Shown here piece by piece: positions 1 to 64,000 of a stretch of DNA of 64,000 nucleotides (position 1 is its first letter; each line of letters opens with the position of its first letter). Below the pieces are notes generated by a model that worked only from the letters and a program-made list of their open reading frames with translations, searched no databases and was not told the DNA's origin. Made by a program: the position numbers and the translations under genes. Source of the DNA: Mariprofundus sp. (lineage in GTDB: Bacteria; Pseudomonadota; Zetaproteobacteria; Mariprofundales; Mariprofundaceae); the NCBI GenBank assembly GCA_021772775.1, contig JAJFLH010000026.1:1-64000 (forward strand), read 5' to 3'.

Positions 1-96
1 CACCTTTCCAATTTCTCGATAAGACAGCCCTTGAACCAATAAAGAGGCTAGCTCATATCTCTCTGTGTTTTGTAGCTGATTATATTGTGTTTCCAT
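1..96 (-). CDS. IS30-family transposase, N-terminus only (cut by window edge)
   Basis: Read on the minus strand from the ATG at 96-94, 32 codons run off the left edge without a stop. The peptide has the layout of the IS30 transposase N-terminal helix-turn-helix: an early Leu/Thr-rich turn, then ERYELASLLVQGLSYREIGK, which matches the family pattern of ERxxIxxLxxxGxSxxxIA. The rest of the element lies outside the window. The element's terminal inverted repeat is probably in the non-coding stretch at about 105-147, which is inferred from the short distance between IS30 starts and their ends. The insertion sits directly upstream of a 5'-truncated transporter gene and may have caused that truncation. 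Confidence 0.6.
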   Translation of the reverse strand, partial: METQYNQLQNTERYELASLLVQGLSYREIGKV

Positions 97-236
97 AGTG
101 CTCCACCTTAGCTGGTGGTGCACTTCGTAATTGAACTTAATGGGCGTAGAGTCAAGTTCCTTTTTCCGGGGAGATAGCCCTACGTCAATATCCACCGCCC
201 TACAGCACTGCTTCTCTTCAACTCATCTTTCAATCT

Positions 237-2187
237 ATGGATATGAAAAGTCGATGGAAAAAGGTTAAAAACATAGCGCGTTTCAAATTAAGGTCTCCAG
301 CTTTTGTGTTATTATCTCCGTTGGAAGATAAAGAGGAGAGTCCGAACAGAATTGTTCTGATGGTTAAGATTGAAGATGATCATGTGTTGTTTTTTGAACG
401 TGGTGAGATGAACCCCAGGAGCATGACTGTAGAGGCTTTTTCTCAGATGTTCACAGGTCATCTGTTACGTTTTTCTGCTCCAAAAGGAAAAAGTATTGAA
501 GATGAACGTAAGCCATTTGGGTTCAGTTGGTTTATTCCTGAGCTATTAAAACATAAAAAAATATGGCGAGATGTGTTGCTGGCTTCACTACTCATCCAGT
601 TGATGGCGTTGGCAACACCGCTCTTTACTCAGGTGATTATTGATAAGGTTATTGTTCATCAGACTCAAAGCACACTTATTGTGATTGGCATTGGCATGGT
701 GATGTTTATGATTTTCAATGCTGTGATGAGCTGGGTGCGACAGTATCTTGTGAACCATACAGGTAACCGGATTGATTCAGTTTTAGGTACGCATGTTTTT
801 TCACATATTTTTCGGCTTCCTGTTCGTTATTTTGAGCATCGCTCAACAGGGACACTGGTGGCTCGTCTACAGGGTATCGAGAGTATTCGTGAATTCTTGA
901 GTGGTGCCGCAGTTACGTTGATTCTGGATGTGCCATTTTTATTTATTTTTCTGGCCATTATGTATTACTACAGCTGGATGCTGACATTGGTTGCCGTATC
1001 TATTCTATTGGCCATCGCTTTATTGAGTTTGGCAATTACGCCGTCATTGCGAAAGCGGCTGGATCAGCAATTTTTGCTTGGTGCGCGTAATCAGGCCTAT
1101 GCCACTGAATATGTCTCAGGCATGGAGACTGTGAAATCATTGCAGATGGAGCCTCAGGTAACATCCCGGTATGGTGATTATCTGGCCAGTTATCTGGAGG
1201 CAGGCTTCAATGCCAGACAACTTTCAAACACGTATAATGTGGCAGCCAATACATTGGAACAACTGATGACGTTGATTATTCTCTGTCTTGGTGCCTGGTT
1301 AGTGATGACAACAGAGGGTTTTACTATCGGTATGCTGGTGGCATTTCAAATGTTTGCCGGTCGCTTATCTCAACCTGTATTGCGCATGGTGGGTTTATGG
1401 CAACAGTTTCAGCCGGCAGATATCGCGGTGAAACGCCTGGGTGATGTGATGGATGCAGCTCAGGAGCCCTATTCTTTATTACCATCCCGTGAAGGTGGGG
1501 GAAGAGGGAAGATTGAGTTTACCTCAGTCAGTTTTCGTTATTCAGAGCAGTTACCTTATCTCTATCGCAATTTTAATTTATGCATTGAGCCAGGGCAGTG
1601 TGTGGTCATCATGGGGCCATCAGGATCAGGTAAGAGTACGATGGCAAGGATTTTATATGCCCAGTGATGGGCAGATTCAGGTTGATGGGCGGGATATGCG
1701 TAATTTTTCTGCCAATGAACTGCGCCAATATTTTGGGGTGGTGCCTCAGGAGACAACCCTGTTTACCGGTTCAATTTATGAAAACCTTATTTTAGCTAAT
1801 CCACATGCCAATTTCATGCAGGTAGTGCAGGCCTGTAAACAGGCGGAAATTCATAATGTGATTGAAGCTCTCCCTGAAGGTTATCAGACAGCGATTGGAG
1901 AACGCGGTGCTGGCCTTTCCGGTGGGCAGAAACAGCGTCTGGCAATTGCACGCGCGCTTTTGAAACAGCCCAAAATACTGCTTTTTGATGAAGCGACAAG
2001 CAGTCTTGATGCTGGTACAGCAGAGATATTTGCAGCTACGGTAAACCAGTTAAAGGGTAAAATTACGATGGTATTTATTACCCATCAACGTCCAACTTCT
2101 CTAGAGGCGGATAAAATAATTAATATCGTTGATGAAGAGGATGTGGGTAAGATACAAATGGACAACAGTAAAACTGAGAAACAATAA
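237..2187 (+). pseudogene. Broken type I secretion ABC transporter (HlyB-like permease/ATPase)
   Basis: This is a HlyB-type exporter of RTX-like substrates, in two frames. The first part (237-1667) holds a shortened C39-like N-terminal domain (about residues 1-85), the membrane domain (FSWFIPELLKHKKIW, then TPLFTQVIIDKVIVH) and Walker A GPSGSGKST, and stops at 1667. The second frame, from about 1649 to 2187, continues with FYMPSDGQIQVDG, the signature GAGLSGGQKQRLAIARALL, Walker B ILLFDEATSSLD and an H-loop TH. HlyB has seven residues between GKST and FYIP. Here only 10 bases separate the equivalent codons, so about 11 bases are missing, which explains the frame change. The first frame is open upstream to 150, beside the IS30 end, and about 70 N-terminal residues of HlyB have no counterpart. 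The C-terminus is also about 20 residues short. No HlyD or TolC gene is adjacent. It is probably non-functional. Confidence 0.8.
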
Positions 2188-2252
2188 GGCGAGACTCGCC
2201 ATTAATGTCTATGCCTGCATTCAGGCGATGTTGAATGACGCGTGAGAGTATA

Positions 2253-3365
2253 TTAGCTGTGATTTTTTACAGTTGGTGGAATGACATCACCGCTGGCTTG
2301 CATGGCTATAGCTTCAGGGTGGGTAATGTAGTGATTACGTACCACATTTGCTAAACGCTGTTTAACTTCCTCATCAACCAGGCATGGTGAAGTTTCTGGC
2401 AGGGCTGCAATGAGACCTTCAAGCAGTTGATCTTGAGGTGATTGCATTCTGTTTACCCATGAACGCAGTAAATCTCTGTCTACATAGGCAGGAATCGAAC
2501 CTAAAATGCCGACATCGTTTTGATTGTGTACGAGCAGGCCGGATGTGGTGCCGCGATCAAGGGTGAGTACCTGGAAGAAATAGAGCGTGTGATAGGCCAG
2601 CTGTGTCTGTTGTTGTTCTGGAGTGGCAGCCGGCGCATCGGTTAAAGCGTCTTTGAGGATGACCAGATAGGTATCGATGGCTGTTTCACCGACTGTTGTG
2701 GCCAAAGCCAGATCTACCTCGGCATCACCACTATTGTATGCTTCCAGATAGAAGTGGGCGTAACCGCGATGGCGTTCCAGTGCCGGGATAAAGAAATAGC
2801 GCTCGCCCTGTGCTACGGCTGCATCGAACTGTTCGGGCGCTGCTTTCATTAATGCGTCAAAGTATTGTGCGGTTGCTGTCGGGTTTTCATGTGATGGATT
2901 GAGGTCGGCCATAATGCGCCAATAGCCCTCACCGTTTTTCATCTCTGTCCAGCTCAGGTGAATATGAACCGAAGGTGCCAGTGGATGGCAGGGGTGGATG
3001 ATGGTTGAAATGGCTGTAGCAGAACCCAGTTGTTTGGCTGGGTTATCATCATAATGCACTTGCGAGACATTCACAGAGCCGCGTCCAATCATGCCACCAT
3101 CGGCTGTTTCCAGTCGAATACCACCGCCGTGAGAGCCATTATCACGCAACCATTCAACGGGCTGAAAATCTTGCTCGACGCCAAGTTTGCGAGATAGTGA
3201 CTCCAAGCCTTGGGCAAAACGTTGTTGCAGGGCGCAGACCAGGGTTTGTGCCTGGGCGGATTGGCTTGATGCGGCAGGAGTTCGTAGCATGTGTTGAACC
3301 TCATTGTTAAATAGTAGCGATGCGTGATGGGTGTGAACTATGGGCAGCAATGGGCTGGGCTTCAA
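2253..3365 (-). CDS. HemF-like (oxygen-dependent coproporphyrinogen III oxidase family) protein
   Basis: A 370-residue protein with a divergent HemF pattern. It has a Gly-rich segment GSHGGGIRLE where HemF has RGGGxSRV, then GRGSVNVSQVHYDD (HemF GVNxSxVxG), HPCHPLAPSVHIHL (HemF HPRNPxxPTVHxN), YFFIPALERHRGYAHFY (HemF YFFxxHRxExRGxGG) and a C-terminal LDRGTTSGLL (HemF YDRGTxFGL). HemF oxidatively decarboxylates coproporphyrinogen III to protoporphyrinogen IX in haem synthesis. The usual DLTPYY motif is ADLNPSHEN here, and the protein is longer than typical HemF (about 300 residues) at both ends, so substrate and activity are uncertain. It is transcribed divergently from ndk, with about 130 bases between the starts. 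The ATG at 3365 was taken as start; an internal Met at residue 26 is an alternative. Confidence 0.6.
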   Translation of the reverse strand: MKPSPLLPIVHTHHASLLFNNEVQHMLRTPAASSQSAQAQTLVCALQQRFAQGLESLSRKLGVEQDFQPVEWLRDNGSHGGGIRLETADGGMIGRGSVNVSQVHYDDNPAKQLGSATAISTIIHPCHPLAPSVHIHLSWTEMKNGEGYWRIMADLNPSHENPTATAQYFDALMKAAPEQFDAAVAQGERYFFIPALERHRGYAHFYLEAYNSGDAEVDLALATTVGETAIDTYLVILKDALTDAPAATPEQQQTQLAYHTLYFFQVLTLDRGTTSGLLVHNQNDVGILGSIPAYVDRDLLRSWVNRMQSPQDQLLEGLIAALPETSPCLVDEEVKQRLANVVRNHYITHPEAIAMQASGDVIPPTVKNHS

Positions 3366-3494
3366 TGATGGATTGCAACGATGATGTCAGGGCAGTTTGT
3401 CGAATTGAGGGGTGGGTGTTATTTTTTGGTGACTTGGTTAGAGTGCCGCTCCCGCAGCGGGATGCTGCGTAGTTTTCAATAGGGGAACCCTAAT

Positions 3495-3920
3495 ATGCCA
3501 GTTCAACGTACACTTTCTATTATTAAACCAGATGCAGTCGCCAAGAATGTGATCGGAGATATTATCCGTCGTTTTGAAGAAAACGGTCTTTCTGTCATTG
3601 CAACCAATATGACACATTTGTCTGCTGAAGAAGCAGGTCGTTTTTATGAAGTACATGCTGAGCGTCCTTTCTTTCCTGCGCTGTGTGAATTCATGAGCTC
3701 TGGACCGGTGTTGGCGATGGCGCTGGAAGGTAAAAACGCTATCACACTGAACCGTCAGTTGATGGGTGCTACAAACCCGAAAGAAGCAGAATCAGGTACT
3801 ATCCGTGCAGACCATGCAGACTCAATTGATGCGAATGCCGTGCATGGTTCTGATTCGGAAGAAAATGCTGCAATTGAAATTGCATTCTTCTTTTCCGGTT
3901 TGGATCTGCACAGCCGTTAA
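3495..3920 (+). CDS. ndk: Nucleoside diphosphate kinase
   Basis: Ndk moves the terminal phosphate of ATP to other nucleoside diphosphates through a phospho-histidine and balances NTP pools in the cytosol. The 141-residue product has the family length. It starts [13 protein letters not shown], has the conserved RPFF segment and [19 protein letters not shown], and carries the active-site His in NAVHGSDS (about residue 117). The C-terminal sequence EIAFFFSG is also typical. The ATG at 3495 follows a GGGGA-type ribosome-binding site with good spacing. lysS follows 36 bases after the stop, so the two are probably co-transcribed. Confidence 0.97.
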
Positions 3921-3956
3921 GTCTGTTTTATAAACGATAAGATTTCGGGGTAGTCC

Positions 3957-5498
3957 GTGCAGCAATCAAACGAAAAGCAACCATCTGATAAAACATCTGC
4001 TGACAAACAGCCGACAGCGATTCCGGTTCCTGAACAGATTACTGTTCGCCGGGAGAAGTTGGCTCGCATGCGTGATGCAGGTCAGGCTTATCCGAATACC
4101 TGGCGCACGGATCACTGCACTGCTGATATCCACACTGCTCATGCCGAGCATGATGCGGATCAACTGGCTGAGATCGGTCATTCTGTTCGTGTAGCTGGAC
4201 GCATGATGGCGCATCGTGTGATGGGTAAATCAAGTTTCATCAAGATTCAGGACGGCTCGGATCAAATCCAGCTGTTTCTGAATCGTGATGAAATTGGTGG
4301 TGCCGAAATCTATAATCCGACCAAGAAATGGGATTTGGGTGATATCGTTGGTGCTGAAGGTGTGGTTTTCCGCACCAAAACAGGTGAGCTCTCTGTTCGT
4401 GTAAATTGCATTGAAATGGTTAGCAAGTGCCTGCGTCCTTTGCCAGAGAAGTGGCATGGTTTGAGCGATATTGAGACACGCTACCGCCAACGTTATGTCG
4501 ATTTGATGGTCACACCTGAATCTCGTCAAACATTCAGAACCCGTTCTAAAATCGTCTCCCTGCTGCGCAGTGGTCTGGAAACCCGCGATTTTATTGAAGT
4601 GGAAACACCGATGCTGCAGTCACAGCCGGGTGGTGCTGCGGCACGTCCGTTTACAACCCATCATAATGCTTTGGATATGGAACTGTTTCTGCGCATTGCG
4701 CCAGAGCTATACCTGAAGCGTCTACTGGTTGGCGGTTTTGAACGGGTGTTTGAAATCAATCGTAACTTCCGTAATGAAGGTCTGGATGCCACACACAATC
4801 CTGAATTTACTATGGTTGAGTTTTATCAGGCTTATGCAGACTTTTCTGATGCGATGGATACCACTGAAGCGTTAATTCGTGATATTGCAGCGGGTCTGTC
4901 GATGACAGAGACGGAGTGGGAAGGGGTCCATATTGATTTGACCCAACCATTCAAACGCTTGCGTCTGGATGAATCGGTATTTGAGAAACGCCCTGACTTA
5001 CGTGGTCATGCCAACGACAAAGCCTTGTTGGCGACGGTCTGTTTGCAGGAAATTCCTGATATTAAACCGTTGATTACCTGGAAAGCGGGTCATTATCTGC
5101 TGGCGCTGTTTGAAGAGTTGGTTGAACCTGAATTGGCTCAGCCTACCTTTATTACACATTATCCTGTGGATGTATCGCCATTGGCTCGTCGGAATAATGA
5201 TGAAGAGACAGTGACGGATCGGTTTGAGCTATTTATAGCTGGCCGAGAAATTGCTAACGGTTTCTCTGAGTTGAATGACCCAGATGATCAGCGTGGTCGT
5301 TTTGTGGCTCAAGCTCAAGCTAAGGATGCAGGTGATGCTGAAGCTACCGGTGTAGATGAAGATTATTTGCGTGCATTGGAATTTGGCATGCCTCCTGCTG
5401 CAGGTGTCGGGATTGGGGTGGATAGGCTGGTAATGATGTTGACAGGACAGCACTCGATTCGTGATGTGTTGCTGTTTCCACACATGAGGCCTGAATAA
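3957..5498 (+). CDS. lysS: Lysyl-tRNA synthetase, class II
   Basis: This 513-residue cytosolic enzyme attaches lysine to tRNA-Lys. An N-terminal OB-fold anticodon-binding domain lies at about residues 60-170, where VRVAGRMMAHRVMGKSSFIK is diagnostic. The class II core follows: motif 1 around DFIEVETPMLQ, motif 2 FRNEGLDATHNPEFTMVEFY, and motif 3 GVGIGVDRLVMMLTGQ with terminal RDVLLFPHMRPE. The start is the GTG at 3957, placed by a GGGGT element about ten bases upstream; no in-frame ATG lies nearby before the conserved part. The first 30 residues are Lys/Gln/Pro-rich and not conserved in the family. It sits between ndk and a CBS-domain gene, with a short gap on each side. Confidence 0.96.
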   Translation: MQQSNEKQPSDKTSADKQPTAIPVPEQITVRREKLARMRDAGQAYPNTWRTDHCTADIHTAHAEHDADQLAEIGHSVRVAGRMMAHRVMGKSSFIKIQDGSDQIQLFLNRDEIGGAEIYNPTKKWDLGDIVGAEGVVFRTKTGELSVRVNCIEMVSKCLRPLPEKWHGLSDIETRYRQRYVDLMVTPESRQTFRTRSKIVSLLRSGLETRDFIEVETPMLQSQPGGAAARPFTTHHNALDMELFLRIAPELYLKRLLVGGFERVFEINRNFRNEGLDATHNPEFTMVEFYQAYADFSDAMDTTEALIRDIAAGLSMTETEWEGVHIDLTQPFKRLRLDESVFEKRPDLRGHANDKALLATVCLQEIPDIKPLITWKAGHYLLALFEELVEPELAQPTFITHYPVDVSPLARRNNDEETVTDRFELFIAGREIANGFSELNDPDDQRGRFVAQAQAKDAGDAEATGVDEDYLRALEFGMPPAAGVGIGVDRLVMMLTGQHSIRDVLLFPHMRPE

Positions 5499-5519
5499 AA
5501 CACTTGATCAGGAGAGATT

Positions 5520-5981
5520 ATGATTGCTGAGAATGCCATGGTTAAGGATATAGTGACGGCAAGTGTTAATGAATCAGTGGATGTGGTTCTGGAGCGTATG
5601 CGCATTTCCCGTTTGCGTATGATTCCGATTTTGGATGAAGATAAAGTCATTGTGGGTGTTGTATCTACTTTTTCGGTGTTGGAAAAGGTACTGCCCTCTT
5701 ACATTGTGACGGGCGACTTAAATCAAATATCTTATGCTCCTGATATTGGTATCTTGCTCCGCCATTATAATGAGTTTGCTGGATTAAATGTGACTGAAGT
5801 GATGGAAAAGAAACCCCTGACGGTGAATCGAAATGAATCTCTTTTATCAGTTGCGGCAGCGATGATTTCATTTACCAAGCATGAATATGCTATGGTGGTA
5901 GATGATAAGAAGCACCTGCTTGGCATTGTCTCAGCAGGCGATATTTTAGATCGTATGAAGGCAGGTAAGAACGATGCATAA
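5520..5981 (+). CDS. Two-CBS-domain protein, coupled to a transporter
   Basis: A 153-residue soluble protein made of two CBS domains, at about residues 5-60 (VKDIVTASVNESVDVVLERM) and 90-148 (VTEVMEKKPLTVNRNESLL, ending LLGIVSAGDILDRM). CBS pairs form a cleft that usually binds adenosyl ligands such as AMP, ATP or SAM and regulate attached or partner proteins. The ATG at 5520 follows AGGAGA with good spacing. Its last eight bases overlap the start of the ArsB/NhaD-type transporter gene, so the two are translationally coupled. I infer that this protein senses cell energy or nucleotide state for the transporter. No other domain is present. Confidence 0.85.
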   Translation: MIAENAMVKDIVTASVNESVDVVLERMRISRLRMIPILDEDKVIVGVVSTFSVLEKVLPSYIVTGDLNQISYAPDIGILLRHYNEFAGLNVTEVMEKKPLTVNRNESLLSVAAAMISFTKHEYAMVVDDKKHLLGIVSAGDILDRMKAGKNDA

Positions 5982-7320
5982 TACTGAAACCCATGCAGCA
6001 TCTGTGATTTTTGGGCTGGACCCAACCTGGGTCGCAGTCTCTATTTTATTGATTGTATACGGCTTTATTATGGCCGAAAAATTCAACCGTGCTGTATTAT
6101 CACTAATTGGTGCCGGTTTGATGATTCTATGTGGTGTCATTACCCAGCAACAGGCGATTGCCGGTGTTGATTTTAATACCATCGGTCTGTTGACCGGGAT
6201 GATGGTGATTGTCGCGATTAGTCAAAAAACTGGCATGTTTCAGTATGTGGCGATTAAATCTGCCAAAGCTGTGAAGGGAAGCCCATGGGGTATCCTGGTT
6301 ATGCTCTCGATCGTTACAGCAGTGTTTTCAGCCTTTCTTGATAATGTGACCACTGTATTGTTGATTGCACCTGTAACGCTGTTGATTACGGATGCTTTGG
6401 GTGTACGTCCATACCCGTACTTGTTCGCACAGATTCTGGCTTCCAATGTCGGTGGTACAGCCACGCTCATCGGTGATCCACCGAATATCATGATCGGCTC
6501 TGCTGCGAATTTGAGTTTTACTGACTTTTTGGTTAATACGGCACCGATTACGCCGTTGATTTTTGTCGTTATGATCGTAGCTATCTGGTTTATGTTCGGT
6601 CGTGACCTGTATGCATCGGAAGAGAATAAAGCCTTGGTGATGCGTTTTGATGAAAATGAAGCAATTAAAGATATTCCATTGCTGAAGAAGAGCCTGGCAG
6701 TGCTGTTTCTAGTCATTGTTGGTTTTACAGTGGCGCATACCTATCATCTTGAGCCAGCAACGATTGCTATGTTTGGTGCTGCAGTGTTGCTGTTGTTGCA
6801 AACACTAGGGCAGCCTTTACATGATAAAGATCATGCTTATGAAGGTATTATGGCCGATGTTGAGTGGACAACGATCTTCTTCTTTGTAGGTCTGTTTATT
6901 GTTGTGACAGGTGTTGAACATACCGGTGTGATTGAGATGCTGGCAGCCAAAACACTTGAACTTACTGGTGGTGACTTTAATGCCACAGTAGGCGCCATTT
7001 TATGGGTTTCAGCCATTGCATCTGCTTTGATCGATAATATTCCTTTTGTAGCAACGATGATCCCGTTAATTCATAGCATGGCACCGACCTTCGGTGGCCC
7101 TGAAGCCATTCAGCCGTTGTGGTGGGCACTTGCATTGGGTGCATGTCTTGGTGGTAACGGTTCATTGATCGGTGCATCGGCTAACTTGATTGTGGCTGGC
7201 TTTGCCCAACGTGCAGGCCATCCGATTCAATTCCTGGTGTTCATGAAGCATGCCTTTGGTCTGATGTTGATCTCTATTGGTATTGCACATGTCTATATGT
7301 ATTTCCGCTACCTGAGCTGA
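5974..7320 (+). CDS. ArsB/NhaD/P-type ion transporter (IT superfamily)
   Basis: A 448-residue inner-membrane protein with about 10-12 hydrophobic segments. The repeated signatures are those of the ArsB/NhaD/P-protein group: FLDNVTTVLLIAPVTLLI and GGTATLIGDPPNIMIGSAA in the first half, then SALIDNIPFVATMIPLI and GGNGSLIGASANLIVAGFA in the second, the two inverted halves of the fold. Family members exchange Na+ or extrude arsenite and other anions; the sequence does not fix the substrate. No arsR or arsC is adjacent, which argues against a dedicated arsenite role. It overlaps the upstream CBS gene by eight bases, so regulation by that protein is likely. A Na+/H+ antiporter role is a guess. Confidence 0.85.
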   Translation: MHNTETHAASVIFGLDPTWVAVSILLIVYGFIMAEKFNRAVLSLIGAGLMILCGVITQQQAIAGVDFNTIGLLTGMMVIVAISQKTGMFQYVAIKSAKAVKGSPWGILVMLSIVTAVFSAFLDNVTTVLLIAPVTLLITDALGVRPYPYLFAQILASNVGGTATLIGDPPNIMIGSAANLSFTDFLVNTAPITPLIFVVMIVAIWFMFGRDLYASEENKALVMRFDENEAIKDIPLLKKSLAVLFLVIVGFTVAHTYHLEPATIAMFGAAVLLLLQTLGQPLHDKDHAYEGIMADVEWTTIFFFVGLFIVVTGVEHTGVIEMLAAKTLELTGGDFNATVGAILWVSAIASALIDNIPFVATMIPLIHSMAPTFGGPEAIQPLWWALALGACLGGNGSLIGASANLIVAGFAQRAGHPIQFLVFMKHAFGLMLISIGIAHVYMYFRYLS

Positions 7321-7357
7321 TAGCTCACTCATTGATAAAAGCAAACGGCAGGTGGTT

Positions 7358-8608
7358 GTGAACCAAGGTATATTTCGTTCCTATGAATGGATGTTGGCAC
7401 GACGCTATCTGCGTTCGCGGCGTAGTGAAAAATTTGTATCTCTGATCAGTTGGAGTTCTGGTGCCGGCATTGCTATTGGTGTGATGACCCTGATTGTGGT
7501 GCTTTCGGTGATGAATGGTGCGGCGGTAGAGATTCGCGATAAAATTCTCGGTTTTTCATCGCATGTCGATGTTCAGGGGCCGGGTGATTCATTAACAGAG
7601 TGGCGTGGCTGGTTGGCGCAAACTGAAAAGCTCGATGGTGTAGAGCGTGCTGCTCCCTATATTTCTGCTCAGGTGTTGGCCTCATATGGCTCAAGGGCGC
7701 AGGGTGGTATTTTAAAGGGTGTGGATGTGACCCGTAGTGATGATATCGCTCAACATATCACTCAGGGTCGCTTTGTGAATGATGCTGCATCACCATTTCA
7801 AATGGTGATGGGAAAGAGTCTAGCCAAAAAACTGGGTGTGGTTGTGGGTGATCAGGTGCGTTTAATGTCGCCATCCGGAGGCATTAGTCCATCCGGTGCT
7901 GTACCACGTATGCGTGCATTTGAACTGGTCGGGATATTTGATTCCGGTTTTTACGAATATGATGTTGGTATGATGTTGACTCCCTTAGCGGCGATCCAGC
8001 GCCTGAATAAAATGGGTGATAGTGTGACTGGCATCGAAGTTTTTTTGCATGATAAAGAGTTGGCGAGTGAAGTGACAGATCAGGCACGCAGAACTTTGCC
8101 CATGGGGGCCTGGGTGACCGACTGGCAACATCGCCATCGTTCATTTTTTCAGGCGATGAAAACAGAGCGGTTAGCCATGGGCGTGATTTTATCGCTTATC
8201 ATCATGGTGGCAGTGTTCAATATGGTGGCATCGCTGGTGATGGTGGTGATGGAGAGGCGTAAAGAGATCGCTATTTTAAAAACCGTTGGTGCTACACATG
8301 GATCAGTCATGCGCATCTTTCTGCTGATGGGCACACTGCTTAGTGGAATCGGCACGCTTGTAGGTGCTTCGCTGGGCTTGTTGCTAGCTTGGAAGCTGGA
8401 TACTTTAATGGCATGGATTGAGACCATTTCCGGTGTGCAGTTTATGTCCAGTGATGTCTATTATATTGACCATATTCCATCCGTGATTGATCCGGTGTCG
8501 GTTTCTACAATTATTGTGATCAGTTTGATCATGGGCGTATTGGCGACCTTTTATCCGGCCTGGCGCGCCGCCAGTGTGCCGCCAGCTGAAGCGTTACGGT
8601 ATGAATAA
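7358..8608 (+). CDS. Lipoprotein-releasing permease subunit LolC/LolE
   Basis: The permease part of the LolCDE complex, which detaches outer-membrane lipoproteins from the inner membrane and passes them to LolA. The start of the product, YEWMLARRYLRSRRSEKFVS, and the first membrane segment are diagnostic of LolC/E. A long periplasmic domain follows (about residues 50-265), then three C-terminal membrane segments with ERRKEIAILKTVGAT and the ending YPAWRAASVPPAEALRYE. The GTG at 7358 is preferred over the GTG at 7352 because AGG at 7350-7352 then acts as ribosome-binding site. The ATPase gene lolD is not adjacent, which is unusual, so it must be elsewhere in the genome. Whether this is LolC, LolE or a merged LolF-type subunit cannot be told here. 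Confidence 0.88.
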   Translation: MNQGIFRSYEWMLARRYLRSRRSEKFVSLISWSSGAGIAIGVMTLIVVLSVMNGAAVEIRDKILGFSSHVDVQGPGDSLTEWRGWLAQTEKLDGVERAAPYISAQVLASYGSRAQGGILKGVDVTRSDDIAQHITQGRFVNDAASPFQMVMGKSLAKKLGVVVGDQVRLMSPSGGISPSGAVPRMRAFELVGIFDSGFYEYDVGMMLTPLAAIQRLNKMGDSVTGIEVFLHDKELASEVTDQARRTLPMGAWVTDWQHRHRSFFQAMKTERLAMGVILSLIIMVAVFNMVASLVMVVMERRKEIAILKTVGATHGSVMRIFLLMGTLLSGIGTLVGASLGLLLAWKLDTLMAWIETISGVQFMSSDVYYIDHIPSVIDPVSVSTIIVISLIMGVLATFYPAWRAASVPPAEALRYE

Positions 8609-8672
8609 ACGGGTCTGTTTTTATCGCAAGTTTAATTTCAGGTTAATAGTTAACAAAAATTGATAACAATCT

Positions 8673-8701
8673 TTGACATTAAATGGCGTTTGTTTTACTT
8701 T
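8673..8701 (+). promoter_or_regulatory. Putative parDE promoter
   Basis: A perfect -35 hexamer TTGACA (8673-8678) is followed after 17 bases by TACTTT (8696-8701), 25 bases before the parD start. Just upstream lies a small palindrome, GTTAA-TAG-TTAAC (8642-8654), in an AT-rich stretch. It could be an operator for the ParD ribbon-helix-helix protein, which normally represses its own operon; that role is inferred. Confidence 0.5.
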
Positions 8702-8726
8702 CTTAGTATCCAACAAGGAGGTTGAT

Positions 8727-8975
8727 ATGAATTTTAGTTTAACGCCTAATTTGGAAATTTTTATAAGAGATTGTACAGCGTCTGGTGATTACAATAATGC
8801 CAGTGAAGTGGTGCGTGAAGCCCTTCGTTTGCTCAAACACAATGAAGAGCAGCGAGCTTTGAAACTGGAGCGTTTGCGTGCATCTATCCATGATGGTGAT
8901 GAAGCTATAGCAAAAGGTGATAGTATTACCTTAACTTCTGATCAGGACCTGGATGTATTTTTTGCTGAGCTCTAA
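8727..8975 (+). CDS. parD: ParD-type antitoxin
   Basis: An 82-residue type II antitoxin of the ParD/CopG ribbon-helix-helix group. The N-terminal part, MNFSLTPNLEIFIRD, forms the DNA-binding strand and helix. YNNASEVVREALRLLKHNEE is the typical second helix, and the acidic C-terminal tail would wrap the toxin. The ATG at 8727 is chosen because a strong AAGGAGG ribosome-binding site ends six bases upstream. The gene overlaps the toxin gene by 23 bases, the usual antitoxin-first order. The protein should bind ParE and repress the operon's promoter at 8673-8701. Confidence 0.88.
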   Translation: MNFSLTPNLEIFIRDCTASGDYNNASEVVREALRLLKHNEEQRALKLERLRASIHDGDEAIAKGDSITLTSDQDLDVFFAEL

Positions 8976-9276
8976 AAAGTTAAATATATCAGTTTCTGCC
9001 AAAAGGGATCTGACGTTGATTGGTGAATACACGCTACGTGAATGGGGCGCTGTTCAAAAGAAGAGATACCTTGGCCTCATTAAAAAGTGTTTTAAATTAA
9101 TCCGTGAAAATCCAACTGTAGGTAGGCAAAGGGATGAGATTGATATGGGATTGTTTTCCCATGCTGTTCAAAAACATGTTGTTTTTTATCGAATTATAAA
9201 AAGTGATTTATTCATCGTCAGAGTGTTACACGAGAGCATGGATCTGGAGCAGCAGCTGGGTTCAACAATCGCGTGA
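8953..9276 (+). CDS. parE: ParE/RelE-family toxin
   Basis: About 107 residues with the ParE fold: SAKRDLTLIGEYTLREWG near the start, KKRYLGLIKKCFKLIRENPT in the middle, RQRDEI, then SHAVQKHVVFYRI and a C-terminal IVRVLHESMDLEQQL, which matches the ParE ending (IxRVLHxxMD). ParE toxins poison DNA gyrase. The ATG at 8953 lies inside the end of parD; the TTG at 8962 is an alternative start. The reading frame is intact, so the pair is probably active, and it stands alone between lolC/E and recO with no mobile element beside it. Confidence 0.85.
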   Translation: MYFLLSSKKLNISVSAKRDLTLIGEYTLREWGAVQKKRYLGLIKKCFKLIRENPTVGRQRDEIDMGLFSHAVQKHVVFYRIIKSDLFIVRVLHESMDLEQQLGSTIA

Positions 9277-9294
9277 TAATGAATGGTTTAGCCC

Positions 9295-9966
9295 ATGGCT
9301 GAAATGCATGATCGCGCAATGCTGCTCAGGCGTATCCCCTATGGTGATACCTCATTAATCTGTCACTTCTTAACTGAACAACATGGGCGCATCGCCTTGA
9401 TGGTGCGGGGGGCGCGACGCCCTAAGAGCGGATTTCGAGCCAGTCTTGAGCCTTTGTATGCCTTAAGTATTGTATGGCGTCCTGGTCGCAGTGGTATGGG
9501 GACACTAACCGATGTGCAGCGCGGTCCGGCATATCTTCCTGTGTCGCAGTCACTCGATGGTTTGGAGTTGATGGCCATTACATCTCGGCTGTTCCAGGAA
9601 GGTGATCCGCATGGCTTTGATGAAGTGATTGCCTCGCTCGACATGCTTGCGAGCCAACATCAGCAGGGTTTGCTAATGGCTGTGTGGTCTTTGCTTGAAT
9701 CCGCAGGTTGGTTGGGCGATCTGTCGCACTGTTGGCAGTGTGGAAAAGATGCTGAGCCGAACATGTCCTGGAAACAGGCTAGTTTGATGTGCGAGTCGTG
9801 TGGCAGGGGGGTGAAAGTCTCTGTTGGATTACGAAAATCGATTGCAGCTGTGCTGGCTGGGCAGCAGGTTCGATTCAGCGACGTTGATGCAAAGAGTTGG
9901 CTCGATATGATACGGCAGCTGCTGTTGCAACATGATATTAAGTTAACGGATAGTTTTAAAGGATGA
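9295..9966 (+). CDS. recO: DNA repair protein RecO
   Basis: RecO works with RecF and RecR to load RecA on SSB-coated single-stranded DNA. The 223-residue product has an N-terminal OB fold ([20 protein letters not shown], then [11 protein letters not shown]). A helical C-terminal domain holds a four-cysteine zinc site, CWQCG and CESCG. The length is normal for the family. The ATG at 9295 follows a weak ribosome-binding site. pdxJ begins four bases after the stop, so recO-pdxJ-acpS form one operon, an order common in proteobacteria. Confidence 0.92.
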
Positions 9967-9970
9967 GAAG

Positions 9971-10684
9971 ATGATAAATTTGGGTGTAAATATTGATCAT
10001 ATTGCCACAATTAGGCAGGCGCGCGGGACAAATTACCCTGATCCCTTGCATGCTGTGCCTATCTGTCTGGCGGCTGGTGCTGGCAGCATTACAGCGCATC
10101 TGCGTGAGGATCGTCGCCATATTCAGGATCATGATATTGAGCGTTTGGCGGCAATGGATGGTTTGCATCTCAATATGGAGATGGGTGCAACTGATGAGAT
10201 GGTGGCCATTTGTGAGCGTTTACGTCCAGCGGCCTGTTGTTTGGTGCCGGAAAAACGTGAGGAGTTAACGACTGAGGGTGGTCTGGATGTGGTTGGGCAT
10301 CAGGCAAGGTTGGCTGATGTTGTGGCGCGTTTGTCCGCCGCTGGTGTGCGTGTTTCGATGTTTATTGATCCGATTGAGGAGCAAATTCGGGCCAGTAGTG
10401 AGATTGGTGCACCGGTGATTGAATTACACACCGGTCATTATGCCAACTTTAGGGGTGAACAGCAGGCCAATGAGTTGGCGGCGATCCGTGATGGTGCAAA
10501 ACTGGCTGCTGATATTGGTCTAATTGTGCACGCCGGGCATGGGCTGACGGTCGAAAATACGCCAGCTATTTGTGCAATCCCAGAGATAGAAGAGTTGAAT
10601 ATTGGTCATGCGATTGTGGCTGATGCGCTGTTCAAAGGTTTAAGGCAGGCAGTGATTGATTTTCGTGCGGTCATGACGCGTTGA
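9971..10684 (+). CDS. pdxJ: Pyridoxine 5'-phosphate synthase
   Basis: PdxJ condenses 1-deoxyxylulose 5-phosphate with 3-amino-2-oxopropyl phosphate to pyridoxine 5'-phosphate, the last ring-forming step of DXP-dependent vitamin B6 synthesis. It is a 237-residue TIM barrel. The start, [20 protein letters not shown], is almost invariant in the family, and [31 protein letters not shown] and the phosphate-binding [13 protein letters not shown] are all present. Length is normal. It overlaps acpS by four bases (TTGA), so the two are translationally coupled. Confidence 0.97.
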
Positions 10685-11064
10685 TTGCAGGTGTTGGCGT
10701 TGATCGCATTGCGATTGAGAGAGTCGAAGCTGCGATAGAGCGTCATGGCGAGCGTTTTGTGCAGCGTATCTATACTGCAGGGGAGATTCGTCAGGCGCGG
10801 GCTAAAGGTCATCCGGCCAGACGTTTTGCCATGCTGTTTGCAGCCAAAGAAGCCGTGTCGAAGGCTTTAGGTACAGGTTTTAGAGAAGGTGTGGCTTTCG
10901 ACAGTATCGAGACGATTCATCAGGCCTCAGGCAAGCCTGATGTTATGCTGCATGCCGGTGCGAAAAAAAGAGCGGATGCGTTAGATATCCACTCTGTGCA
11001 TCTGTCACTGACCGATGATGATGGCGTGGCAATGGCTTTTGCTGTGGCAGAAACGGCAGCCTGA
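10681..11064 (+). CDS. acpS: Holo-[acyl-carrier-protein] synthase
   Basis: AcpS moves 4'-phosphopantetheine from CoA to the serine of acyl carrier protein and so activates fatty acid synthesis. The 127-residue product has the family's [13 protein letters not shown] start with its Mg-binding Asp. It also has [20 protein letters not shown] with the conserved Lys-Glu, and [16 protein letters not shown] near the end (family SxSHxxxxAxAxV; here the His is Thr). It starts at a TTG at 10681 inside the pdxJ stop codon; no later ATG would keep the first strand. pdxJ-acpS is a classic gene pair. Confidence 0.93.
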
Positions 11065-11066
11065 TT

Positions 11067-11477
11067 GTGCATGTCATGACGCGTTATGGCTGGACGTTTT
11101 TGTTGGTGGCTTATTGCGGTCTCATTTATTATATGTCCGATCAATCCAGATGGCTTGTGCCCGTTCCTGACCTGTTCAATATGCAGGACAAACTGATTCA
11201 TGCCTTAGCTTATGCTGTGATGGCATTGCTATTTTGGCAGGCAGGTAAGGCATGGATGATGCACCGTGGGAGAGTGGAGTGGCGTCTGTTGGCGCTGCTT
11301 TGTGTTATTTTTTGCTCTCTCTATGGTATGACGGATGAGTGGCATCAGTCATTTGTTGAGGGTAGGGATGGCAGTGTTTATGATTGGATGGCGGATACTT
11401 TGGGATCATTACTATTGACAATCACCCTGAAAAAATGGGAGTTTACGTTAATGTCCAAAAGTAACAGTTTAACGTAG
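11067..11477 (+). CDS. VanZ-like membrane protein
   Basis: A 136-residue inner-membrane protein with four predicted membrane segments and the VanZ pattern: YMSDQS after the first segment, DKLIHALAYAVMALLFW with the conserved Lys-His, and YGMTDEWHQSFVEGRDGSVYDWMAD, of which DEWHQ and the following Arg and Asp are the family signature. VanZ is linked to teicoplanin resistance, but most relatives have no known role. The GTG at 11067 lies two bases after the acpS stop. The last 15 residues are not conserved. It is probably the last gene of the recO-pdxJ-acpS operon or linked to nnrD/E. Confidence 0.78.
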   Translation: MHVMTRYGWTFLLVAYCGLIYYMSDQSRWLVPVPDLFNMQDKLIHALAYAVMALLFWQAGKAWMMHRGRVEWRLLALLCVIFCSLYGMTDEWHQSFVEGRDGSVYDWMADTLGSLLLTITLKKWEFTLMSKSNSLT

Positions 11478-11520
11478 CCGGTCTTGGGCTGGTAACACCG
11501 GCAGGGTAGGAGAGAGTCGC

Positions 11521-13086
11521 ATGAGTGAAACGCACATCTTAACAGCCGCTCAAATGCGTTGGGCCGATGAACAGTCGATCAAGTCTGGTATCTCAGGTTT
11601 TACCCTGATGGATCGCGCCGGACGTATACTATCTACAACAATCCTTGATTTGATGCCAGACTATGGTCGTGTGGTGATTGTGGCTGGTTCAGGCAATAAC
11701 GGTGGTGATGGTTATGCTGCGGCACATTATCTGCGCGCACGACGTATTCCGGTCACTATTGTCTCTCTTGTACCGTTGGCTGAATTAAGCGGTGAATCCA
11801 AGAAACATGCTGAAAGAGCGCGTAAAGATGGAACTAAAGTTTACGAAGTAGGTTCCGGTAACTGTGTTGAAGAGATCGAACGTTGGTTGCATAGAGCGGT
11901 AGTGGTTGTCGATGCCATTTTTGGCATTGGTTTGAACCGGAAGCTGGATGCTTCGATGGTAAGTGTGGTGAACTGCATTAATCAAACGGATCGATTGGTT
12001 TTGAGTGTGGATATTGCATCCGGCCTTTGTGCTGATAGCGGCGAGGTGATGGGAGCAGCTGTTGAAGCTGATTATACCTTGCCCATTGCTGCGTCGAAAT
12101 GGGGGCACTGGTTGGCTGAGGGGCGTGACTATTCAGGCAAGCTGCTCAATGTTGCTGATATTGGGGTGTCCGAATCCACCATTAAACAATCCTGGCGTCA
12201 CGCAGGTGATGATGGGGATGAGTTCAGTGCACATAGCACCTGTTTGATTAATGATAGTTTTCTCGACTCGGCGTGGCCGGAGCGCTCTCGTCTTACCCAT
12301 AAAGGCAGTTACGGTCATGTTTGTGTGTTCGGTGGTTCTGTTGGTTATACCGGAGCACCACAATTGGCAGGGCTTGGCGCTTATGCGGCAGGCGCTGGTC
12401 TGACTACACTAATCTGTCCGGATAATATCTGGCCTGTGGTGGCAGCTGTAAACCTGGAAGTCATGTGTCAGCCGGAATCGTCGGCCTGCTGGAAACATGT
12501 TGATGCTATTGTTGCAGGCCCCGGTTGGGGTGTTGATCAGGGCGAATTGTTACAAACGATCTTGGTTAGTGAGAAACCTCTACTACTCGATGCCGATGCA
12601 CTTAATATAATCGCTACCGATGATGCTATGAAACAGCAGCTTGCAGCTCGATCCAAACAGGATGGGGTAATGACTGTCATGACACCGCATCCTGGTGAAG
12701 CAGCAAGATTGCTTGGCTGTTCGAGTCAATATGTTCAGAAAAACCGTAAGGAGTCGGTGCTTGCATTGACTACCCGTTATGCTTGTTGGGTGGTGTTAAA
12801 AGGATCGGAAACGTTGATCGCTTCACCTGATGGAGATATTTATCTCAATCCTTTCGGTTCGGCGCAATTGGCCGTTGCAGGTTCTGGTGATGTGTTGGCT
12901 GGTATGATCGGTACACAGCTTGCTAAAGCGGCGATTCACCCTTCAGATCTGGGGGTGTTAATCTCTTCAGCCGTGGCTTTGCATGGTAAGGCTGGTGAGC
13001 ATAGCGGCTGGTATCTGGCTGGTGAACTGGCCAAACAGGTTGCAAGCCTGCGTCAGCGTATCGAACGCGATGGCAAGGTTGTATAA
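11521..13086 (+). CDS. nnr: Bifunctional NAD(P)H-hydrate epimerase / ADP-dependent dehydratase
   Basis: This enzyme repairs NADH and NADPH that have been hydrated by heat or side reactions. Residues 1-215 are the epimerase (YjeF_N) domain, with VVIVAGSGNNGGDGYAAAHY binding the nucleotide and DAIFGIGLNR near the active site. Residues 245-521 are the dehydratase (YjeF_C) domain: KGSYGHVCVFGGSVGYTGAP, then VAGPGWG, LLLDADALN, TPHPGEAARLL and the ATP-site loop AVAGSGDVLAGMIG. Its 521 residues match E. coli YjeF (NnrDE). The ATG at 11521 follows GGAGAG. Confidence 0.95.
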   Translation: MSETHILTAAQMRWADEQSIKSGISGFTLMDRAGRILSTTILDLMPDYGRVVIVAGSGNNGGDGYAAAHYLRARRIPVTIVSLVPLAELSGESKKHAERARKDGTKVYEVGSGNCVEEIERWLHRAVVVVDAIFGIGLNRKLDASMVSVVNCINQTDRLVLSVDIASGLCADSGEVMGAAVEADYTLPIAASKWGHWLAEGRDYSGKLLNVADIGVSESTIKQSWRHAGDDGDEFSAHSTCLINDSFLDSAWPERSRLTHKGSYGHVCVFGGSVGYTGAPQLAGLGAYAAGAGLTTLICPDNIWPVVAAVNLEVMCQPESSACWKHVDAIVAGPGWGVDQGELLQTILVSEKPLLLDADALNIIATDDAMKQQLAARSKQDGVMTVMTPHPGEAARLLGCSSQYVQKNRKESVLALTTRYACWVVLKGSETLIASPDGDIYLNPFGSAQLAVAGSGDVLAGMIGTQLAKAAIHPSDLGVLISSAVALHGKAGEHSGWYLAGELAKQVASLRQRIERDGKVV

Positions 13087-13140
13087 ACAGGCATAGTATC
13101 TCAGTGTTTATTAACCGGTGTTGGAAGGGGTAATCTTTAT

Positions 13141-13545
13141 ATGAGCGAGCAGCCAGTAAAACATCAGCGCCCGACCTTGCCGCGCCCATTGTCTCCCCGA
13201 TTATCTATTTACCGCTGGCGTGCTCCTATGCTTGCCAGTATCGCGCACCGAGCCAGTGGTGTGGTGTTGATTCTATTTGTCCCTCTCTATCTATGGTTGT
13301 TGCACGGTATGACCGGCAGCCCTGACCATTACGCGGCCACTTTAGAGTGGTTACATTCGATGTCAGGAAAATTCTCCTTATGGCTTGTCGGTCTGGCGCT
13401 GGTATATCACTTCGCTAATGGTATTCGGTACCTCTGTTTGGATTCTGGCTGGGGTGAAAGCCGAGCAATGATGCGGTTTAATGCCAAGCTGGTGCTTGTT
13501 ATCGCCGGCGTTGCTGCGCTTGCGCTGTTCTGGATGTTGTCATGA
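13141..13545 (+). CDS. sdhC: Succinate dehydrogenase cytochrome b subunit
   Basis: The larger membrane anchor of complex II, which passes electrons from succinate to quinone. The 134-residue product has RPLSPRLSIYRW and SIAHRASGVVL, the quinone-site signature of SdhC, three membrane segments, and HFANGIRYLCLD, whose His (about residue 84 of the family) is the haem b ligand. A good AAGGGG ribosome-binding site precedes the ATG at 13141. It overlaps sdhD by four bases (ATGA), so the two anchors are made in equal amounts. Confidence 0.94.
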   Translation: MSEQPVKHQRPTLPRPLSPRLSIYRWRAPMLASIAHRASGVVLILFVPLYLWLLHGMTGSPDHYAATLEWLHSMSGKFSLWLVGLALVYHFANGIRYLCLDSGWGESRAMMRFNAKLVLVIAGVAALALFWMLS

Positions 13546-13901
13546 GAACCATTAAAGAGCCCGGTTCAGCCCATAGCGGCTTGTCTGATTGGTACTGGCA
13601 GCGCCTCTCTGCAGTAGTGCTGGCAGTGTTGTTGCCGCTGCCCTTCTTTCTGTTGGTGGCAGTCTATTCTGGCAGTGTTGATCAACAGGGGCTGTTGGAT
13701 GTGCTGGATCATGTTGCCTCCCGTGTACTGCATTCGGTATTGATTTTGGCTCTGATTATTCACGCTTATATTGGTTTGAAAGTTATATTGGAAGATTATG
13801 TGCATGTGCTCGGTTGGCGAATTCCATTGATCGGGACGATGTTGGTCATGATGAGCGGGTTTGGTATCTGGTGGTTGGCACTCATCTGGGCTTGGGCTTA
13901 A
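13542..13901 (+). CDS. sdhD: Succinate dehydrogenase membrane anchor
   Basis: The second membrane anchor of complex II, 119 residues with three membrane segments. GLSDWYWQRLSAVVLA is the typical SdhD start with its conserved Trp-Gln-Arg near the quinone site, and HAYIGLKVILEDYVH carries the conserved haem-region His and the Asp-Tyr pair. The ATG overlaps the sdhC stop codon. A 45-base gap with its own ribosome-binding site leads to sdhA. Confidence 0.93.
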   Translation: MRTIKEPGSAHSGLSDWYWQRLSAVVLAVLLPLPFFLLVAVYSGSVDQQGLLDVLDHVASRVLHSVLILALIIHAYIGLKVILEDYVHVLGWRIPLIGTMLVMMSGFGIWWLALIWAWA

Positions 13902-13946
13902 TCTGAATAGCTACCATATGTTGAATTTCTGGTTTAAGGAGCTGAT

Positions 13947-15761
13947 TTGACTTATTTGTCGACGGATAAGGTTGAAAATCATTTTCACGATGTGGTTATC
14001 ATCGGTTCTGGTGGAGCCGGTATGCGCTGTGCATTGGATCTGGCTGATGCCGGACACCGTGTGGCGATTGTTACCAAGGTGTTGCCGACGCGTTCGCATA
14101 CAGTGGCTGCTCAGGGCGGTATTAATGCCTCGCTGGGTAATGTGGATTCCGATCACTGGCATTGGCATATGTATGATACAGTGAAAGGTTCGGATTATCT
14201 TGGTGATCAGGATGCCATTGAGTATATGTGCAGGGCAGCCCCTCGTATTGTGCGCGAGCTGGAGCATCAGGGTGTGGCATTCTCACGATTGGAAGATGGC
14301 ACGATTTACCAGCGTCCATTTGGTGGTCAATCGCTCAAGTTTGGTGAAGGTGGTCAGGCATCACGCACTTGTGCGGCAGCAGATCGCACCGGTCACGCTA
14401 TCTTACATAGCCTCTATCAGCAAAACCTGCGGGCTGGTACGCATTTCTATCAAGAGTTTTTTGCCCTCGATCTGATTACCGATGAGAATGGTTGTCATGG
14501 TGTGATGGCGTGGGATATTGCCAATGGAACTTATCACCTGTTTCAGGCCAAGGCGGTGATTTTAGCGACGGGGGGTGCGGGGCGTGTGTTCAAGGTAACA
14601 ACCAATGCGCATATCTGTACCGGTGACGGTGGTGCACTTACACTTGCTGCCGGCCTGCCGATGGAAGATATGGAGTTTTTCCAGTTTCATCCGACTGGTA
14701 TTGCCGATGTTGGCCCCTTGATTTCAGAAGGTGTGCGTGGTGAAGGTGGTTATCTGTTGAATTCCGAAGGTGAACGTTTTATGGAGCGTTATGCGCCGAC
14801 AGCCAAAGATCTGGCCAGTCGCGATGTTGTTTCCCGTGCTATTGCTCTGGAGATACGGGAAGGGCGCGGTTGCGGGCCAAACAAAGATCATGCATTGCTG
14901 AAAGTTGATCATCTGGGTGAGCAGTTGATTTTAGAGCGCCTGCCAAATATTCACGAACTGGCGCTGCGTTTCGCTGGAGTGGATTGTACAAAAGAACCCA
15001 TCCCGGTGCAGCCGACTATGCATTACACCATGGGTGGCACGCCCACCAATCGACATACTGAAGTGGTTTATACAGATGGGGATAAGCAGGAGAAAGTGTT
15101 TCCCGGTCTTTTTGCTATTGGTGAAGGGGCTTGTGTGTCGGTGCACGGAGCCAACCGTCTGGGTGGTAACTCATTGCTGGAAATTGTGGTCTTCGGTCAT
15201 GCCTGTGGTGTGCGTGTGCAGGAGTATCTGGCGGCACAGCACTATCACGCACCGCTTGACCCCGATTGTTGGAAAACTGCAGTGCAACGTGTGGAGCGCT
15301 GGTTTGATTCGATTCAGACAGGTGATAAAGAGGGGACTAGAGCTACATCGCGGGTGGCCAATGTTCGAGCTCGCATGCAAACCATTATGCAGGATCATTT
15401 TAGTGTCTACCGTACTGAAGATGTGATGGCTGAAGGTGTAAAGGCTATCGAGGCGCTTGTCGGTGATTTAAGATCAGCTTGTATCGATGATGCTTGTCGT
15501 GTTTTTAATACGGATTTGGTGGAAGCGCTGGAGTTGGAAAACTTAATGGCGCTGGCGCGTGTGACGGCTGCTGGTGCACATGCCCGCACTGAATCCCGAG
15601 GCGCCCATGCCCGAGATGATTATCCTGAACGCGATGATGTGAACTGGCAAAAGCATACGCTGGCTTCGATCAAGGATGGTAAAGTAAAACTCGATTATAA
15701 AGCAGTGCGAACGATACCGATGACGGTGGACTCCTTTCCACCCAAAAAGAGGGTGTACTGA
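13947..15761 (+). CDS. sdhA: Succinate dehydrogenase flavoprotein subunit
   Basis: The catalytic subunit that oxidises succinate to fumarate with covalent FAD. The 604-residue product has [17 protein letters not shown] (FAD-binding), [16 protein letters not shown] with the His that carries the flavin, [21 protein letters not shown] with the active-site Arg and Glu, and [18 protein letters not shown]. The start is a TTG at 13947, five bases after AAGGAG; there is no ATG before the FAD motif. The C-terminal part has [16 protein letters not shown], as expected. Its stop overlaps the sdhB start by one base. Confidence 0.97.
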
Positions 15762-16471
15762 TGGCAGAGATGATCAAACTCTCTATTTTTCGTCACGATC
15801 CTGATGGTGATGGCAAACCGTTCATGCAGGCATTTGAAGTGCCGCTGTTGCAGCCGGGTATGAAATTGCTCGATGCCCTGAACTACATCAAATGGGAGCT
15901 GGATGGCACGCTGACCTATCGTCGTTCGTGTGGGGAAGGTGTGTGTGGCTCCGATGGTCTGAATATCAATGGCGTGAACGGTTTGGCATGTATTACGCCG
16001 ATAGAGGGGTTGAAGCAGCCGATTCATGTGCGACCGTTGCCATCGATGCAGGTGATTCGTGATCTGGTGGTGGATATGGATCATTTTTTTGATCAGTACC
16101 GTCAGGTCAAACCCTGGTTGCAGTCCGATTCACCACTGCCTGAGCATGAGCGTCTGCAGTCGCCTGAAGATCGCGAACGCTTGAATGGTTCATATGAGTG
16201 TATCCTGTGTGCTTGTTGTACTACCGCTTGTCCATCGTGGTGGTGGAATGGCGATCGCTTTCTTGGCCCGGCTGCGTTGTTGCAGGCCAATCGCTGGATT
16301 GTTGATTCGCGTGATGAAGCGACAGGAGATCGATTGGATCAGGTTGAAGATGCGTTCAGGCTGTATCGTTGCCATCAGATTATGAATTGTATGGATGCCT
16401 GCCCGAAAGAGCTTAACCCCACCGCTGCGATTGGCCATATCAAACGTAAACTGGTATCGCGCAAGTCATAA
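15761..16471 (+). CDS. sdhB: Succinate dehydrogenase iron-sulphur subunit
   Basis: This subunit carries electrons from FAD to quinone through three clusters. All ligand sets are visible in 236 residues: SCGEGVCGSDGLNINGVNGL for the [2Fe-2S] cluster, CILCACCTTACP for the [4Fe-4S] cluster, and CHQIMNCMDACPKELNP for the [3Fe-4S] cluster. The second position of the 2Fe-2S motif is GVCGSD, as in bacterial SdhB. The ATG at 15761 overlaps the sdhA stop codon. sdhE begins two bases after the stop. Confidence 0.97.
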   Translation: MAEMIKLSIFRHDPDGDGKPFMQAFEVPLLQPGMKLLDALNYIKWELDGTLTYRRSCGEGVCGSDGLNINGVNGLACITPIEGLKQPIHVRPLPSMQVIRDLVVDMDHFFDQYRQVKPWLQSDSPLPEHERLQSPEDRERLNGSYECILCACCTTACPSWWWNGDRFLGPAALLQANRWIVDSRDEATGDRLDQVEDAFRLYRCHQIMNCMDACPKELNPTAAIGHIKRKLVSRKS

Positions 16472-16472
16472 A

Positions 16473-16703
16473 ATGCATGAATCTGAAATTGCTGTGCGTC
16501 GTTTACGCTACCGTTTGAATCGTCAGGGTATGTTGGAGCTGGATGCGTGGTTAAGCCCTCTGTTGCAGGCTGATTTTAAAGTTGATGGCGTTATGGATGC
16601 GATGGATCTGCTGTTAGGATGTGAACCACCTGAATTACAGGCTATGATGCACGGCGAAAAAGATGTGCCGGAGTGTTTGAAGATATGGTTATCCGACAAA
16701 TAA
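16473..16703 (+). CDS. sdhE: FAD assembly factor SdhE
   Basis: SdhE helps attach FAD to SdhA. The 76-residue product fits the family (about 80-90 residues): RRLRYRLNRQGMLELDAWLS corresponds to the RxRGxxELDxxL signature, although the usual RRG is spelled NRQG here. It ends with LLGCEPPELQ and a hydrophobic Trp segment (CLKIWLSDK). The ATG at 16473 is chosen because conservation starts there and it directly follows the sdhB stop. Placement after sdhCDAB supports the call. Its end overlaps the next gene by 19 bases. Confidence 0.85.
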   Translation: MHESEIAVRRLRYRLNRQGMLELDAWLSPLLQADFKVDGVMDAMDLLLGCEPPELQAMMHGEKDVPECLKIWLSDK

Positions 16704-17431
16704 ATATTAAAATTGTATTGCTCACAATCGTGCTGATGTTGCTTTCGTCCTGTTCGGCGCTGCAGTCCACTGCACCTGTAAAACCTGTTGAAGTCAGCTC
16801 GATGCTGGTCTTTGAACCGGATCGTGTTGATATGGGGATAGTGAAAGAGGGTGAGGATGCCATCGTGTTCTTGCGGGTGCGCAATGCAGGTGATGTGATG
16901 GCAACTATAGCGACGGTGGAAACCTCCTGCGGTTGCAGTGTGGCGGAGCCTGAACAGAGTTTGTTGATGCCGGGGGCTTTTACACGCATCAAAGTGGTAG
17001 TGGATACATTTGCCAAGCAGGGCGATGCTAAAAAGTGGGTGCAGCTGACCGATGATCTGGGCCATCATAACAGAGCATGGTTGAACCTTAAGGTGGTAGA
17101 AAACCCTCATTTGCAGAGTTCGGCTCGTAGCATTTTCCAGGGTAAATGTGCTGCCTGCCATTTTGATGCAGCCAAAGGGCGAAGCAAAGGCCCTGAGATA
17201 TATACGGCCGTTTGCGGTATGTGTCATGGAGACAAGGGGCAGGGGGCAGCGGCTCCTTCACTGCAGCAGCATCATGATGCTGATATTCTGGCTGCTGTGA
17301 TTGCCAATGGCACTGGTACGCATCACATGCCTGGTTTTGCATTGAATCAGGGTGGTCCATTGACTGATCAGCAAATAACTGAGCTGAGTAAATGGTTATC
17401 TACACTGGACGAAACGGGTCAAAAACGTTAG
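16685..17431 (+). CDS. DUF1573-like plus cytochrome c lipoprotein
   Basis: A 248-residue exported lipoprotein: a hydrophobic signal segment is followed by the lipobox LLSSC. Residues about 35-145 form an immunoglobulin-like DUF1573 domain (FEPDRVDMGIVKEGEDAIVF, then VRNAGDVMATIATVETSCGC), known from periplasmic proteins and often next to cytochromes. The C-terminal 100 residues are a cytochrome c domain with two haem motifs close together, CAACH (155-159) and CGMCH (177-181), and a likely Met ligand in HHMPGF. The ATG at 16685 lies inside sdhE, which ties the gene to the sdh operon; a GTG at 16673 is a less likely start. The role is unknown; periplasmic electron transfer is inferred. Confidence 0.75.
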   Translation: MVIRQINIKIVLLTIVLMLLSSCSALQSTAPVKPVEVSSMLVFEPDRVDMGIVKEGEDAIVFLRVRNAGDVMATIATVETSCGCSVAEPEQSLLMPGAFTRIKVVVDTFAKQGDAKKWVQLTDDLGHHNRAWLNLKVVENPHLQSSARSIFQGKCAACHFDAAKGRSKGPEIYTAVCGMCHGDKGQGAAAPSLQQHHDADILAAVIANGTGTHHMPGFALNQGGPLTDQQITELSKWLSTLDETGQKR

Positions 17432-17461
17432 AAAGCACCACTCAATTAAGGGAGCATTTTC

Positions 17462-18133
17462 ATGAAAAAAGATACAGTTATTGCACCATCCATTTTATCG
17501 GCCGATTTTGCCCGTTTGGGTGAAGAGATTAAGGCCATTGATGACGGTGGTTGTGATTGGGTTCATTTTGATGTGATGGATGGTTCATTCGTTCCTCCTA
17601 TCACTATTGGCGACAACATCTGCAAAGCTATTCGTTCTTATACCGACAAAACTATTGATGTGCATTTGATGGTGAATCATCCGGATACGCAGGTTGAAGC
17701 ATTTGCTAAAGCTGGTGCTAATATTATTACTGTGCATCAGGAAGCATGTATACACCTTGAGCGTACACTGCAGTTAATCCGTTCATACGGTGTTAAAGCG
17801 GGCGTGAGTCTAAATCCTGGTACACCTGTCTCTACCATTAAAAATGTGTTGCATTGCACTGACCTGGTATTGCTGATGAGTGTGAATCCCGGTTATGGCG
17901 GACAGTCATACATTCATGCTGTGACGGATAAGATTCGTGAAGCGCGTCAGATGTTAGATGATGCAGGTTCTGATGCATGGTTGGAAGTTGATGGCGGCGT
18001 AAACATCAAGACTGTTGAAGAAGTAGCTGCAGCCGGTGCTGATGCACTGGTAGCTGGATCTGCTGTCTATGGTGCAGATGATTATGCTAAGGCAATTAAA
18101 GATATCAGAGACCTTGCTAATAACGCATCATAA
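17462..18133 (+). CDS. rpe: Ribulose-phosphate 3-epimerase
   Basis: Rpe interconverts ribulose 5-phosphate and xylulose 5-phosphate in the pentose phosphate and Calvin cycles. The 223-residue TIM barrel has IAPSILSADFARLGEEI, then HFDVMDGSFVPPITIG with metal and catalytic residues, DVHLMV, NPGTP, MSVNPGYGGQ, LEVDGGVN and the phosphate-binding GADALVAGSAVYG. The ATG at 17462 follows AAGGGAG. It lies between the sdh block and petABC with gaps of about 30 and 118 bases. Confidence 0.96.
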   Translation: MKKDTVIAPSILSADFARLGEEIKAIDDGGCDWVHFDVMDGSFVPPITIGDNICKAIRSYTDKTIDVHLMVNHPDTQVEAFAKAGANIITVHQEACIHLERTLQLIRSYGVKAGVSLNPGTPVSTIKNVLHCTDLVLLMSVNPGYGGQSYIHAVTDKIREARQMLDDAGSDAWLEVDGGVNIKTVEEVAAAGADALVAGSAVYGADDYAKAIKDIRDLANNAS

Positions 18134-18174
18134 ACACAATAAAAATAAGGCTATAAGCACTGTGTGCCGAATAG

Positions 18175-18203
18175 TTGACCATCAGCCAAAGCGCTGATAG
18201 CTA
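18175..18203 (+). promoter_or_regulatory. Possible petABC promoter with an inverted repeat in its spacer
   Basis: TTGACC at 18175-18180 is a good -35 box. Seventeen bases further lies a weak -10 candidate (TAGCTA, 18198-18203), 49 bases before petA. The spacer contains an inverted repeat, ATCAGC-CAAAGC-GCTGAT (18181-18198). A protein bound there would block the promoter. The promoter call rests on hexamer spacing only. Confidence 0.3.
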
Positions 18204-18251
18204 TGCGAACTTATTTTTTGTACGAGAAACATTTATAGAGGGGGGAAAACT

Positions 18252-18851
18252 ATGACAGATCAAGCAAATCAGTCGCGCCGTAACTTTCTTTACGTTGCAG
18301 CGGGTGGTTTAGGAGCTGTTGCTGCAGGTGCTACTGTTGTACCGTTTATAGGCAGTATGTTGCCAGCAGCGGATACTTTGGCGGCATCAAAAACGGAATT
18401 CAACGTATCAACTGTTGAAGCGGGGCAACTGGTAACAATTCAGTGGCAGGGTAAACCGGTTTTTGTCTTAAATCGCACAGCTGAGCTTCTAAAACAAGTC
18501 GATGGACATGACGATATCCTTAAAGATGCTGAATCAAAGGCTATTGATGAAGTACAGGCCGAATGGATGGATACACCGGAAAAACGCAAGTTCCGTTCTA
18601 TTAAACCGGAATATTTGATCGTTGTTGCGAGTTGTACACATCTGGGTTGTATTCCTCTGTTTAAACCAACGCCTGGTCGTAAAGACTGGGGTAACTCTGT
18701 TCCTGAAGATTGGTATGGTGGATGGCATTGTCCATGTCATGGTTCTCTGTACGATCTTTCTGCACGTGTTGCAAAGGGTTCACCTGCACCAACAAATCTT
18801 CATGTTATGAAATATGAATATAAATCCGACACTACTGTAGTGATCGGCTAA
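18252..18851 (+). CDS. petA: Cytochrome bc1 Rieske iron-sulphur subunit
   Basis: The Rieske subunit of the quinol:cytochrome c oxidoreductase. The 199-residue product starts with a Tat-type signal/anchor: SRRNFLYVAAGG followed by a long hydrophobic stretch. The [2Fe-2S] ligands are in CTHLGC (about residues 126-131) and CPCHGS (about 159-164). The spacer between them is typical, with GGWHCPCHGSLYDLSARVAK. A GAGGGGGG ribosome-binding site precedes the ATG. petB follows after 19 bases with its own strong ribosome-binding site. Confidence 0.96.
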   Translation: MTDQANQSRRNFLYVAAGGLGAVAAGATVVPFIGSMLPAADTLAASKTEFNVSTVEAGQLVTIQWQGKPVFVLNRTAELLKQVDGHDDILKDAESKAIDEVQAEWMDTPEKRKFRSIKPEYLIVVASCTHLGCIPLFKPTPGRKDWGNSVPEDWYGGWHCPCHGSLYDLSARVAKGSPAPTNLHVMKYEYKSDTTVVIG

Positions 18852-18870
18852 TCCAGGGGGAGGCAATAAA

Positions 18871-20088
18871 GTGATAGAAAAAATGATGAAAACACAACTG
18901 TTCGCCTGGGTTGACAGACGTACAGGTGCAGAGGCGATCATTAAGTCGCAGCTGACTGAATATCCGGCACCAAAGAACCTGAACTATATGTGGAACTTTG
19001 GTTCATTGGCTCTGCTGATGCTGGTACTACAAATTGTCACCGGTATTTTCCTGGTGATGTATTATAAACCATCAGCTGAAGCTACCTTTGGTGGTTTTAC
19101 TGTCGCCTTTGATTCAGTAGAGCGCATTATGCGAGATGTGAATTTTGGCTGGTTGATCCGTTACATGCATGCCGTTGGTGCATCCATGTTCTTCCTTGTG
19201 GTCTATTTGCATATGGGGCGTGGTTTTTACTACGGTTCATTCAAAGAGCCACGTGAGTTGTTGTGGATTATCGGTGTTGTGATTCTGCTGATTATGCAGG
19301 GTGCTGCATTCTTCGGTTATCTACTACCATGGGGGCAGATGTCTTTCTGGGGTGCAACCGTTATTACCAATCTGTTTGGCGCTATTCCGGTCTTGGGTGA
19401 GTATGTCACACAAATCCTGGTTGGTGGTTTTGCAATTGGTGATCCAACCTTGAATCGCTTCTTCTCACTGCATTATCTGTTCCCATTGTTGCTGGTAGCT
19501 ATTGTTGGCGGTCATGTACATGCTCTGCATGTTGTGCATTCCAATAATCCAGAGGGTATTGATCTGCATAAACCAGAACAGATGATTCCATTCCATCCGT
19601 ACTATACGATTAAAGATGCATTCGGCGTAGCGTTCTTCTTAACGATTTATGCTTACATCGTATTCTTTAATCCACAGTTCGCTGGTTACTTCATTGAAGT
19701 GGATAACTATGTACCTGCGAATAACCTCTCTACACCTGCTCATATTGCACCGGTGTGGTACTTAACACCTTGGTACACCATCTTACGTTCGTTTGAATCG
19801 AAACTGATTGGTGTATTAGCAATGGGTGGTTCTTTGGCTATCCTGTTCTTACTGCCATTCCTGTGCCGTTCAGCAGTACGTTCAGCTCGCTACCGTCCTG
19901 TCTACAGAATCATGGTGATCATGTTCTTCGTAGATGTTATTGTACTGGGTTATTGTGGTCATTCCGCACCAACACCAACGCTTAAAATAGTGGGTCAGCT
20001 CTCAACTGCTTACTACTTCCTGTTCTTCGCGGCTCTGCCATTCTTACCGAAGTTCGAGAAGACTAAGCCAGTGCCGGAGGGGATTTGA
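18871..20088 (+). CDS. petB: Cytochrome bc1 cytochrome b subunit
   Basis: The membrane core of complex III; it holds haems bL and bH and both quinone sites. The 405-residue product has eight or more membrane segments and the haem-ligand His pairs: RYMHAVGASMFFLVVYLHMG in the second helix and GGHVHALHVVH in the fourth. It also has GYLLPWGQMSFWGATVITNL and, near the Qo site, PAHIAPVWYLTPWY, which holds a PVWY variant of the usual PEWY. It starts at GTG 18871 after GGGGGAGG. petC starts two bases after its stop. Confidence 0.96.
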   Translation: MIEKMMKTQLFAWVDRRTGAEAIIKSQLTEYPAPKNLNYMWNFGSLALLMLVLQIVTGIFLVMYYKPSAEATFGGFTVAFDSVERIMRDVNFGWLIRYMHAVGASMFFLVVYLHMGRGFYYGSFKEPRELLWIIGVVILLIMQGAAFFGYLLPWGQMSFWGATVITNLFGAIPVLGEYVTQILVGGFAIGDPTLNRFFSLHYLFPLLLVAIVGGHVHALHVVHSNNPEGIDLHKPEQMIPFHPYYTIKDAFGVAFFLTIYAYIVFFNPQFAGYFIEVDNYVPANNLSTPAHIAPVWYLTPWYTILRSFESKLIGVLAMGGSLAILFLLPFLCRSAVRSARYRPVYRIMVIMFFVDVIVLGYCGHSAPTPTLKIVGQLSTAYYFLFFAALPFLPKFEKTKPVPEGI

Positions 20089-20089
20089 T

Positions 20090-20782
20090 ATGAAAACCAC
20101 TAACACATTGATGGCAATACTTGCCATAGCTGTGATGGGCTTTTCAACATCTGCAATGGCCAGTGGAGGCGGTGCTGCTCTCAAGCATGCTGAGATTGAC
20201 GTTACAAACCAGGAACAACTGCGTCGTGGTTTGACCGTATTTGTCGATGTTTGTATGGGCTGTCACTCAGCTAAATACATGACCTATCGTGGTTTGATGG
20301 CTTATCCTGAGCTTGCTCTGACACGTGAAGAAGTGGACGATCTGCGAGGCGATAAGTCTTTGATGAGCGGTATGATCTCTGATATGTCGCCTGAAGATGC
20401 AACTGAATCGTATGGTAAGTCTCCACCAGATCTGTCACTCATCGTGCCGGGTCGTCGTGGTGGCGCAGATTACATCTATTCACTTATGGTTGGCTTTGAG
20501 CATGATCCAGATGGCAAGATCCCAGATGGTAACTACAACCCTTTTTACCCTGGTGGTCGTATTGCTATGCCGGATCCACTGTCATGGCTTGATCATGATG
20601 CAGCAGATACTGCAGAGCTGGAGCAGCAGGCTCATGATGTTTCTGCATTTTTGGCATTCATCGGTGATCCCCATCAGAACGAACGTCGGGCTATCGGTTG
20701 CTGGGTAGTTGGATTCCTGGTCCTACTTACTCTGGTGCTGTGGCGCTTGAAAGTAGAAGTCTGGAAAGATGTAAAACATTGA
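20090..20782 (+). CDS. petC: Cytochrome bc1 cytochrome c1 subunit
   Basis: The membrane-anchored c-type cytochrome that passes electrons from the Rieske protein to soluble cytochrome c. The 230-residue product has a Sec signal peptide (cleavage near AMASG), the haem motif CMGCH in VCMGCHSAKYMTYRGLM, the conserved PPDLSLI segment, a Met ligand region around GGRIAMPDPLS, and one C-terminal membrane anchor (IGCWVVGFLVLLTLVLWRL). It is the last gene of petABC and is followed by a strong terminator. Confidence 0.95.
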   Translation: MKTTNTLMAILAIAVMGFSTSAMASGGGAALKHAEIDVTNQEQLRRGLTVFVDVCMGCHSAKYMTYRGLMAYPELALTREEVDDLRGDKSLMSGMISDMSPEDATESYGKSPPDLSLIVPGRRGGADYIYSLMVGFEHDPDGKIPDGNYNPFYPGGRIAMPDPLSWLDHDAADTAELEQQAHDVSAFLAFIGDPHQNERRAIGCWVVGFLVLLTLVLWRLKVEVWKDVKH

Positions 20783-20803
20783 TCTGATTGATCTCTGTCA
20801 TTT

Positions 20804-20835
20804 AAAAGGCTCGCCATATGGCGAGCCTTTTTTTG
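20804..20835 (+). terminator. Rho-independent terminator of petABC
   Basis: A perfect hairpin, AGGCTCGCC-ATAT-GGCGAGCCT, starts 20 bases after petC and is followed by seven or more T residues. An A run precedes it, so it may also work on the other strand. Confidence 0.93.
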
Positions 20836-20935
20836 TTAGAAGGAGATTAGTGTATTCGATTTGCCATTCAGAGGACGATCAATGTAGCTTTTCAGTTGTT
20901 GCGGGTTTTGAATTAAAGTATGGAGGATGTTTGGA

Positions 20936-22105
20936 ATGATGAAAATAGCTATTGCTGGAACTGGTTATGTTGGTTTATCGAACGCTATGTTGCTTGCGCA
21001 GCACAATGAAGTTGTGGCAGTTGATATTGATCATGAAAAGATCGAGATGCTTAACCTGAAGCAGTCTCCCATCGTAGATAATGAAATAGAAAGTTTCCTG
21101 ACGAAGAAGGAGCTTCATTTTCGTGCTACATTGAACAGACAGGATGCCTACGCGGATGCTGATTTCGTTATTATTGCAACGCCAACTGATTACGATCCTG
21201 AGACGAACTGTTTTAATACAAGCTCGGTTGAATCGGTCATACAGGATGTACTTGGTATTAATCCGGATGCAGTGGTGATTATCAAGTCCACAGTTCCTGT
21301 GGGTTATACGGCGAAGGCCAGAATCCGTTTTAATTGCGAAAACCTGATATTTTCGCCCGAATTCTTGCGTGAGGGGAAAGCGCTTTACGATAATTTGCAC
21401 CCTTCTCGCATTGTTGTAGGAGAGCGTTCTGAACGGGCAGAATGTTTTGCAGGATTGCTCCAACAGGGGGCTATTGAGCAGGATGTGGCTATCTTGTTCA
21501 CAGACTCTACCGAGGCTGAGGCGATCAAGTTGTTCTCCAATACATATCTGGCGATGCGTGTTGCATATTTCAATGAGCTGGATAGTTATGCTGCTTCGCA
21601 TGGTTTGGACTCCAGACAGATTATTGAGGGTGTCTCTCTCGATAGTCGCATTGGAGACCACTACAACAACCCTTCGTTTGGTTACGGTGGTTATTGTCTG
21701 CCCAAGGATACCAAGCAGCTATTAGCCAATTATCAGGATGTGCCGCAGAATCTTATCAATGCCATTGTTGAAGCAAATACCACGCGCAAGGACTTTATAG
21801 CTGACAGTATTCTTAAGCGTAAACCTAAAATTGTCGGTATTTACCGCCTTATAATGAAGAGCGGATCGGACAATTTCCGTGCCTCCAGTATTCAGGGCAT
21901 CATGAAACGCATCAAAGCCAAGGGCGTTGAGGTGGTTATTTATGAACCGACGCTTCAAGAGGATAGTTTTTTCCATTCACGTCTCATTGATGACCTGAAT
22001 GAGTTCAAACTACAGGCTGATGTGATTGTTGCGAATCGCATGTCAGAGAGCCTCAGAGACGTTGCACCTAAGGTTTATACTCGAGATCTGTTTGGTAGTG
22101 ATTAG
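20936..22105 (+). CDS. ugd: UDP-glucose 6-dehydrogenase
   Basis: Ugd oxidises UDP-glucose twice to UDP-glucuronate with NAD+, a precursor for exopolysaccharide and LPS sugars. The product (389 residues from 20936) has an N-terminal Rossmann fold ([19 protein letters not shown]), [29 protein letters not shown], and the catalytic-Cys motif [14 protein letters not shown]. Length is close to E. coli Ugd (388). ATGs at 20927, 20936 and 20939 are in frame; GGAGG at 20922-20926 fits the 20936 or 20939 start. The gene stands alone after a terminator, with no glycosyltransferase cluster beside it. Confidence 0.93.
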
Positions 22106-22165
22106 TAACAAGCCGAAAGCATGGGCGGTGAATGACCGACAGCATCGTACTCGGCGTAGTAAGTG

Positions 22166-22792
22166 ATGCGTAGCGAGACGATAGCACTCTATTATATTCA
22201 TGATCCTATGTGCAGCTGGTGTTGGGCTTTTCGGCCGGTTTGGAGAGTGTTGGAACAGCAACTGTCGACATCTATAGATGTGAAATATCTTTTGGGCGGA
22301 TTGGCTCCGGATAGCGCTACAGCGATGCCTGCTTCCATGCAGCAGGAGATTCAAAAGCATTGGCGAGTGATTCAAAGGCGAGTGCCGGGCACGATGTTCA
22401 ATTTTGAGTTCTGGACGCAGTGTCAGCCCCGGCGATCCACTTATCCTGCTTGTCGTGCGGTGATTGCAGCTCGCCAACAAGGGCCGCAATACGAAGATGC
22501 TATGATTCTCGCCATACAAAATGCCTATTATCTCGAAGCACGCAATCCCTCTGATGATGAGACTCTGATTGAGCTGGCTACACAGCTGAATTTAGACGTC
22601 GATCAGTTTTCCATAACGCTGAACGACGCTACTACACAGGGGCAGTTGTTACAGAATATCAGAGAGAGCCAGCAGATCGGTGCTTATGGCTTCCCAAGTT
22701 TGGTCTTACAAAAGGAGGGGATGAATAAAGCCATTACTGTGGATTATAATGATGCAGGAAACATGTTGAAAAATATTAAAGGTCTGTGCTGA
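22166..22792 (+). CDS. DsbA-family thioredoxin-fold protein
   Basis: A 208-residue thioredoxin-fold protein with a helical insert, of the DsbA/FrnE-like group. The N-terminal HDPMCSWCWAF carries the redox pair Cys-Ser-Trp-Cys, and the cis-proline loop is GAYGFPSLVL near residue 180. There is no signal peptide, so unlike true DsbA it should act in the cytosol. Relatives are annotated as protein-disulphide isomerase or 2-hydroxychromene-2-carboxylate isomerase-like. The ATG at 22166 is preferred to the GTG just before it. It is 60 bases downstream of ugd on the same strand, without obvious functional link. Confidence 0.8.
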   Translation: MRSETIALYYIHDPMCSWCWAFRPVWRVLEQQLSTSIDVKYLLGGLAPDSATAMPASMQQEIQKHWRVIQRRVPGTMFNFEFWTQCQPRRSTYPACRAVIAARQQGPQYEDAMILAIQNAYYLEARNPSDDETLIELATQLNLDVDQFSITLNDATTQGQLLQNIRESQQIGAYGFPSLVLQKEGMNKAITVDYNDAGNMLKNIKGLC

Positions 22793-23019
22793 TTGCTGTC
22801 CGTGATTACTAGCTCATCGTATTAAAATATCCTTATTTTTTAGCTGTTCCAGATACGTTATCCTCGAATGTTTATGTCGGGGATCCAATTTCAATCTATG
22901 GATTTCCCCCGCTGTGGGCTCTCTCTGCCCAAGGCATTCACCTTGTCCGATGAAAACTTCTGAAATGACAATTTATTAAAGACGTAGTCAAATCATGATC
23001 TAGTTTAAAGCGATTGACC

Positions 23020-23034
23020 CTGTGGTAATCACAG
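23020..23034. promoter_or_regulatory. Small palindrome upstream of the CinA-like gene
   Basis: CTGTG-GTAAT-CACAG is a perfect 5-base inverted repeat 43 bases before the CinA-like start. It resembles a CRP/FNR-class half-site pair but with a spacer one base short. The 284-base gap it lies in (22793-23076) holds no reading frame worth calling. It could be a regulator site or chance. Confidence 0.25.
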
Positions 23035-23076
23035 ACAGCACTTGACTCATCCTGCATCTGGGCAGAATCTGCGAGT

Positions 23077-23796
23077 ATGAAACATCACACTGCGGCGATG
23101 CTGGTTATTGGTAATGAAGTGCTCTCAGGACGTACGCGAGAAGCTAATGCTTATTTGTCGGCTCAGGAGCTCTTTGATCGCGGCTGTAAACTGGCTGAAA
23201 TTGCCATTGTACCTGATGTAGAAGAAGCCATCGTTTCCACCTTGAATCGTTTAAGGTCACAGTATGATGCGGTTATTACATCCGGTGGTATCGGGCCAAC
23301 GCATGATGATATCACCATGGATTCGATTGCAGCGGCGTTTGAGGTGGGTTTGATTGAACACCGTTTTATTGTGCAGGCGATGACCGAATATTTTGGCAAT
23401 GATGGCATGAATGAAGGACGCAGACGCATGACGCGTGTGCCAGAAGGTGCTTCGCTGATTCGTTGTGATAAAACCATCGCTCCGGGTGCTCGCATTGGAA
23501 ATGTTTATATTCTGGCTGGAGTACCGGATATTTTTGCATCACAGCTGACATCTATCCTGGACGATTTTGGTGATATCCCATTTCAGCGTCTAGAGATTGA
23601 TGTGGCTCTGCCTGAAAGCCTCTTCGCTAGGTATTTGAGCATCATTCAAGAACAATTTGATGATGTTGAGGTCGGTTCATATCCCGGTCGCTGTGGCCCT
23701 GATCCATGTGGAAAAATCTGTTTAAGCAGCCAAAACCCGGATCGTTTAACTCAAGCCAAAGAGAGCGTTGACGCGATGTTGCTCACCTTAAAGTAA
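23077..23796 (+). CDS. CinA-type molybdopterin-binding domain protein
   Basis: A 239-residue protein equal to the N-terminal (MoCF-biosynthesis-like) domain of CinA: AAMLVIGNEVLSGRTREANA, VPDVEEAIVSTL, DAVITSGGIGPTHDDITMD and PGARIGNVYILAGVP are diagnostic. The C-terminal nicotinamide-nucleotide amidase domain of full CinA (about 415 residues) is absent, and the reading frame ends cleanly, so it belongs to the short group. Short forms act on pyridine or flavin nucleotide by-products, or are uncharacterised. It stands alone with about 280 and 480 bases of non-coding DNA on its sides. Confidence 0.85.
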   Translation: MKHHTAAMLVIGNEVLSGRTREANAYLSAQELFDRGCKLAEIAIVPDVEEAIVSTLNRLRSQYDAVITSGGIGPTHDDITMDSIAAAFEVGLIEHRFIVQAMTEYFGNDGMNEGRRRMTRVPEGASLIRCDKTIAPGARIGNVYILAGVPDIFASQLTSILDDFGDIPFQRLEIDVALPESLFARYLSIIQEQFDDVEVGSYPGRCGPDPCGKICLSSQNPDRLTQAKESVDAMLLTLK

Positions 23797-24278
23797 GTTC
23801 TGCATTTTTTGTTAATAGCCTGCTTGGCTGAACTGAAAGCAGTAAGTTTCTATATACGTGATTGAAGGCTTGTTCTTTCTTTAACTCGATCTATCAATAG
23901 CTCTCACTGTGTGGGCTAGCTAAAGCTACTCCACAAATGTACAGGATAGTACACGACACGCCTAAGTGGCCTGAAAGGGTGGCGTACACAGATGTACTGC
24001 ATGAAACGGCTCATGCCTTTTTGCGGCAAGTAAACTAGGAATGAAGCTGCCTATACGAATAACGCGTGAACAGATCACAAACCGTGGTGGCATGGCTGCG
24101 CTGTGCCTATGAATGATGTGAACCGGACGAAAGCGGTTATTCGATGTTTATAGGGTGTTAAGTTTATATGATTGCTGCCGATAGTTCTATTCATGCTGTC
24201 GCCATTAAAGCTGTTTCATCTATTTAGAACACTAGCATTTACTCCGGCACCAAGCCTGAGGGCTTGGTGGTGAACTGA
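23797..24278. other. 482-base non-coding region with several potential hairpins
   Basis: No convincing reading frame lies here. Several inverted repeats suggest a structured RNA or remnant: TAGCT-AA-AGCTA enclosed by TGTGG/CCACA (around 23910-23936), ACGCC/GGCGT (around 23959-23984), GCATGA-AACGGC-TCATGC (around 23999-24016) and AACCG/CGGTT (around 24120-24140). Short strings such as ATAGGGTGTTAAGT and GAATGATGTGAACC resemble pieces I associate with group II intron RNA, but the order is not that of an intact intron and no maturase or domain V was seen. A promoter for the signalling operon should also lie here; I could not place it firmly. Confidence 0.35.
24248..24269 (+). promoter_or_regulatory. 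Perfect hairpin just before the first sensor kinase gene
   Basis: CACCAAGCC-TGAG-GGCTTGGTG is a perfect 9-base stem with a 4-base loop. It ends nine bases before the ATG at 24279 and has no T run, so it is not a normal terminator. In the mRNA it would lie where the ribosome binds and could limit translation of the operon's first gene; this is inferred. Confidence 0.45.
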
Positions 24279-26615
24279 ATGCCGAAAATGCTAGGGCAGA
24301 GAATTATTCTTCTGATTATTATGATGGTTGTAATTGTGACTGCAGTTCTAGGCACTTCGATGAATATTCTTTATCAGACGGCAATTGAGCAGCAACGCCA
24401 ACGTTTGGTGGAAACAGTAAAAAGTCAGGCAGCACTGATGGAAGCAGTGGCCCGTTTTGATGCTGAACATAGTCAAAATGATGTGGTTGGTGGTTCGATC
24501 GCAGCCACAATGGGACAGATTTTTGAAGCATTCAAGAGCATTCCCAGTGAAAGCCAGACCTTTGAGTTTGTACTTGCCAGAAAGCTAGGTAAGCAGATTG
24601 AGTTTTTAGCAACCCGGAGGGCGATGGGGCTATCGCCCAGTTTTAGGGTGCCTATTGTATCCCCGCTGGCCGAGCCTATGCGCAAGGCGTTGGCTGGTGA
24701 GTCAGGCGTAATCATTGCACAGGACTATCAGGGCAATGAGGTGCTGGCTGCATTCGAGCATGTGCCGGTACTGAATCTCGGTATCGTGGCCAAATTGGAT
24801 CTGTGGGAGATTCGTGAGCCGTTCGTTAGATCCATCTATATTTCAATATTGGCAACGCTGCTCTTTACTGCATTGGGGGCATGGTTATTTCACTTTATAG
24901 GTTCTCCTCTTGTTCGCAGTCTGGCGGCGAGTGAGTCACGTCATAGGTCGCTTGCTGAAGAGTTGAAAGAGTCGAATTTGAACCTAGAACAGCAGGTGAA
25001 CGAGCGCACCCATAACCTCCAAGAGGAGCAGGAGCGCTCCCAATTGTTATTGGAGTCTGTCAGTGAGGGTATTTACGGACTGGATATGGATGGCAAGACT
25101 ATTTTTGTCAATCCGGCAGCAGCGGTAATGCTGGGTTATGCCACTGAAGAGATGATTGGCAAATCAATGCACGCACTGGTCCATCACAGCTATCCTGATG
25201 GCTCTCCATATCCAGTGGAAAAATGTCCAATGTATGCCGCTTTCTCTGATGGTGATATCTACAATATTGATGATGAAGTATTGTGGCGCAAGGATGGAAG
25301 TAATTTTCCAGTCCGTTATTCGAGCACACCTATGAAAAAGGGTGATGAAGTGATTGGTGCTGTGATCACCTTCAGTGATATTTCCCTAGAGAGGGAGGTT
25401 AGAAATGCTCTGGAGAAGGAGCATCGTTTTAATCAGCGTCTGGTTCACACTATCCCATCTATTCTGATCAGTACTGATATCAATCGGAATATCACCCTCT
25501 GGAACAGTGCTGCGGAGCAGGTTTTCGGTATCCCTTCTTCAGCCGTGATCGGCAAACATGTTATGGATAGTGGCGTTGAGTGTGACTGGAGGAAAGTGGC
25601 AAAAGCAGTAGTTGAATGTCGTCATAAAGGTTACGCCACGCTCGATCATTTTAGCTTTGCCCGTCTGGATGGCCACGATGGTTTTCTTGATCTCAGTTTT
25701 ACGCCAATCATCGAGGATGAGGCCATGGCAGGCTATATGCTGTTGGGTTCAGATATTACTGTTCGTATCCAATTGCAGAACCAGTTACAGCTGTCGCAGA
25801 AGATGGAGGCTGTGGGTGAACTGGCAGCCGGTATTGCACATGAGATCAATACACCGCTGCAATATGTAGGAGATAATCTGCGTTTTCTTAAAGAATCTTT
25901 TTCGGAGATGCAGATGCTTTGTGAACATTATCATCGTCTGAAACATCATTGTGCGGATGCAGATATTGCAGGAGAGATTGTTGAAGCATTGAACCGGGCT
26001 GATGAAGAGGCCGATATGGAGTTTATTATGGAAGAAATTCCGGCCTCACTTGCGCAGAGCCTTGATGGTATTGAGAAGGCCAGCAGGATCGTCAGTGCTA
26101 TGAAGGAGTTTTCGCATCCAGGCCAAAGAGAGAAGAGCTTGACCGATCTCAATCGCATGTTGGAAAACACGGCTACAGTATGCCGCAATGAGTGGAAATA
26201 TGTTGCCGACCTGAATACCGATCTGGATGAAGATATGCCGCTGGTTCGTTGTCTGCCTGAGATCAATCAGGTATTTCTTAACATGATCATCAATGGGGCT
26301 CATGCCATTGCAGAAAAAATCGGTGAGAAAACAGCTGAAAAGGGAATCATCACGCTGCGAACATCATACACGGACAGATTTGCTCAGGTTGATATCAGTG
26401 ATACTGGTTCAGGCATTCCTGAGGCACTGAGACAAAAGGTTTTTGAACCATTTTTTACCACCAAAACGATTGGCAAGGGGACAGGCCAGGGGCTGGCGAT
26501 ATCGCATAATATTATTGTTGATCAACATGACGGCACACTGGACGTTCTCAGTGAAGAGGGTGAGGGAAGCACATTTACTATCCGTATTCCCATTGATTCA
26601 GGCCAATCGGCGTGA
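24279..26615 (+). CDS. Membrane sensor histidine kinase with two PAS domains
   Basis: First gene of module A, 778 residues. One membrane segment at about 6-28, a periplasmic domain (about 30-185) with little similarity I can name, a second membrane segment near 187-208, a coiled coil ending at about 255, PAS 1 (about 258-368; [20 protein letters not shown]), PAS 2 (about 385-495; [20 protein letters not shown]), then the kinase. The phospho-acceptor His is about residue 521 in [20 protein letters not shown]. The ATPase domain has [22 protein letters not shown] and [14 protein letters not shown]. There is no receiver domain. It overlaps the downstream peroxidase gene by four bases. Its kinase part is very similar to the kinase at 27642. 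Confidence 0.9.
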
Positions 26616-27649
26616 AATTGAATGGAATGCTGGCGAGGGCAAAGATGTTATATTTAGTCAGAGAGTATTGGGCTGTTCTGATCATGATGTTTGCTTTTTT
26701 TTATGCTCCCCAGCAGATATTGGCAACCGAATTAGATTCAGATGTTGCAAAGGTTCGCTCCGAGTTTATTCAACCGATAACGTTTCCCACAGATTTAGAT
26801 CTGAGAAAAGTTGAACTTGGTCATAAGCTGTTCCATGACGTTCGCCTATCCTCTGATCAAACTATTAGCTGTGCCAGTTGCCATGATCTGAATAGCGGTG
26901 GGGTAGATGGTATTCCCAAGTCTTTTGGTGTGGGAGGAGTTGAAGGAGATGCCAATTCACCTACCGTATTCAATTCGGGCTTGAACTATTCGCAATTCTG
27001 GGATGGCAGAGCCGCGACTTTGGAAGAGCAGGTAAATGGCCCGATCAATAACCCCAAGGAGATGGCCAGCAGTTGGCCACAGGTGATCAGTCGCCTCAAG
27101 CCAGTGCCTGACTATATCAGTAAATTTAAAGCGCTTTATGATGATGGCATCACTGCTGCCAACGTGCGCGACGCCATCGCAACATTTGAGCGCTCGCTCA
27201 ACACTGTTAATGCTCCATTCGATCAGTTTTTGCGTGGTGATAATGGTGCGATCAGTGAAGAAGAGGCTAAGGGTTACGATCTGTTTAAGTCATACGGTTG
27301 TGTCGCTTGCCATCAGGGCCAGAGCGTTGGTGGTAACATGTTTCAGAAGTTCGGCGTGATGGGAAACTACTTCTCTGATCGCGGTGCCATGAACAGAGCT
27401 GACCTTGGCCGCTTCAATGTGAGCGGGGATGAACTGGATCGACATGTCTTTAAAGTTCCCAGTCTCAGGCTTGCGGTACTCACTGCGCCCTATTTTCATG
27501 ATGGTAGTGCCAAAACATTACATGATGCAATTGATGTGATGGCCAAATATCAGTTGGGGCGGCATATCTCAGATGAAGATGTGAAGTTGATCATCAAGTT
27601 TTTGCATACGCTTGTCGGCAATTATCAGGGAAAGCGCTTGGGTGAATAG
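26612..27649 (+). CDS. Di-haem cytochrome c peroxidase (CCP/MauG family), copy A
   Basis: Bacterial CCPs reduce H2O2 to water in the periplasm with electrons from cytochrome c or quinol pathways. The 345-residue product has a signal/anchor segment at about 20-39 and two haem motifs, CASCH (87-91) and CVACH (230-234). The family markers [52 protein letters not shown] and APYFHDGSAKTL are all present. It starts at a GTG inside the stop codon of the upstream kinase and overlaps the next kinase gene by eight bases, so synthesis is coupled to two sensors. The gene is embedded in a signalling operon, not an oxidative-stress or respiratory operon. Confidence 0.93.
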   Translation: MKLNGMLARAKMLYLVREYWAVLIMMFAFFYAPQQILATELDSDVAKVRSEFIQPITFPTDLDLRKVELGHKLFHDVRLSSDQTISCASCHDLNSGGVDGIPKSFGVGGVEGDANSPTVFNSGLNYSQFWDGRAATLEEQVNGPINNPKEMASSWPQVISRLKPVPDYISKFKALYDDGITAANVRDAIATFERSLNTVNAPFDQFLRGDNGAISEEEAKGYDLFKSYGCVACHQGQSVGGNMFQKFGVMGNYFSDRGAMNRADLGRFNVSGDELDRHVFKVPSLRLAVLTAPYFHDGSAKTLHDAIDVMAKYQLGRHISDEDVKLIIKFLHTLVGNYQGKRLGE

Positions 27650-30050
27650 AAGCCGCTATGTTCCTCTCGTTATAATTCTGGCCATGCTGGTCTGGCTAGG
27701 ATTTCTGTTTTACAAAAGCCAGTCCATTGATAGTGAGCTGCATACAGAAACGGTCAGCTCAATCCAGAATCTCAAACGATATGATGCGTTGCTGAATCAG
27801 GATACTCTCGAGGTGCGCTATCAATCACAACTGAATATGGATGCCATTTCACGGCATACGAATCAAACACTAAAGCTATTGCTCTCCATGCATGATATAT
27901 TCACACATGATGGTATTAGCACGGGCGAATATATTGTAGCGACAGAAAAACTGTTCAAAGAGAAATTTCGTATGATTGAGCAGTTCAAGTCACATAACGG
28001 GGTTTTACGTAATTCGCTGCGCTATTTACCACGTGCTGTGGATCAACTGGTAAGTGAGGGAGATCAACAGGTATCAGATGATGTGAGTGAGCTGATGGAG
28101 ATGATCCTCGTTTACAATCTATCACCTGATCCGGCGATGAAGAGCAAAATCCACCTTTTTATTGGGCAGCTCTCATCAGCAACGGGTGGAGAGATGGCTG
28201 CTAGTGCCAATAATATTATCATGCATGCAAAAGTGGTGATCAGAGAGCACGATATTGTCAGTGTATTGATGCATCGGCTGCTTAAGTTGCCGACAGATCA
28301 GGCTATTGCAGAGATGTATGATGAGTATGACAGGGTATATAAGTTGGCGATTAACAATGCAGGAACATACCGTATATTCCTGTTTCTTTTTGCCATTGTA
28401 TTGTTCTTTTACGTTGTCTTTCTATTCAGAAAGCAGGGGCAGACAGCAAAAGAACTAAAACAATCCATTCGAGATCTTGAATTTCAGAAATATGCCCTAG
28501 ACCAACACGCTATCGTTGCCATTACCGATAAGCGTGGGGAAATCACCTACGCTAATCCGAAGTTCCTCGAAATTAGCCAATTTAGCGAGCAAGAGTTAGT
28601 TGGAGCAAATCATAATATTGTCAACGCACATCATCATCCGAAGACTTTTTTCCAAGAGATGTGGCGCACGATTGGTCATGGCAAAGTATGGCATGGAGAG
28701 GTTCTAAATCGTGCGAAAAATGGTGCGCTTTACTGGGTGGATACAACCATCGTACCGTTCCTTGATGATATGGGGAAACCTTTCCAATACATTGCTATTC
28801 GCACTGATATCACAGCACAGAAACAGACACAGGAGGCGTTGAAGAAAGAGCATGAAATGATTGAAAGGATTCTTTCTGCAATATCTTCAATTCTGATTGG
28901 CGTAGGCGTTGATGGTAAAGTTAACCTGTGGAATAAAGCAGCTGAAAAAGTCTTTGCGATCAATCAGGAAGACGCGATTGGGCGTAACTTCACTAGCCTT
29001 GATATGAATTGGGACTGGGGTGCGGTGGACCGGGGTATTGTAGAGAGCCGGAACATCGGTGAAGCAAAGCTGGAGCATTTTAAATTTTTACGCATAGATG
29101 GAACAGATGGATTTATGGGGGCTTCGGTCGCATCCATTTATGAACAGGGAAAATGTGCAGGTTTTCTACTGCTGGCAGCTGATATTACCCAAAAATTTCA
29201 TATTGCTAATCAGTTGCAGCTGGCGCAAAAGATGGAGGCCGTCGGTGAGCTTGCTGCAGGCGTGGCGCATGAGGTGAATACGCCGCTGCAATATGTGGGC
29301 GATAATATCCGTTTTCTGCGCGATTCGTTTGAAGATGTTCAGAAGCTATTAGGAGAATATCGGGCCTTGAAGTGTCATTGTGCTGAGCAAGAGCTGCTTC
29401 CTGGTATGATAGAGAAACTGAATTGTGCTGAGGAAGAGAGTGATGTGGATTATCTGTTTGAAGAGATTCCGGTTGCTATCGCGCAGAGCTTGGATGGGGT
29501 GGGTAAAGCCTCCAGCATTGTCTCTGCGATGAAATCGTTCTCTCATCCTGGTGAAGAGAAGGTGATGAGCGATATCAATATGATGATTGAAAACACGATT
29601 ACGGTTTCACGTCATGAATGGAAATATGTCGCCGAAGTGAATGCAGAGCTGGATAAGACTCTGCCGCAGATAGAGTGTCTGCCAGAGATCAATCAGGTGT
29701 TTCTAAACATGATTGTAAATGCAGCCCATGCCATTGAAGATAAGCTGAATCATAGTGATGAAGAGAAGGGGTTGATTACTATTCGCACCTCCCATAGCGA
29801 TTCACATATTCAGATTGATATCACTGACACAGGTAAGGGCATACCTGCAGATATGCAATTCAAGGTGTTTGATCCGTTTTTCACCACCAAGGAAGTTGGC
29901 AAGGGGACGGGGCAGGGCTTGTCCATTTCGCATAATATTATTGTCGATAAAAGTGGTGGTACATTGCAGCTCTCCAGTGAAGTGGGGCGTGGAACAACAT
30001 TTACTATCTCTATTCCGATTCGCCAGCCAGGGCAAAAGGAGAAAACATGA
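27642..30050 (+). CDS. Histidine kinase with periplasmic DAHL-type domain
   Basis: An 802-residue kinase that starts at GTG 27642, overlapping the end of the peroxidase gene by eight bases. One membrane segment (about 7-26), a periplasmic all-helical domain (about 30-235) with FKSHNGVLRNSLRYLPRAVD, which I recognise as the hallmark of the DAHL sensor domain, a second membrane segment (about 237-258), PAS 1 (YALDQHAIVAITDKRGEITY and YWVDTTIVPFLDD), PAS 2, then the kinase with phospho-acceptor His about 543 in [20 protein letters not shown] and ATP-site [14 protein letters not shown]. There is no receiver. The downstream regulator overlaps by four bases. Coupling to a CCP suggests that it reads the peroxidase's redox or ligand state; inferred. 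Confidence 0.9.
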   Translation: MNRSRYVPLVIILAMLVWLGFLFYKSQSIDSELHTETVSSIQNLKRYDALLNQDTLEVRYQSQLNMDAISRHTNQTLKLLLSMHDIFTHDGISTGEYIVATEKLFKEKFRMIEQFKSHNGVLRNSLRYLPRAVDQLVSEGDQQVSDDVSELMEMILVYNLSPDPAMKSKIHLFIGQLSSATGGEMAASANNIIMHAKVVIREHDIVSVLMHRLLKLPTDQAIAEMYDEYDRVYKLAINNAGTYRIFLFLFAIVLFFYVVFLFRKQGQTAKELKQSIRDLEFQKYALDQHAIVAITDKRGEITYANPKFLEISQFSEQELVGANHNIVNAHHHPKTFFQEMWRTIGHGKVWHGEVLNRAKNGALYWVDTTIVPFLDDMGKPFQYIAIRTDITAQKQTQEALKKEHEMIERILSAISSILIGVGVDGKVNLWNKAAEKVFAINQEDAIGRNFTSLDMNWDWGAVDRGIVESRNIGEAKLEHFKFLRIDGTDGFMGASVASIYEQGKCAGFLLLAADITQKFHIANQLQLAQKMEAVGELAAGVAHEVNTPLQYVGDNIRFLRDSFEDVQKLLGEYRALKCHCAEQELLPGMIEKLNCAEEESDVDYLFEEIPVAIAQSLDGVGKASSIVSAMKSFSHPGEEKVMSDINMMIENTITVSRHEWKYVAEVNAELDKTLPQIECLPEINQVFLNMIVNAAHAIEDKLNHSDEEKGLITIRTSHSDSHIQIDITDTGKGIPADMQFKVFDPFFTTKEVGKGTGQGLSISHNIIVDKSGGTLQLSSEVGRGTTFTISIPIRQPGQKEKT

Positions 30051-31267
30051 GTGACAAGATAAAGATTCTGTTTGTTGATGATCAGCCTGAAATATTACAG
30101 GGCTTGAAACGTGTCGTCCGCTCCATGCGCAAACAGTGGGATGCAAGTTTTGTGCTGGGTGGCGCGGAGGCGCTGGAATTGCTGGCGGCAGAGGACGTTG
30201 ATGTGCTTGTCACAGACATGCGTATGCCGGGTATGGATGGTGCAGAACTACTTGCCGAGGTGGTGCGCCTCCATCCGCATATCATCCGCATTGTGTTATC
30301 AGGTCAGTACGATATTGAGCATTTCATCCGCTCCGGTTGGCCGGCACATCAATTTCTAGCCAAACCATGTGATGCGGATGCGCTAAAGAACACCATTAGT
30401 CAGACGCTTGCTATGCGAGAAATGCTTGAGTGCAATGCGCTCAAAAAGCTGGTGGCACGAGCCAGTGTGTTGCCTTCACTGCCTGCAGTCTATTTTGAGA
30501 TTGATGAGGAGCTCAGGTCTGATAATGCCTCGATGCAGAGAGTGGGTGAAATCATTATGCGGGATGTGGCATTGACAGCAAAGGTACTGCAGCTGGTGAA
30601 TTCACCGATATTCGGCAACCTCAGAAGAATTGACTCGCCAACTCAGGCGGTCGTTATGCTTGGTGCGGATCTGGTCAAGTCGCTGGTGCTTTATATGCAG
30701 AGCTGCTCGGGTATGGAGATGCCGGCTGGGATTTCGCTGGAAAGAATCTCATCACATAGTCTAAGGGTGGGTATGCTGGCAAAGGAGATCGCTCTGCTGG
30801 AGGGCTGTGATAAAGATGTGTGTGCAGATGCTTTTCTGGCAGGCATTTTACAAAATATCGGTTCGCTGGTGGTACTGTGCAGTTTTGCCGAAGAGTACAG
30901 GGATGTTGTCACCCGAGCCGATGCTGAGGGGCTGCCTGTCTGGCAGGTGGAAAAAGAGATCTTTGGTGCAAGCCATGCAGAAATAGGAGCCTATCTGGTA
31001 GGGCTGTGGGGCTTGCCTTCGGCTATCGCTGAGAGCATTGCCTATCATATTCATCCTTCTCAGTGTCCTAACCCGGATGCTTCATTTGCATTAACTGCGG
31101 TACATGTTGCGAATGCATTGGAAAAAGAGCCAGGGCTAGGGGCAGCTTTTATCGAGAATGATTTCGACCTTGATTTTCTTGCCCAGCAGCAGGGACTGCT
31201 TGAGAAAATGCCAGAGTGGCAGCTTCTACAGGAGTCTATCTCTGCAGATGAGGGGGAGTTGCGATGA
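30047..31267 (+). CDS. Response regulator with HDOD output domain
   Basis: A 406-residue regulator. The receiver (about 1-125) has the acidic pair D11-D12, phospho-acceptor D57 in LVTDMRMPGMDGAELL and the Lys in FLAKPCD. An HDOD domain follows (about 145-345): LPSLPAVYFEIDEELR, then RDVALTAKVLQLVNSPIFGN and SPTQAVVMLGADLVKSLVL. HDOD domains are non-catalytic relatives of HD phosphohydrolases and act in signalling through protein contacts. It overlaps both neighbours by four bases. Its probable donors are the two kinases at 24279 and 27642, which lack receivers. Confidence 0.9.
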   Translation: MSDKIKILFVDDQPEILQGLKRVVRSMRKQWDASFVLGGAEALELLAAEDVDVLVTDMRMPGMDGAELLAEVVRLHPHIIRIVLSGQYDIEHFIRSGWPAHQFLAKPCDADALKNTISQTLAMREMLECNALKKLVARASVLPSLPAVYFEIDEELRSDNASMQRVGEIIMRDVALTAKVLQLVNSPIFGNLRRIDSPTQAVVMLGADLVKSLVLYMQSCSGMEMPAGISLERISSHSLRVGMLAKEIALLEGCDKDVCADAFLAGILQNIGSLVVLCSFAEEYRDVVTRADAEGLPVWQVEKEIFGASHAEIGAYLVGLWGLPSAIAESIAYHIHPSQCPNPDASFALTAVHVANALEKEPGLGAAFIENDFDLDFLAQQQGLLEKMPEWQLLQESISADEGELR

Positions 31268-32391
31268 ATAGAAAAATTCTCTTTATTGATGATGAGATCA
31301 ATATTTTGCAGGGCTATAACAGAGCCTTGAGAAAGCAGTATGAAGTTCATACTGCAGTTGGCCCGGAAGAGGGTTTGAAAGCGGTGCGTGAGAAAGGGCC
31401 GTTTGCTGTTGTTGTGTCCGATTACGCCATGCCTGGTATGAACGGTGTTGAAGTACTCCGAAAAGTGAAAGCGCATGCCCCCAATACAGTGCGCATCATG
31501 CTTACCGGTTATGCGAATATGGAGAATGCCATTCAGGCCATCAACGAAGGCAGTATATTTCGTTTTCTGAGTAAACCGTGTTCGCCAGAAAATCTTTCGG
31601 TGTCACTCGATGATGGTATCGAACAGTACCGCTTGCTTATGGCCGAGAAGGAGCTACTTGAGAAGACACTCTCTGGCAGTGTGCGTGTGATGAGTCAGAT
31701 CTTGAGTCTGGTGAATCCGACAGCTTTCAGTAGTACGTCACGTATTAAATTCTACATGAAACATCTGGCCGGAGAGCTGGGGCAGAAAGCCGTGTGGCGC
31801 TTTGAACTTGCCGCGATGCTATGCCAACTCGGTTGTATTACTTTGCCGCCGGAGACGCTATCCAGAAGCTTTTCCGATCAGCCGCTGAGTCCGGATGAAA
31901 AAGAGATATTTGAAAAACATCCATTGGTTGCCGCCGGTTTGCTTGAAAATATCCCCCGTCTAGGCGTGATCTCCAAAATGATTGCAGGCCAGCATGTCGA
32001 CTGGTCCAGGCCAGATAGTGAGTTGCCGGATGAGATGGCCGAACTGGGCGCGCAGATGTTGCATGTTGCGCTCGATTTTGATCGCCTATCTTTAAGCCAT
32101 CCGATTGGTACTTCGATTAATATCATGCGCAAGCGTGGCTCAAAATATCACCCTCAAATTTTGGATGCGATGGCAAAAATGGAGCACATCGAGCGCAAGA
32201 TGGAGGTCAGAACATTGAAGGTGGATCAGATCAGAGTCTTCATGGTGTCGGACGAAGAGGTGAAAACGCAGGGGGGAGTGTTGTTGATGGCTTCTGGCCA
32301 GGAAGTGACGAAACCTATTCTTGAACGTCTGCACAGCTTCTCTAAAACAGTAGGTATCGCTGAGCCGATTCGCATGCAGGTACCATTGTAA
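31264..32391 (+). CDS. Response regulator with degenerate HD-GYP-like domain
   Basis: A 375-residue regulator. The receiver (1-125) has D9-D10, phospho-acceptor D53 in VVVSDYAMPGMNGVEVL and the Lys in FLSKPCSPE. The C-terminal part aligns with HD-GYP proteins, but the metal site is gone: where HD-GYP reads HDIGKIGIP this has CQLGCITLP, the second His pair is GQHVDWS and the GYP segment is absent. A last domain (about 310-375) with GGVLLMASGQEVTKPILERL is shared with the protein at 53916. It is probably a binding, not catalytic, output. It is the last gene of module A; 118 bases separate it from the convergent LysR gene. Confidence 0.82.
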   Translation: MNRKILFIDDEINILQGYNRALRKQYEVHTAVGPEEGLKAVREKGPFAVVVSDYAMPGMNGVEVLRKVKAHAPNTVRIMLTGYANMENAIQAINEGSIFRFLSKPCSPENLSVSLDDGIEQYRLLMAEKELLEKTLSGSVRVMSQILSLVNPTAFSSTSRIKFYMKHLAGELGQKAVWRFELAAMLCQLGCITLPPETLSRSFSDQPLSPDEKEIFEKHPLVAAGLLENIPRLGVISKMIAGQHVDWSRPDSELPDEMAELGAQMLHVALDFDRLSLSHPIGTSINIMRKRGSKYHPQILDAMAKMEHIERKMEVRTLKVDQIRVFMVSDEEVKTQGGVLLMASGQEVTKPILERLHSFSKTVGIAEPIRMQVPL

Positions 32392-32509
32392 ATAGCCCTG
32401 TTGATCTGACTGCATCTCCGTTTTGTTAAGAAGCCTGGGGTCTGAAAGTTTTGCTCATGCAGTAGTAGGGCAACGCAGGAACTGAGTTAGATAGGTTCCT
32501 CACCGGGGC

Positions 32510-33499
32510 TCATTTGAATTTCATGGGCATATCATCACTTGGGATTGATACGCCATACTTTTGTCTAAGTGCCAACTCTTGAACATTCATCTCTTGGAAT
32601 AGCTCTGTTGCGCAGTGGATCAGTGCCTGTGCTGCTGGCGATAAGGATCTGTTTTTTGCCGTCGTGATGCCAAAGTTTAGCAAGAGTCTGGGGGAGGCTT
32701 TCATGAATGGAACGACCTTGCCCGAAGTAAGGAGTGGTTCAAGTGGGGCTAATGTACTAATACCAATATAGTTGCTATTGGAAACCAGTGAGTCTATGAC
32801 TGATGCATTGTCGCAAGTCTCAACTTTATGTGCTTCTCTTATGGGATCCAGATTACTTTTGTCGTGAGGAAGCTCGAAGACCGTATCAACAATATCCTGG
32901 GGAATATTAAGCATGATCGCTTTATACTGTAGTACATCCTCAATTGTAATGTCACGATCAGGCTTGTTCAGGATCGGGTGAGTTGTTTTGCAATAAAACC
33001 ATGTGACATAGTGGAAGAGGTGATTGAATTCAAACTCATCGGAGCTTGAATAGGTTCCACCCACATAAAGATCGGTCGTACCCTCTTTGAGTGCAGCAGC
33101 ACAAGGCTGCCAGTAGCTAGTGGTGAAATGGACATCAAGACCAGGATGCCTTTCACTCATGCGACAAACCAGTTTCTCAAGCATCACAGGCTCAAGTGCA
33201 GGGGCTATTCTGACGTTAACACTGCCTGAATCGACATTCTTCATCTGTTGGATTTCTTGAACCAGGTTATTGGCATCAATCAGTATGCCACGTCCTTTTT
33301 CGATGATTTTCTCACCAAAAATAGTGGGGGTAATGCCTTTGCTTGTACGGTTAAAAAGAGCCACGCCTAGTTCGGCCTCAAGGTTTTTAATGGTTTTTGT
33401 TAAGGCTGGCTGGGTCAAATGAAGTGATTCAGCCGCACGGACAAAGTTTCTGTGTTCTGCCAAGGCAAGAACCTGACGTAGTTGACGAAGGTCTATCAT
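32510..33499 (-). CDS. LysR-family transcriptional regulator
   Basis: A 329-residue regulator with an N-terminal winged helix: MIDLRQLRQVLALAEHRNFV, then AAESLHLTQPALTKTIKNLE and GVALFNRTSKGITPT. The periplasmic-binding-protein-like effector domain runs from about 95 to 310 (VNVRIAPALEPVMLEKLV). The ATG at 33499 is used because LysR proteins start just before the helix-turn-helix; a TTG 36 bases upstream would add residues not found in the family. It points away from the outer-membrane gene at 33710, the usual arrangement for a LysR regulator and its target, with about 210 bases between. The effector is unknown. Confidence 0.92.
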   Translation of the reverse strand: MIDLRQLRQVLALAEHRNFVRAAESLHLTQPALTKTIKNLEAELGVALFNRTSKGITPTIFGEKIIEKGRGILIDANNLVQEIQQMKNVDSGSVNVRIAPALEPVMLEKLVCRMSERHPGLDVHFTTSYWQPCAAALKEGTTDLYVGGTYSSSDEFEFNHLFHYVTWFYCKTTHPILNKPDRDITIEDVLQYKAIMLNIPQDIVDTVFELPHDKSNLDPIREAHKVETCDNASVIDSLVSNSNYIGISTLAPLEPLLTSGKVVPFMKASPRLLLNFGITTAKNRSLSPAAQALIHCATELFQEMNVQELALRQKYGVSIPSDDMPMKFK

Positions 33500-33709
33500 A
33501 TTACTAAAAGTAATAGGGTTGATGAAGTATGGCAATTTTCTTAATGCTAATAATGACCGATACTAAGTTCTACGGTGTGACTTGGTGAGAAACTTGCTAT
33601 GCTATACAAAAGAATAAAGTCAGTAATTTATTTGGAGAGGGTGTTGAATGCTACAGAATGAATTGTTGCGCTTAGCAAAAGTTATTCATGCCTCAATGGT
33701 GCATCATTG

Positions 33710-34531
33710 ATGATAGATGTGGCGAAAAAAGAAGCAGTGATAATTGCAATACTATGCTTTGGCTTATTATTCTTTAGTGCTGTTGCTCAGAAGGCTTACG
33801 CAGAAAGTTTGTTGAGTGAAAGCAAAATAAGTCTGGATGTTACCTACGCCTCCAAATACATCGCCAGGCGAGGGGTCGATTTTTTCGGTGATAGTCCGGC
33901 CATTCAACCAAATCTGACAGTCAGCTTGGGGGAGACTGGTATTTACACAGGAATTTGGGCAGCCATCCCTGTCGAGAATGGGTGCAAAGATCCTTTTGGA
34001 GACCGGTGTGCCGATTGGATCGAGTATGATTTCTATGGTGGCTATGGCAAAACCCTCTGGAAGGATGAGACCTTTGCCACCATATTCGATCTCTCTTATG
34101 CCTATCTCTATTATCCCAAACAGATCAAACAGGATCAGCATGCAGCAGGCATAAAGTTCACCCATCCCAATCTTCTGCCTGCTATCGGGCCCTCAAGGCC
34201 GTATCCCTACTGGGGGCTGTATTACACTTGGCGAGTGTTTAACAAAGGCCGCAACTACCAGGAGGCTCTGCTTGGAATCGGATACGATATTCCTGTTTTC
34301 TCACATACAGCCTCCACCTTTGTTGATGTGATATGGGGAGATGGGCCGGGCGGTAGCATAAATAGCCACGGTTTCACCAGAGTCAGAACCGGTGTTTCAA
34401 CCAGCTTCGAACTAAGTGGTCTCACCTTAACCCCTGAGGTTATTTACCAGTCGGCAAAGAAGGAAACCAATCCTGCATCCTGGCTGGAAAGTGAATTCTG
34501 GTTTAAGCTCAAGGTTTCCTTTTCTAAATGA
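33710..34531 (+). CDS. Predicted outer-membrane beta-barrel protein
   Basis: A 273-residue exported protein. The signal peptide is clear (hydrophobic residues 10-27, cleavage after AYA near residue 32). The mature part alternates polar and aromatic residues in strands, for example KISLDVTYASKYIARRGVDF, YFYGG-like turns and a final strand EFWFKLKVSF ending in a polar residue. It resembles the TIGR02001-type putative porins in its start. WDFYGGYGKTLW-like repeats were looked for, but I cannot name a function. It lies divergent to the LysR gene and 120 bases before the triple-SBP sensor, so it may be LysR-controlled and may supply ligands to module B; inferred. Confidence 0.65.
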   Translation: MIDVAKKEAVIIAILCFGLLFFSAVAQKAYAESLLSESKISLDVTYASKYIARRGVDFFGDSPAIQPNLTVSLGETGIYTGIWAAIPVENGCKDPFGDRCADWIEYDFYGGYGKTLWKDETFATIFDLSYAYLYYPKQIKQDQHAAGIKFTHPNLLPAIGPSRPYPYWGLYYTWRVFNKGRNYQEALLGIGYDIPVFSHTASTFVDVIWGDGPGGSINSHGFTRVRTGVSTSFELSGLTLTPEVIYQSAKKETNPASWLESEFWFKLKVSFSK

Positions 34532-34651
34532 ATATGAGAGGCCCAGATTTCTGCACTAAATCCGGTTGCATAAGAGCCTCTTGTGAGATTTTCTATCTTA
34601 AACCATTATGTTTTATTACACTATGATGGATGATCTATTGGAGGGGAAGTG

Positions 34652-37600
34652 ATGCACTTTAGATTCCAGCCTTTTCTCAAGGCATTACTGCTTATCTGTT
34701 TCTCCCAGCTGCTATTGATTGGCTTAAGCAGCTCCACCGCTGTGGCTGCTTCGGAAGAGATGCCGCTGCAACTGACTACTGAAGAGCGCGCCTGGCTTAA
34801 AGCCCATCCAAAGATCCGCCTCGGCATCGACCCGAGTTTCCCCCCATTCGAGTTTGCTGGCAGGGATGGGGCTTTTGCGGGCATGTCCGCTGATTATCTC
34901 GCCTTGATCAATGGACGTCTTGGAACAGATATGCAAATCGTTCCCGGACTGAGTTGGGCCGAGGTGATGGACAGGGCGAAAAAACAAGAGATTGATGCAT
35001 TGCCTACGCTCGGGAAAACCGCTGAGCGTAGTGCCTACCTGAGTTTTACGTCTTCCTATTTGAACTTTCCGGTTGTTTTCCTGACCCGCAAAGATAAGGA
35101 ACCAGTAAGTGAGTTCGACGACCTTGCAGGAAGGAAACTGGCCATGGTCAAGGACTACTTCTATGTGGAAGAGATCCTCCGGAAGCATCCTGATATCGAT
35201 CCCTATTTTGTGAATACACCACTTGAGGCCATGAAGGCGTTGTCGACGGGTAAGGTGGATGCCGCGCTTGCTAACTTTGCAGTCGCCAATCACCTCATTC
35301 TGAAACACGATCTGGGCAGCATACGAGTGGATTCAGAAACGGATATCATTGGCAGCGAGTTCGGTTACGGCGTCCGTAAAGATTGGCCGGAGCTGGTTAC
35401 CATCCTCGACAAGGTGCTCGCTAGCATCAGCGAGAAGAAATACCAGAAAATCCGTGACCGGTGGATCACTTATAGTCCAAAAGCGGAACGGAACTTCGGA
35501 AAAATAACACTGTCGGACCAACTGACTGTTGAGGAACGCGCCTGGCTCAAGGCTCATCCGGTAATTAGGGTTTCGAGTGAATCTGATTATGCCCCCTTTG
35601 ATTTTCAGATTGATGGCGAACCGGTAGGTTACTCTACCGACTATGTGAAACTTCTGGCGAAACGTCTCGGAATTCGCATCGAATTTGTCAACGACACTTG
35701 GGATAATCTTCTGAAGAAGGCTGAAAACAGGGAGTTAGACCTTGTCCATACGATCTTCAATTCACCTGCAGAGCGTGAGAATTACCTGAATTTCACCAAG
35801 CCTTATAAACGTGTTATCAATGCCATTGTTGCCCGAGATGGCATCACCGATATCAATAGTCTGAAAGATTTGAATTCGAAAACCGTGGCATTGGTCAAAG
35901 CAGACTCTGTGGCGATGCTCATTCCAAACATAGTTCCCGATGCCCGGCATCAGTATTATGACGACTACTCGGCTGTGCTCAAGGCGGTGAGCCTCGGCAA
36001 AGCTGATGCGGCGGTGCTGGAGTTGCCGACCTCAGTCTACCTGATTCGCCAATTGTCGCTGACCAATCTTAAAATAGCAGTGGAAGTGACAGAGCTTGGC
36101 AATCGGGATCAGAGCTATCGGCTCGCGGTGCGAAAAGATTGGCCTCTCTTCGTATCAATTCTAGAAAAGGCGATGGATTCGGTGCAGCCCGGAGACCTTA
36201 CAGTGCTTGAAAGTAGGTGGATGACTTTGCCCAGTTCTGTCAAAGGCGCGCCTTCTGTTGTCTTAACAAACGAGGAGCGAGCCTGGCTTGCAGAACATCC
36301 TGTCATCCGTGTGCATAACGAAAGTGATTGGCCACCGTTTAATTATTTCGAGGACGGAGAGCCCCAAGGACTCTCTATCGACTACATGAATCTGATGGCC
36401 AGCAAATTCGGATTAAAGGTTGAGTATGTGAGCGGCCCATCCTGGGGCGAGTTTATTGAGATGATGAAGCGCGGCGAGCTCGATGTGATGCTTAATATTG
36501 TCAAAACGCAGGACCGTTTAAAATACCTGCTCTTTACACAGCCCTATGCCAACAATCCCAATACCATTCTCAGTAAGACCAATACCCCATATCACAGCCT
36601 GGATGAGCTGGTTGGTAAGACGGTTTCTGTACCCAAAGGTTTCTTTTATGAAGAGGTGCTGGCCCGCGAATATCCACAGATCAAGGTGCTGCCACTCATA
36701 AACACCATTGAAACCATGAAGGCAGTTAGTTTCGGCAAGGCGGATGCAGCGCTTGGTGAGCTTGCAGTATTCAACCATCTGACCTCTAAACATATGATGA
36801 CTGAAGTTTCGGTGACCGGTGAGGTGAAGATCGGTGATAAAGAATTGAGCCTGCTCAATATTGCGATACGTAAAGAACTGCCGGTTCTTGCCTCCATATT
36901 GAGTAAGGGTGTGGAATCAATCGGTGTCGAGGAAGTTCGGCCAATGAAGCAAAAGTGGCTGGGAGAAAACAATCAAAAGGCTAAAGGTGCAGAAATAGCT
37001 CCTGCATCCCAATTAGCCCTTATTTCCAAGGGTATCGTTGTTACTTTTGGATTAATCGCATTGATAGTTATTGTGTTCTGGTGGTTCAGGGTGCGAAACA
37101 AACAGCTCTTAATCAAGGATACGATGCTTCTGATCTCTTTGGTTTTTGTTGTGCTGATCTCTTCCATAGGTTTTTTCATCATATTGATTCAAAATGCTGC
37201 GAATGATCACGAAACTTTGGTGGAGCGCAAAGATGCTTCTCTTGGACTTGCCGACGAACTCAAGCGCTCATCAGATGAATTAACCCGCTTTGTTCGCCTT
37301 TATGCCATAACGGGGGATGCGCGTTTTGAAGGGTATTTCAACGATATCCTTGCTATCCGTGATGGGAAAAAGCCGCACCCTGCCATTTCTGATCTCTCTT
37401 ACTGGGATCAGGTTGTAGCAGGAGAAATTCTACACAGGCTGGATGGAGAACCTTATAGCGTTGAAGGGCGGATGAAAGCGCTGGAATTCTCCAAGAAGGA
37501 GTACCAAAAGCTATCCCAGGCCAAGATGGAATCTGATCAATTAGCCAAGCTGGAAGTCAGGGCGATGCATGCAGTCAAAGGCTTGTTTATTGATGACCAG

Positions 37601-38629
37601 GGTAAGTTCAGCATTGATGGAGATCCTGACCTGAAACTTGCTACTGAGTTACTACATGGAAAGGAGTACTTTGCTTCGAAAGCGCGGATTATGAAGGCTA
37701 TTGATGAGTTTTATGGCTTAGTCGATATTAGAACTAATAGCGAAATCAGAAGCGCTATTAATCAAGAACGGGCGCTTACACTGGTTGTCACTATCTTGAT
37801 TCTCTTCACGATGGCATATTCATTATTTATTTTCGCTTTGCTCAAAAAAAGAATTATCCTGCCATTAATACTTATCAAAGATGCAACCAGACGAATTGCG
37901 AAGGAAGATTATTCGCGAGAAATTCAAGTGGATCGCAGTGATGAATTCGGGCTGGTTGCGCAAGCCTTTAATGTGATGGCCAGCCGTATCCATCAACGGA
38001 CCTCCAAAATGAAAAAAGCCAGAGTAGTAGCGGAAGAGGCCAGTCGAGCCAATGAATCGTTACTGCATGATATCAGGCAGCAGAAGCTAGTACTGGATGA
38101 GCATGCCATTGTTGGCATCACTGATGTAAAAGGAGCGATTACATTCGCCAATAAAAGATTTTGTGAAATCTCCGGTTATTCTGAAGAAGAGCTGATCGGG
38201 CAGAATCACCGAATTCTTAATTCAGGCAACCAACCTGAAAGTTATTGGAAAGCTATGTATAAAGTTATATCTCGTGGAGATATTTGGAATGGTGAAGTGA
38301 TGAACAAAGCTAAAGATGGGAGTATCTATTGGGTAGATACTACTATCGCTCCTTTTATGGGAATGGATGGCAAGCCGGAAAACTATATCTCCATCCGCAC
38401 CGATATTACTCAGCGTAAACAGATGGAAGAAGGAATGGCCCGCGCCAAAGATAAAGCCGAGAAATCTACTAAGGAACTACAGCTTAAGTTCGATGAACTG
38501 GAACGCTTCCGGTGTATGGCCGTTGGACGCGAGTTAAAGATGATTGAACTTAAGCAAGAGGTAAATGCGCATTTGCAAGAAAAGGGAGATGCTCCCAGAT
38601 ACAAGATTGTGAGTTCTCAACAAAATTAG
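34652..38629 (+). CDS. Giant sensor: three tandem solute-binding domains, HAMP, PAS, no kinase
   Basis: A 1325-residue protein. Signal peptide to about residue 33, then three family 3 solute-binding domains starting near 41, 292 and 539, each introduced by the same linker, [16 protein letters not shown]. Membrane segments lie near 790-812 and 823-845, followed by a helical periplasmic region (SSDELTRFVRLYAITGD), a third membrane segment near 1041, a HAMP domain (KDATRRIAKEDYSREIQVD) and one PAS domain (about 1144-1254; [32 protein letters not shown]). It ends in a helix, RFRCMAVGRELKMIELKQEV, without kinase, GGDEF or methyl-accepting domain. The GTG at 34649 is an alternative start. It probably signals through the FIST protein and soluble kinase encoded next. 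Confidence 0.88.
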   Translation: MHFRFQPFLKALLLICFSQLLLIGLSSSTAVAASEEMPLQLTTEERAWLKAHPKIRLGIDPSFPPFEFAGRDGAFAGMSADYLALINGRLGTDMQIVPGLSWAEVMDRAKKQEIDALPTLGKTAERSAYLSFTSSYLNFPVVFLTRKDKEPVSEFDDLAGRKLAMVKDYFYVEEILRKHPDIDPYFVNTPLEAMKALSTGKVDAALANFAVANHLILKHDLGSIRVDSETDIIGSEFGYGVRKDWPELVTILDKVLASISEKKYQKIRDRWITYSPKAERNFGKITLSDQLTVEERAWLKAHPVIRVSSESDYAPFDFQIDGEPVGYSTDYVKLLAKRLGIRIEFVNDTWDNLLKKAENRELDLVHTIFNSPAERENYLNFTKPYKRVINAIVARDGITDINSLKDLNSKTVALVKADSVAMLIPNIVPDARHQYYDDYSAVLKAVSLGKADAAVLELPTSVYLIRQLSLTNLKIAVEVTELGNRDQSYRLAVRKDWPLFVSILEKAMDSVQPGDLTVLESRWMTLPSSVKGAPSVVLTNEERAWLAEHPVIRVHNESDWPPFNYFEDGEPQGLSIDYMNLMASKFGLKVEYVSGPSWGEFIEMMKRGELDVMLNIVKTQDRLKYLLFTQPYANNPNTILSKTNTPYHSLDELVGKTVSVPKGFFYEEVLAREYPQIKVLPLINTIETMKAVSFGKADAALGELAVFNHLTSKHMMTEVSVTGEVKIGDKELSLLNIAIRKELPVLASILSKGVESIGVEEVRPMKQKWLGENNQKAKGAEIAPASQLALISKGIVVTFGLIALIVIVFWWFRVRNKQLLIKDTMLLISLVFVVLISSIGFFIILIQNAANDHETLVERKDASLGLADELKRSSDELTRFVRLYAITGDARFEGYFNDILAIRDGKKPHPAISDLSYWDQVVAGEILHRLDGEPYSVEGRMKALEFSKKEYQKLSQAKMESDQLAKLEVRAMHAVKGLFIDDQGKFSIDGDPDLKLATELLHGKEYFASKARIMKAIDEFYGLVDIRTNSEIRSAINQERALTLVVTILILFTMAYSLFIFALLKKRIILPLILIKDATRRIAKEDYSREIQVDRSDEFGLVAQAFNVMASRIHQRTSKMKKARVVAEEASRANESLLHDIRQQKLVLDEHAIVGITDVKGAITFANKRFCEISGYSEEELIGQNHRILNSGNQPESYWKAMYKVISRGDIWNGEVMNKAKDGSIYWVDTTIAPFMGMDGKPENYISIRTDITQRKQMEEGMARAKDKAEKSTKELQLKFDELERFRCMAVGRELKMIELKQEVNAHLQEKGDAPRYKIVSSQQN

Positions 38630-38664
38630 AAAGACAACGCTTAAGGCCAGGCAAGGAGAGAAGC

Positions 38665-39834
38665 ATGTTTATTTCAGCAGTTGGACACAGTGAAGACCCG
38701 GATACCCCTGAAGCAGTAAACGAAATTCGCGAGCAGTGTGAACAAAGACTTGCCGGTCACCAACCCAGTGCGGGTGTGCTTTTTGCAGCTATCGACTACG
38801 ATTATGAGGAGTTACTTGCTGCTGTGAATGAGTTTTGGCCCGGCCTGGAGTTGATTGGCTGCTCCACTGATGGCGAGACTTCCTCCGACATAGGATTCAT
38901 GGAGGACTCTGTTGTACTAATCCTGTTCGCCTCCGATACTATCGAGATAAAAGCGGGAGTTGGCGAGGGGCTAAGCGAAGATTCAGACGCAGCCTGCTTT
39001 GAGGCGGTCAAGATGGCGCGCTCTAAAACCACCAAAAAAGAGGCCATGTGTCTTGCCCTTCCTGATGCGCTGAGCAACAGTGGACAGCACATCGTAGACT
39101 GTCTCGTTTCCGAGTTGGGGAAGGATGTCCCGGTAATCGGTGGTACTGCCGGAGATCAATGGCGCTTGCAGAAAACATATCAGTTTTATGGCAAGCAGGT
39201 GCTTAGTGATTCAGTCCCGGTTTTGCTCTTCTCCGGCCCTCTGGAACTCTCTTTCTCACTGGGGCTTGGTTGCATATCGATGGGAGACAAGGCAACCGTA
39301 ACCAAATCGGAAGGGGCAACGTTATTAGAGATTGATTCGGAACCAGCAGCAAACTTTTATAAAAAAATGCTGGGGGAAAACACAACAAGGGCAACAGAGA
39401 TTCCGCTGGCTGTTCTCGATAAAAATGGTGAGATCGATTATCTACGCACACCTGCAACCGATTTTGATCCAGTGACGGGTTCGGTTCCTATGTTCGCAGA
39501 CATACGGGAGGGATCCATCGTTAAACCTGTCATGTTGAACACTGAAGCACTTTTAGCCAGTTGCACAGAGGCAGGTCAAGCTGTGGAGGCAGGGTACTCT
39601 TCAAGAAAGCCTCCGTCCGCCGCACTGGTATTCTCCTGTGCCGGGAGAAAGATTTTACTGGGTACACGAACGGTTGAAGAGCAGAAGAGACTAGCTGGGG
39701 TGATGGACCATGCAGTACCCACTGCTGGCTTTTACACTTACGGTGAAATCTGCCCTTCGGTGTCAGTTGAGGAGGGGGCCAAGTTTCATAACCACACTAT
39801 AGTAGTTGCCCTGCTTGGGGAGCGAGATGAGTGA
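38665..39834 (+). CDS. FIST-domain protein (NosP-like)
   Basis: A 389-residue cytosolic protein with FIST N and FIST C domains: [18 protein letters not shown] at the start, [25 protein letters not shown], then in the C-terminal half [46 protein letters not shown] and [11 protein letters not shown]. Some FIST proteins (NosP) bind haem, sense NO and control a hybrid kinase (NahK in Pseudomonas) encoded beside them. Here the next gene is exactly such a soluble hybrid kinase, overlapping by eight bases. Haem binding cannot be shown from sequence. FIST proteins may also bind amino acids or other small ligands. Confidence 0.88.
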
Positions 39835-42343
39835 TGTAGATAATCCAGAGGTCAAACAGCTTGAACGAGAGCTTCGGATAGTACGAAAAAAACTGGAGCG
39901 CTCTGAGAAGAACCGACAGCTATTCGAAGAAGCGAAAGACCGTTCAGAGGCTTTGCAGCAGAAATTGATTGCAGATCTCAAGCAACAGGGCGAAGCCCTT
40001 ACTCTGGCTGAGGAACATATGAAGGCGCGGGTTGCAGAGCTTGATGAAGGCCGGACAGCCATGCTCAACATGATGGAGGATTTGGACGAAGAGAAGCATA
40101 AAGCTCAGGAGGCAACCAAAGCTAAGGGTGATTTTCTAGCCAATATGTCGCATGAGATCCGCACACCGATGAATGCGATTATTGGTCTGAGTCATTTGGC
40201 TCTGGATACGGAGCTTAATAGTAAACAACGTGATTATATCACTAAAGTTAATAATTCAGGTCAGAATTTATTAGGCCTTATCAATGATATTCTCGACTTT
40301 TCCAAGATCGAAGCGGGTAAGCTGGAAATGGAGTTGATCGACTTTGATCTGAATGAGGTGATCGAGCATTTGGCCAGTGTGTTGGGCTTTAAGGTGAGTG
40401 ACAAAGATCTGGAACTGCTCATTTCATTACCCCGGAGTGTGCCTACAGAGCTTTTTGGCGATTCACTTCGTTTGGGGCAGATATTAATCAACCTGGCTAA
40501 TAATGCTGTGAAGTTCACTGATTCAGGTGAAATTATTATCAATGTTGAGGTGATTGATGAATATGCTGACAAGGTTAACCTGCGCTTTGAAGTGAAAGAC
40601 ACCGGCATTGGCATGAATGTAGAGCAGCAGAAGAAACTATTTCAATCATTTTCTCAGGCTGATGAATCGACTACCCGTAAATATGGTGGTACTGGCCTGG
40701 GCTTGAGCATTAGTAAAAAGCTGGTTGAAATGATGGGTGGTGAAATTGGTGTGGAGAGTGAGGCGGGTAAAGGCAGCACTTTCTATTTCAATGTCCTACT
40801 GGGCAGGGCAAAAGGTAAGCTTGTAAAGCGGAATGCTCAGATTGTGCCAACTGATCTGCAGGGTTTACACGTTCTGATCGTGGATGATAACGCCACTTCT
40901 CGAGAGATTCTAAAAAACCATCTGGATCTCTTCCAGTTTGACTCTGATGAAGTTGCATCCGGTGAAGAGGCCATTGAACAGCTGAAAGCTGCACCGGATG
41001 ATGCCCCGTATCAATTGGTACTGATGGATTGGAAAATGTCTGGCATCACCGGTATTGAAGCATCCCGGCGAATTCTTGAGGATGAATCCATTTGTAATAA
41101 ACCTGAGATTATTATGGTTTCGGCTTATAGTCGTGAAGAGCTGATGACACAGGCTCAGACCGTTGGTGTGAATAGCTATCTGGTCAAACCAGTGAGCCAG
41201 TCCATGTTATTTGATACTGTCATGCATTCTTTTGACATAGAACAAAAAGGTATCTCTGTTGCCAGCCGAATTGGGGAGAGTCCTAAAGCTTCTGAAACTC
41301 TTCGAGGCTCTCATCTGTTGCTGGTTGAAGATAATGAGATCAATCAGCAGGTAGCTAAGGAGCTACTGGAGAAAGCGGGTATTACAGTCAGCATAGCCAA
41401 TGATGGTCAGGAGGCTGTAGAGGCTGTTAACCAAGAATCGTTTGATGGTGTTTTGATGGACCTTCAGATGCCCGTGATGGACGGTTTTGAAGCGACCCGA
41501 ACGATTCGCAATGATGAGCGATTCAAGAATCTCCCCATTATAGCCATGACCGCCAATGCGATGGCAGGTGATCGTGAGCGATGTCTTGAAGTAGGCATGA
41601 ATGATCATGTTGCCAAACCGATTGAAATCAAAGAGCTCTATGGTGCATTGGCTCTGTGGGTGAAACCTTCGAATCCAACTGTCATAGCTGCGCCAGATGC
41701 AGGGGAGCAGAGCGCTGCTCCTGATGAAATAGAGATTCCAGAACTTACTGGTATCGATGTGGAAATCGGACTCAAGCGCGTGGCAGGAAACAGGCGGCTT
41801 TACCGAACTATTTTGTTGCAGTTCCGCGATAGTGCGGCCAACACGCTTAGCGAACTTAAAGTAGCGCTGAGTGATGGGGATGTTGAAACTGCAACACGCA
41901 GTGCACATACGATAAGAGGTGTGGCGGGTAATATCGGGGCAGTAGATCTTCAGAAGATGGCCGAGAGATTGGAGTCTGCGCTTAAGAATGGGGAAAGCAG
42001 TGGCCTGGAGTCTTTGCTCAGTGATATTGAATTTCACCTGGCCCAAATTCTACCGGGGATTTCGGTTCTGGATGAAGCTGAAGAGGAAAACTCACCATCT
42101 GACGATGAAATCGATGTTGAGACTATCACACCGCTTTTGCTTAAGCTGAAGAGACTATTGGAAGAAGATGACGGTGAAGCTTCAGAAGTGCTTTATGAGC
42201 TTGAAACCAAACTCAAAGGCACAGCTATACTCTCTCAAGTGAAACAATTGACGAAAACAGTGGATCAATTTGATTATGATGAAGCTTTGGATCTTCTGGA
42301 GGCCCTGATAATAACGGTGAATGATGCTGGAGAAGATGAATGA
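39827..42343 (+). CDS. Soluble hybrid histidine kinase (HisKA-HATPase-REC-REC-HPt)
   Basis: An 838-residue cytosolic kinase with no membrane segment and no PAS. It has a coiled coil (about 5-85), a phospho-acceptor His at 109 in [20 protein letters not shown], the ATPase domain ([35 protein letters not shown]), receiver 1 (about 350-465; [22 protein letters not shown]), receiver 2 (about 495-610; [27 protein letters not shown]) and an HPt domain with His 694 in [15 protein letters not shown]. The ATG at 39827 follows GGGGAG; overlap with the FIST gene is eight bases. It probably takes its input from the FIST protein and perhaps from the triple-SBP sensor. It overlaps the peroxidase gene by four bases. 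Confidence 0.92.
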
Positions 42344-43347
42344 GTATTGAGGCTAACCATAGGAAGAGGCTAGCCATGTGTTTTCAAATGCTCTTGCCGC
42401 TATCGTTTCTGCTTTTATGTTTTCCTGTAACACTGTTTGCTGAACATATGACCAACTTCAGCGATGAGCCTATCGAACCATTGCACGTGGAGATCAATGA
42501 AGATCCCGCCAAAGTGGAATTAGGGCGCCGCCTGTTCAATGAGGAGCGACTCTCCTATAACAATACGGTCTCATGCGCTCACTGCCATGATCTGAATGCA
42601 GGTGGGGCAGACGGTAGAAAATTCTCTGTCGGAGTTGATGGAAAGCTTGGAATAATCAATGCCCCAACAGTGTTGAATAGTCGTTTGAATATTGCTCAGT
42701 TCTGGGATGGCCGTGCTGCGACACTGGAAGAGCAGGTGAATGGTCCGATCAACAATCCCGTTGAGATGGGGAGTAACTGGGAAGAGGTTGTAACAAAGAT
42801 CTCTGCTGCCCCTGAATACAAGGCGCTGTTTGCGCAAGCTTTTGCAGGCGTCATCAGCCCGGATACGATCAGCAAGGCGATAGCCAGTTTTGAACGTACA
42901 CTTGTAACGCCGGATGCCCGTTTTGATCGTTTTTTGCGCGGTGATGAGCATGCGATAAGTGCTGAAGAGAAGAGAGGTTACCAGTTATTTAAATCCTATG
43001 GCTGCATCTCTTGTCATCAGGGTATGGCCGTCGGTGGAAACATGTATGAAAAGCTGGGGGTTCTGGTTGATTATTATAAGGGCCGAGATGACCTTACAGA
43101 GAGTGATAATGGCAGATACAATCAAACAAAAGTAGAAGAACACAGGCATGAATTCAAAGTGCCCAGCCTGCGCAATATTGAGCTGACAGCGCCATATTTT
43201 CATAATGGATCAGCTAAAACGTTGGAGGAAGCAGTAGAAACCATGGCCTACCATCAGGTTGGCCGGCTTATAACGCATGAAGACCGCGATCTCATCGTTG
43301 CCTTTCTCAAGAGTCTGACCGGTAAGTATAAGGGGGCTGATCAATGA
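42340..43347 (+). CDS. Di-haem cytochrome c peroxidase (CCP/MauG family), copy B
   Basis: A 335-residue periplasmic peroxidase homologous to the protein at 26612. It has a signal peptide (hydrophobic 15-33, cleavage near LFA), haem motifs CAHCH (79-83) and CISCH (222-226), and [52 protein letters not shown] and [15 protein letters not shown]. It overlaps the upstream hybrid kinase by four bases (ATGA) and the downstream DAHL hybrid kinase by four. It repeats the gene order of module A, so the pairing of peroxidase and DAHL kinase seems selected and not accidental. Confidence 0.93.
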
Positions 43348-46300
43348 AGCAAAAATCATTCGATCTGCGGACTACAATTAAATGGTTTGTTGGGCTGTTA
43401 CTAACAAGTCTATTATTATCATTCCTTTATCAAAACAGTACAATCAATGATCAGGACTCTCACCAGTTTACGCTCCAGCAGTTGAATCAGCTTAAGATAG
43501 ATGACAATGCTGTAACAACATTAATTTTGGAGAACAGGGCTGGACTGCTGTTGAATTATGACCTCCTGACCGGTGTATATGTTAAAATCCGCAACAACAT
43601 AGATCATCTGAATGATCACCTGCCAGCTGACACGCTCATCCATATCAGCGAGGAGATGCAGGATTATCTGACTCTCATTGAGCAAAAAAGAGCAGTAACC
43701 GAGGAGTTCAAGTCCCATAATGCTACGTTGAAAAATTCTTTATATTATCTACCAAAAGCGGTGGACGACTTTTCAGGGAAGGTTTTAGACCAGAATAGGG
43801 TCGTGGCAGAAGATTTGCGATATTTGCTTCGTTTTGTGCTGGAATATTCCGTCAACTCTACTACTGAATCCCACGCTCAGCTTATGGAGCTATTCGAGAA
43901 AGTTCGTACTCATGAAGTGGGGTTTACCGGCACGACTAGAAAAGAGTTTGGGCTGTTGATTAGTCATATAGATCGTATCGTCATCTTTAAGGAGGATGTT
44001 GATTTACATGTTAAAGAGCTTATTCAATTTGAGACTGACAGTGCGATAAGCGATATTTACAGTGGTTATTTAACACACTATGAACATCAGGTAGAGAAGG
44101 CAGAGCTATACAGCATATTTCTGTTTGTTGTTTCTGCGCTTCTGATTCTGCTGGTGATCTCCTTTATTATTCGTCTGAAGCGTTCATCTAAGAGTCTTGG
44201 CAATCTGGTCAATGAGTTGAACTTCCAGAAATATGCGCTTGATGAACATTCAATCGTCAGTATTACCGATGTGAAGGGTGATATCACATATGTAAATGAT
44301 AAGTTTTGCGAAATCAGTGGCTACTCTCGTGATGAGTTGATGGGAAAAAACCACAGACTTGTCAAATCAGATGAACACCCTGCTTCTTTTTATGCTGATA
44401 TGTGGAAGACGATAGCGAATGGAAAGAGCTTCCATGGCGAGGTGAAAAACAGATGTAAAGACGGCAGCTATTACTGGGTGGATGCAACAATCGTCCCTTT
44501 TCTTAACGAGCAGGGAAAGCCATTTCGCTATGTCTCCATTCGCTCAGATATTACGGCAAGAAAAGCGATGGCGGAGGAGATCAGGCTCTCCCATGATAAT
44601 CTGGAAAGTTTGGTTGAAGAGCGTACGAAAGAGCTCAGGGAGAGTGAACAACGCCTACAATTCACTCAATATTCTGTGGATCATGCTGTCGACTGTGTAT
44701 TCTGGGTTCGACCTGAAGATGCGAGTTTCGATTACGTCAATGACACTGCTTGCGGGATGTTAGGTTACAGCCGTGAAGAGTTTAATTCTATGGCTGTTCA
44801 GGATATTGATCCCGAATTTCCTATGGATCAGTGGAATGCATGGGTCGAGACATTACAGACCACTCGAAACGCTACTATTGAAAGTACGCTGCGCCGCAAA
44901 GATGGATATGAATTTCCTATGGAGGGGGCCTTCTATCTTTCCGAATTCAACGGCAAAAAAATAATTGTCGCGTTCACGAGAGATATCACAGCTCGAAAGC
45001 TTGCCGAAAAGGAGCTTCATCAAGCCAAGGAGAAAGCTGAGGAAGCAACCATAGCCAAAGGTGATTTTCTGGCCAATATGAGTCATGAGATTCGCACGCC
45101 GATGAATGCCATCCTTGGTTTAAGTCATCTGGCTTTAGCAACGGATCTAAATCGTAAACAACATGATTATATCTCCAAGGTCTATAACTCTGCTCAAAAT
45201 TTACTTGGTATTATTAATGATATTCTGGATTTCTCCAAGGTGGAGGCTGGGAAGCTGGATATAGAACAGGTCGATTTTGATCTCAATGATGTGCTCGACA
45301 GCTTAAGTTCCGTGATCAATGTTAAGGCAAACGAAAAAGGCTTGAAGCTGCTTATTGCCACGCCTGTGGAGATCCCCACAGCCCTCTGTGGGGATCCACT
45401 GCGCTTGGGGCAGATATTAATTAATCTGGCGAACAATGCTGTGAAGTTTACAGATAGCGGTGAGATTACCATCAACATCGGTTTGATTGATGCGGATAGC
45501 GACAGGGTTAATCTGCGTTTTGAAGTCAGGGATACAGGCATTGGTCTCAGTGCCGAGCAGCAGGCTAGGCTGTTTAGATCATTTTCTCAGGCTGATGGCT
45601 CAACCACTCGAAAGTATGGTGGGACTGGCCTTGGTTTGAGTATTTGTAAGCGTCTGGTTGAGTTGATGGGGGGGGAGATCGGGGTGGAGAGCGAGTCTGA
45701 CAAGGGCAGCACTTTCTTTTTCAATATTCCGTTTGCTTGCGCCAAGAGCGATGTGAAGCGGCAAGGCCATACTCTTCCTCATGACTTACAAAACGCTCGG
45801 GTTCTTGTTGTCGATGATGATGCTATGTTGCGCGGTGTTTTTATGAAATCTCTTGATCTATTCGGGTTTAAAAGTGATGGCGCAGTTTCAGGTGATGAGG
45901 CTATTCAAATATTGCAAGATACTCCTGATAATAATCCATACCAATTGGTGTTGATGGACTGGAAGATGTCCGGCATGAATGGAATTGAGGCATCAAAACA
46001 GATTATTCAGAGTACATTGATCCATAACAGACCCGCCATCATTATGGTGTCGGCGTATGGTGCTGAAGAGCAGATGAAGCAGGCATTAGATATCGGTGTA
46101 GATGGCTATCTGGTCAAACCCGTGAGTCAATCGATGCTGTTTGATACTGTTATGCATGCCTTCAATAGGGACTTCGAAACAGCATCGGTCTTAAGCAGAA
46201 CAGGAGAGCTGGCTAAAGAGTACAAGCCGTTACATGGGGCTCATCTGCTGCTGGTGGAGGATAATGAGATCAATCAGCAGGTGGCGCAGGAGCTACTCTT

Positions 46301-47288
46301 GAAAGCGGGTATCACAGTCACTATAGCCAGTGATGGCCAGCAAGCATTAGAGGCCATTGATAAGGAGTTGTTTGATGGTGTTTTGATGGATCTTCAGATG
46401 CCCGTGATGGACGGCTTTGAAACGACTAGAACAATTCGCAAAGATGAGAGGTTCAACGATCTGCCCATTATAGCTATGACAGCCAATGCTATGACTGGTG
46501 ATCGTGAGCGTTGCCTTGAGGCAGGCATGAATGATCATGTAGCTAAACCTATTGAACTCAAACAACTTTACGACGCATTGGTCCTGTGGGTAACAGCATC
46601 GAAGCCAGCACTTATGCCTGCAGCAGAAGCAGGTGTGCAAAAGGTGATAGCTGAAACATTAGCTATTCCAGAGCTAACAGGTATCGATGTGGAATCCGGG
46701 CTCAAACGCGTGGCGGGGAACAGGAACCTCTATCTGAGTATTTTGCGGCAGTTCAGTGGTAGTGCCGAACATACCGTTAAAGAACTTACTACTGCTCTAA
46801 GTGATGGGGATATTGAAACCGCAAGCCGTTCTGCACATACCTTAAGAGGTGTGGCGGGTAATATAGGTGCTTCTGAGCTTCAGGATGCGGCTGCAATTTT
46901 AGAGTCTGAACTGCGTCAGGGAAAGAGCAGTGGTTTGGAATTAGAACTCAAGAGTATTGATATCAAACTGGCTCAGATCTTGCTCGCTCTTTCGGTGTTG
47001 AATGAAGAGGAACCGGAAGGAGGAAGCTTGCAATCCAGTAAGGAGATCGATGTTGAAGTGATCACACCTCTTTTTATCAAACTGAAAGCGCTATTGGAAG
47101 ATGATGATGGTGAAGCATCGGAAGTGATTTACGAGCTTGAAATCAGTCTTAAAGGCACAGTTATTCAGACTGAATTAAAACAATTGGCGAAAGTTGTAGA
47201 TCAATTTGATTATGAACAGGCCCTAAAAAAGCTGGAAGTGTTGGTGCAAAGCTGCGATGAGGCGGTTGGTGGTTCTGGAGATACATGA
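43344..47288 (+). CDS. DAHL-domain hybrid histidine kinase
   Basis: A 1314-residue inner-membrane kinase. One membrane segment (about 12-30), a periplasmic helical domain (about 35-250) with [20 protein letters not shown] as in the kinase at 27642, a second membrane segment (about 254-278), PAS 1 (about 292-405; [13 protein letters not shown]), PAS 2 (about 435-545; [20 protein letters not shown]), His 581 in [20 protein letters not shown], an ATPase domain, receiver 1 near 819 ([26 protein letters not shown]), receiver 2 near 966 ([31 protein letters not shown]) and an HPt with His 1165. It is coupled to the peroxidase before it and overlaps the next kinase by four bases. It is probably the sensor for that peroxidase or its redox partner. 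Confidence 0.92.
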
Positions 47289-50200
47289 TGAATAATATTG
47301 TGCTAAAAGTTTTTCTGTTTTCCTGCTTCCTTTTGTTCGGTTCGGTAGCGCAGGCGCAGCAATCGAATAATCAGGCCGATGCAGTAAATAATCCCCATAT
47401 CTACAATTTAAGCATGCAGGCCAACTACCTTGATGAGGTGTTGACCTCATCAGTCATGGCCTACGCTTTTACTCAGGATAGCAAATGGCTAGAACGCTAT
47501 CACAAACATGAACCTCAAATGACGAAAGTGATTGATGATCTGCTCTCTCTTGCGGATGTTAGTCAGCAATCACTTGTTGTGACATTTAATAAAGCCAATC
47601 ACCAGCTCGTGGATATGGAGGCTAATGCCATTGAAATGGTTGGGCGTGGCGAACATAAGCGTGCACGGGCTATTCTGGTAAGCAGTGAATACAAGAGGCA
47701 GAAGGAACAATTGACTGAGGCACTGGATCAGTTCGTAAAACATCACTACTCCTTACCAGAAAAAGAGGAATTGAACCTTACTGCTGAGGAACGTGCCTGG
47801 CTTAAAGCACATCCGGTGGTCCGAGTTTCGAGCGAGTATGATTACGCACCTTTTGATTTTCAAATTGATGGTGAACCTGTCGGCTACTCTACCGACTATG
47901 TGAAGCTATTGGCAAAACGTCTCGGCATTCGCATCGAATTTGTCAAGGAGACTTGGGATAATCTCCTGAAGAAGGCTGAAAACAGGGAGTTAGACCTTGT
48001 CCACACGATTTTCAATGCACCCGCAGAACGCGAAAATTATTTGAATTTCACCAAGCCTTATAAACGGGTGCTTAATGCCATCGTTGCTAAAGATGACGTC
48101 AACGATATTAATAGTTTGAAGGAGTTAAAGTCGAAAACTGTGGCATTGGTTAAGTCGGATTCAGTGGCTACGATCATGTCAGAAATAGTTCCCGATGCCC
48201 GCTACCTCTATTTTGACGACTATTCAGCTGTTCTCAAGGCAGTCAGTCTCGGCAAGGCTGATGCAGCAGTACTAGAGCTACCGACGGCAGTTTACCTGAT
48301 GCGCCAATTATCGCTAACCAATATTAAGATCGCTGCGGAAGTAACAGAACTTGGTAACCGGGATCAGAGTTATCGGCTCGCGGTGCGAAAAGATTGGCCT
48401 ATCCTTGTGCCAATTCTAGAGAAGGCAATGGATTCGTTGCAGCCCGCAGAGCTTGCCGTTCTTGAAGGTAGATGGATGACTTTGCCCGGCTCTGGCAGTG
48501 AAGCGCCGTCTATTGCCTTAACAGAGGAAGAACGAGTCTGGCTGCAAAGCAACCCCAAAATTCGTGTTAGCAATGAAGCCAGCTGGCCTCCATTTAACTA
48601 TTCAGCTAATGGCAAGCCGATGGGTTTCTCCATAGAATTTATGGATCTATTGGCCAAACGAACAGGCTTGAACGTTGAGTATATTAACGGGCCAAGCTGG
48701 GCCGAATTCATGGCTATGATCAAGAGCGGTGAACTTGATGTGATGCTAAATATCGTTAAGACAGCTGAGCGAAGTAAGTATCTGTTATTCACCTCATCTT
48801 ATGCACAGAACCCGAATGTCATTCTAAGCCGCCAAAGTGAGCAGTTTAGTAGTCTGGAAGCGTTAAAGGGAAAAACTGTCGCTATTGTGAATGGCTTTTT
48901 CTATGAGGAGATACTCAGTCAAAATTATCCGGAAATAAAATTACTGCTACTTGATAATACGCTAGATACCATGAAGGCAGTGAGCTATGGCGAAGCAGAT
49001 GCATCCTTTGGGGAGCAGGCAGTATTTACCTATTACAAGCATGAGCATGTCATGAACAATGTGGTTATGTCCGGCGAGGTGAATACAGGTGATCCTGAAT
49101 TGGCTCTGCTTAATATAGCTACAACCAAAGAACAACCTCTCCTTGCTTCTATTCTCTCCAAAGGAGTGCTTTCGATCTCTAAAGAAGAGCGCCGACTTAT
49201 GCTCAGGAAGTATGTTGGTGATACTGAATCGCATACCAAGCATAGTTTCAAAGAGCAGGGTGAGTTATCGAATATAAATACCATTGATCTGGTGCTTTTT
49301 ATTGTTGCTGTGGTGAGTTTGATTATCATCCTGCTTACGATCATCAGTGTGGTTGTAAAAGTGTTTGATGCAAAAAATGGATCAAAACCATACAAGTCCT
49401 ATGAAGTGAAAAACCTGGTTATCATCTGTATGGGGGCATTTCTTTTCGCAGTGCTTGCCGGTGCCTGGTATGCAACAGACGATGCAGAAAAACGCATACG
49501 CAATGAAATTTCTGGTCACCTTAAGACAGTGCTAGAGACGGCGCATGAGATCATTTATGTATGGGCGCATAGCAATTTTGAAAAGATAGATGCTCTGGTT
49601 GGTGATTCAACCCTATACAGCATGACCGAGGAGCTTCTTCAGGTGTCGCGCAGCCGTGGTGCATTAACAGAGAGCAGGCAGCTTAATGAGATTAGAGCAC
49701 ATCTCGCTGAAACAATGAAAAAAATCGATCAGAAAGGTTTTTTCATTATTGCACCTGATGGGATTTCAATTGCTTCACGACGGGATACAAATATTGGCAC
49801 CATCAATCTGATTACTAAGCAGCGGCCTGATCTGTTTAACCGAGTTCTGCAGGGAGAAACTGTTCTCATTCCACCGATTACATCCGATGTCTCTTTGAAG
49901 GGTGATAATGGTAAGATAGAACTTGCACCGCCTACAATGTTCTTTTTGGCACCCATCAAGAATGCTGCTGGTAAAGTCATAGCCGCTTTTAGTATCAGGA
50001 TAGATCCAAGCAAAGACTTTTCGCGTTTCACCCAGATGGGGCGCATTGGTGACTCAGGAGAAACCTATGCCATTGATAATAGTGGCTTGATGATTTCTGG
50101 CAGCCGTTTCGATGATCAATTGCATGAGATAGGGCTGCTCGGACAAGGCAAAAATAGCGCACTTAATATTCGTGTTCGTGATCCTAGAGGCAGTCTTTTC

Positions 50201-53200
50201 GATGGAGCTCCACTACCTTCAATCAACACCTCACTGCCGCTAACTTCTATGGCTGCCAGTGCTGTTGCAGGTAACAGTGGTGTCAATGTATCTGGATATA
50301 GGGACTATCGTGGAGTCCCCGTCATGGGAGCCTGGCTATGGGATGAAAAGCTAGACATCGGCATGGCCACAGAGATTGACGTGAGTGAAGCCATGCAAAC
50401 ATTCCACGATATACGCTTTGCAATGTTTATTGTGCTGGCGATGACTGTTTTGATATCTCTGCTTCTCACCGGGTTGTTTCTCTGGGTAGGACGCAGTGCG
50501 AACCGTGCCCTGCAACAGGCGCGAGATGATTTAGAGACTCAGGTCGCAGAGCGCACAGAAGAACTCAAAGACAGTGAAGAAAACCTCTACCGTATTTTCG
50601 AGAGTACTCCTGTTCCTCTGGTTATTTCCGACATGAAAGATGGCTTTGTGTTGCGTAGCAACCAGGCAATGAAAGACTTTCATCGCCTCAGTGGCAAAGA
50701 GATAGGGGCATTCAGCATGCTGGATGTTTACGCAGACCCGCTAGAACATGCAAAGGTAGTGGAACTATTCAAAAGAGATGGCTGCGTGAAGGCGTTAGAG
50801 GTAAGGCTCAAACGCTTGAGTTCTGGTGATGAACGTATTTGTATGATCTCTATTCACCCCGTTAACTATTTCAATAAAAGTGCAATTCTTATCAGTCTGG
50901 TTGATATTACAGAGCGTGTTATTGCTGATCAGAAGGTTCGTAGCATTATTGATAATGCTGCGGATGGCATCATTGTGATGAGCGATCAAGGTATTGTTCA
51001 GAGCTATAGTCCTGCAGCAGAAAGGATGTTTGGCTTTACTTCATTTGAGGTGATTGGAAAGAACATCAAAATGTTAATGCCCGAGCCCACACGAAGTGAA
51101 CATGATGGTTATCTGAAACAGTATCAAGAGGGTGCTGAGGCTCGAGTTGTTGGCAAGAGGAGAGAAGTGGTCGGCCTGCGAAAAAATGGTCAGACCTTCC
51201 CAATGGATCTGGCCGTAAGCGAGATCAATCTCGCTGGAGAGCACCTGTACACAGGTATTGTTCGTGATATTACCGAACGTAAAGAGATGGAGAAATCCAT
51301 TCTCGTTGAACGTGAGAGGTTACAATCCATTCTCGATACCAGCCCTGTAGGCGTGTCCATTACTACAGAAGGTGTTTTGCAATTTGCCAATCCACGATTT
51401 ACTGAACTCTTTGGCTTAAAAAGTGGCGATAGCATGGTAGATACTTATGTGAATCCAAAGGTGCAGGGTGAGATGCGGGCTCTTATGGAGCAGGAAGGTG
51501 TACTGCGGGATTATGAACTGCAAAGTTATGGGCCAAAGCATGAAATTCAAGATGTGATGGTCAGTGTGCAATCCATTGAGCACAATGGAAAGGCAAGTTA
51601 CCTTGGCTGGCAGGTAGATATATCCAACCAGAAGAGCGTCCAGAATGAGCTATCTATAGCGAAAGTGTTGGCCGAAGAGGCGACCAAAGCTAAAGGTGAT
51701 TTTCTAGCCAATATGTCGCATGAGATCCGCACACCGATGAATGCGATTATTGGTTTGAGTCATCTGGCTTTGGCAACGAAACTTGATGCCAAGCAGCAAG
51801 ACTATATCACCAAAGTTCATAATTCTGGTCAGAATCTATTAGGTATCATCAATGATATTCTGGATTTCTCCAAAATTGAGGCAGGAAAACTAGATATAGA
51901 GTATATTGATTTTGATTTGAATGAAGTATTCGATCATCTCAGTAGTGTAGTGGGGTTCAAAGCGGGTGAAAAAAATCTCGAACTGCTCGTTTCACTGCCT
52001 CAAAATATTCCTACAGATCTATGTGGTGATCCTCTGCGTCTGGGACAGATATTAATTAATCTCTCCAACAACGCTGTAAAGTTCACTGATGCTGGTGATA
52101 TCACCATTAATGTTCGATTGATTGATGAAGAGTCCGACAGGGTCAATCTGCGTTTTGAAATAAAAGATACCGGTATTGGTTTAACTCAAGAGCAGCAGGG
52201 TAAATTGTTCAGATCATTTTCACAGGCAGATGGGTCTACGACGCGTAAATATGGCGGCACAGGTTTGGGCTTGAGCATCAGCAAAAAGCTGGTTGAACTG
52301 ATGGGTGGTGAAATCGGTGTAGAAAGTGAGCCGGGCAAGGGCAGTACCTTCTATTTCAATGCTGTGCTCAAACGCGCAAAAAGCAAGCTGCAGCGTAAAC
52401 GTCAGGTCATACCAACCGACCTGCAAGGCATACGTGTTCTGGTGGTGGATGATAATGCTACTTCACGTGATATCCTCATTGATTATCTTGATTCGTTTGG
52501 ATTCCAATCAGATGAGGTTGCGTCCGGTGAAGAAGCGATTCAGCAGCTACAAGATGCATCGAAGGATGATCCGTATCAACTTGTTCTCATGGATTGGCAG
52601 ATGTCTGGCATGAATGGAATTGAGGCATCGGAGCGCATTCTTCACAGTGAGCTTTTGACCTGCAAACCTTCCATCATCATGGTTTCAGCTTACGGTCGTG
52701 AAGATCTCTTCGAACAGGCACAAGCTGTTGGTATCAATGGTTATCTGGTCAAACCAGTGAACCAGTCTATGTTATTTGATACCATCATGTTTGCATTTGA
52801 TCGGGCGACGGAAGGCTTGTCTGTCTCCAATCGGGTTGGAGATGTGGCAGTGGCTTCTAAAGCTTTGAGAGGGGCTCATCTATTACTGGTTGAAGATAAC
52901 GCAATCAATCAGCAGGTGGCGCAGGAGCTACTCTTGAAAGCGGGTATCACAGTCACCATAGCCAATAATGGTAAAGAAGCAGTAGAGCTTGTTGCACGAG
53001 ACTCGTTTGACGGTGTTTTGATGGATCTTCAGATGCCCGTGATGGATGGTTTTGAAGCGACTCGAATCATCCGTCAAGATGAGCGATTCAAGGAGCTTCC
53101 TATTATTGCTATGACAGCCAATGCCATGGCAGGAGATCGGGAACGATGTCTTGAAGTAGGCATGAATGATCATGTGGCCAAACCGATTGAACTCAACGAA

Positions 53201-53926
53201 CTCTATGATGCTTTGGCCCTGTGGGTGAAAGCCTCACATTCAGCGAGCAAACCAGCGCGAGCCGCAGGAGGGCAGCGTACTGTTCCTGATGATTTGGAGA
53301 TTCCGGAATTGTCAGGCATTGATGTAGAAGCTGGGCTTAATCGCGTGGCAGGAAACAAGCGGCTGTATCGAAGTATTTTGCTGCAGTTTAGGGATAGTGC
53401 GGTAAATACAGTCAGTGAACTCAAAATAGCATTGGATGGTGGAGATATAAAAACTGCCATGCGCTCTGCACATACGTTAAAAGGAGTGGGCGGCAATATC
53501 GGAGCAGTAGGTCTTCAGAAGGTTGCCGGGGTATTGGAGTCTGCGCTTAAGAGTGAGAACTCGAGTGGGCTGGAGTCTTTGCTTGAGGCTGTTGAGCTGC
53601 AGCTGACCGAGATTGTGCCGGGACTTTCGATCCTGGATGAAGCTGAAGAGGAGTACTTAAACTCTAACGTAGAAATCGATATTGAGGCTATTACAGCGCT
53701 TATGGTTAAGCTCAAAGCTCTGCTAGAAGATGATGATAGTGAAGCATCAGAAGTGCTTTATAAGCTTGAGGGCAAACTCAAAGGTACAGAGTATCAGCCA
53801 GAATTGAAGCAACTTTCTAAAACGGTAGATCTATTTGATTATGAAAAGGCATTAATACTACTGGATGAGCTAATTGTAGGGCTTAAGGTGAAACAGGATA
53901 ATTCTGGAGAAAATAATGAGTATTGA
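47285..53926 (+). CDS. 2213-residue multi-sensor hybrid histidine kinase
   Basis: Signal peptide (1-24); a periplasmic helical region ([20 protein letters not shown], 30-155); two family 3 solute-binding domains starting near 163 and 411; membrane segments near 667-690 and 706-727; a Cache-like periplasmic domain (about 735-1035; [37 protein letters not shown]); a third membrane segment near 1043-1065; PAS 1 (1100-1215), a FixL-like PAS 2 (about 1218-1335) and PAS 3 (1345-1455); kinase with His 1479; two receivers (near 1715 and 1865); and an HPt with His 2063. Both solute-binding domains use the LTxEER(A/V)WL linker found in the protein at 34652. It overlaps both neighbours. At least four separate input types feed one phosphorelay. 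Confidence 0.92.
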
Positions 53927-55034
53927 TATCACTAAAAAAACTATCCTGATTGTGGACGATGCAGCTGAAAATATTGCCGTTCTTAAGGGGATTCTATCTA
54001 ATGATTATAAGGTGAAAGTTGCGCTTAATGGTGAGAAGGCTTTGCAGATCTCTTCTTCGGATAGCCCACCAGACCTGATCCTTTTAGATATCATGATGCC
54101 TGAGATGGATGGATATGAGGTATGCCGCCGCCTTAAATCAAGTAAACAGACCAATGATATTCCAGTCATTTTTGTTACAGCCAAAGGTGAAGTGGGGGAC
54201 GAAACTTTGGGTTTTGAAGTTGGTGCTATTGATTATATCACCAAACCTGTGAGCCCACCGATCGTGTTGGCGCGGGTGAAAAATATTATCGAGCTTCATC
54301 ACACACGAAGCCGATTGCAGGAAGCACTTAGTAAAACCCTAACTGGCAGCGTTGAGTTGATGATGGATGTGCTCTCATTAATTAATCCGACTGCATTTGG
54401 GCGCAGTCGAAATCTGCGCAGGCATGTCTGTGCGACAGCCAAACGATTAGGGCATCAAAAAAACTGGAGTATTGAAGTAGCTGCGATGTTGTCTCAGTTG
54501 GGATGTATTACCATACCCTCCGAATTGTTGGAAAAGATATATAACGGCGAAGTCGTCAGCGCAGAAGAGCAGGCTTTGTTCAATAATCATCCTCAAGTTG
54601 GTAAACGTTTGCTGGAAAAAATACCGAATTTTCAAGAAGCCGCTGAGATTATTGCTCTGCAAAATTCAGAGCTGGATGAGTCTGGCTCCCAAGTGCAGTT
54701 AGGGGCTTCTCTACTGCAGGTAGCCTTGCATTTGGATGATATGGACAGAAAACGGACGAAACCAGTTTCCGTGGCAAAAGCAACTGTTCAGAAGCCTGCT
54801 TATGTTCAAGAAACTATTGAAACAGTGGAAGAGAGTAGTGGTGGCGGGGAGCAGACAGTTTCGTTATCTGAATTGCGATCCGGCATGACTCTTATGTGTG
54901 ATGTTAAAACTCGCAAAGGCATGATGTTGATGAAAAATGGCACAGAGATTACAAAAGCAGTGATAGAGCGTTTAATAGGTTTTGATTCTGCCTGCATGTT
55001 AAGAGAGAAAAGCTTTCAGGTGCTTGTGAGCTGA
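53916..55034 (+). CDS. Response regulator with degenerate HD-GYP-like domain, second copy
   Basis: A 372-residue regulator. The receiver has D14-D15, phospho-acceptor D58 in [20 protein letters not shown] and [10 protein letters not shown]. The output aligns with the protein at 31264 ([19 protein letters not shown], then SQLGCITIP where HD-GYP has HDIGKIGIP) and lacks the metal ligands; the [14 protein letters not shown] helix is kept. The C-terminal domain, [20 protein letters not shown] and [13 protein letters not shown]-like, is also shared with 31264. It overlaps the giant kinase by 11 bases and lies 59 bases before the intact HD-GYP regulator. Confidence 0.83.
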
Positions 55035-55093
55035 GTTAATGCTTGAACAGCAAAGCCATGTTAGTCGAAGCTATTAATTTTTTGAGGTGATTT

Positions 55094-56173
55094 ATGATTG
55101 ATGATTTATCCAAGCAAACTATTCTTGTCGTGGACGATGCGGCTGAGAATATAGCCGTTCTTAAGGGTATTCTTTCGAATGGGTATAAAGTGAAAGTTGC
55201 ACTTAATGGTGCGAAGGCACTGAAAATAGCTTTCTCGGATACTCCTCCGGATCTAATCCTGTTGGATATTATGATGCCGGGAATGGATGGTTACGAAGTT
55301 TGCAGACGACTCAAGGCCGATCCACGAACGAAGAGAATTCCTATCATCTTTGTCACGGCGATGGGTGACACTAAAGATGAAACACACGGTTTTGAACTTG
55401 GTGCGGTAGATTATATTACTAAACCGGTCAGTCCTCCCATAGTACGTGCCCGCGTTCATTCTCAGCTTGCTCTGTATGATCAGAAAAGAGATTTGGAAGA
55501 AACCGTTCTGCAGCGTACAGCTGAATTGAATCAAACTCGCTTTGAAATTATCAGAAGACTGGGAAGAGCCGCAGAGTTTAAAGATAATGAAACAGGTATG
55601 CATGTTATCCGCATGAGCCACTACTCACGAATTATTGCAAAAACTATTGGTATGGATGATGCCCAAGCTGATCTGTTGCTCAATGCCGCTCCGATGCACG
55701 ATATCGGAAAAATTGGTATACCGGACCATGTGTTGCTGAAACCGGGTAAATTGGATGCCGACGAATGGATTCTGATGAGAAAACATCCTGAGTTTGGAGC
55801 TAATATTATAGGTGAACATGAGTCAGAGCTGCTGAAAATGGCGCATATCGTTGCGTTGACACATCATGAAAAATGGAATGGTCAAGGTTACCCAAATGGT
55901 CTTGCCGGTGAGGAAATTCCACTGGTGGGTAGAATTGTAGCGATTGCCGATGTGTTTGATGCACTGACCACTGAGCGTCCATACAAAGATGCATGGCCAG
56001 TCGGGAAAGCTGTTGATCTGATTAAGGAAGAAGCAGGGCAGCACTTTGATCCTGCTCTGGTTCATGCATTCCAGCAAAGCTGGCCAGAAATCCTTGCGAT
56101 CAAAGAGCAGTACGCGGAGACGGTAGGTTTAACACTACTTGAAAAGCATCAACAAGGAGCCCAATCAGATTAA
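55094..56173 (+). CDS. HD-GYP response regulator (cyclic-di-GMP phosphodiesterase)
   Basis: A 359-residue regulator. The receiver is nearly the same as that of the preceding gene: D14-D15, D58 in [20 protein letters not shown] and [11 protein letters not shown] short coiled coil (about 130-150) leads to a full HD-GYP domain: HVIRMSHYSRIIAK, MHDIGKIGIPDHVLLKPGKL with H202-D203, MRKHPEFGANII, THHEKWNGQGYPNGLAGEEI and ADVFDALTTERPYK. All metal and substrate residues are present, so it should hydrolyse cyclic-di-GMP when switched by phosphorylation. The ATG at 55094 follows GAGGTG. It is the last gene of module B. Confidence 0.94.
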   Translation: MIDDLSKQTILVVDDAAENIAVLKGILSNGYKVKVALNGAKALKIAFSDTPPDLILLDIMMPGMDGYEVCRRLKADPRTKRIPIIFVTAMGDTKDETHGFELGAVDYITKPVSPPIVRARVHSQLALYDQKRDLEETVLQRTAELNQTRFEIIRRLGRAAEFKDNETGMHVIRMSHYSRIIAKTIGMDDAQADLLLNAAPMHDIGKIGIPDHVLLKPGKLDADEWILMRKHPEFGANIIGEHESELLKMAHIVALTHHEKWNGQGYPNGLAGEEIPLVGRIVAIADVFDALTTERPYKDAWPVGKAVDLIKEEAGQHFDPALVHAFQQSWPEILAIKEQYAETVGLTLLEKHQQGAQSD

Positions 56174-56335
56174 AAGCATCATGACTACTGGCCCCTTCTG
56201 AAAATTGTACTCCTATGGCATTGGGGCAATATAAGTGCAGACGTCTATATGGTTGCCTCTGATAAATAGTGTTTTTTGCATTAGCAGTAAAACCTCAATG
56301 GACGACAAACTATGGTGAGATGCTAAAGTTCGCAT

Positions 56336-57460
56336 ATGTCTAATAGTGTTGCGGAACTCTCCCAAAAAATTATTGCTGACCTGGCCCCCCTAAAAGGTGT
56401 GCGGGTGATCGCTGCCATGAGCGGTGGGGTGGACTCATCGGTGATGGCTGTGTTGTTGAAAGAGGCTGGCCTAGATGTGGTTGGAGTCTTTCTCAATGTG
56501 TGGGATTACGCCCGTGAAGATGTTGCAGGCCATGGTTCATGCTGCTCCTTGGAAGATTCATATGACGCACGCCGCGTAGCCGATCATATCGGAATCCCAT
56601 TTTATGCGATGGATATGCGTGAAGAGTTTCGTCGCGATGTGATTAATCCATTTATTCAGGATTATGAAACAGGGCGTACACCGAACCCGTGCGAACGTTG
56701 TAATCGATTTGTGAAGTTCGGGGCGCTACTGGATGCTGCCGATAAACTCGATGCACAATATGTCGCAACCGGTCATTACGTGCAGCGCCGTGATGATGCC
56801 GATGGCATTCATATGTTTAAGGGCAGCGATAACAAAAAAGATCAGAGTTACTTTTTAGCCACGACAAGCCGGAAACAGGCTGAGCGTATTCTATTTCCCG
56901 TCGGTAATTTGGAGAAAGATGATACCCGTGAACTGGCCCGTTTTTATGAGCTTTCAACAGCCGAAAAACATGAGAGTCAGGATATCTGTTTTATTCCTGC
57001 AGGTGATCGCATTGAGTTCTTGAAACGAGAGGGCGCAACAGCGGGTTTTAGAGCTGGTGATATTGTCGATCTGGATGGTAACTATCTGGGCAAACATGAG
57101 GGCATTGCGCATTATACCTTAGGTCAGCGTAAAGGTTTGGGGCTGCCAAATGGCCCATGGCATGTGGTGGCACTTGATGGTGTTGTTTCCCGCGTTGTGG
57201 TTGCGCATCCAGAAGATGCATTTATTTCTGAAGTAGATGTGCTTGAACTCGGTTGGATTCGTTTGCCTGCGGAGGGTGAGGTGGTGACTGCGAAAGTGCG
57301 TTATCAGATGCAACCAGCTGTCTGTAGGATCACTATTGATGGCGAAAGCCTACATCTGTTTTTTGAAAAACCACAAAAGCCTACTGCTCCGGGGCAGGTG
57401 GCTGCATTTTATGTGGGTGATGAACTGCTCGGTGGCGGTATTGTTCACAGTGCTTCTTAA
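56336..57460 (+). CDS. mnmA: tRNA-specific 2-thiouridylase
   Basis: MnmA inserts sulphur at position 2 of U34 in Glu, Gln and Lys tRNAs. The 374-residue product has the PP-loop MSGGVDSSVMAVLLKEAG, GVFLNVWDY, CCSLEDSYDARRVAD, TPNPCERCNRFVKFG with the first catalytic Cys, DQSYFLA, ESQDICFIPAGD with the second catalytic Cys, and the C-terminal beta domain (HYTLGQRKGLGLP, VAFYVGDELLGGGI-like ending). The ATG at 56336 gives a normal length. It lies 162 bases after the signalling cluster and starts a new unit with the three genes that follow. Confidence 0.95.
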   Translation: MSNSVAELSQKIIADLAPLKGVRVIAAMSGGVDSSVMAVLLKEAGLDVVGVFLNVWDYAREDVAGHGSCCSLEDSYDARRVADHIGIPFYAMDMREEFRRDVINPFIQDYETGRTPNPCERCNRFVKFGALLDAADKLDAQYVATGHYVQRRDDADGIHMFKGSDNKKDQSYFLATTSRKQAERILFPVGNLEKDDTRELARFYELSTAEKHESQDICFIPAGDRIEFLKREGATAGFRAGDIVDLDGNYLGKHEGIAHYTLGQRKGLGLPNGPWHVVALDGVVSRVVVAHPEDAFISEVDVLELGWIRLPAEGEVVTAKVRYQMQPAVCRITIDGESLHLFFEKPQKPTAPGQVAAFYVGDELLGGGIVHSAS

Positions 57461-57494
57461 CCGTTCTTCAATAAATTTGCGATAAGGTTTCGAT

Positions 57495-58559
57495 ATGACC
57501 ACAACATTAGCCAGTGAAAAAGCTGTTTCGATACAGCGACAAGATTTTGATGCGATGCTGAACTTTTCCCGTTCGGTGTTTCGCCTTAAAGATAATGACG
57601 CTTACCTGGAAGCGATGCATGCCGAGCTTCCCGATGCGGCACATGTGCCAACACGGTGGCCTAGTCTGTTGATGGGCTTTGATTTTCATCTTACAGCGGA
57701 TGGCCCAAAACTGATTGAGATCAATAATAATGCCGGCGGCCTCTATATCGGAGAGGAGCGCTGGTTACCGCAACCTGTTGATGCTTTCGATAATGAACTG
57801 GCTGAACGTCTATTGGCTATGTTCCCGTCAAAATGGAAGAATATTGCTATCATGGATGATGATGTGACGCAGCAATATATGTATCCTGAGATGTGTGCTT
57901 ATGCAGAGCTATTGCGCAATGATGGTCGTAATGTGTGGGTCTGCTCGCCTGAAGATTTGCAGTTGCGAGAGTCTGGCCTGTTCATTGATGATGAAAAAAT
58001 TGATGCCATTTATAATCGTCATACGGACTTTTATCTTGATGAACATCTGCTGGCTCATGTCTGGTCAGCTTATAAACAGGGGCAGGTTGTACTGAATCCA
58101 CATCCACGCAGTTACGCACTCATCGGGGATAAGTCCCGCATGGTAGATTGGTGGAGAAAAGGTCTTTTGGAAGCCTGTGTGGATCAATCGCTGGTTGAGC
58201 AGATACGAGCTGTGACTCCTGCAACACATCAGTTGGCGGAGATTGATCTCGATCAGGCGTGGGCTGAGCGCAAAGTTTGGGTATTTAAACCTTCGGCCCG
58301 TCATGGTGGTAAAGGTGTGGTGTTGGGCAAAGCGATGAGTCGTAAACGTTTTGCTGCACTCGATCTGTCTGAAACCATTGTTCAGCAGTTAATTCCAGCC
58401 AGCAAGGTTGAAGTTGAAGGACTTGAGTTGAAGCTGGATATTCGTCTCTACATGCATGGTGAGAAGCTGATTGCTTTGGCTGGCCGTGTCTGGAGTGGGC
58501 AGCTTACCAATTTTCGTGAAGCGGGTTCAGGTTGGGTCTCTTTGAAGATTGATGGCTGA
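57495..58559 (+). CDS. ATP-grasp-like protein of unknown substrate
   Basis: A 354-residue soluble protein. Features that suggest an ATP-grasp fold are LIEINNNAGG (about residues 77-86), KVWVFKPSARHGGKGVVLG (about 260-280, like an ATP-binding lysine and glycine-rich loop), ETIVQQLIPA, and LKLDIRLYMHGEKLIALAGR, where a late acidic and Asp-Arg pair could bind metal. WSGQLTNFREAGSGW ends the core. I do not recognise a specific enzyme; relatives are peptide- or amine-ligases. It overlaps the glycosyltransferase gene by eight bases and so belongs to that small operon, which suggests a role in making or modifying a small molecule. Confidence 0.6.
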   Translation: MTTTLASEKAVSIQRQDFDAMLNFSRSVFRLKDNDAYLEAMHAELPDAAHVPTRWPSLLMGFDFHLTADGPKLIEINNNAGGLYIGEERWLPQPVDAFDNELAERLLAMFPSKWKNIAIMDDDVTQQYMYPEMCAYAELLRNDGRNVWVCSPEDLQLRESGLFIDDEKIDAIYNRHTDFYLDEHLLAHVWSAYKQGQVVLNPHPRSYALIGDKSRMVDWWRKGLLEACVDQSLVEQIRAVTPATHQLAEIDLDQAWAERKVWVFKPSARHGGKGVVLGKAMSRKRFAALDLSETIVQQLIPASKVEVEGLELKLDIRLYMHGEKLIALAGRVWSGQLTNFREAGSGWVSLKIDG

Positions 58560-59238
58560 AATTTCCCTTGCAGTCATCGTTCCTGTTTACAATGAAGAGC
58601 AGGTTTTACACGATCATCTACAACGGTTTATCGATTTAGAAGCTGATGAATTAATCTTTGTCGATGGTGGTTCAAAGGATCAAACAAAGGCGTTTATAGA
58701 GCAGATAGGTCTGCGTTGTTTGTCATCAAAGCCGGGTAGAGCCAATCAGATGAATGCCGGTGCAGTTGTTGTTAAATCGGATATTCTTGTTTTTATTCAT
58801 ATAGATACATTGGTGAGTAAAAGTGATTTGGCGCTTGTCAAAGCTCTATTTGATCAATCCGTTATTGTTGGTGGGCGCTTTGATGTCTCGCTATCTGGCA
58901 GCCATCCTGCTTTTAGAGTCATCGAGTTTATGATGAATCAGCGTTCTCGTTTCACAAAGGTCAGCACGGGTGATCAGGTTCAATTTGTACGGCGTACTGT
59001 GTTTGAAAGCATCGGTGGTTTTGCCAAAATGCCATTGTTGGAAGATGTGGAATTCTCAAAACGTTTGAAGAAGATCGGTCGCATTGCCTGTCTGCCTGAA
59101 AAGGTGATGACCAGTTCTCGCCGCTGGGAGTCACACGGAATTATTAGGACTGTATGGTTAATGTGGAAGATACGACTGCTTTACTGGCTGGGTGTTTCGC
59201 CTGAAAAATTGGTCGTGTTGTATCGGGACGCCCGATGA
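58552..59238 (+). CDS. Family 2 glycosyltransferase, TIGR04283-type
   Basis: A 228-residue GT-A glycosyltransferase: VIVPVYNEEQVLHDHL, LIFVDGGSKDQT (nucleotide-sugar Asp), SSKPGRANQMNAGA, LVFIHIDT (the DxD-like position), GRFDVSLSG, TGDQVQFVRRTVFESIGGF and MPLLEDVEFSKRLKK. This short form with the GRAxQMNAGA stretch is the rSAM/selenodomain-associated transferase 2 family (TIGR04283). The C-terminal WLMWKIRLLYWLGVSPEKL is typical. The ATG at 58552 lies inside the end of the ATP-grasp gene. It overlaps the next gene by four bases. Confidence 0.85.
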   Translation: MAEISLAVIVPVYNEEQVLHDHLQRFIDLEADELIFVDGGSKDQTKAFIEQIGLRCLSSKPGRANQMNAGAVVVKSDILVFIHIDTLVSKSDLALVKALFDQSVIVGGRFDVSLSGSHPAFRVIEFMMNQRSRFTKVSTGDQVQFVRRTVFESIGGFAKMPLLEDVEFSKRLKKIGRIACLPEKVMTSSRRWESHGIIRTVWLMWKIRLLYWLGVSPEKLVVLYRDAR

Positions 59239-59855
59239 GCGGGGATCGTGTCATGGCTATTCGGATTATCATCATGTGCAAGGCACCGGTGGCAGGGGCG
59301 GTGAAAACACGCTTAATGAGCTCTTATTCAGCCACTGAGGCCGCTGGACTGCATATGGCTATGGCAACCACTGTTATCGAACGTGCTAAGCGTCTGTTCG
59401 ATGATGTGGTGATCGCAGCCGATAATTGTGAACATCCATTCTTTGCAGCTTTTGATCTGCCATTGTCACCACAGGGTGAGGGGGATCTGGGTGAACGTAT
59501 GCAGAATCAGATGCAGCATGCTTTTGCCGATGGAGCCAACGCAGTTCTGCTGTTGGGTACAGATTCGCCTCACATGGACGATGAGCGCCTGTTGGAGGCT
59601 GTGTGGAGCCTACAAACGAATGATGTTGTTCTCGGCCCCGTTGAAGATGGTGGTTACGATCTGTTGGCTATGCGGAATCTCTTCTCATTGTTTGATCATG
59701 TTGTCTGGTCTTCCGGGCAGGTGTTGGAACAGACGCTGGATAATATTCATCAACAGGAGCTCACGGAGAAACAACTCGATATCAGCTTCGATGTCGATTT
59801 CCCTGAAGATATTGAGCGTGCCATTCAGACTGGTTGGGATTTGAAAACAATATGA
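59235..59855 (+). CDS. TIGR04282-type nucleotidyl/glycosyltransferase
   Basis: A 206-residue GT-A-like protein: IIIMCKAPVAGAVKTRL, DLGERMQNQMQHAFADGA, VLLLGTDSPHM, DVVLGPVEDGGYDLLAM, WSSGQVLEQTL and FDVDFPEDIERAI. This is the rSAM/selenodomain-associated transferase 1 family (TIGR04282), often linked to arsenosugar synthesis. It almost always sits next to a TIGR04283 gene, as here. The ATG at 59235 overlaps the upstream stop codon; the ATG at 59253, with GGGG upstream, gives the usual family start and may be used. No radical-SAM or arsenic methyltransferase gene is near. Confidence 0.87.
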   Translation: MSGDRVMAIRIIIMCKAPVAGAVKTRLMSSYSATEAAGLHMAMATTVIERAKRLFDDVVIAADNCEHPFFAAFDLPLSPQGEGDLGERMQNQMQHAFADGANAVLLLGTDSPHMDDERLLEAVWSLQTNDVVLGPVEDGGYDLLAMRNLFSLFDHVVWSSGQVLEQTLDNIHQQELTEKQLDISFDVDFPEDIERAIQTGWDLKTI

Positions 59856-59866
59856 TGTATCACATA

Positions 59867-59896
59867 AATAATATTAACTAAGGGTTTAATATTATT
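59867..59896. promoter_or_regulatory. Perfect AT-only inverted repeat after the transferase gene
   Basis: AATAATATTAA-CTAAGGGT-TTAATATTATT, an 11-base perfect stem with an 8-base loop, 11 bases after the gene at 59235. The stem has no G or C and no T run, so it is a poor terminator. It lies 100 bases before the dioxygenase gene and could be an operator; that is a guess. Confidence 0.35.
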
Positions 59897-59997
59897 GTAT
59901 AAAGTATAATCTTATGTGCATGTGGTGGACGTGAATGTATGCACTGTTTATGATCTCCTGGCGGCATGGCACTCAAGTATTTCACTGAAGTTGAGGA

Positions 59998-60837
59998 ATG
60001 ATTCGCCAACATTTGGAGCATATCATAGTGATTAAAACGAAGTGTTCTTTAAGCCCTGTTTTATATATCCCTCATGGTGGCGGGCCTCTGCCACTATTGG
60101 GTGATCAAGCCCATCAAGAGATGATAGACTCTCTTCAGCATGTCGTAACTCTGTTTGATAAACCGGCAGCGATAGTTGTGATTAGCGCGCATTGGGAAGC
60201 AGAAAAAGTGATGATTACGAGTGCTGCATCACCGTCATTGATTTACGACTATGATGGTTTTCCCAAAGAGTCCTATGAGGTTCAGTACCCTGCACCTGGT
60301 GAGCCGGTGTTAGCCCATAAAATATTCGATCTGTTAACGTCTAATCGTATTGAAGCTGAGCTTAGTGAGGAGCGAGGCTTTGATCATGGTCTGTTTGTGC
60401 CTCTGAAAATTATGTATCCGGATGCAGATATTCCCTGTGTTCAGATATCATTGCTCAACGCTTTAAATCCCCAGGAGCATATTCAGATGGGTAGAGCTTT
60501 GGCTGCTTTAAGAGAAGAGAACATTCTGATTGTAGGTTCAGGGCTTTCATTCCATAACCTTCCTGCATTTTTCTCACAATCGAATCCTGAAGCACGAGAG
60601 ATGAATGAAGCGTTTGAAGCGTGGTTGATCAACACATGTTCCAATCCTGAACTAAATGAACAGGCGAGGGCGCTTAAACTGGTGGCTTGGGAGAGTGCGC
60701 CGGGAGCACGCTTTAGTCATCCCAGAGAAGAACACCTGCTGCCGCTGCACGTCTGTTACGGCATGGCTGAATCGCCAACGAAACAGGTATTTACAATAGA
60801 ATTGATGGGGAAAAGAGTAAGCTGTTATCTTTGGTAG
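59998..60837 (+). CDS. DODA-type extradiol ring-cleavage dioxygenase (LigB superfamily)
   Basis: A 279-residue class III dioxygenase of the YgiD/DODA group, which open aromatic rings of catechols such as DOPA with a non-haem metal. Metal-site histidines are in YIPHGGGPLPLL, VVISAHWEAEKV, GFDHGLFVPLKIMYPDADIP and VGSGLSFHNLPAFF, and SHPREEHLLPLHVCYG ends the family core. The ATG at 59998 follows GAGG closely; a GTG at 60028 with GGAG upstream is an alternative that removes a poorly conserved start. The gene is alone, with no aromatic pathway beside it, so the substrate is unknown. Confidence 0.88.
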   Translation: MIRQHLEHIIVIKTKCSLSPVLYIPHGGGPLPLLGDQAHQEMIDSLQHVVTLFDKPAAIVVISAHWEAEKVMITSAASPSLIYDYDGFPKESYEVQYPAPGEPVLAHKIFDLLTSNRIEAELSEERGFDHGLFVPLKIMYPDADIPCVQISLLNALNPQEHIQMGRALAALREENILIVGSGLSFHNLPAFFSQSNPEAREMNEAFEAWLINTCSNPELNEQARALKLVAWESAPGARFSHPREEHLLPLHVCYGMAESPTKQVFTIELMGKRVSCYLW

Positions 60838-60883
60838 GGCATGCTTTGTATAAAAGGTGAATATAAACGAAGCTGGACACTCA

Positions 60884-61123
60884 TTATAAAAATCTCATAG
60901 TTCGACACCTTATGAAAACCGTACACATGAATCTCTGCACCTGGCTATGGCTTCTACTGCCATCCACCGCGCTTTCACGTGTCTGAGATTTAAGGAATTC
61001 TTTAAAGCATAATCTCGTAATATCACCATGCAATCGCGGAACGTTCTCGCGCTTTGTTTGTGACTCTCTACAACTAACTCGAATCCGTTTCTCGCTTGCT
61101 CCACATATATAGGAGTAGATCAT
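60884..61123 (-). other. Non-coding gap with a possible coding remnant on the minus strand
   Basis: The 284 bases between the dioxygenase and transporter genes contain two short minus-strand frames (60-80 codons) with words such as CMVILRDYALKNSLNLRHVK. One looks protein-like, but I cannot match it to a family and it has no ribosome-binding site. It may be a decayed mobile-element or gene fragment. Confidence 0.25.
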
Positions 61124-62063
61124 GAACGCTTATATTCGTTCAAAAACATATTCACTGTTTAATTTTAAATTGAGTAACCCGGCCCAGATGCTTGGTCTGT
61201 TGTTGGCTATAGGAGCCGCGCTTGGTTTTTCGATCAAGGCGATCTTTGTGAAATTGGCTTATCAGTACGGTGTTGATGCGATCACACTATTAATGTTTCG
61301 CATGCTCTTTGCGTTGCCATTTTTTGTTGTCTTTGCCATTATCGAAGAGCGCAAAGCTGATTCCCCTATCAGTTTGAAACATATGGGGATTATCTTCATG
61401 CTGGGGTTGATCGGATATTATTTGTCCTCCCTGTTGGACTTTATCGGCCTGCAATATATAACAGCAGGGTTAGAGCGTTTGATCCTGTTTATCTATCCAA
61501 CCATCGTTGTGATGATCTCTGCCCTGTTCTTCGGTAAACGTATCACGAAAGAAGCCGTGATTGCGCTTCTGTTAAGTTACACGGGTATTGCATTGGCGAT
61601 GTACCATGATGTGCAGATATCCGGTGAATTTGCAGTGTATGGGGCGGTTCTTGTTTTTGGTGCGACGGTGACCTATTCCATATTTTTAGTGGGAAGTGGT
61701 GAAGTGATTCCGAAAGTAGGGGCCAAACGTTTTACCGCTTATGCCATGATTATCTCATGCATCGCAGTGATTATTCAGTTTGGACTGTTGAGAGATATCA
61801 GTGATTTGCGACAGCCAGTTGAAGTCTATGCTTATGGTTTTGCCATGGCGGTGTTTTCTACGGTGATTCCGGCATTTTTACTGGCGTCTTCCATTCATCG
61901 TATTGGTGCAAGTCAAACTGCAATAGTGGGTGCATTAGGGCCGATTGTTACCATTGTGATCGCCGCTGTTGTTTTGAATGAAGCGGTATCGCTAATGCAG
62001 ATGGTCGGTGCGCTGTTTGTAATTGCCGGTGTGTTCTCATTAGGACTGAAGAAAACGTCGTAG
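61122..62063 (+). CDS. EamA/DMT-family transporter
   Basis: A 313-residue inner-membrane protein with ten predicted membrane segments in two repeated halves, the EamA (drug/metabolite transporter) fold. The first half has IGAALGFSIKAIFVKLAYQY and LLMFRMLFALPFFVVFA; the second has VLVFGATVTYSIFLVGSGEV, ASSIHRIGASQTAIVGALGP and LNEAVSLMQMVGALFVIAGV. Family members move small metabolites, nucleotides or amino acids; the substrate cannot be read. The ATG at 61122 follows AGGAG. The methyltransferase gene starts 60 bases after it. Confidence 0.9.
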   Translation: MNAYIRSKTYSLFNFKLSNPAQMLGLLLAIGAALGFSIKAIFVKLAYQYGVDAITLLMFRMLFALPFFVVFAIIEERKADSPISLKHMGIIFMLGLIGYYLSSLLDFIGLQYITAGLERLILFIYPTIVVMISALFFGKRITKEAVIALLLSYTGIALAMYHDVQISGEFAVYGAVLVFGATVTYSIFLVGSGEVIPKVGAKRFTAYAMIISCIAVIIQFGLLRDISDLRQPVEVYAYGFAMAVFSTVIPAFLLASSIHRIGASQTAIVGALGPIVTIVIAAVVLNEAVSLMQMVGALFVIAGVFSLGLKKTS

Positions 62064-62123
62064 TGCATGTCAATTATGTAAAAATAGTCTATGTTTGAAC
62101 GCATCAGAAGAGAGGAAAGAACG

Positions 62124-62942
62124 ATGAGCAAGAAAGCCAACTTTTTAGCCAAACCGGGGCCGTGGGACCTGGTGGCTGGAGGATATGCAGAAACAACCAT
62201 GGAGATGTTGGCCCAATACGCTGAAGAGGCGATTGCGGTGTGTGATCTAACACCTGAATCAAAGGTGCTGGATGTGGCTTGTGGACCGGGCACATTATCA
62301 CTATTGCTGGCCGATCAGGTGGCATCGGCGCACGCCATTGATTTCTCTGAACAGATGCTCTCTCTGCTGGATCAAAAGATTAATGATGCTGGCTTTGATC
62401 GTCTGCATATCCACCATGGTGATGGTCAAGCATTACCATATGATGGTGATTCGTTTGATGCTGCTTTTTCGATGTTTGGACTGATGTTCTTTCCAGATAG
62501 GGGCAGGGGCTTCTCTGAGATCTATCGCACACTGAAACCGGGCGGCAAGGTAGCCGTAACAAGTTGGGCACCGGTAGATCAATCGCCTGCGATGCAGATG
62601 ATGTTTGGTGCACTCAAGATTATCAAACCGGAGTTACCGGAACCGAAGATGGCAATCGAGTCGTTGGAGAATCCAGAGCAGTTTGAACAGGAGCTCAAGG
62701 ATGCAGGTTTTAAAGATGTGCAGATACAGCGCGTAACGAAGTCTTTTCCTGTCGAGTCGGTTAAGGAGTTTTGGCACGGTATGGTGAAAGGCAGTGCACC
62801 GATCACGATGTTGAAACAGAACATGGACAGAGCTGAATGGGAGGAGCGGCAGTGGCTGGCTTTGCATTATTTGCATGAACAACTGCCGCATACACCAACA
62901 TCACTTTCATCTGACGCTTGGCTTGGAACTGGTTTGAAGTAA
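62124..62942 (+). CDS. SAM-dependent methyltransferase, class I
   Basis: A 272-residue soluble methyltransferase of the Methyltransf_11/UbiE-like group. Motif I is VLDVACGPGTLSLLLAD, the acidic end of strand 2 is HAIDFSEQMLSLLDQK, motif II GDGQALPYDGDSFDAAFSMF, and motif III FSEIYRTLKPGGKVAVTSW. The C-terminal part (about 160-272) is specific to its subgroup and unknown to me. The ATG at 62124 is chosen over the one at 62091, because AGAGGAAAG lies just before it. The substrate is unknown. Confidence 0.88.
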   Translation: MSKKANFLAKPGPWDLVAGGYAETTMEMLAQYAEEAIAVCDLTPESKVLDVACGPGTLSLLLADQVASAHAIDFSEQMLSLLDQKINDAGFDRLHIHHGDGQALPYDGDSFDAAFSMFGLMFFPDRGRGFSEIYRTLKPGGKVAVTSWAPVDQSPAMQMMFGALKIIKPELPEPKMAIESLENPEQFEQELKDAGFKDVQIQRVTKSFPVESVKEFWHGMVKGSAPITMLKQNMDRAEWEERQWLALHYLHEQLPHTPTSLSSDAWLGTGLK

Positions 62943-63016
62943 CTGTGCTAAGATGCTGTTTTACATGTTTTTTGTTAGGTTTGTTTTTTAATGGGGAAGT
63001 AGTTTGAGGTGAGAGT

Positions 63017-63796
63017 ATGAAGTTATCGGTTTATCAAATTGACGCGTTCGCGAAACAGGCTTTTGAAGGTAATCCTGCTGCAATTTGCCCATTACCATTC
63101 TGGTTGCCTGATGGGGTGATGCAGTTGATTGCAGAAGAGAATAATCTCTCTGAAACAGCTTTTTTTATTGAAACGGATTCCGGTTTTCATATCCGCTGGT
63201 TTACACCCACAACTGAGGTTGATCTGTGCGGTCATGCCACGTTGGCTGCAGCTTATGTGTTATTTCATTGTCTGGACTATAAACGGGATCAGATTGAATT
63301 TGATTCAAGATCAGGTCTGTTACATGTAAGCAGGGATGAGGAGTTGCTGGTGTTGGATTTTCCTGCTCAAGCAGCAGCCCCCTGTGAAACACCTGAAGAA
63401 ATTTTGCATGCTTTTGGTGTTGAGCCAGTCGAATGCCTCAAAGGTGAAGATTATATTGTCGTCTTTGAGTTGGAAGATGATGTGTTAAGTGCGGAACCGA
63501 AACTTGAATTTTTACGTGAACTCGATGGTAGAGGTGTGGTGATCACCTCGTTATCCGAACATTATGACTTTGTCAGTCGTTTCTTTGCTCCCAATTTTGG
63601 CATTGATGAAGATCCAGTGACCGGCTCATCGTTTACACAGTTGGCTCCCTATTGGTCACAGCGCTTGGGCCGTTCGAAACTCTACGCCAAACAGCTCTCC
63701 AGCCGTGGTGGTGAAGTGATCTGTGAACTCAAAGGCGAACGGGTGTCAATCGCAGGAAAAGCTGTGAAGTATCTGCAGGGTGTAATTGATATATAA
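63017..63796 (+). CDS. PhzF-family isomerase-like protein
   Basis: A 259-residue protein of the PhzF/diaminopimelate-epimerase fold. It has IDAFAKQAFEGNPAAICPL, the catalytic-Glu segment EENNLSETAFF (Glu near residue 45), WFTPTTEVDLCGHATLAAAY, and in the second half DEDPVTGSSFTQLAPYW, a family signature. Only one family member has a firm role in phenazine synthesis; no other phenazine gene is here, so the reaction is unknown. It is slightly shorter than PhzF (about 278). The ATG at 63017 follows GAGGTGAG. Confidence 0.9.
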   Translation: MKLSVYQIDAFAKQAFEGNPAAICPLPFWLPDGVMQLIAEENNLSETAFFIETDSGFHIRWFTPTTEVDLCGHATLAAAYVLFHCLDYKRDQIEFDSRSGLLHVSRDEELLVLDFPAQAAAPCETPEEILHAFGVEPVECLKGEDYIVVFELEDDVLSAEPKLEFLRELDGRGVVITSLSEHYDFVSRFFAPNFGIDEDPVTGSSFTQLAPYWSQRLGRSKLYAKQLSSRGGEVICELKGERVSIAGKAVKYLQGVIDI

Positions 63797-63940
63797 GTAT
63801 CAATTGCACTTACTGCCTTATTTCTGTTTGCTCATATTGATGATGAAATGAGTTGTGAAATCTGTAAGCTCTGCATTCCAAGTAGGTGAACGTGCTGGAA
63901 TGATGATTTCGAAACTTTACGGAAAGAGAAAGGAGAAAAA

Positions 63941-64000
63941 GTGACTGAAGGCAATAACACCAGGCTGATTTCTCTTATTAGCAAAAAAGAGATCGTTATC
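63941..64000 (+). CDS. Start of an unknown gene, cut by the window edge
   Basis: A GTG at 63941 follows a strong AGGAGA ribosome-binding site and opens 20 codons to the window end without a stop (GNNTRLISLISKKEIVI). The sequence is too short to name. It lies 145 bases after the PhzF gene. Confidence 0.5.
   Translation, partial: MTEGNNTRLISLISKKEIVI

Follow-up and report, generated by a model that had tools for sequence, protein, structure and literature searches.

A DUF1573 domain joined to a cytochrome c with two closely spaced haem motifs recurs in distant bacterial phyla, and the Mariprofundus sp. protein encoded in the window (the whole 64,000-nucleotide stretch of DNA that was analysed) appears to carry a compact di-haem module. 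We consider it fairly probable that this protein is a periplasmic, lipid-anchored electron-transfer protein in which two haems accompany a redox-competent Cys-Gly-Cys (CGC) site in DUF1573. It would relay electrons in the envelope, possibly as a thiol/selenol-haem oxidoreductase. Because the same design recurs in distant phyla, with selenocysteine apparently substituting in a few cases, it is probably a real redox protein, so far uncharacterised.

The gene belongs to a single same-strand run comprising sdhCDAB, sdhE, the cytochrome gene, rpe, and the bc1 genes:

13141..16471, plus strand: sdhC, sdhD, sdhA, and sdhB (Pfam)
16473..16703, plus strand: sdhE, overlapping the cytochrome start (Pfam Sdh5, E 7.4e-8)
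16685..17431, plus strand: gene for the DUF1573/putative di-haem cytochrome c lipoprotein, 248 amino acids plus stop; alternative GTG start at 16673
16742..16753, plus strand: lipobox L-S-S-C, with Cys23 (sequence)
16808..17056, plus strand: DUF1573 domain (Ig/ASH/PapD-like), residues 42-124 (Pfam; Foldseek)
16928..16936, plus strand: Cys-Gly-Cys of DUF1573, residues 82-84; three relatives have an in-frame TGA for the first Cys
17108..17110, plus strand: His142, candidate distal ligand of haem 1 (alignment)
17147..17161, plus strand: first haem motif CAACH, residues 155-159, outside the matched class I fold (sequence)
17186..17407, plus strand: class I cytochrome c domain, residues 168-241 (Pfam; VIA-align)
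17213..17227, plus strand: second haem motif CGMCH, residues 177-181 (sequence)
17327..17329, plus strand: Met215, expected distal ligand of haem 2 (alignment; role from the class I fold)
17462..18133, plus strand: rpe, ribulose-phosphate 3-epimerase (Pfam)
18252..20782, plus strand: bc1 complex genes for the Rieske protein, cytochrome b, and cytochrome c1 (Pfam)
20804..20831, plus strand: intrinsic-terminator-like hairpin about 20 bases after the cytochrome c1 gene, with a 12-pair stem and T tail

The product of 16685-17431 begins MVIRQINIKIVLLTIVLMLLSSCSAL... The first-pass annotation had placed the gene start inside sdhE, and had described two CxxCH motifs 22 residues apart with a single Met region; the translation bears out both points. 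The cytochrome ATG, at 16685, lies 19 bases ahead of the end of sdhE, so that the reading frames overlap by 19 bases; the motifs are separated by 22 residues, Cys to Cys; and a single HMPGF occupies residues 214-218. Pfam recognises DUF1573 at residues 42-124 (E 1.5e-12; 47.8 bits, cut-off 26.1) and Cytochrome_CBB3 at residues 168-238 (E 1.6e-10; 41.6 bits, cut-off 27). The latter model starts at residue 168 and therefore covers the second haem motif only. A simple regular expression found a lipobox-like string in 24 of 34 homologues.

Structure prediction places the first motif outside the class I fold. For the full-protein AF2 model (pLDDT 90.9, pTM 0.74), the listed Foldseek matches fall on the DUF1573 part, led by 2qsv, and are PapD/MSP/ASH-like (HYDIN/CEP192/MSP) domains; the cytochrome part was therefore modelled separately (pLDDT 86.7, pTM 0.79). 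Among the VIA-align matches listed for this domain, 50 solved class I cytochromes align from domain residue 30, 33, or 34 (best 6rte: Z 9.8, rmsd 2.2 over 74 residues); beginning no earlier than residue 30, they barely cover the N-terminal extension. The first motif occupies domain residues 21-25, on a separate short helix ahead of the class I fold. Only the second motif shows the features of a class I cytochrome c: a CxxCH on the N-terminal helix, the Met ligand position, and the fold itself. A sequence search of solved structures returned none at E <= 0.001 (best 0.0096). Multihaem c3/c7-type models stayed below their Pfam cut-offs (Cytochrome_C7, 15.5 against 24.8; Cytochrom_c3_2, 15.9 against 25), and weak Cytochrom_c3_2 matches were seen in 5 of 23 diverse members.

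Both haem motifs are conserved throughout the family. All of 130 loci yielded a protein, giving 76 distinct homologues; to be extracted, a protein had to show one CxxCH preceded by [Cys or stop]-[Gly/Ser]-Cys, together with a Met motif, a second CxxCH being optional. All 76 contain both motifs, and in the alignment the Cys, Cys, and His of each motif, as well as Met215, are each found in 76 of 76. Homologues lacking one motif, named by the first-pass annotation as the sign that it is incidental, were looked for and none appeared among the 76; the family profile, for which two-motif proteins served as input, would still find a relative that had lost one motif, and four of the phylum searches were made at E <= 1e-30, a threshold that distant single-motif DUF1573 cytochromes could escape. 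The idea of a chance or incidental first motif is accordingly rejected, none of the 76 being without it. The motifs are 22 residues apart in all 49 Zetaproteobacterial proteins and 21 apart in all 27 from other groups, and the tree separates these same sets by a branch with 100/100 support. This split is what the gain or loss of one residue would produce.

A conserved His precedes the first motif. A His aligned with His142, 13 residues before that motif, is present in 68 of the 76 homologues, and no further non-motif His reaches 85% conservation; other positions at or above that level include Asn67 and Lys117 (both 76 of 76). Among the Zetaproteobacteria, a His stands 12-15 residues before the first motif in 49 of 49, and exactly 13 before it in 41. 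The 27 members from other phyla have it at 12-15 in 16 cases and only at 16-26 in 10; the remaining member, L034, has no His within 30 residues ahead of the motif. In L130 the only candidates lie 19, 26, and 1 residues before the first motif, and in L131 they lie at 19 and 26; both have Met at 13. (L130 and L131 are two related copies in one genome, G405.)

Invariance of the motifs together with this upstream His makes a compact two-haem module the simplest account. The first-pass reading of a compact di-haem protein is thus supported by comparative evidence: none of the 76 homologues lacks a motif, the extra motif falls outside the class I fold, and the upstream His is present in 68. Both motifs presumably carry haem, with His142 the likely distal ligand of haem 1 and Met215, by analogy with the class I fold, the expected distal ligand of haem 2.

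The haem-motif pair travels with DUF1573. A scan of named genomes queried with the cytochrome part alone yielded 58 loci; 48 of them have the motif pair and the other 10 lack it. A DUF1573 profile built from the family matches 48 of the 48 loci with the pair, none of the 10 without, and all 76 distinct homologues; its weakest match is L081, whose frame as taken begins after a TGA. Pfam DUF1573 (PF07610) matches 23 of 23 diverse members at E <= 0.01. A search for the same fusion, as the first-pass annotation had advised, found DUF1573 with the haem-motif pair in several phyla. Within DUF1573, the site reads CGC in 72 of the 76 homologues, TGA-GC in three, and CSC in one; its three positions are conserved in 76, 75, and 76 of 76 when the three TGA codons are counted as Cys. 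This constant company of DUF1573 and its CGC/UGC site suggests redox work there that is coupled to the haems. One homologue (L077:6789-8342), in a 518-residue frame, has a longer front part, where another CGC stands near residue 84.

The three exceptions with TGA suggest that selenocysteine replaces the first Cys of CGC. The in-frame TGA falls exactly at this Cys in L129 (position 1483; the same gene as L081), L147 (reverse strand), and L148 (position 1690), and these members belong to three clades of the tree: the sister of L147 is the Cys-bearing L146; that of L148 is the CSC-bearing L149; and L129, whose branch is long, clusters with L075 and related members. The selenocysteine reading draws on this position, its recurrence, and selB, which scores over its cut-off in both the L147 and the L148 genome. 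Since selB exceeds the cut-off in 8 of the 20 genomes searched, 6 of them with Cys forms only, it permits selenocysteine rather than proving it. In the genome of L129 (G404), selB falls below cut-off (143.6 of 242 bits), selA gave no match, and tRNA-Sec scored 43.4 bits, under the required 47. SECIS-like hairpins after the TGA are not stronger than those in Cys homologues (the three rank 9, 40, and 57 of 76), and a separate hairpin test gave z -0.34. Presumably, the L129 loop resembles that of the Escherichia coli fdhF SECIS. L138, a DUF1573 protein of genome G410 with no CxxCH downstream, likewise carries TGA in place of this Cys. Both homologues of the selenocysteine type found in the phylum of G398 lie near an O-antigen-ligase (Wzy_C) gene (L157:2258-4162 and L158:5183-7198).

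The fusion is widespread in the order of the window's genome. An initial search matched 34 of 61 genomes, including the window's own; the nearest named relative is Mariprofundus sp. EBB-1, with 73% identity in the cytochrome part. With the family profile (E <= 1e-10), 73 of 398 Pseudomonadota genomes match: 68 of the 78 from this order, and five others. For one of the 68 (G027) the match is confined to the cytochrome part, so that 67 of 78 have the full protein, a count that includes a partial match at a contig end (G275); among the 11 without it, some genomes are near complete (G023, 99%). Of the five outside the order, four match just in the cytochrome part, and G041 is the sole one with the full protein. 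Elsewhere, with each centre genome counted, the full protein occurs in 7 of 297, 5 of 296, 4 of 294, and 1 of 52 genomes from the phyla of G398, G401, G402, and G405, respectively, and in 4 of 9 from that of G399, in which a further three genomes match through DUF1573 alone. Among the named members are Acidobacteria (L074, L076) and Elusimicrobia (L078, L080), as well as one bacterium of the Bacteroidetes (L077). Outside the Zetaproteobacteria, then, the full protein is rare and patchy. A plasmid search gave no match to it.

The gene neighbourhood in Zetaproteobacteria is also conserved. Gene order was surveyed at 40 named loci under a strict adjacency rule: sdhE lies directly upstream in 35 of 38 judged and sdhB is found in 26 of 34; rpe is next downstream in 35 of 40; and petA of the bc1 complex follows rpe in 27 of 36 judged. 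At L071, rpe overlaps the cytochrome stop and so went uncounted. Under a looser search, L064 and L071 also show a stretch resembling sdhE upstream, leaving L059 as the only clear sdhE exception. In the window, the hairpin at 20804-20831 closes a possible transcription unit from sdhC to the cytochrome c1 gene, though the terminator scan overall gave 6 sites, fewer than the mean of 8.1 in shuffled sequence.

Outside this class the neighbourhood is different. At 24 loci, tblastn with the window's own proteins, a method that could overlook a divergent sdhE, found no sdhB, sdhC, sdhD, sdhE, rpe, or bc1 gene; the sole match is a distant sdhA-like sequence (L171, 28% identity). Neighbours there are inconsistent, with no common neighbourhood among 20 neighbouring proteins from 14 of 20 loci. 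The suggestion that the cytochrome is made with succinate dehydrogenase, and the link to sdh genes proposed along with it, stand within Zetaproteobacteria so far as sdhE precedes the gene in most loci; rpe and often bc1 genes follow it, and at the 24 loci outside the class the link all but disappears. That marks the sdh link as a lineage-specific gene order and not a defining partnership, and on the tblastn results from these 24 loci a general partnership with succinate dehydrogenase is rejected beyond the Zetaproteobacteria. In the phylum of G401, homologues adjoin genes for 2-oxoacid dehydrogenase E1/E2 or fumarase (L077:8362-9726, L165:1486-3708, L168:3051-8045); these central-carbon enzyme neighbours may be coincidence.

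Other readings have to be weighed against a redox-active DUF1573 coupled to two haems. One that could well hold, though we are inclined to doubt it, is a plain di-haem shuttle, in which DUF1573 has only a structural task, as a spacer or as an Ig fold for docking, and CGC is either a remnant or a disulfide that stabilises the structure. DUF1573 does resemble PapD/MSP/ASH adaptor folds in the Foldseek comparison, the Zetaproteobacterial gene precedes rpe and often the bc1 genes, and the available text of PMC7029218 describes many putative periplasmic cytochromes in this class. However, an apparent Cys/Sec exchange at one exact position in three clades fits a purely structural role poorly, as does the near-constancy of the site (only three TGA-GC and one CSC beside CGC). 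A different use for the site is metal or sulfur-compound handling, in which CGC/UGC would bind a soft metal or sulfane sulfur while the haems give or take electrons. CxC and UxC sites suit such ligands, but genes for these functions do not recur among the 20 neighbouring proteins scanned, where the lone suggestive neighbour is a ThiF-rhodanese protein beside L169; this reading seems unlikely.

It is slightly more unlikely that the protein holds one haem only, with the first CxxCH a thiol or metal site. The class I fold indeed holds one haem and aligns with the second motif alone, yet the Cys, Cys, and His of the first motif are as invariant as those of the second, a His precedes them in most members, and a thiol or metal site has no need of the exact CxxCH pattern that cytochrome c maturation recognises. 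Least probable of all is a partnership with succinate dehydrogenase or with the enzyme's flavinylation. The sdhE gene immediately upstream, with overlapping frames in the window, and the three loci outside the class that adjoin other central-carbon enzymes could be taken to favour it; but the cytochrome protein has an export signal whereas SdhE acts in the cytoplasm, the loci outside the class offer one distant sdh-like match, and L054 and L068 keep sdhE, the cytochrome gene, and rpe together with sdhCDAB kilobases away.

A lipid-anchored electron-transfer protein with two haems and a redox-competent CGC might work as follows. Haem 2 would be an ordinary class I cytochrome c haem, liganded by His181 and Met215. 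Haem 1 would be held by the first CxxCH on the short N-terminal extension, with His142 distal; as a bis-His haem, it would probably have the lower potential. The two would make a two-step wire within about 110 residues, and DUF1573 would supply a redox-competent Cys-Gly-Cys, for which some relatives appear to have selenocysteine-Gly-Cys. The most likely route for electrons would link a thiol/disulfide or partner protein at DUF1573 with the periplasmic cytochrome pool by way of haem 1 and haem 2. We infer the direction of electron flow, the chemistry at CGC, and the closeness of CGC to haem 1. To judge by the gene's position next to those of bc1, the protein may in iron oxidisers serve the chain at its quinol or reverse-electron-flow end. 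More tentatively, and with some doubt, members across phyla may be thiol/selenol-haem oxidoreductases, in which a catalytic CGC or Sec-Gly-Cys would exchange electrons directly with the bis-His haem and, through the His/Met haem, feed the respiratory chain.

According to the available text of PMC7029218, several of the proteins proposed to carry electrons in the periplasm of marine iron oxidisers are still candidates; the present protein, kept in 67 of the 78 genomes of its order, adds another. Moreover, DUF1573 is a domain of unknown function, and its joining to a di-haem cytochrome across phyla, together with the apparent Sec/Cys exchange, suggests a redox role, which is open to test on a protein of 248 residues. 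If true, the oxidoreductase reading would provide the first biochemical function for DUF1573.

Proteins of the DUF1573/OS_HP2 group (PF07610, NF041425) share the fold, the CGC motif, and selenocysteine forms with UxC/UGC, the last already published to judge from the available text of PMC2398784, PMC9312934, and PMC13188914. The window protein scores 34.3 bits against NF041425 (OS_HP2), below its cut-off of 100, and differs in that its DUF1573 is joined to a di-haem cytochrome. For this fusion, no described counterpart or function was found in the literature searched, from which subscription journals are mostly absent. Nor does the protein belong to a succinate dehydrogenase-associated family, the sdh linkage being confined to Zetaproteobacteria.

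Cyc1, which we take to be a cytochrome c4-type protein with two class I domains, is set apart by that description. The window protein has one class I fold, with motifs 22 residues apart, and Pfam finds a single class I stretch rather than the two complete domains presumed for di-haem proteins of the c4/Cyc1 type. Like Cyc1 of the iron-oxidation pathway, as presented in the available text of PMC7029218, it would be a periplasmic protein of Zetaproteobacteria with two haems.

Closest in its carboxyl-terminal part are the class I cytochromes (Cytochrome_CBB3/Cytochrom_C, including c6, c553, and NirS/NirN domains), which share the second CxxCH, the Met ligand position, and the fold. To these the window protein adds, in front, a CxxCH-bearing N-terminal extension and DUF1573.
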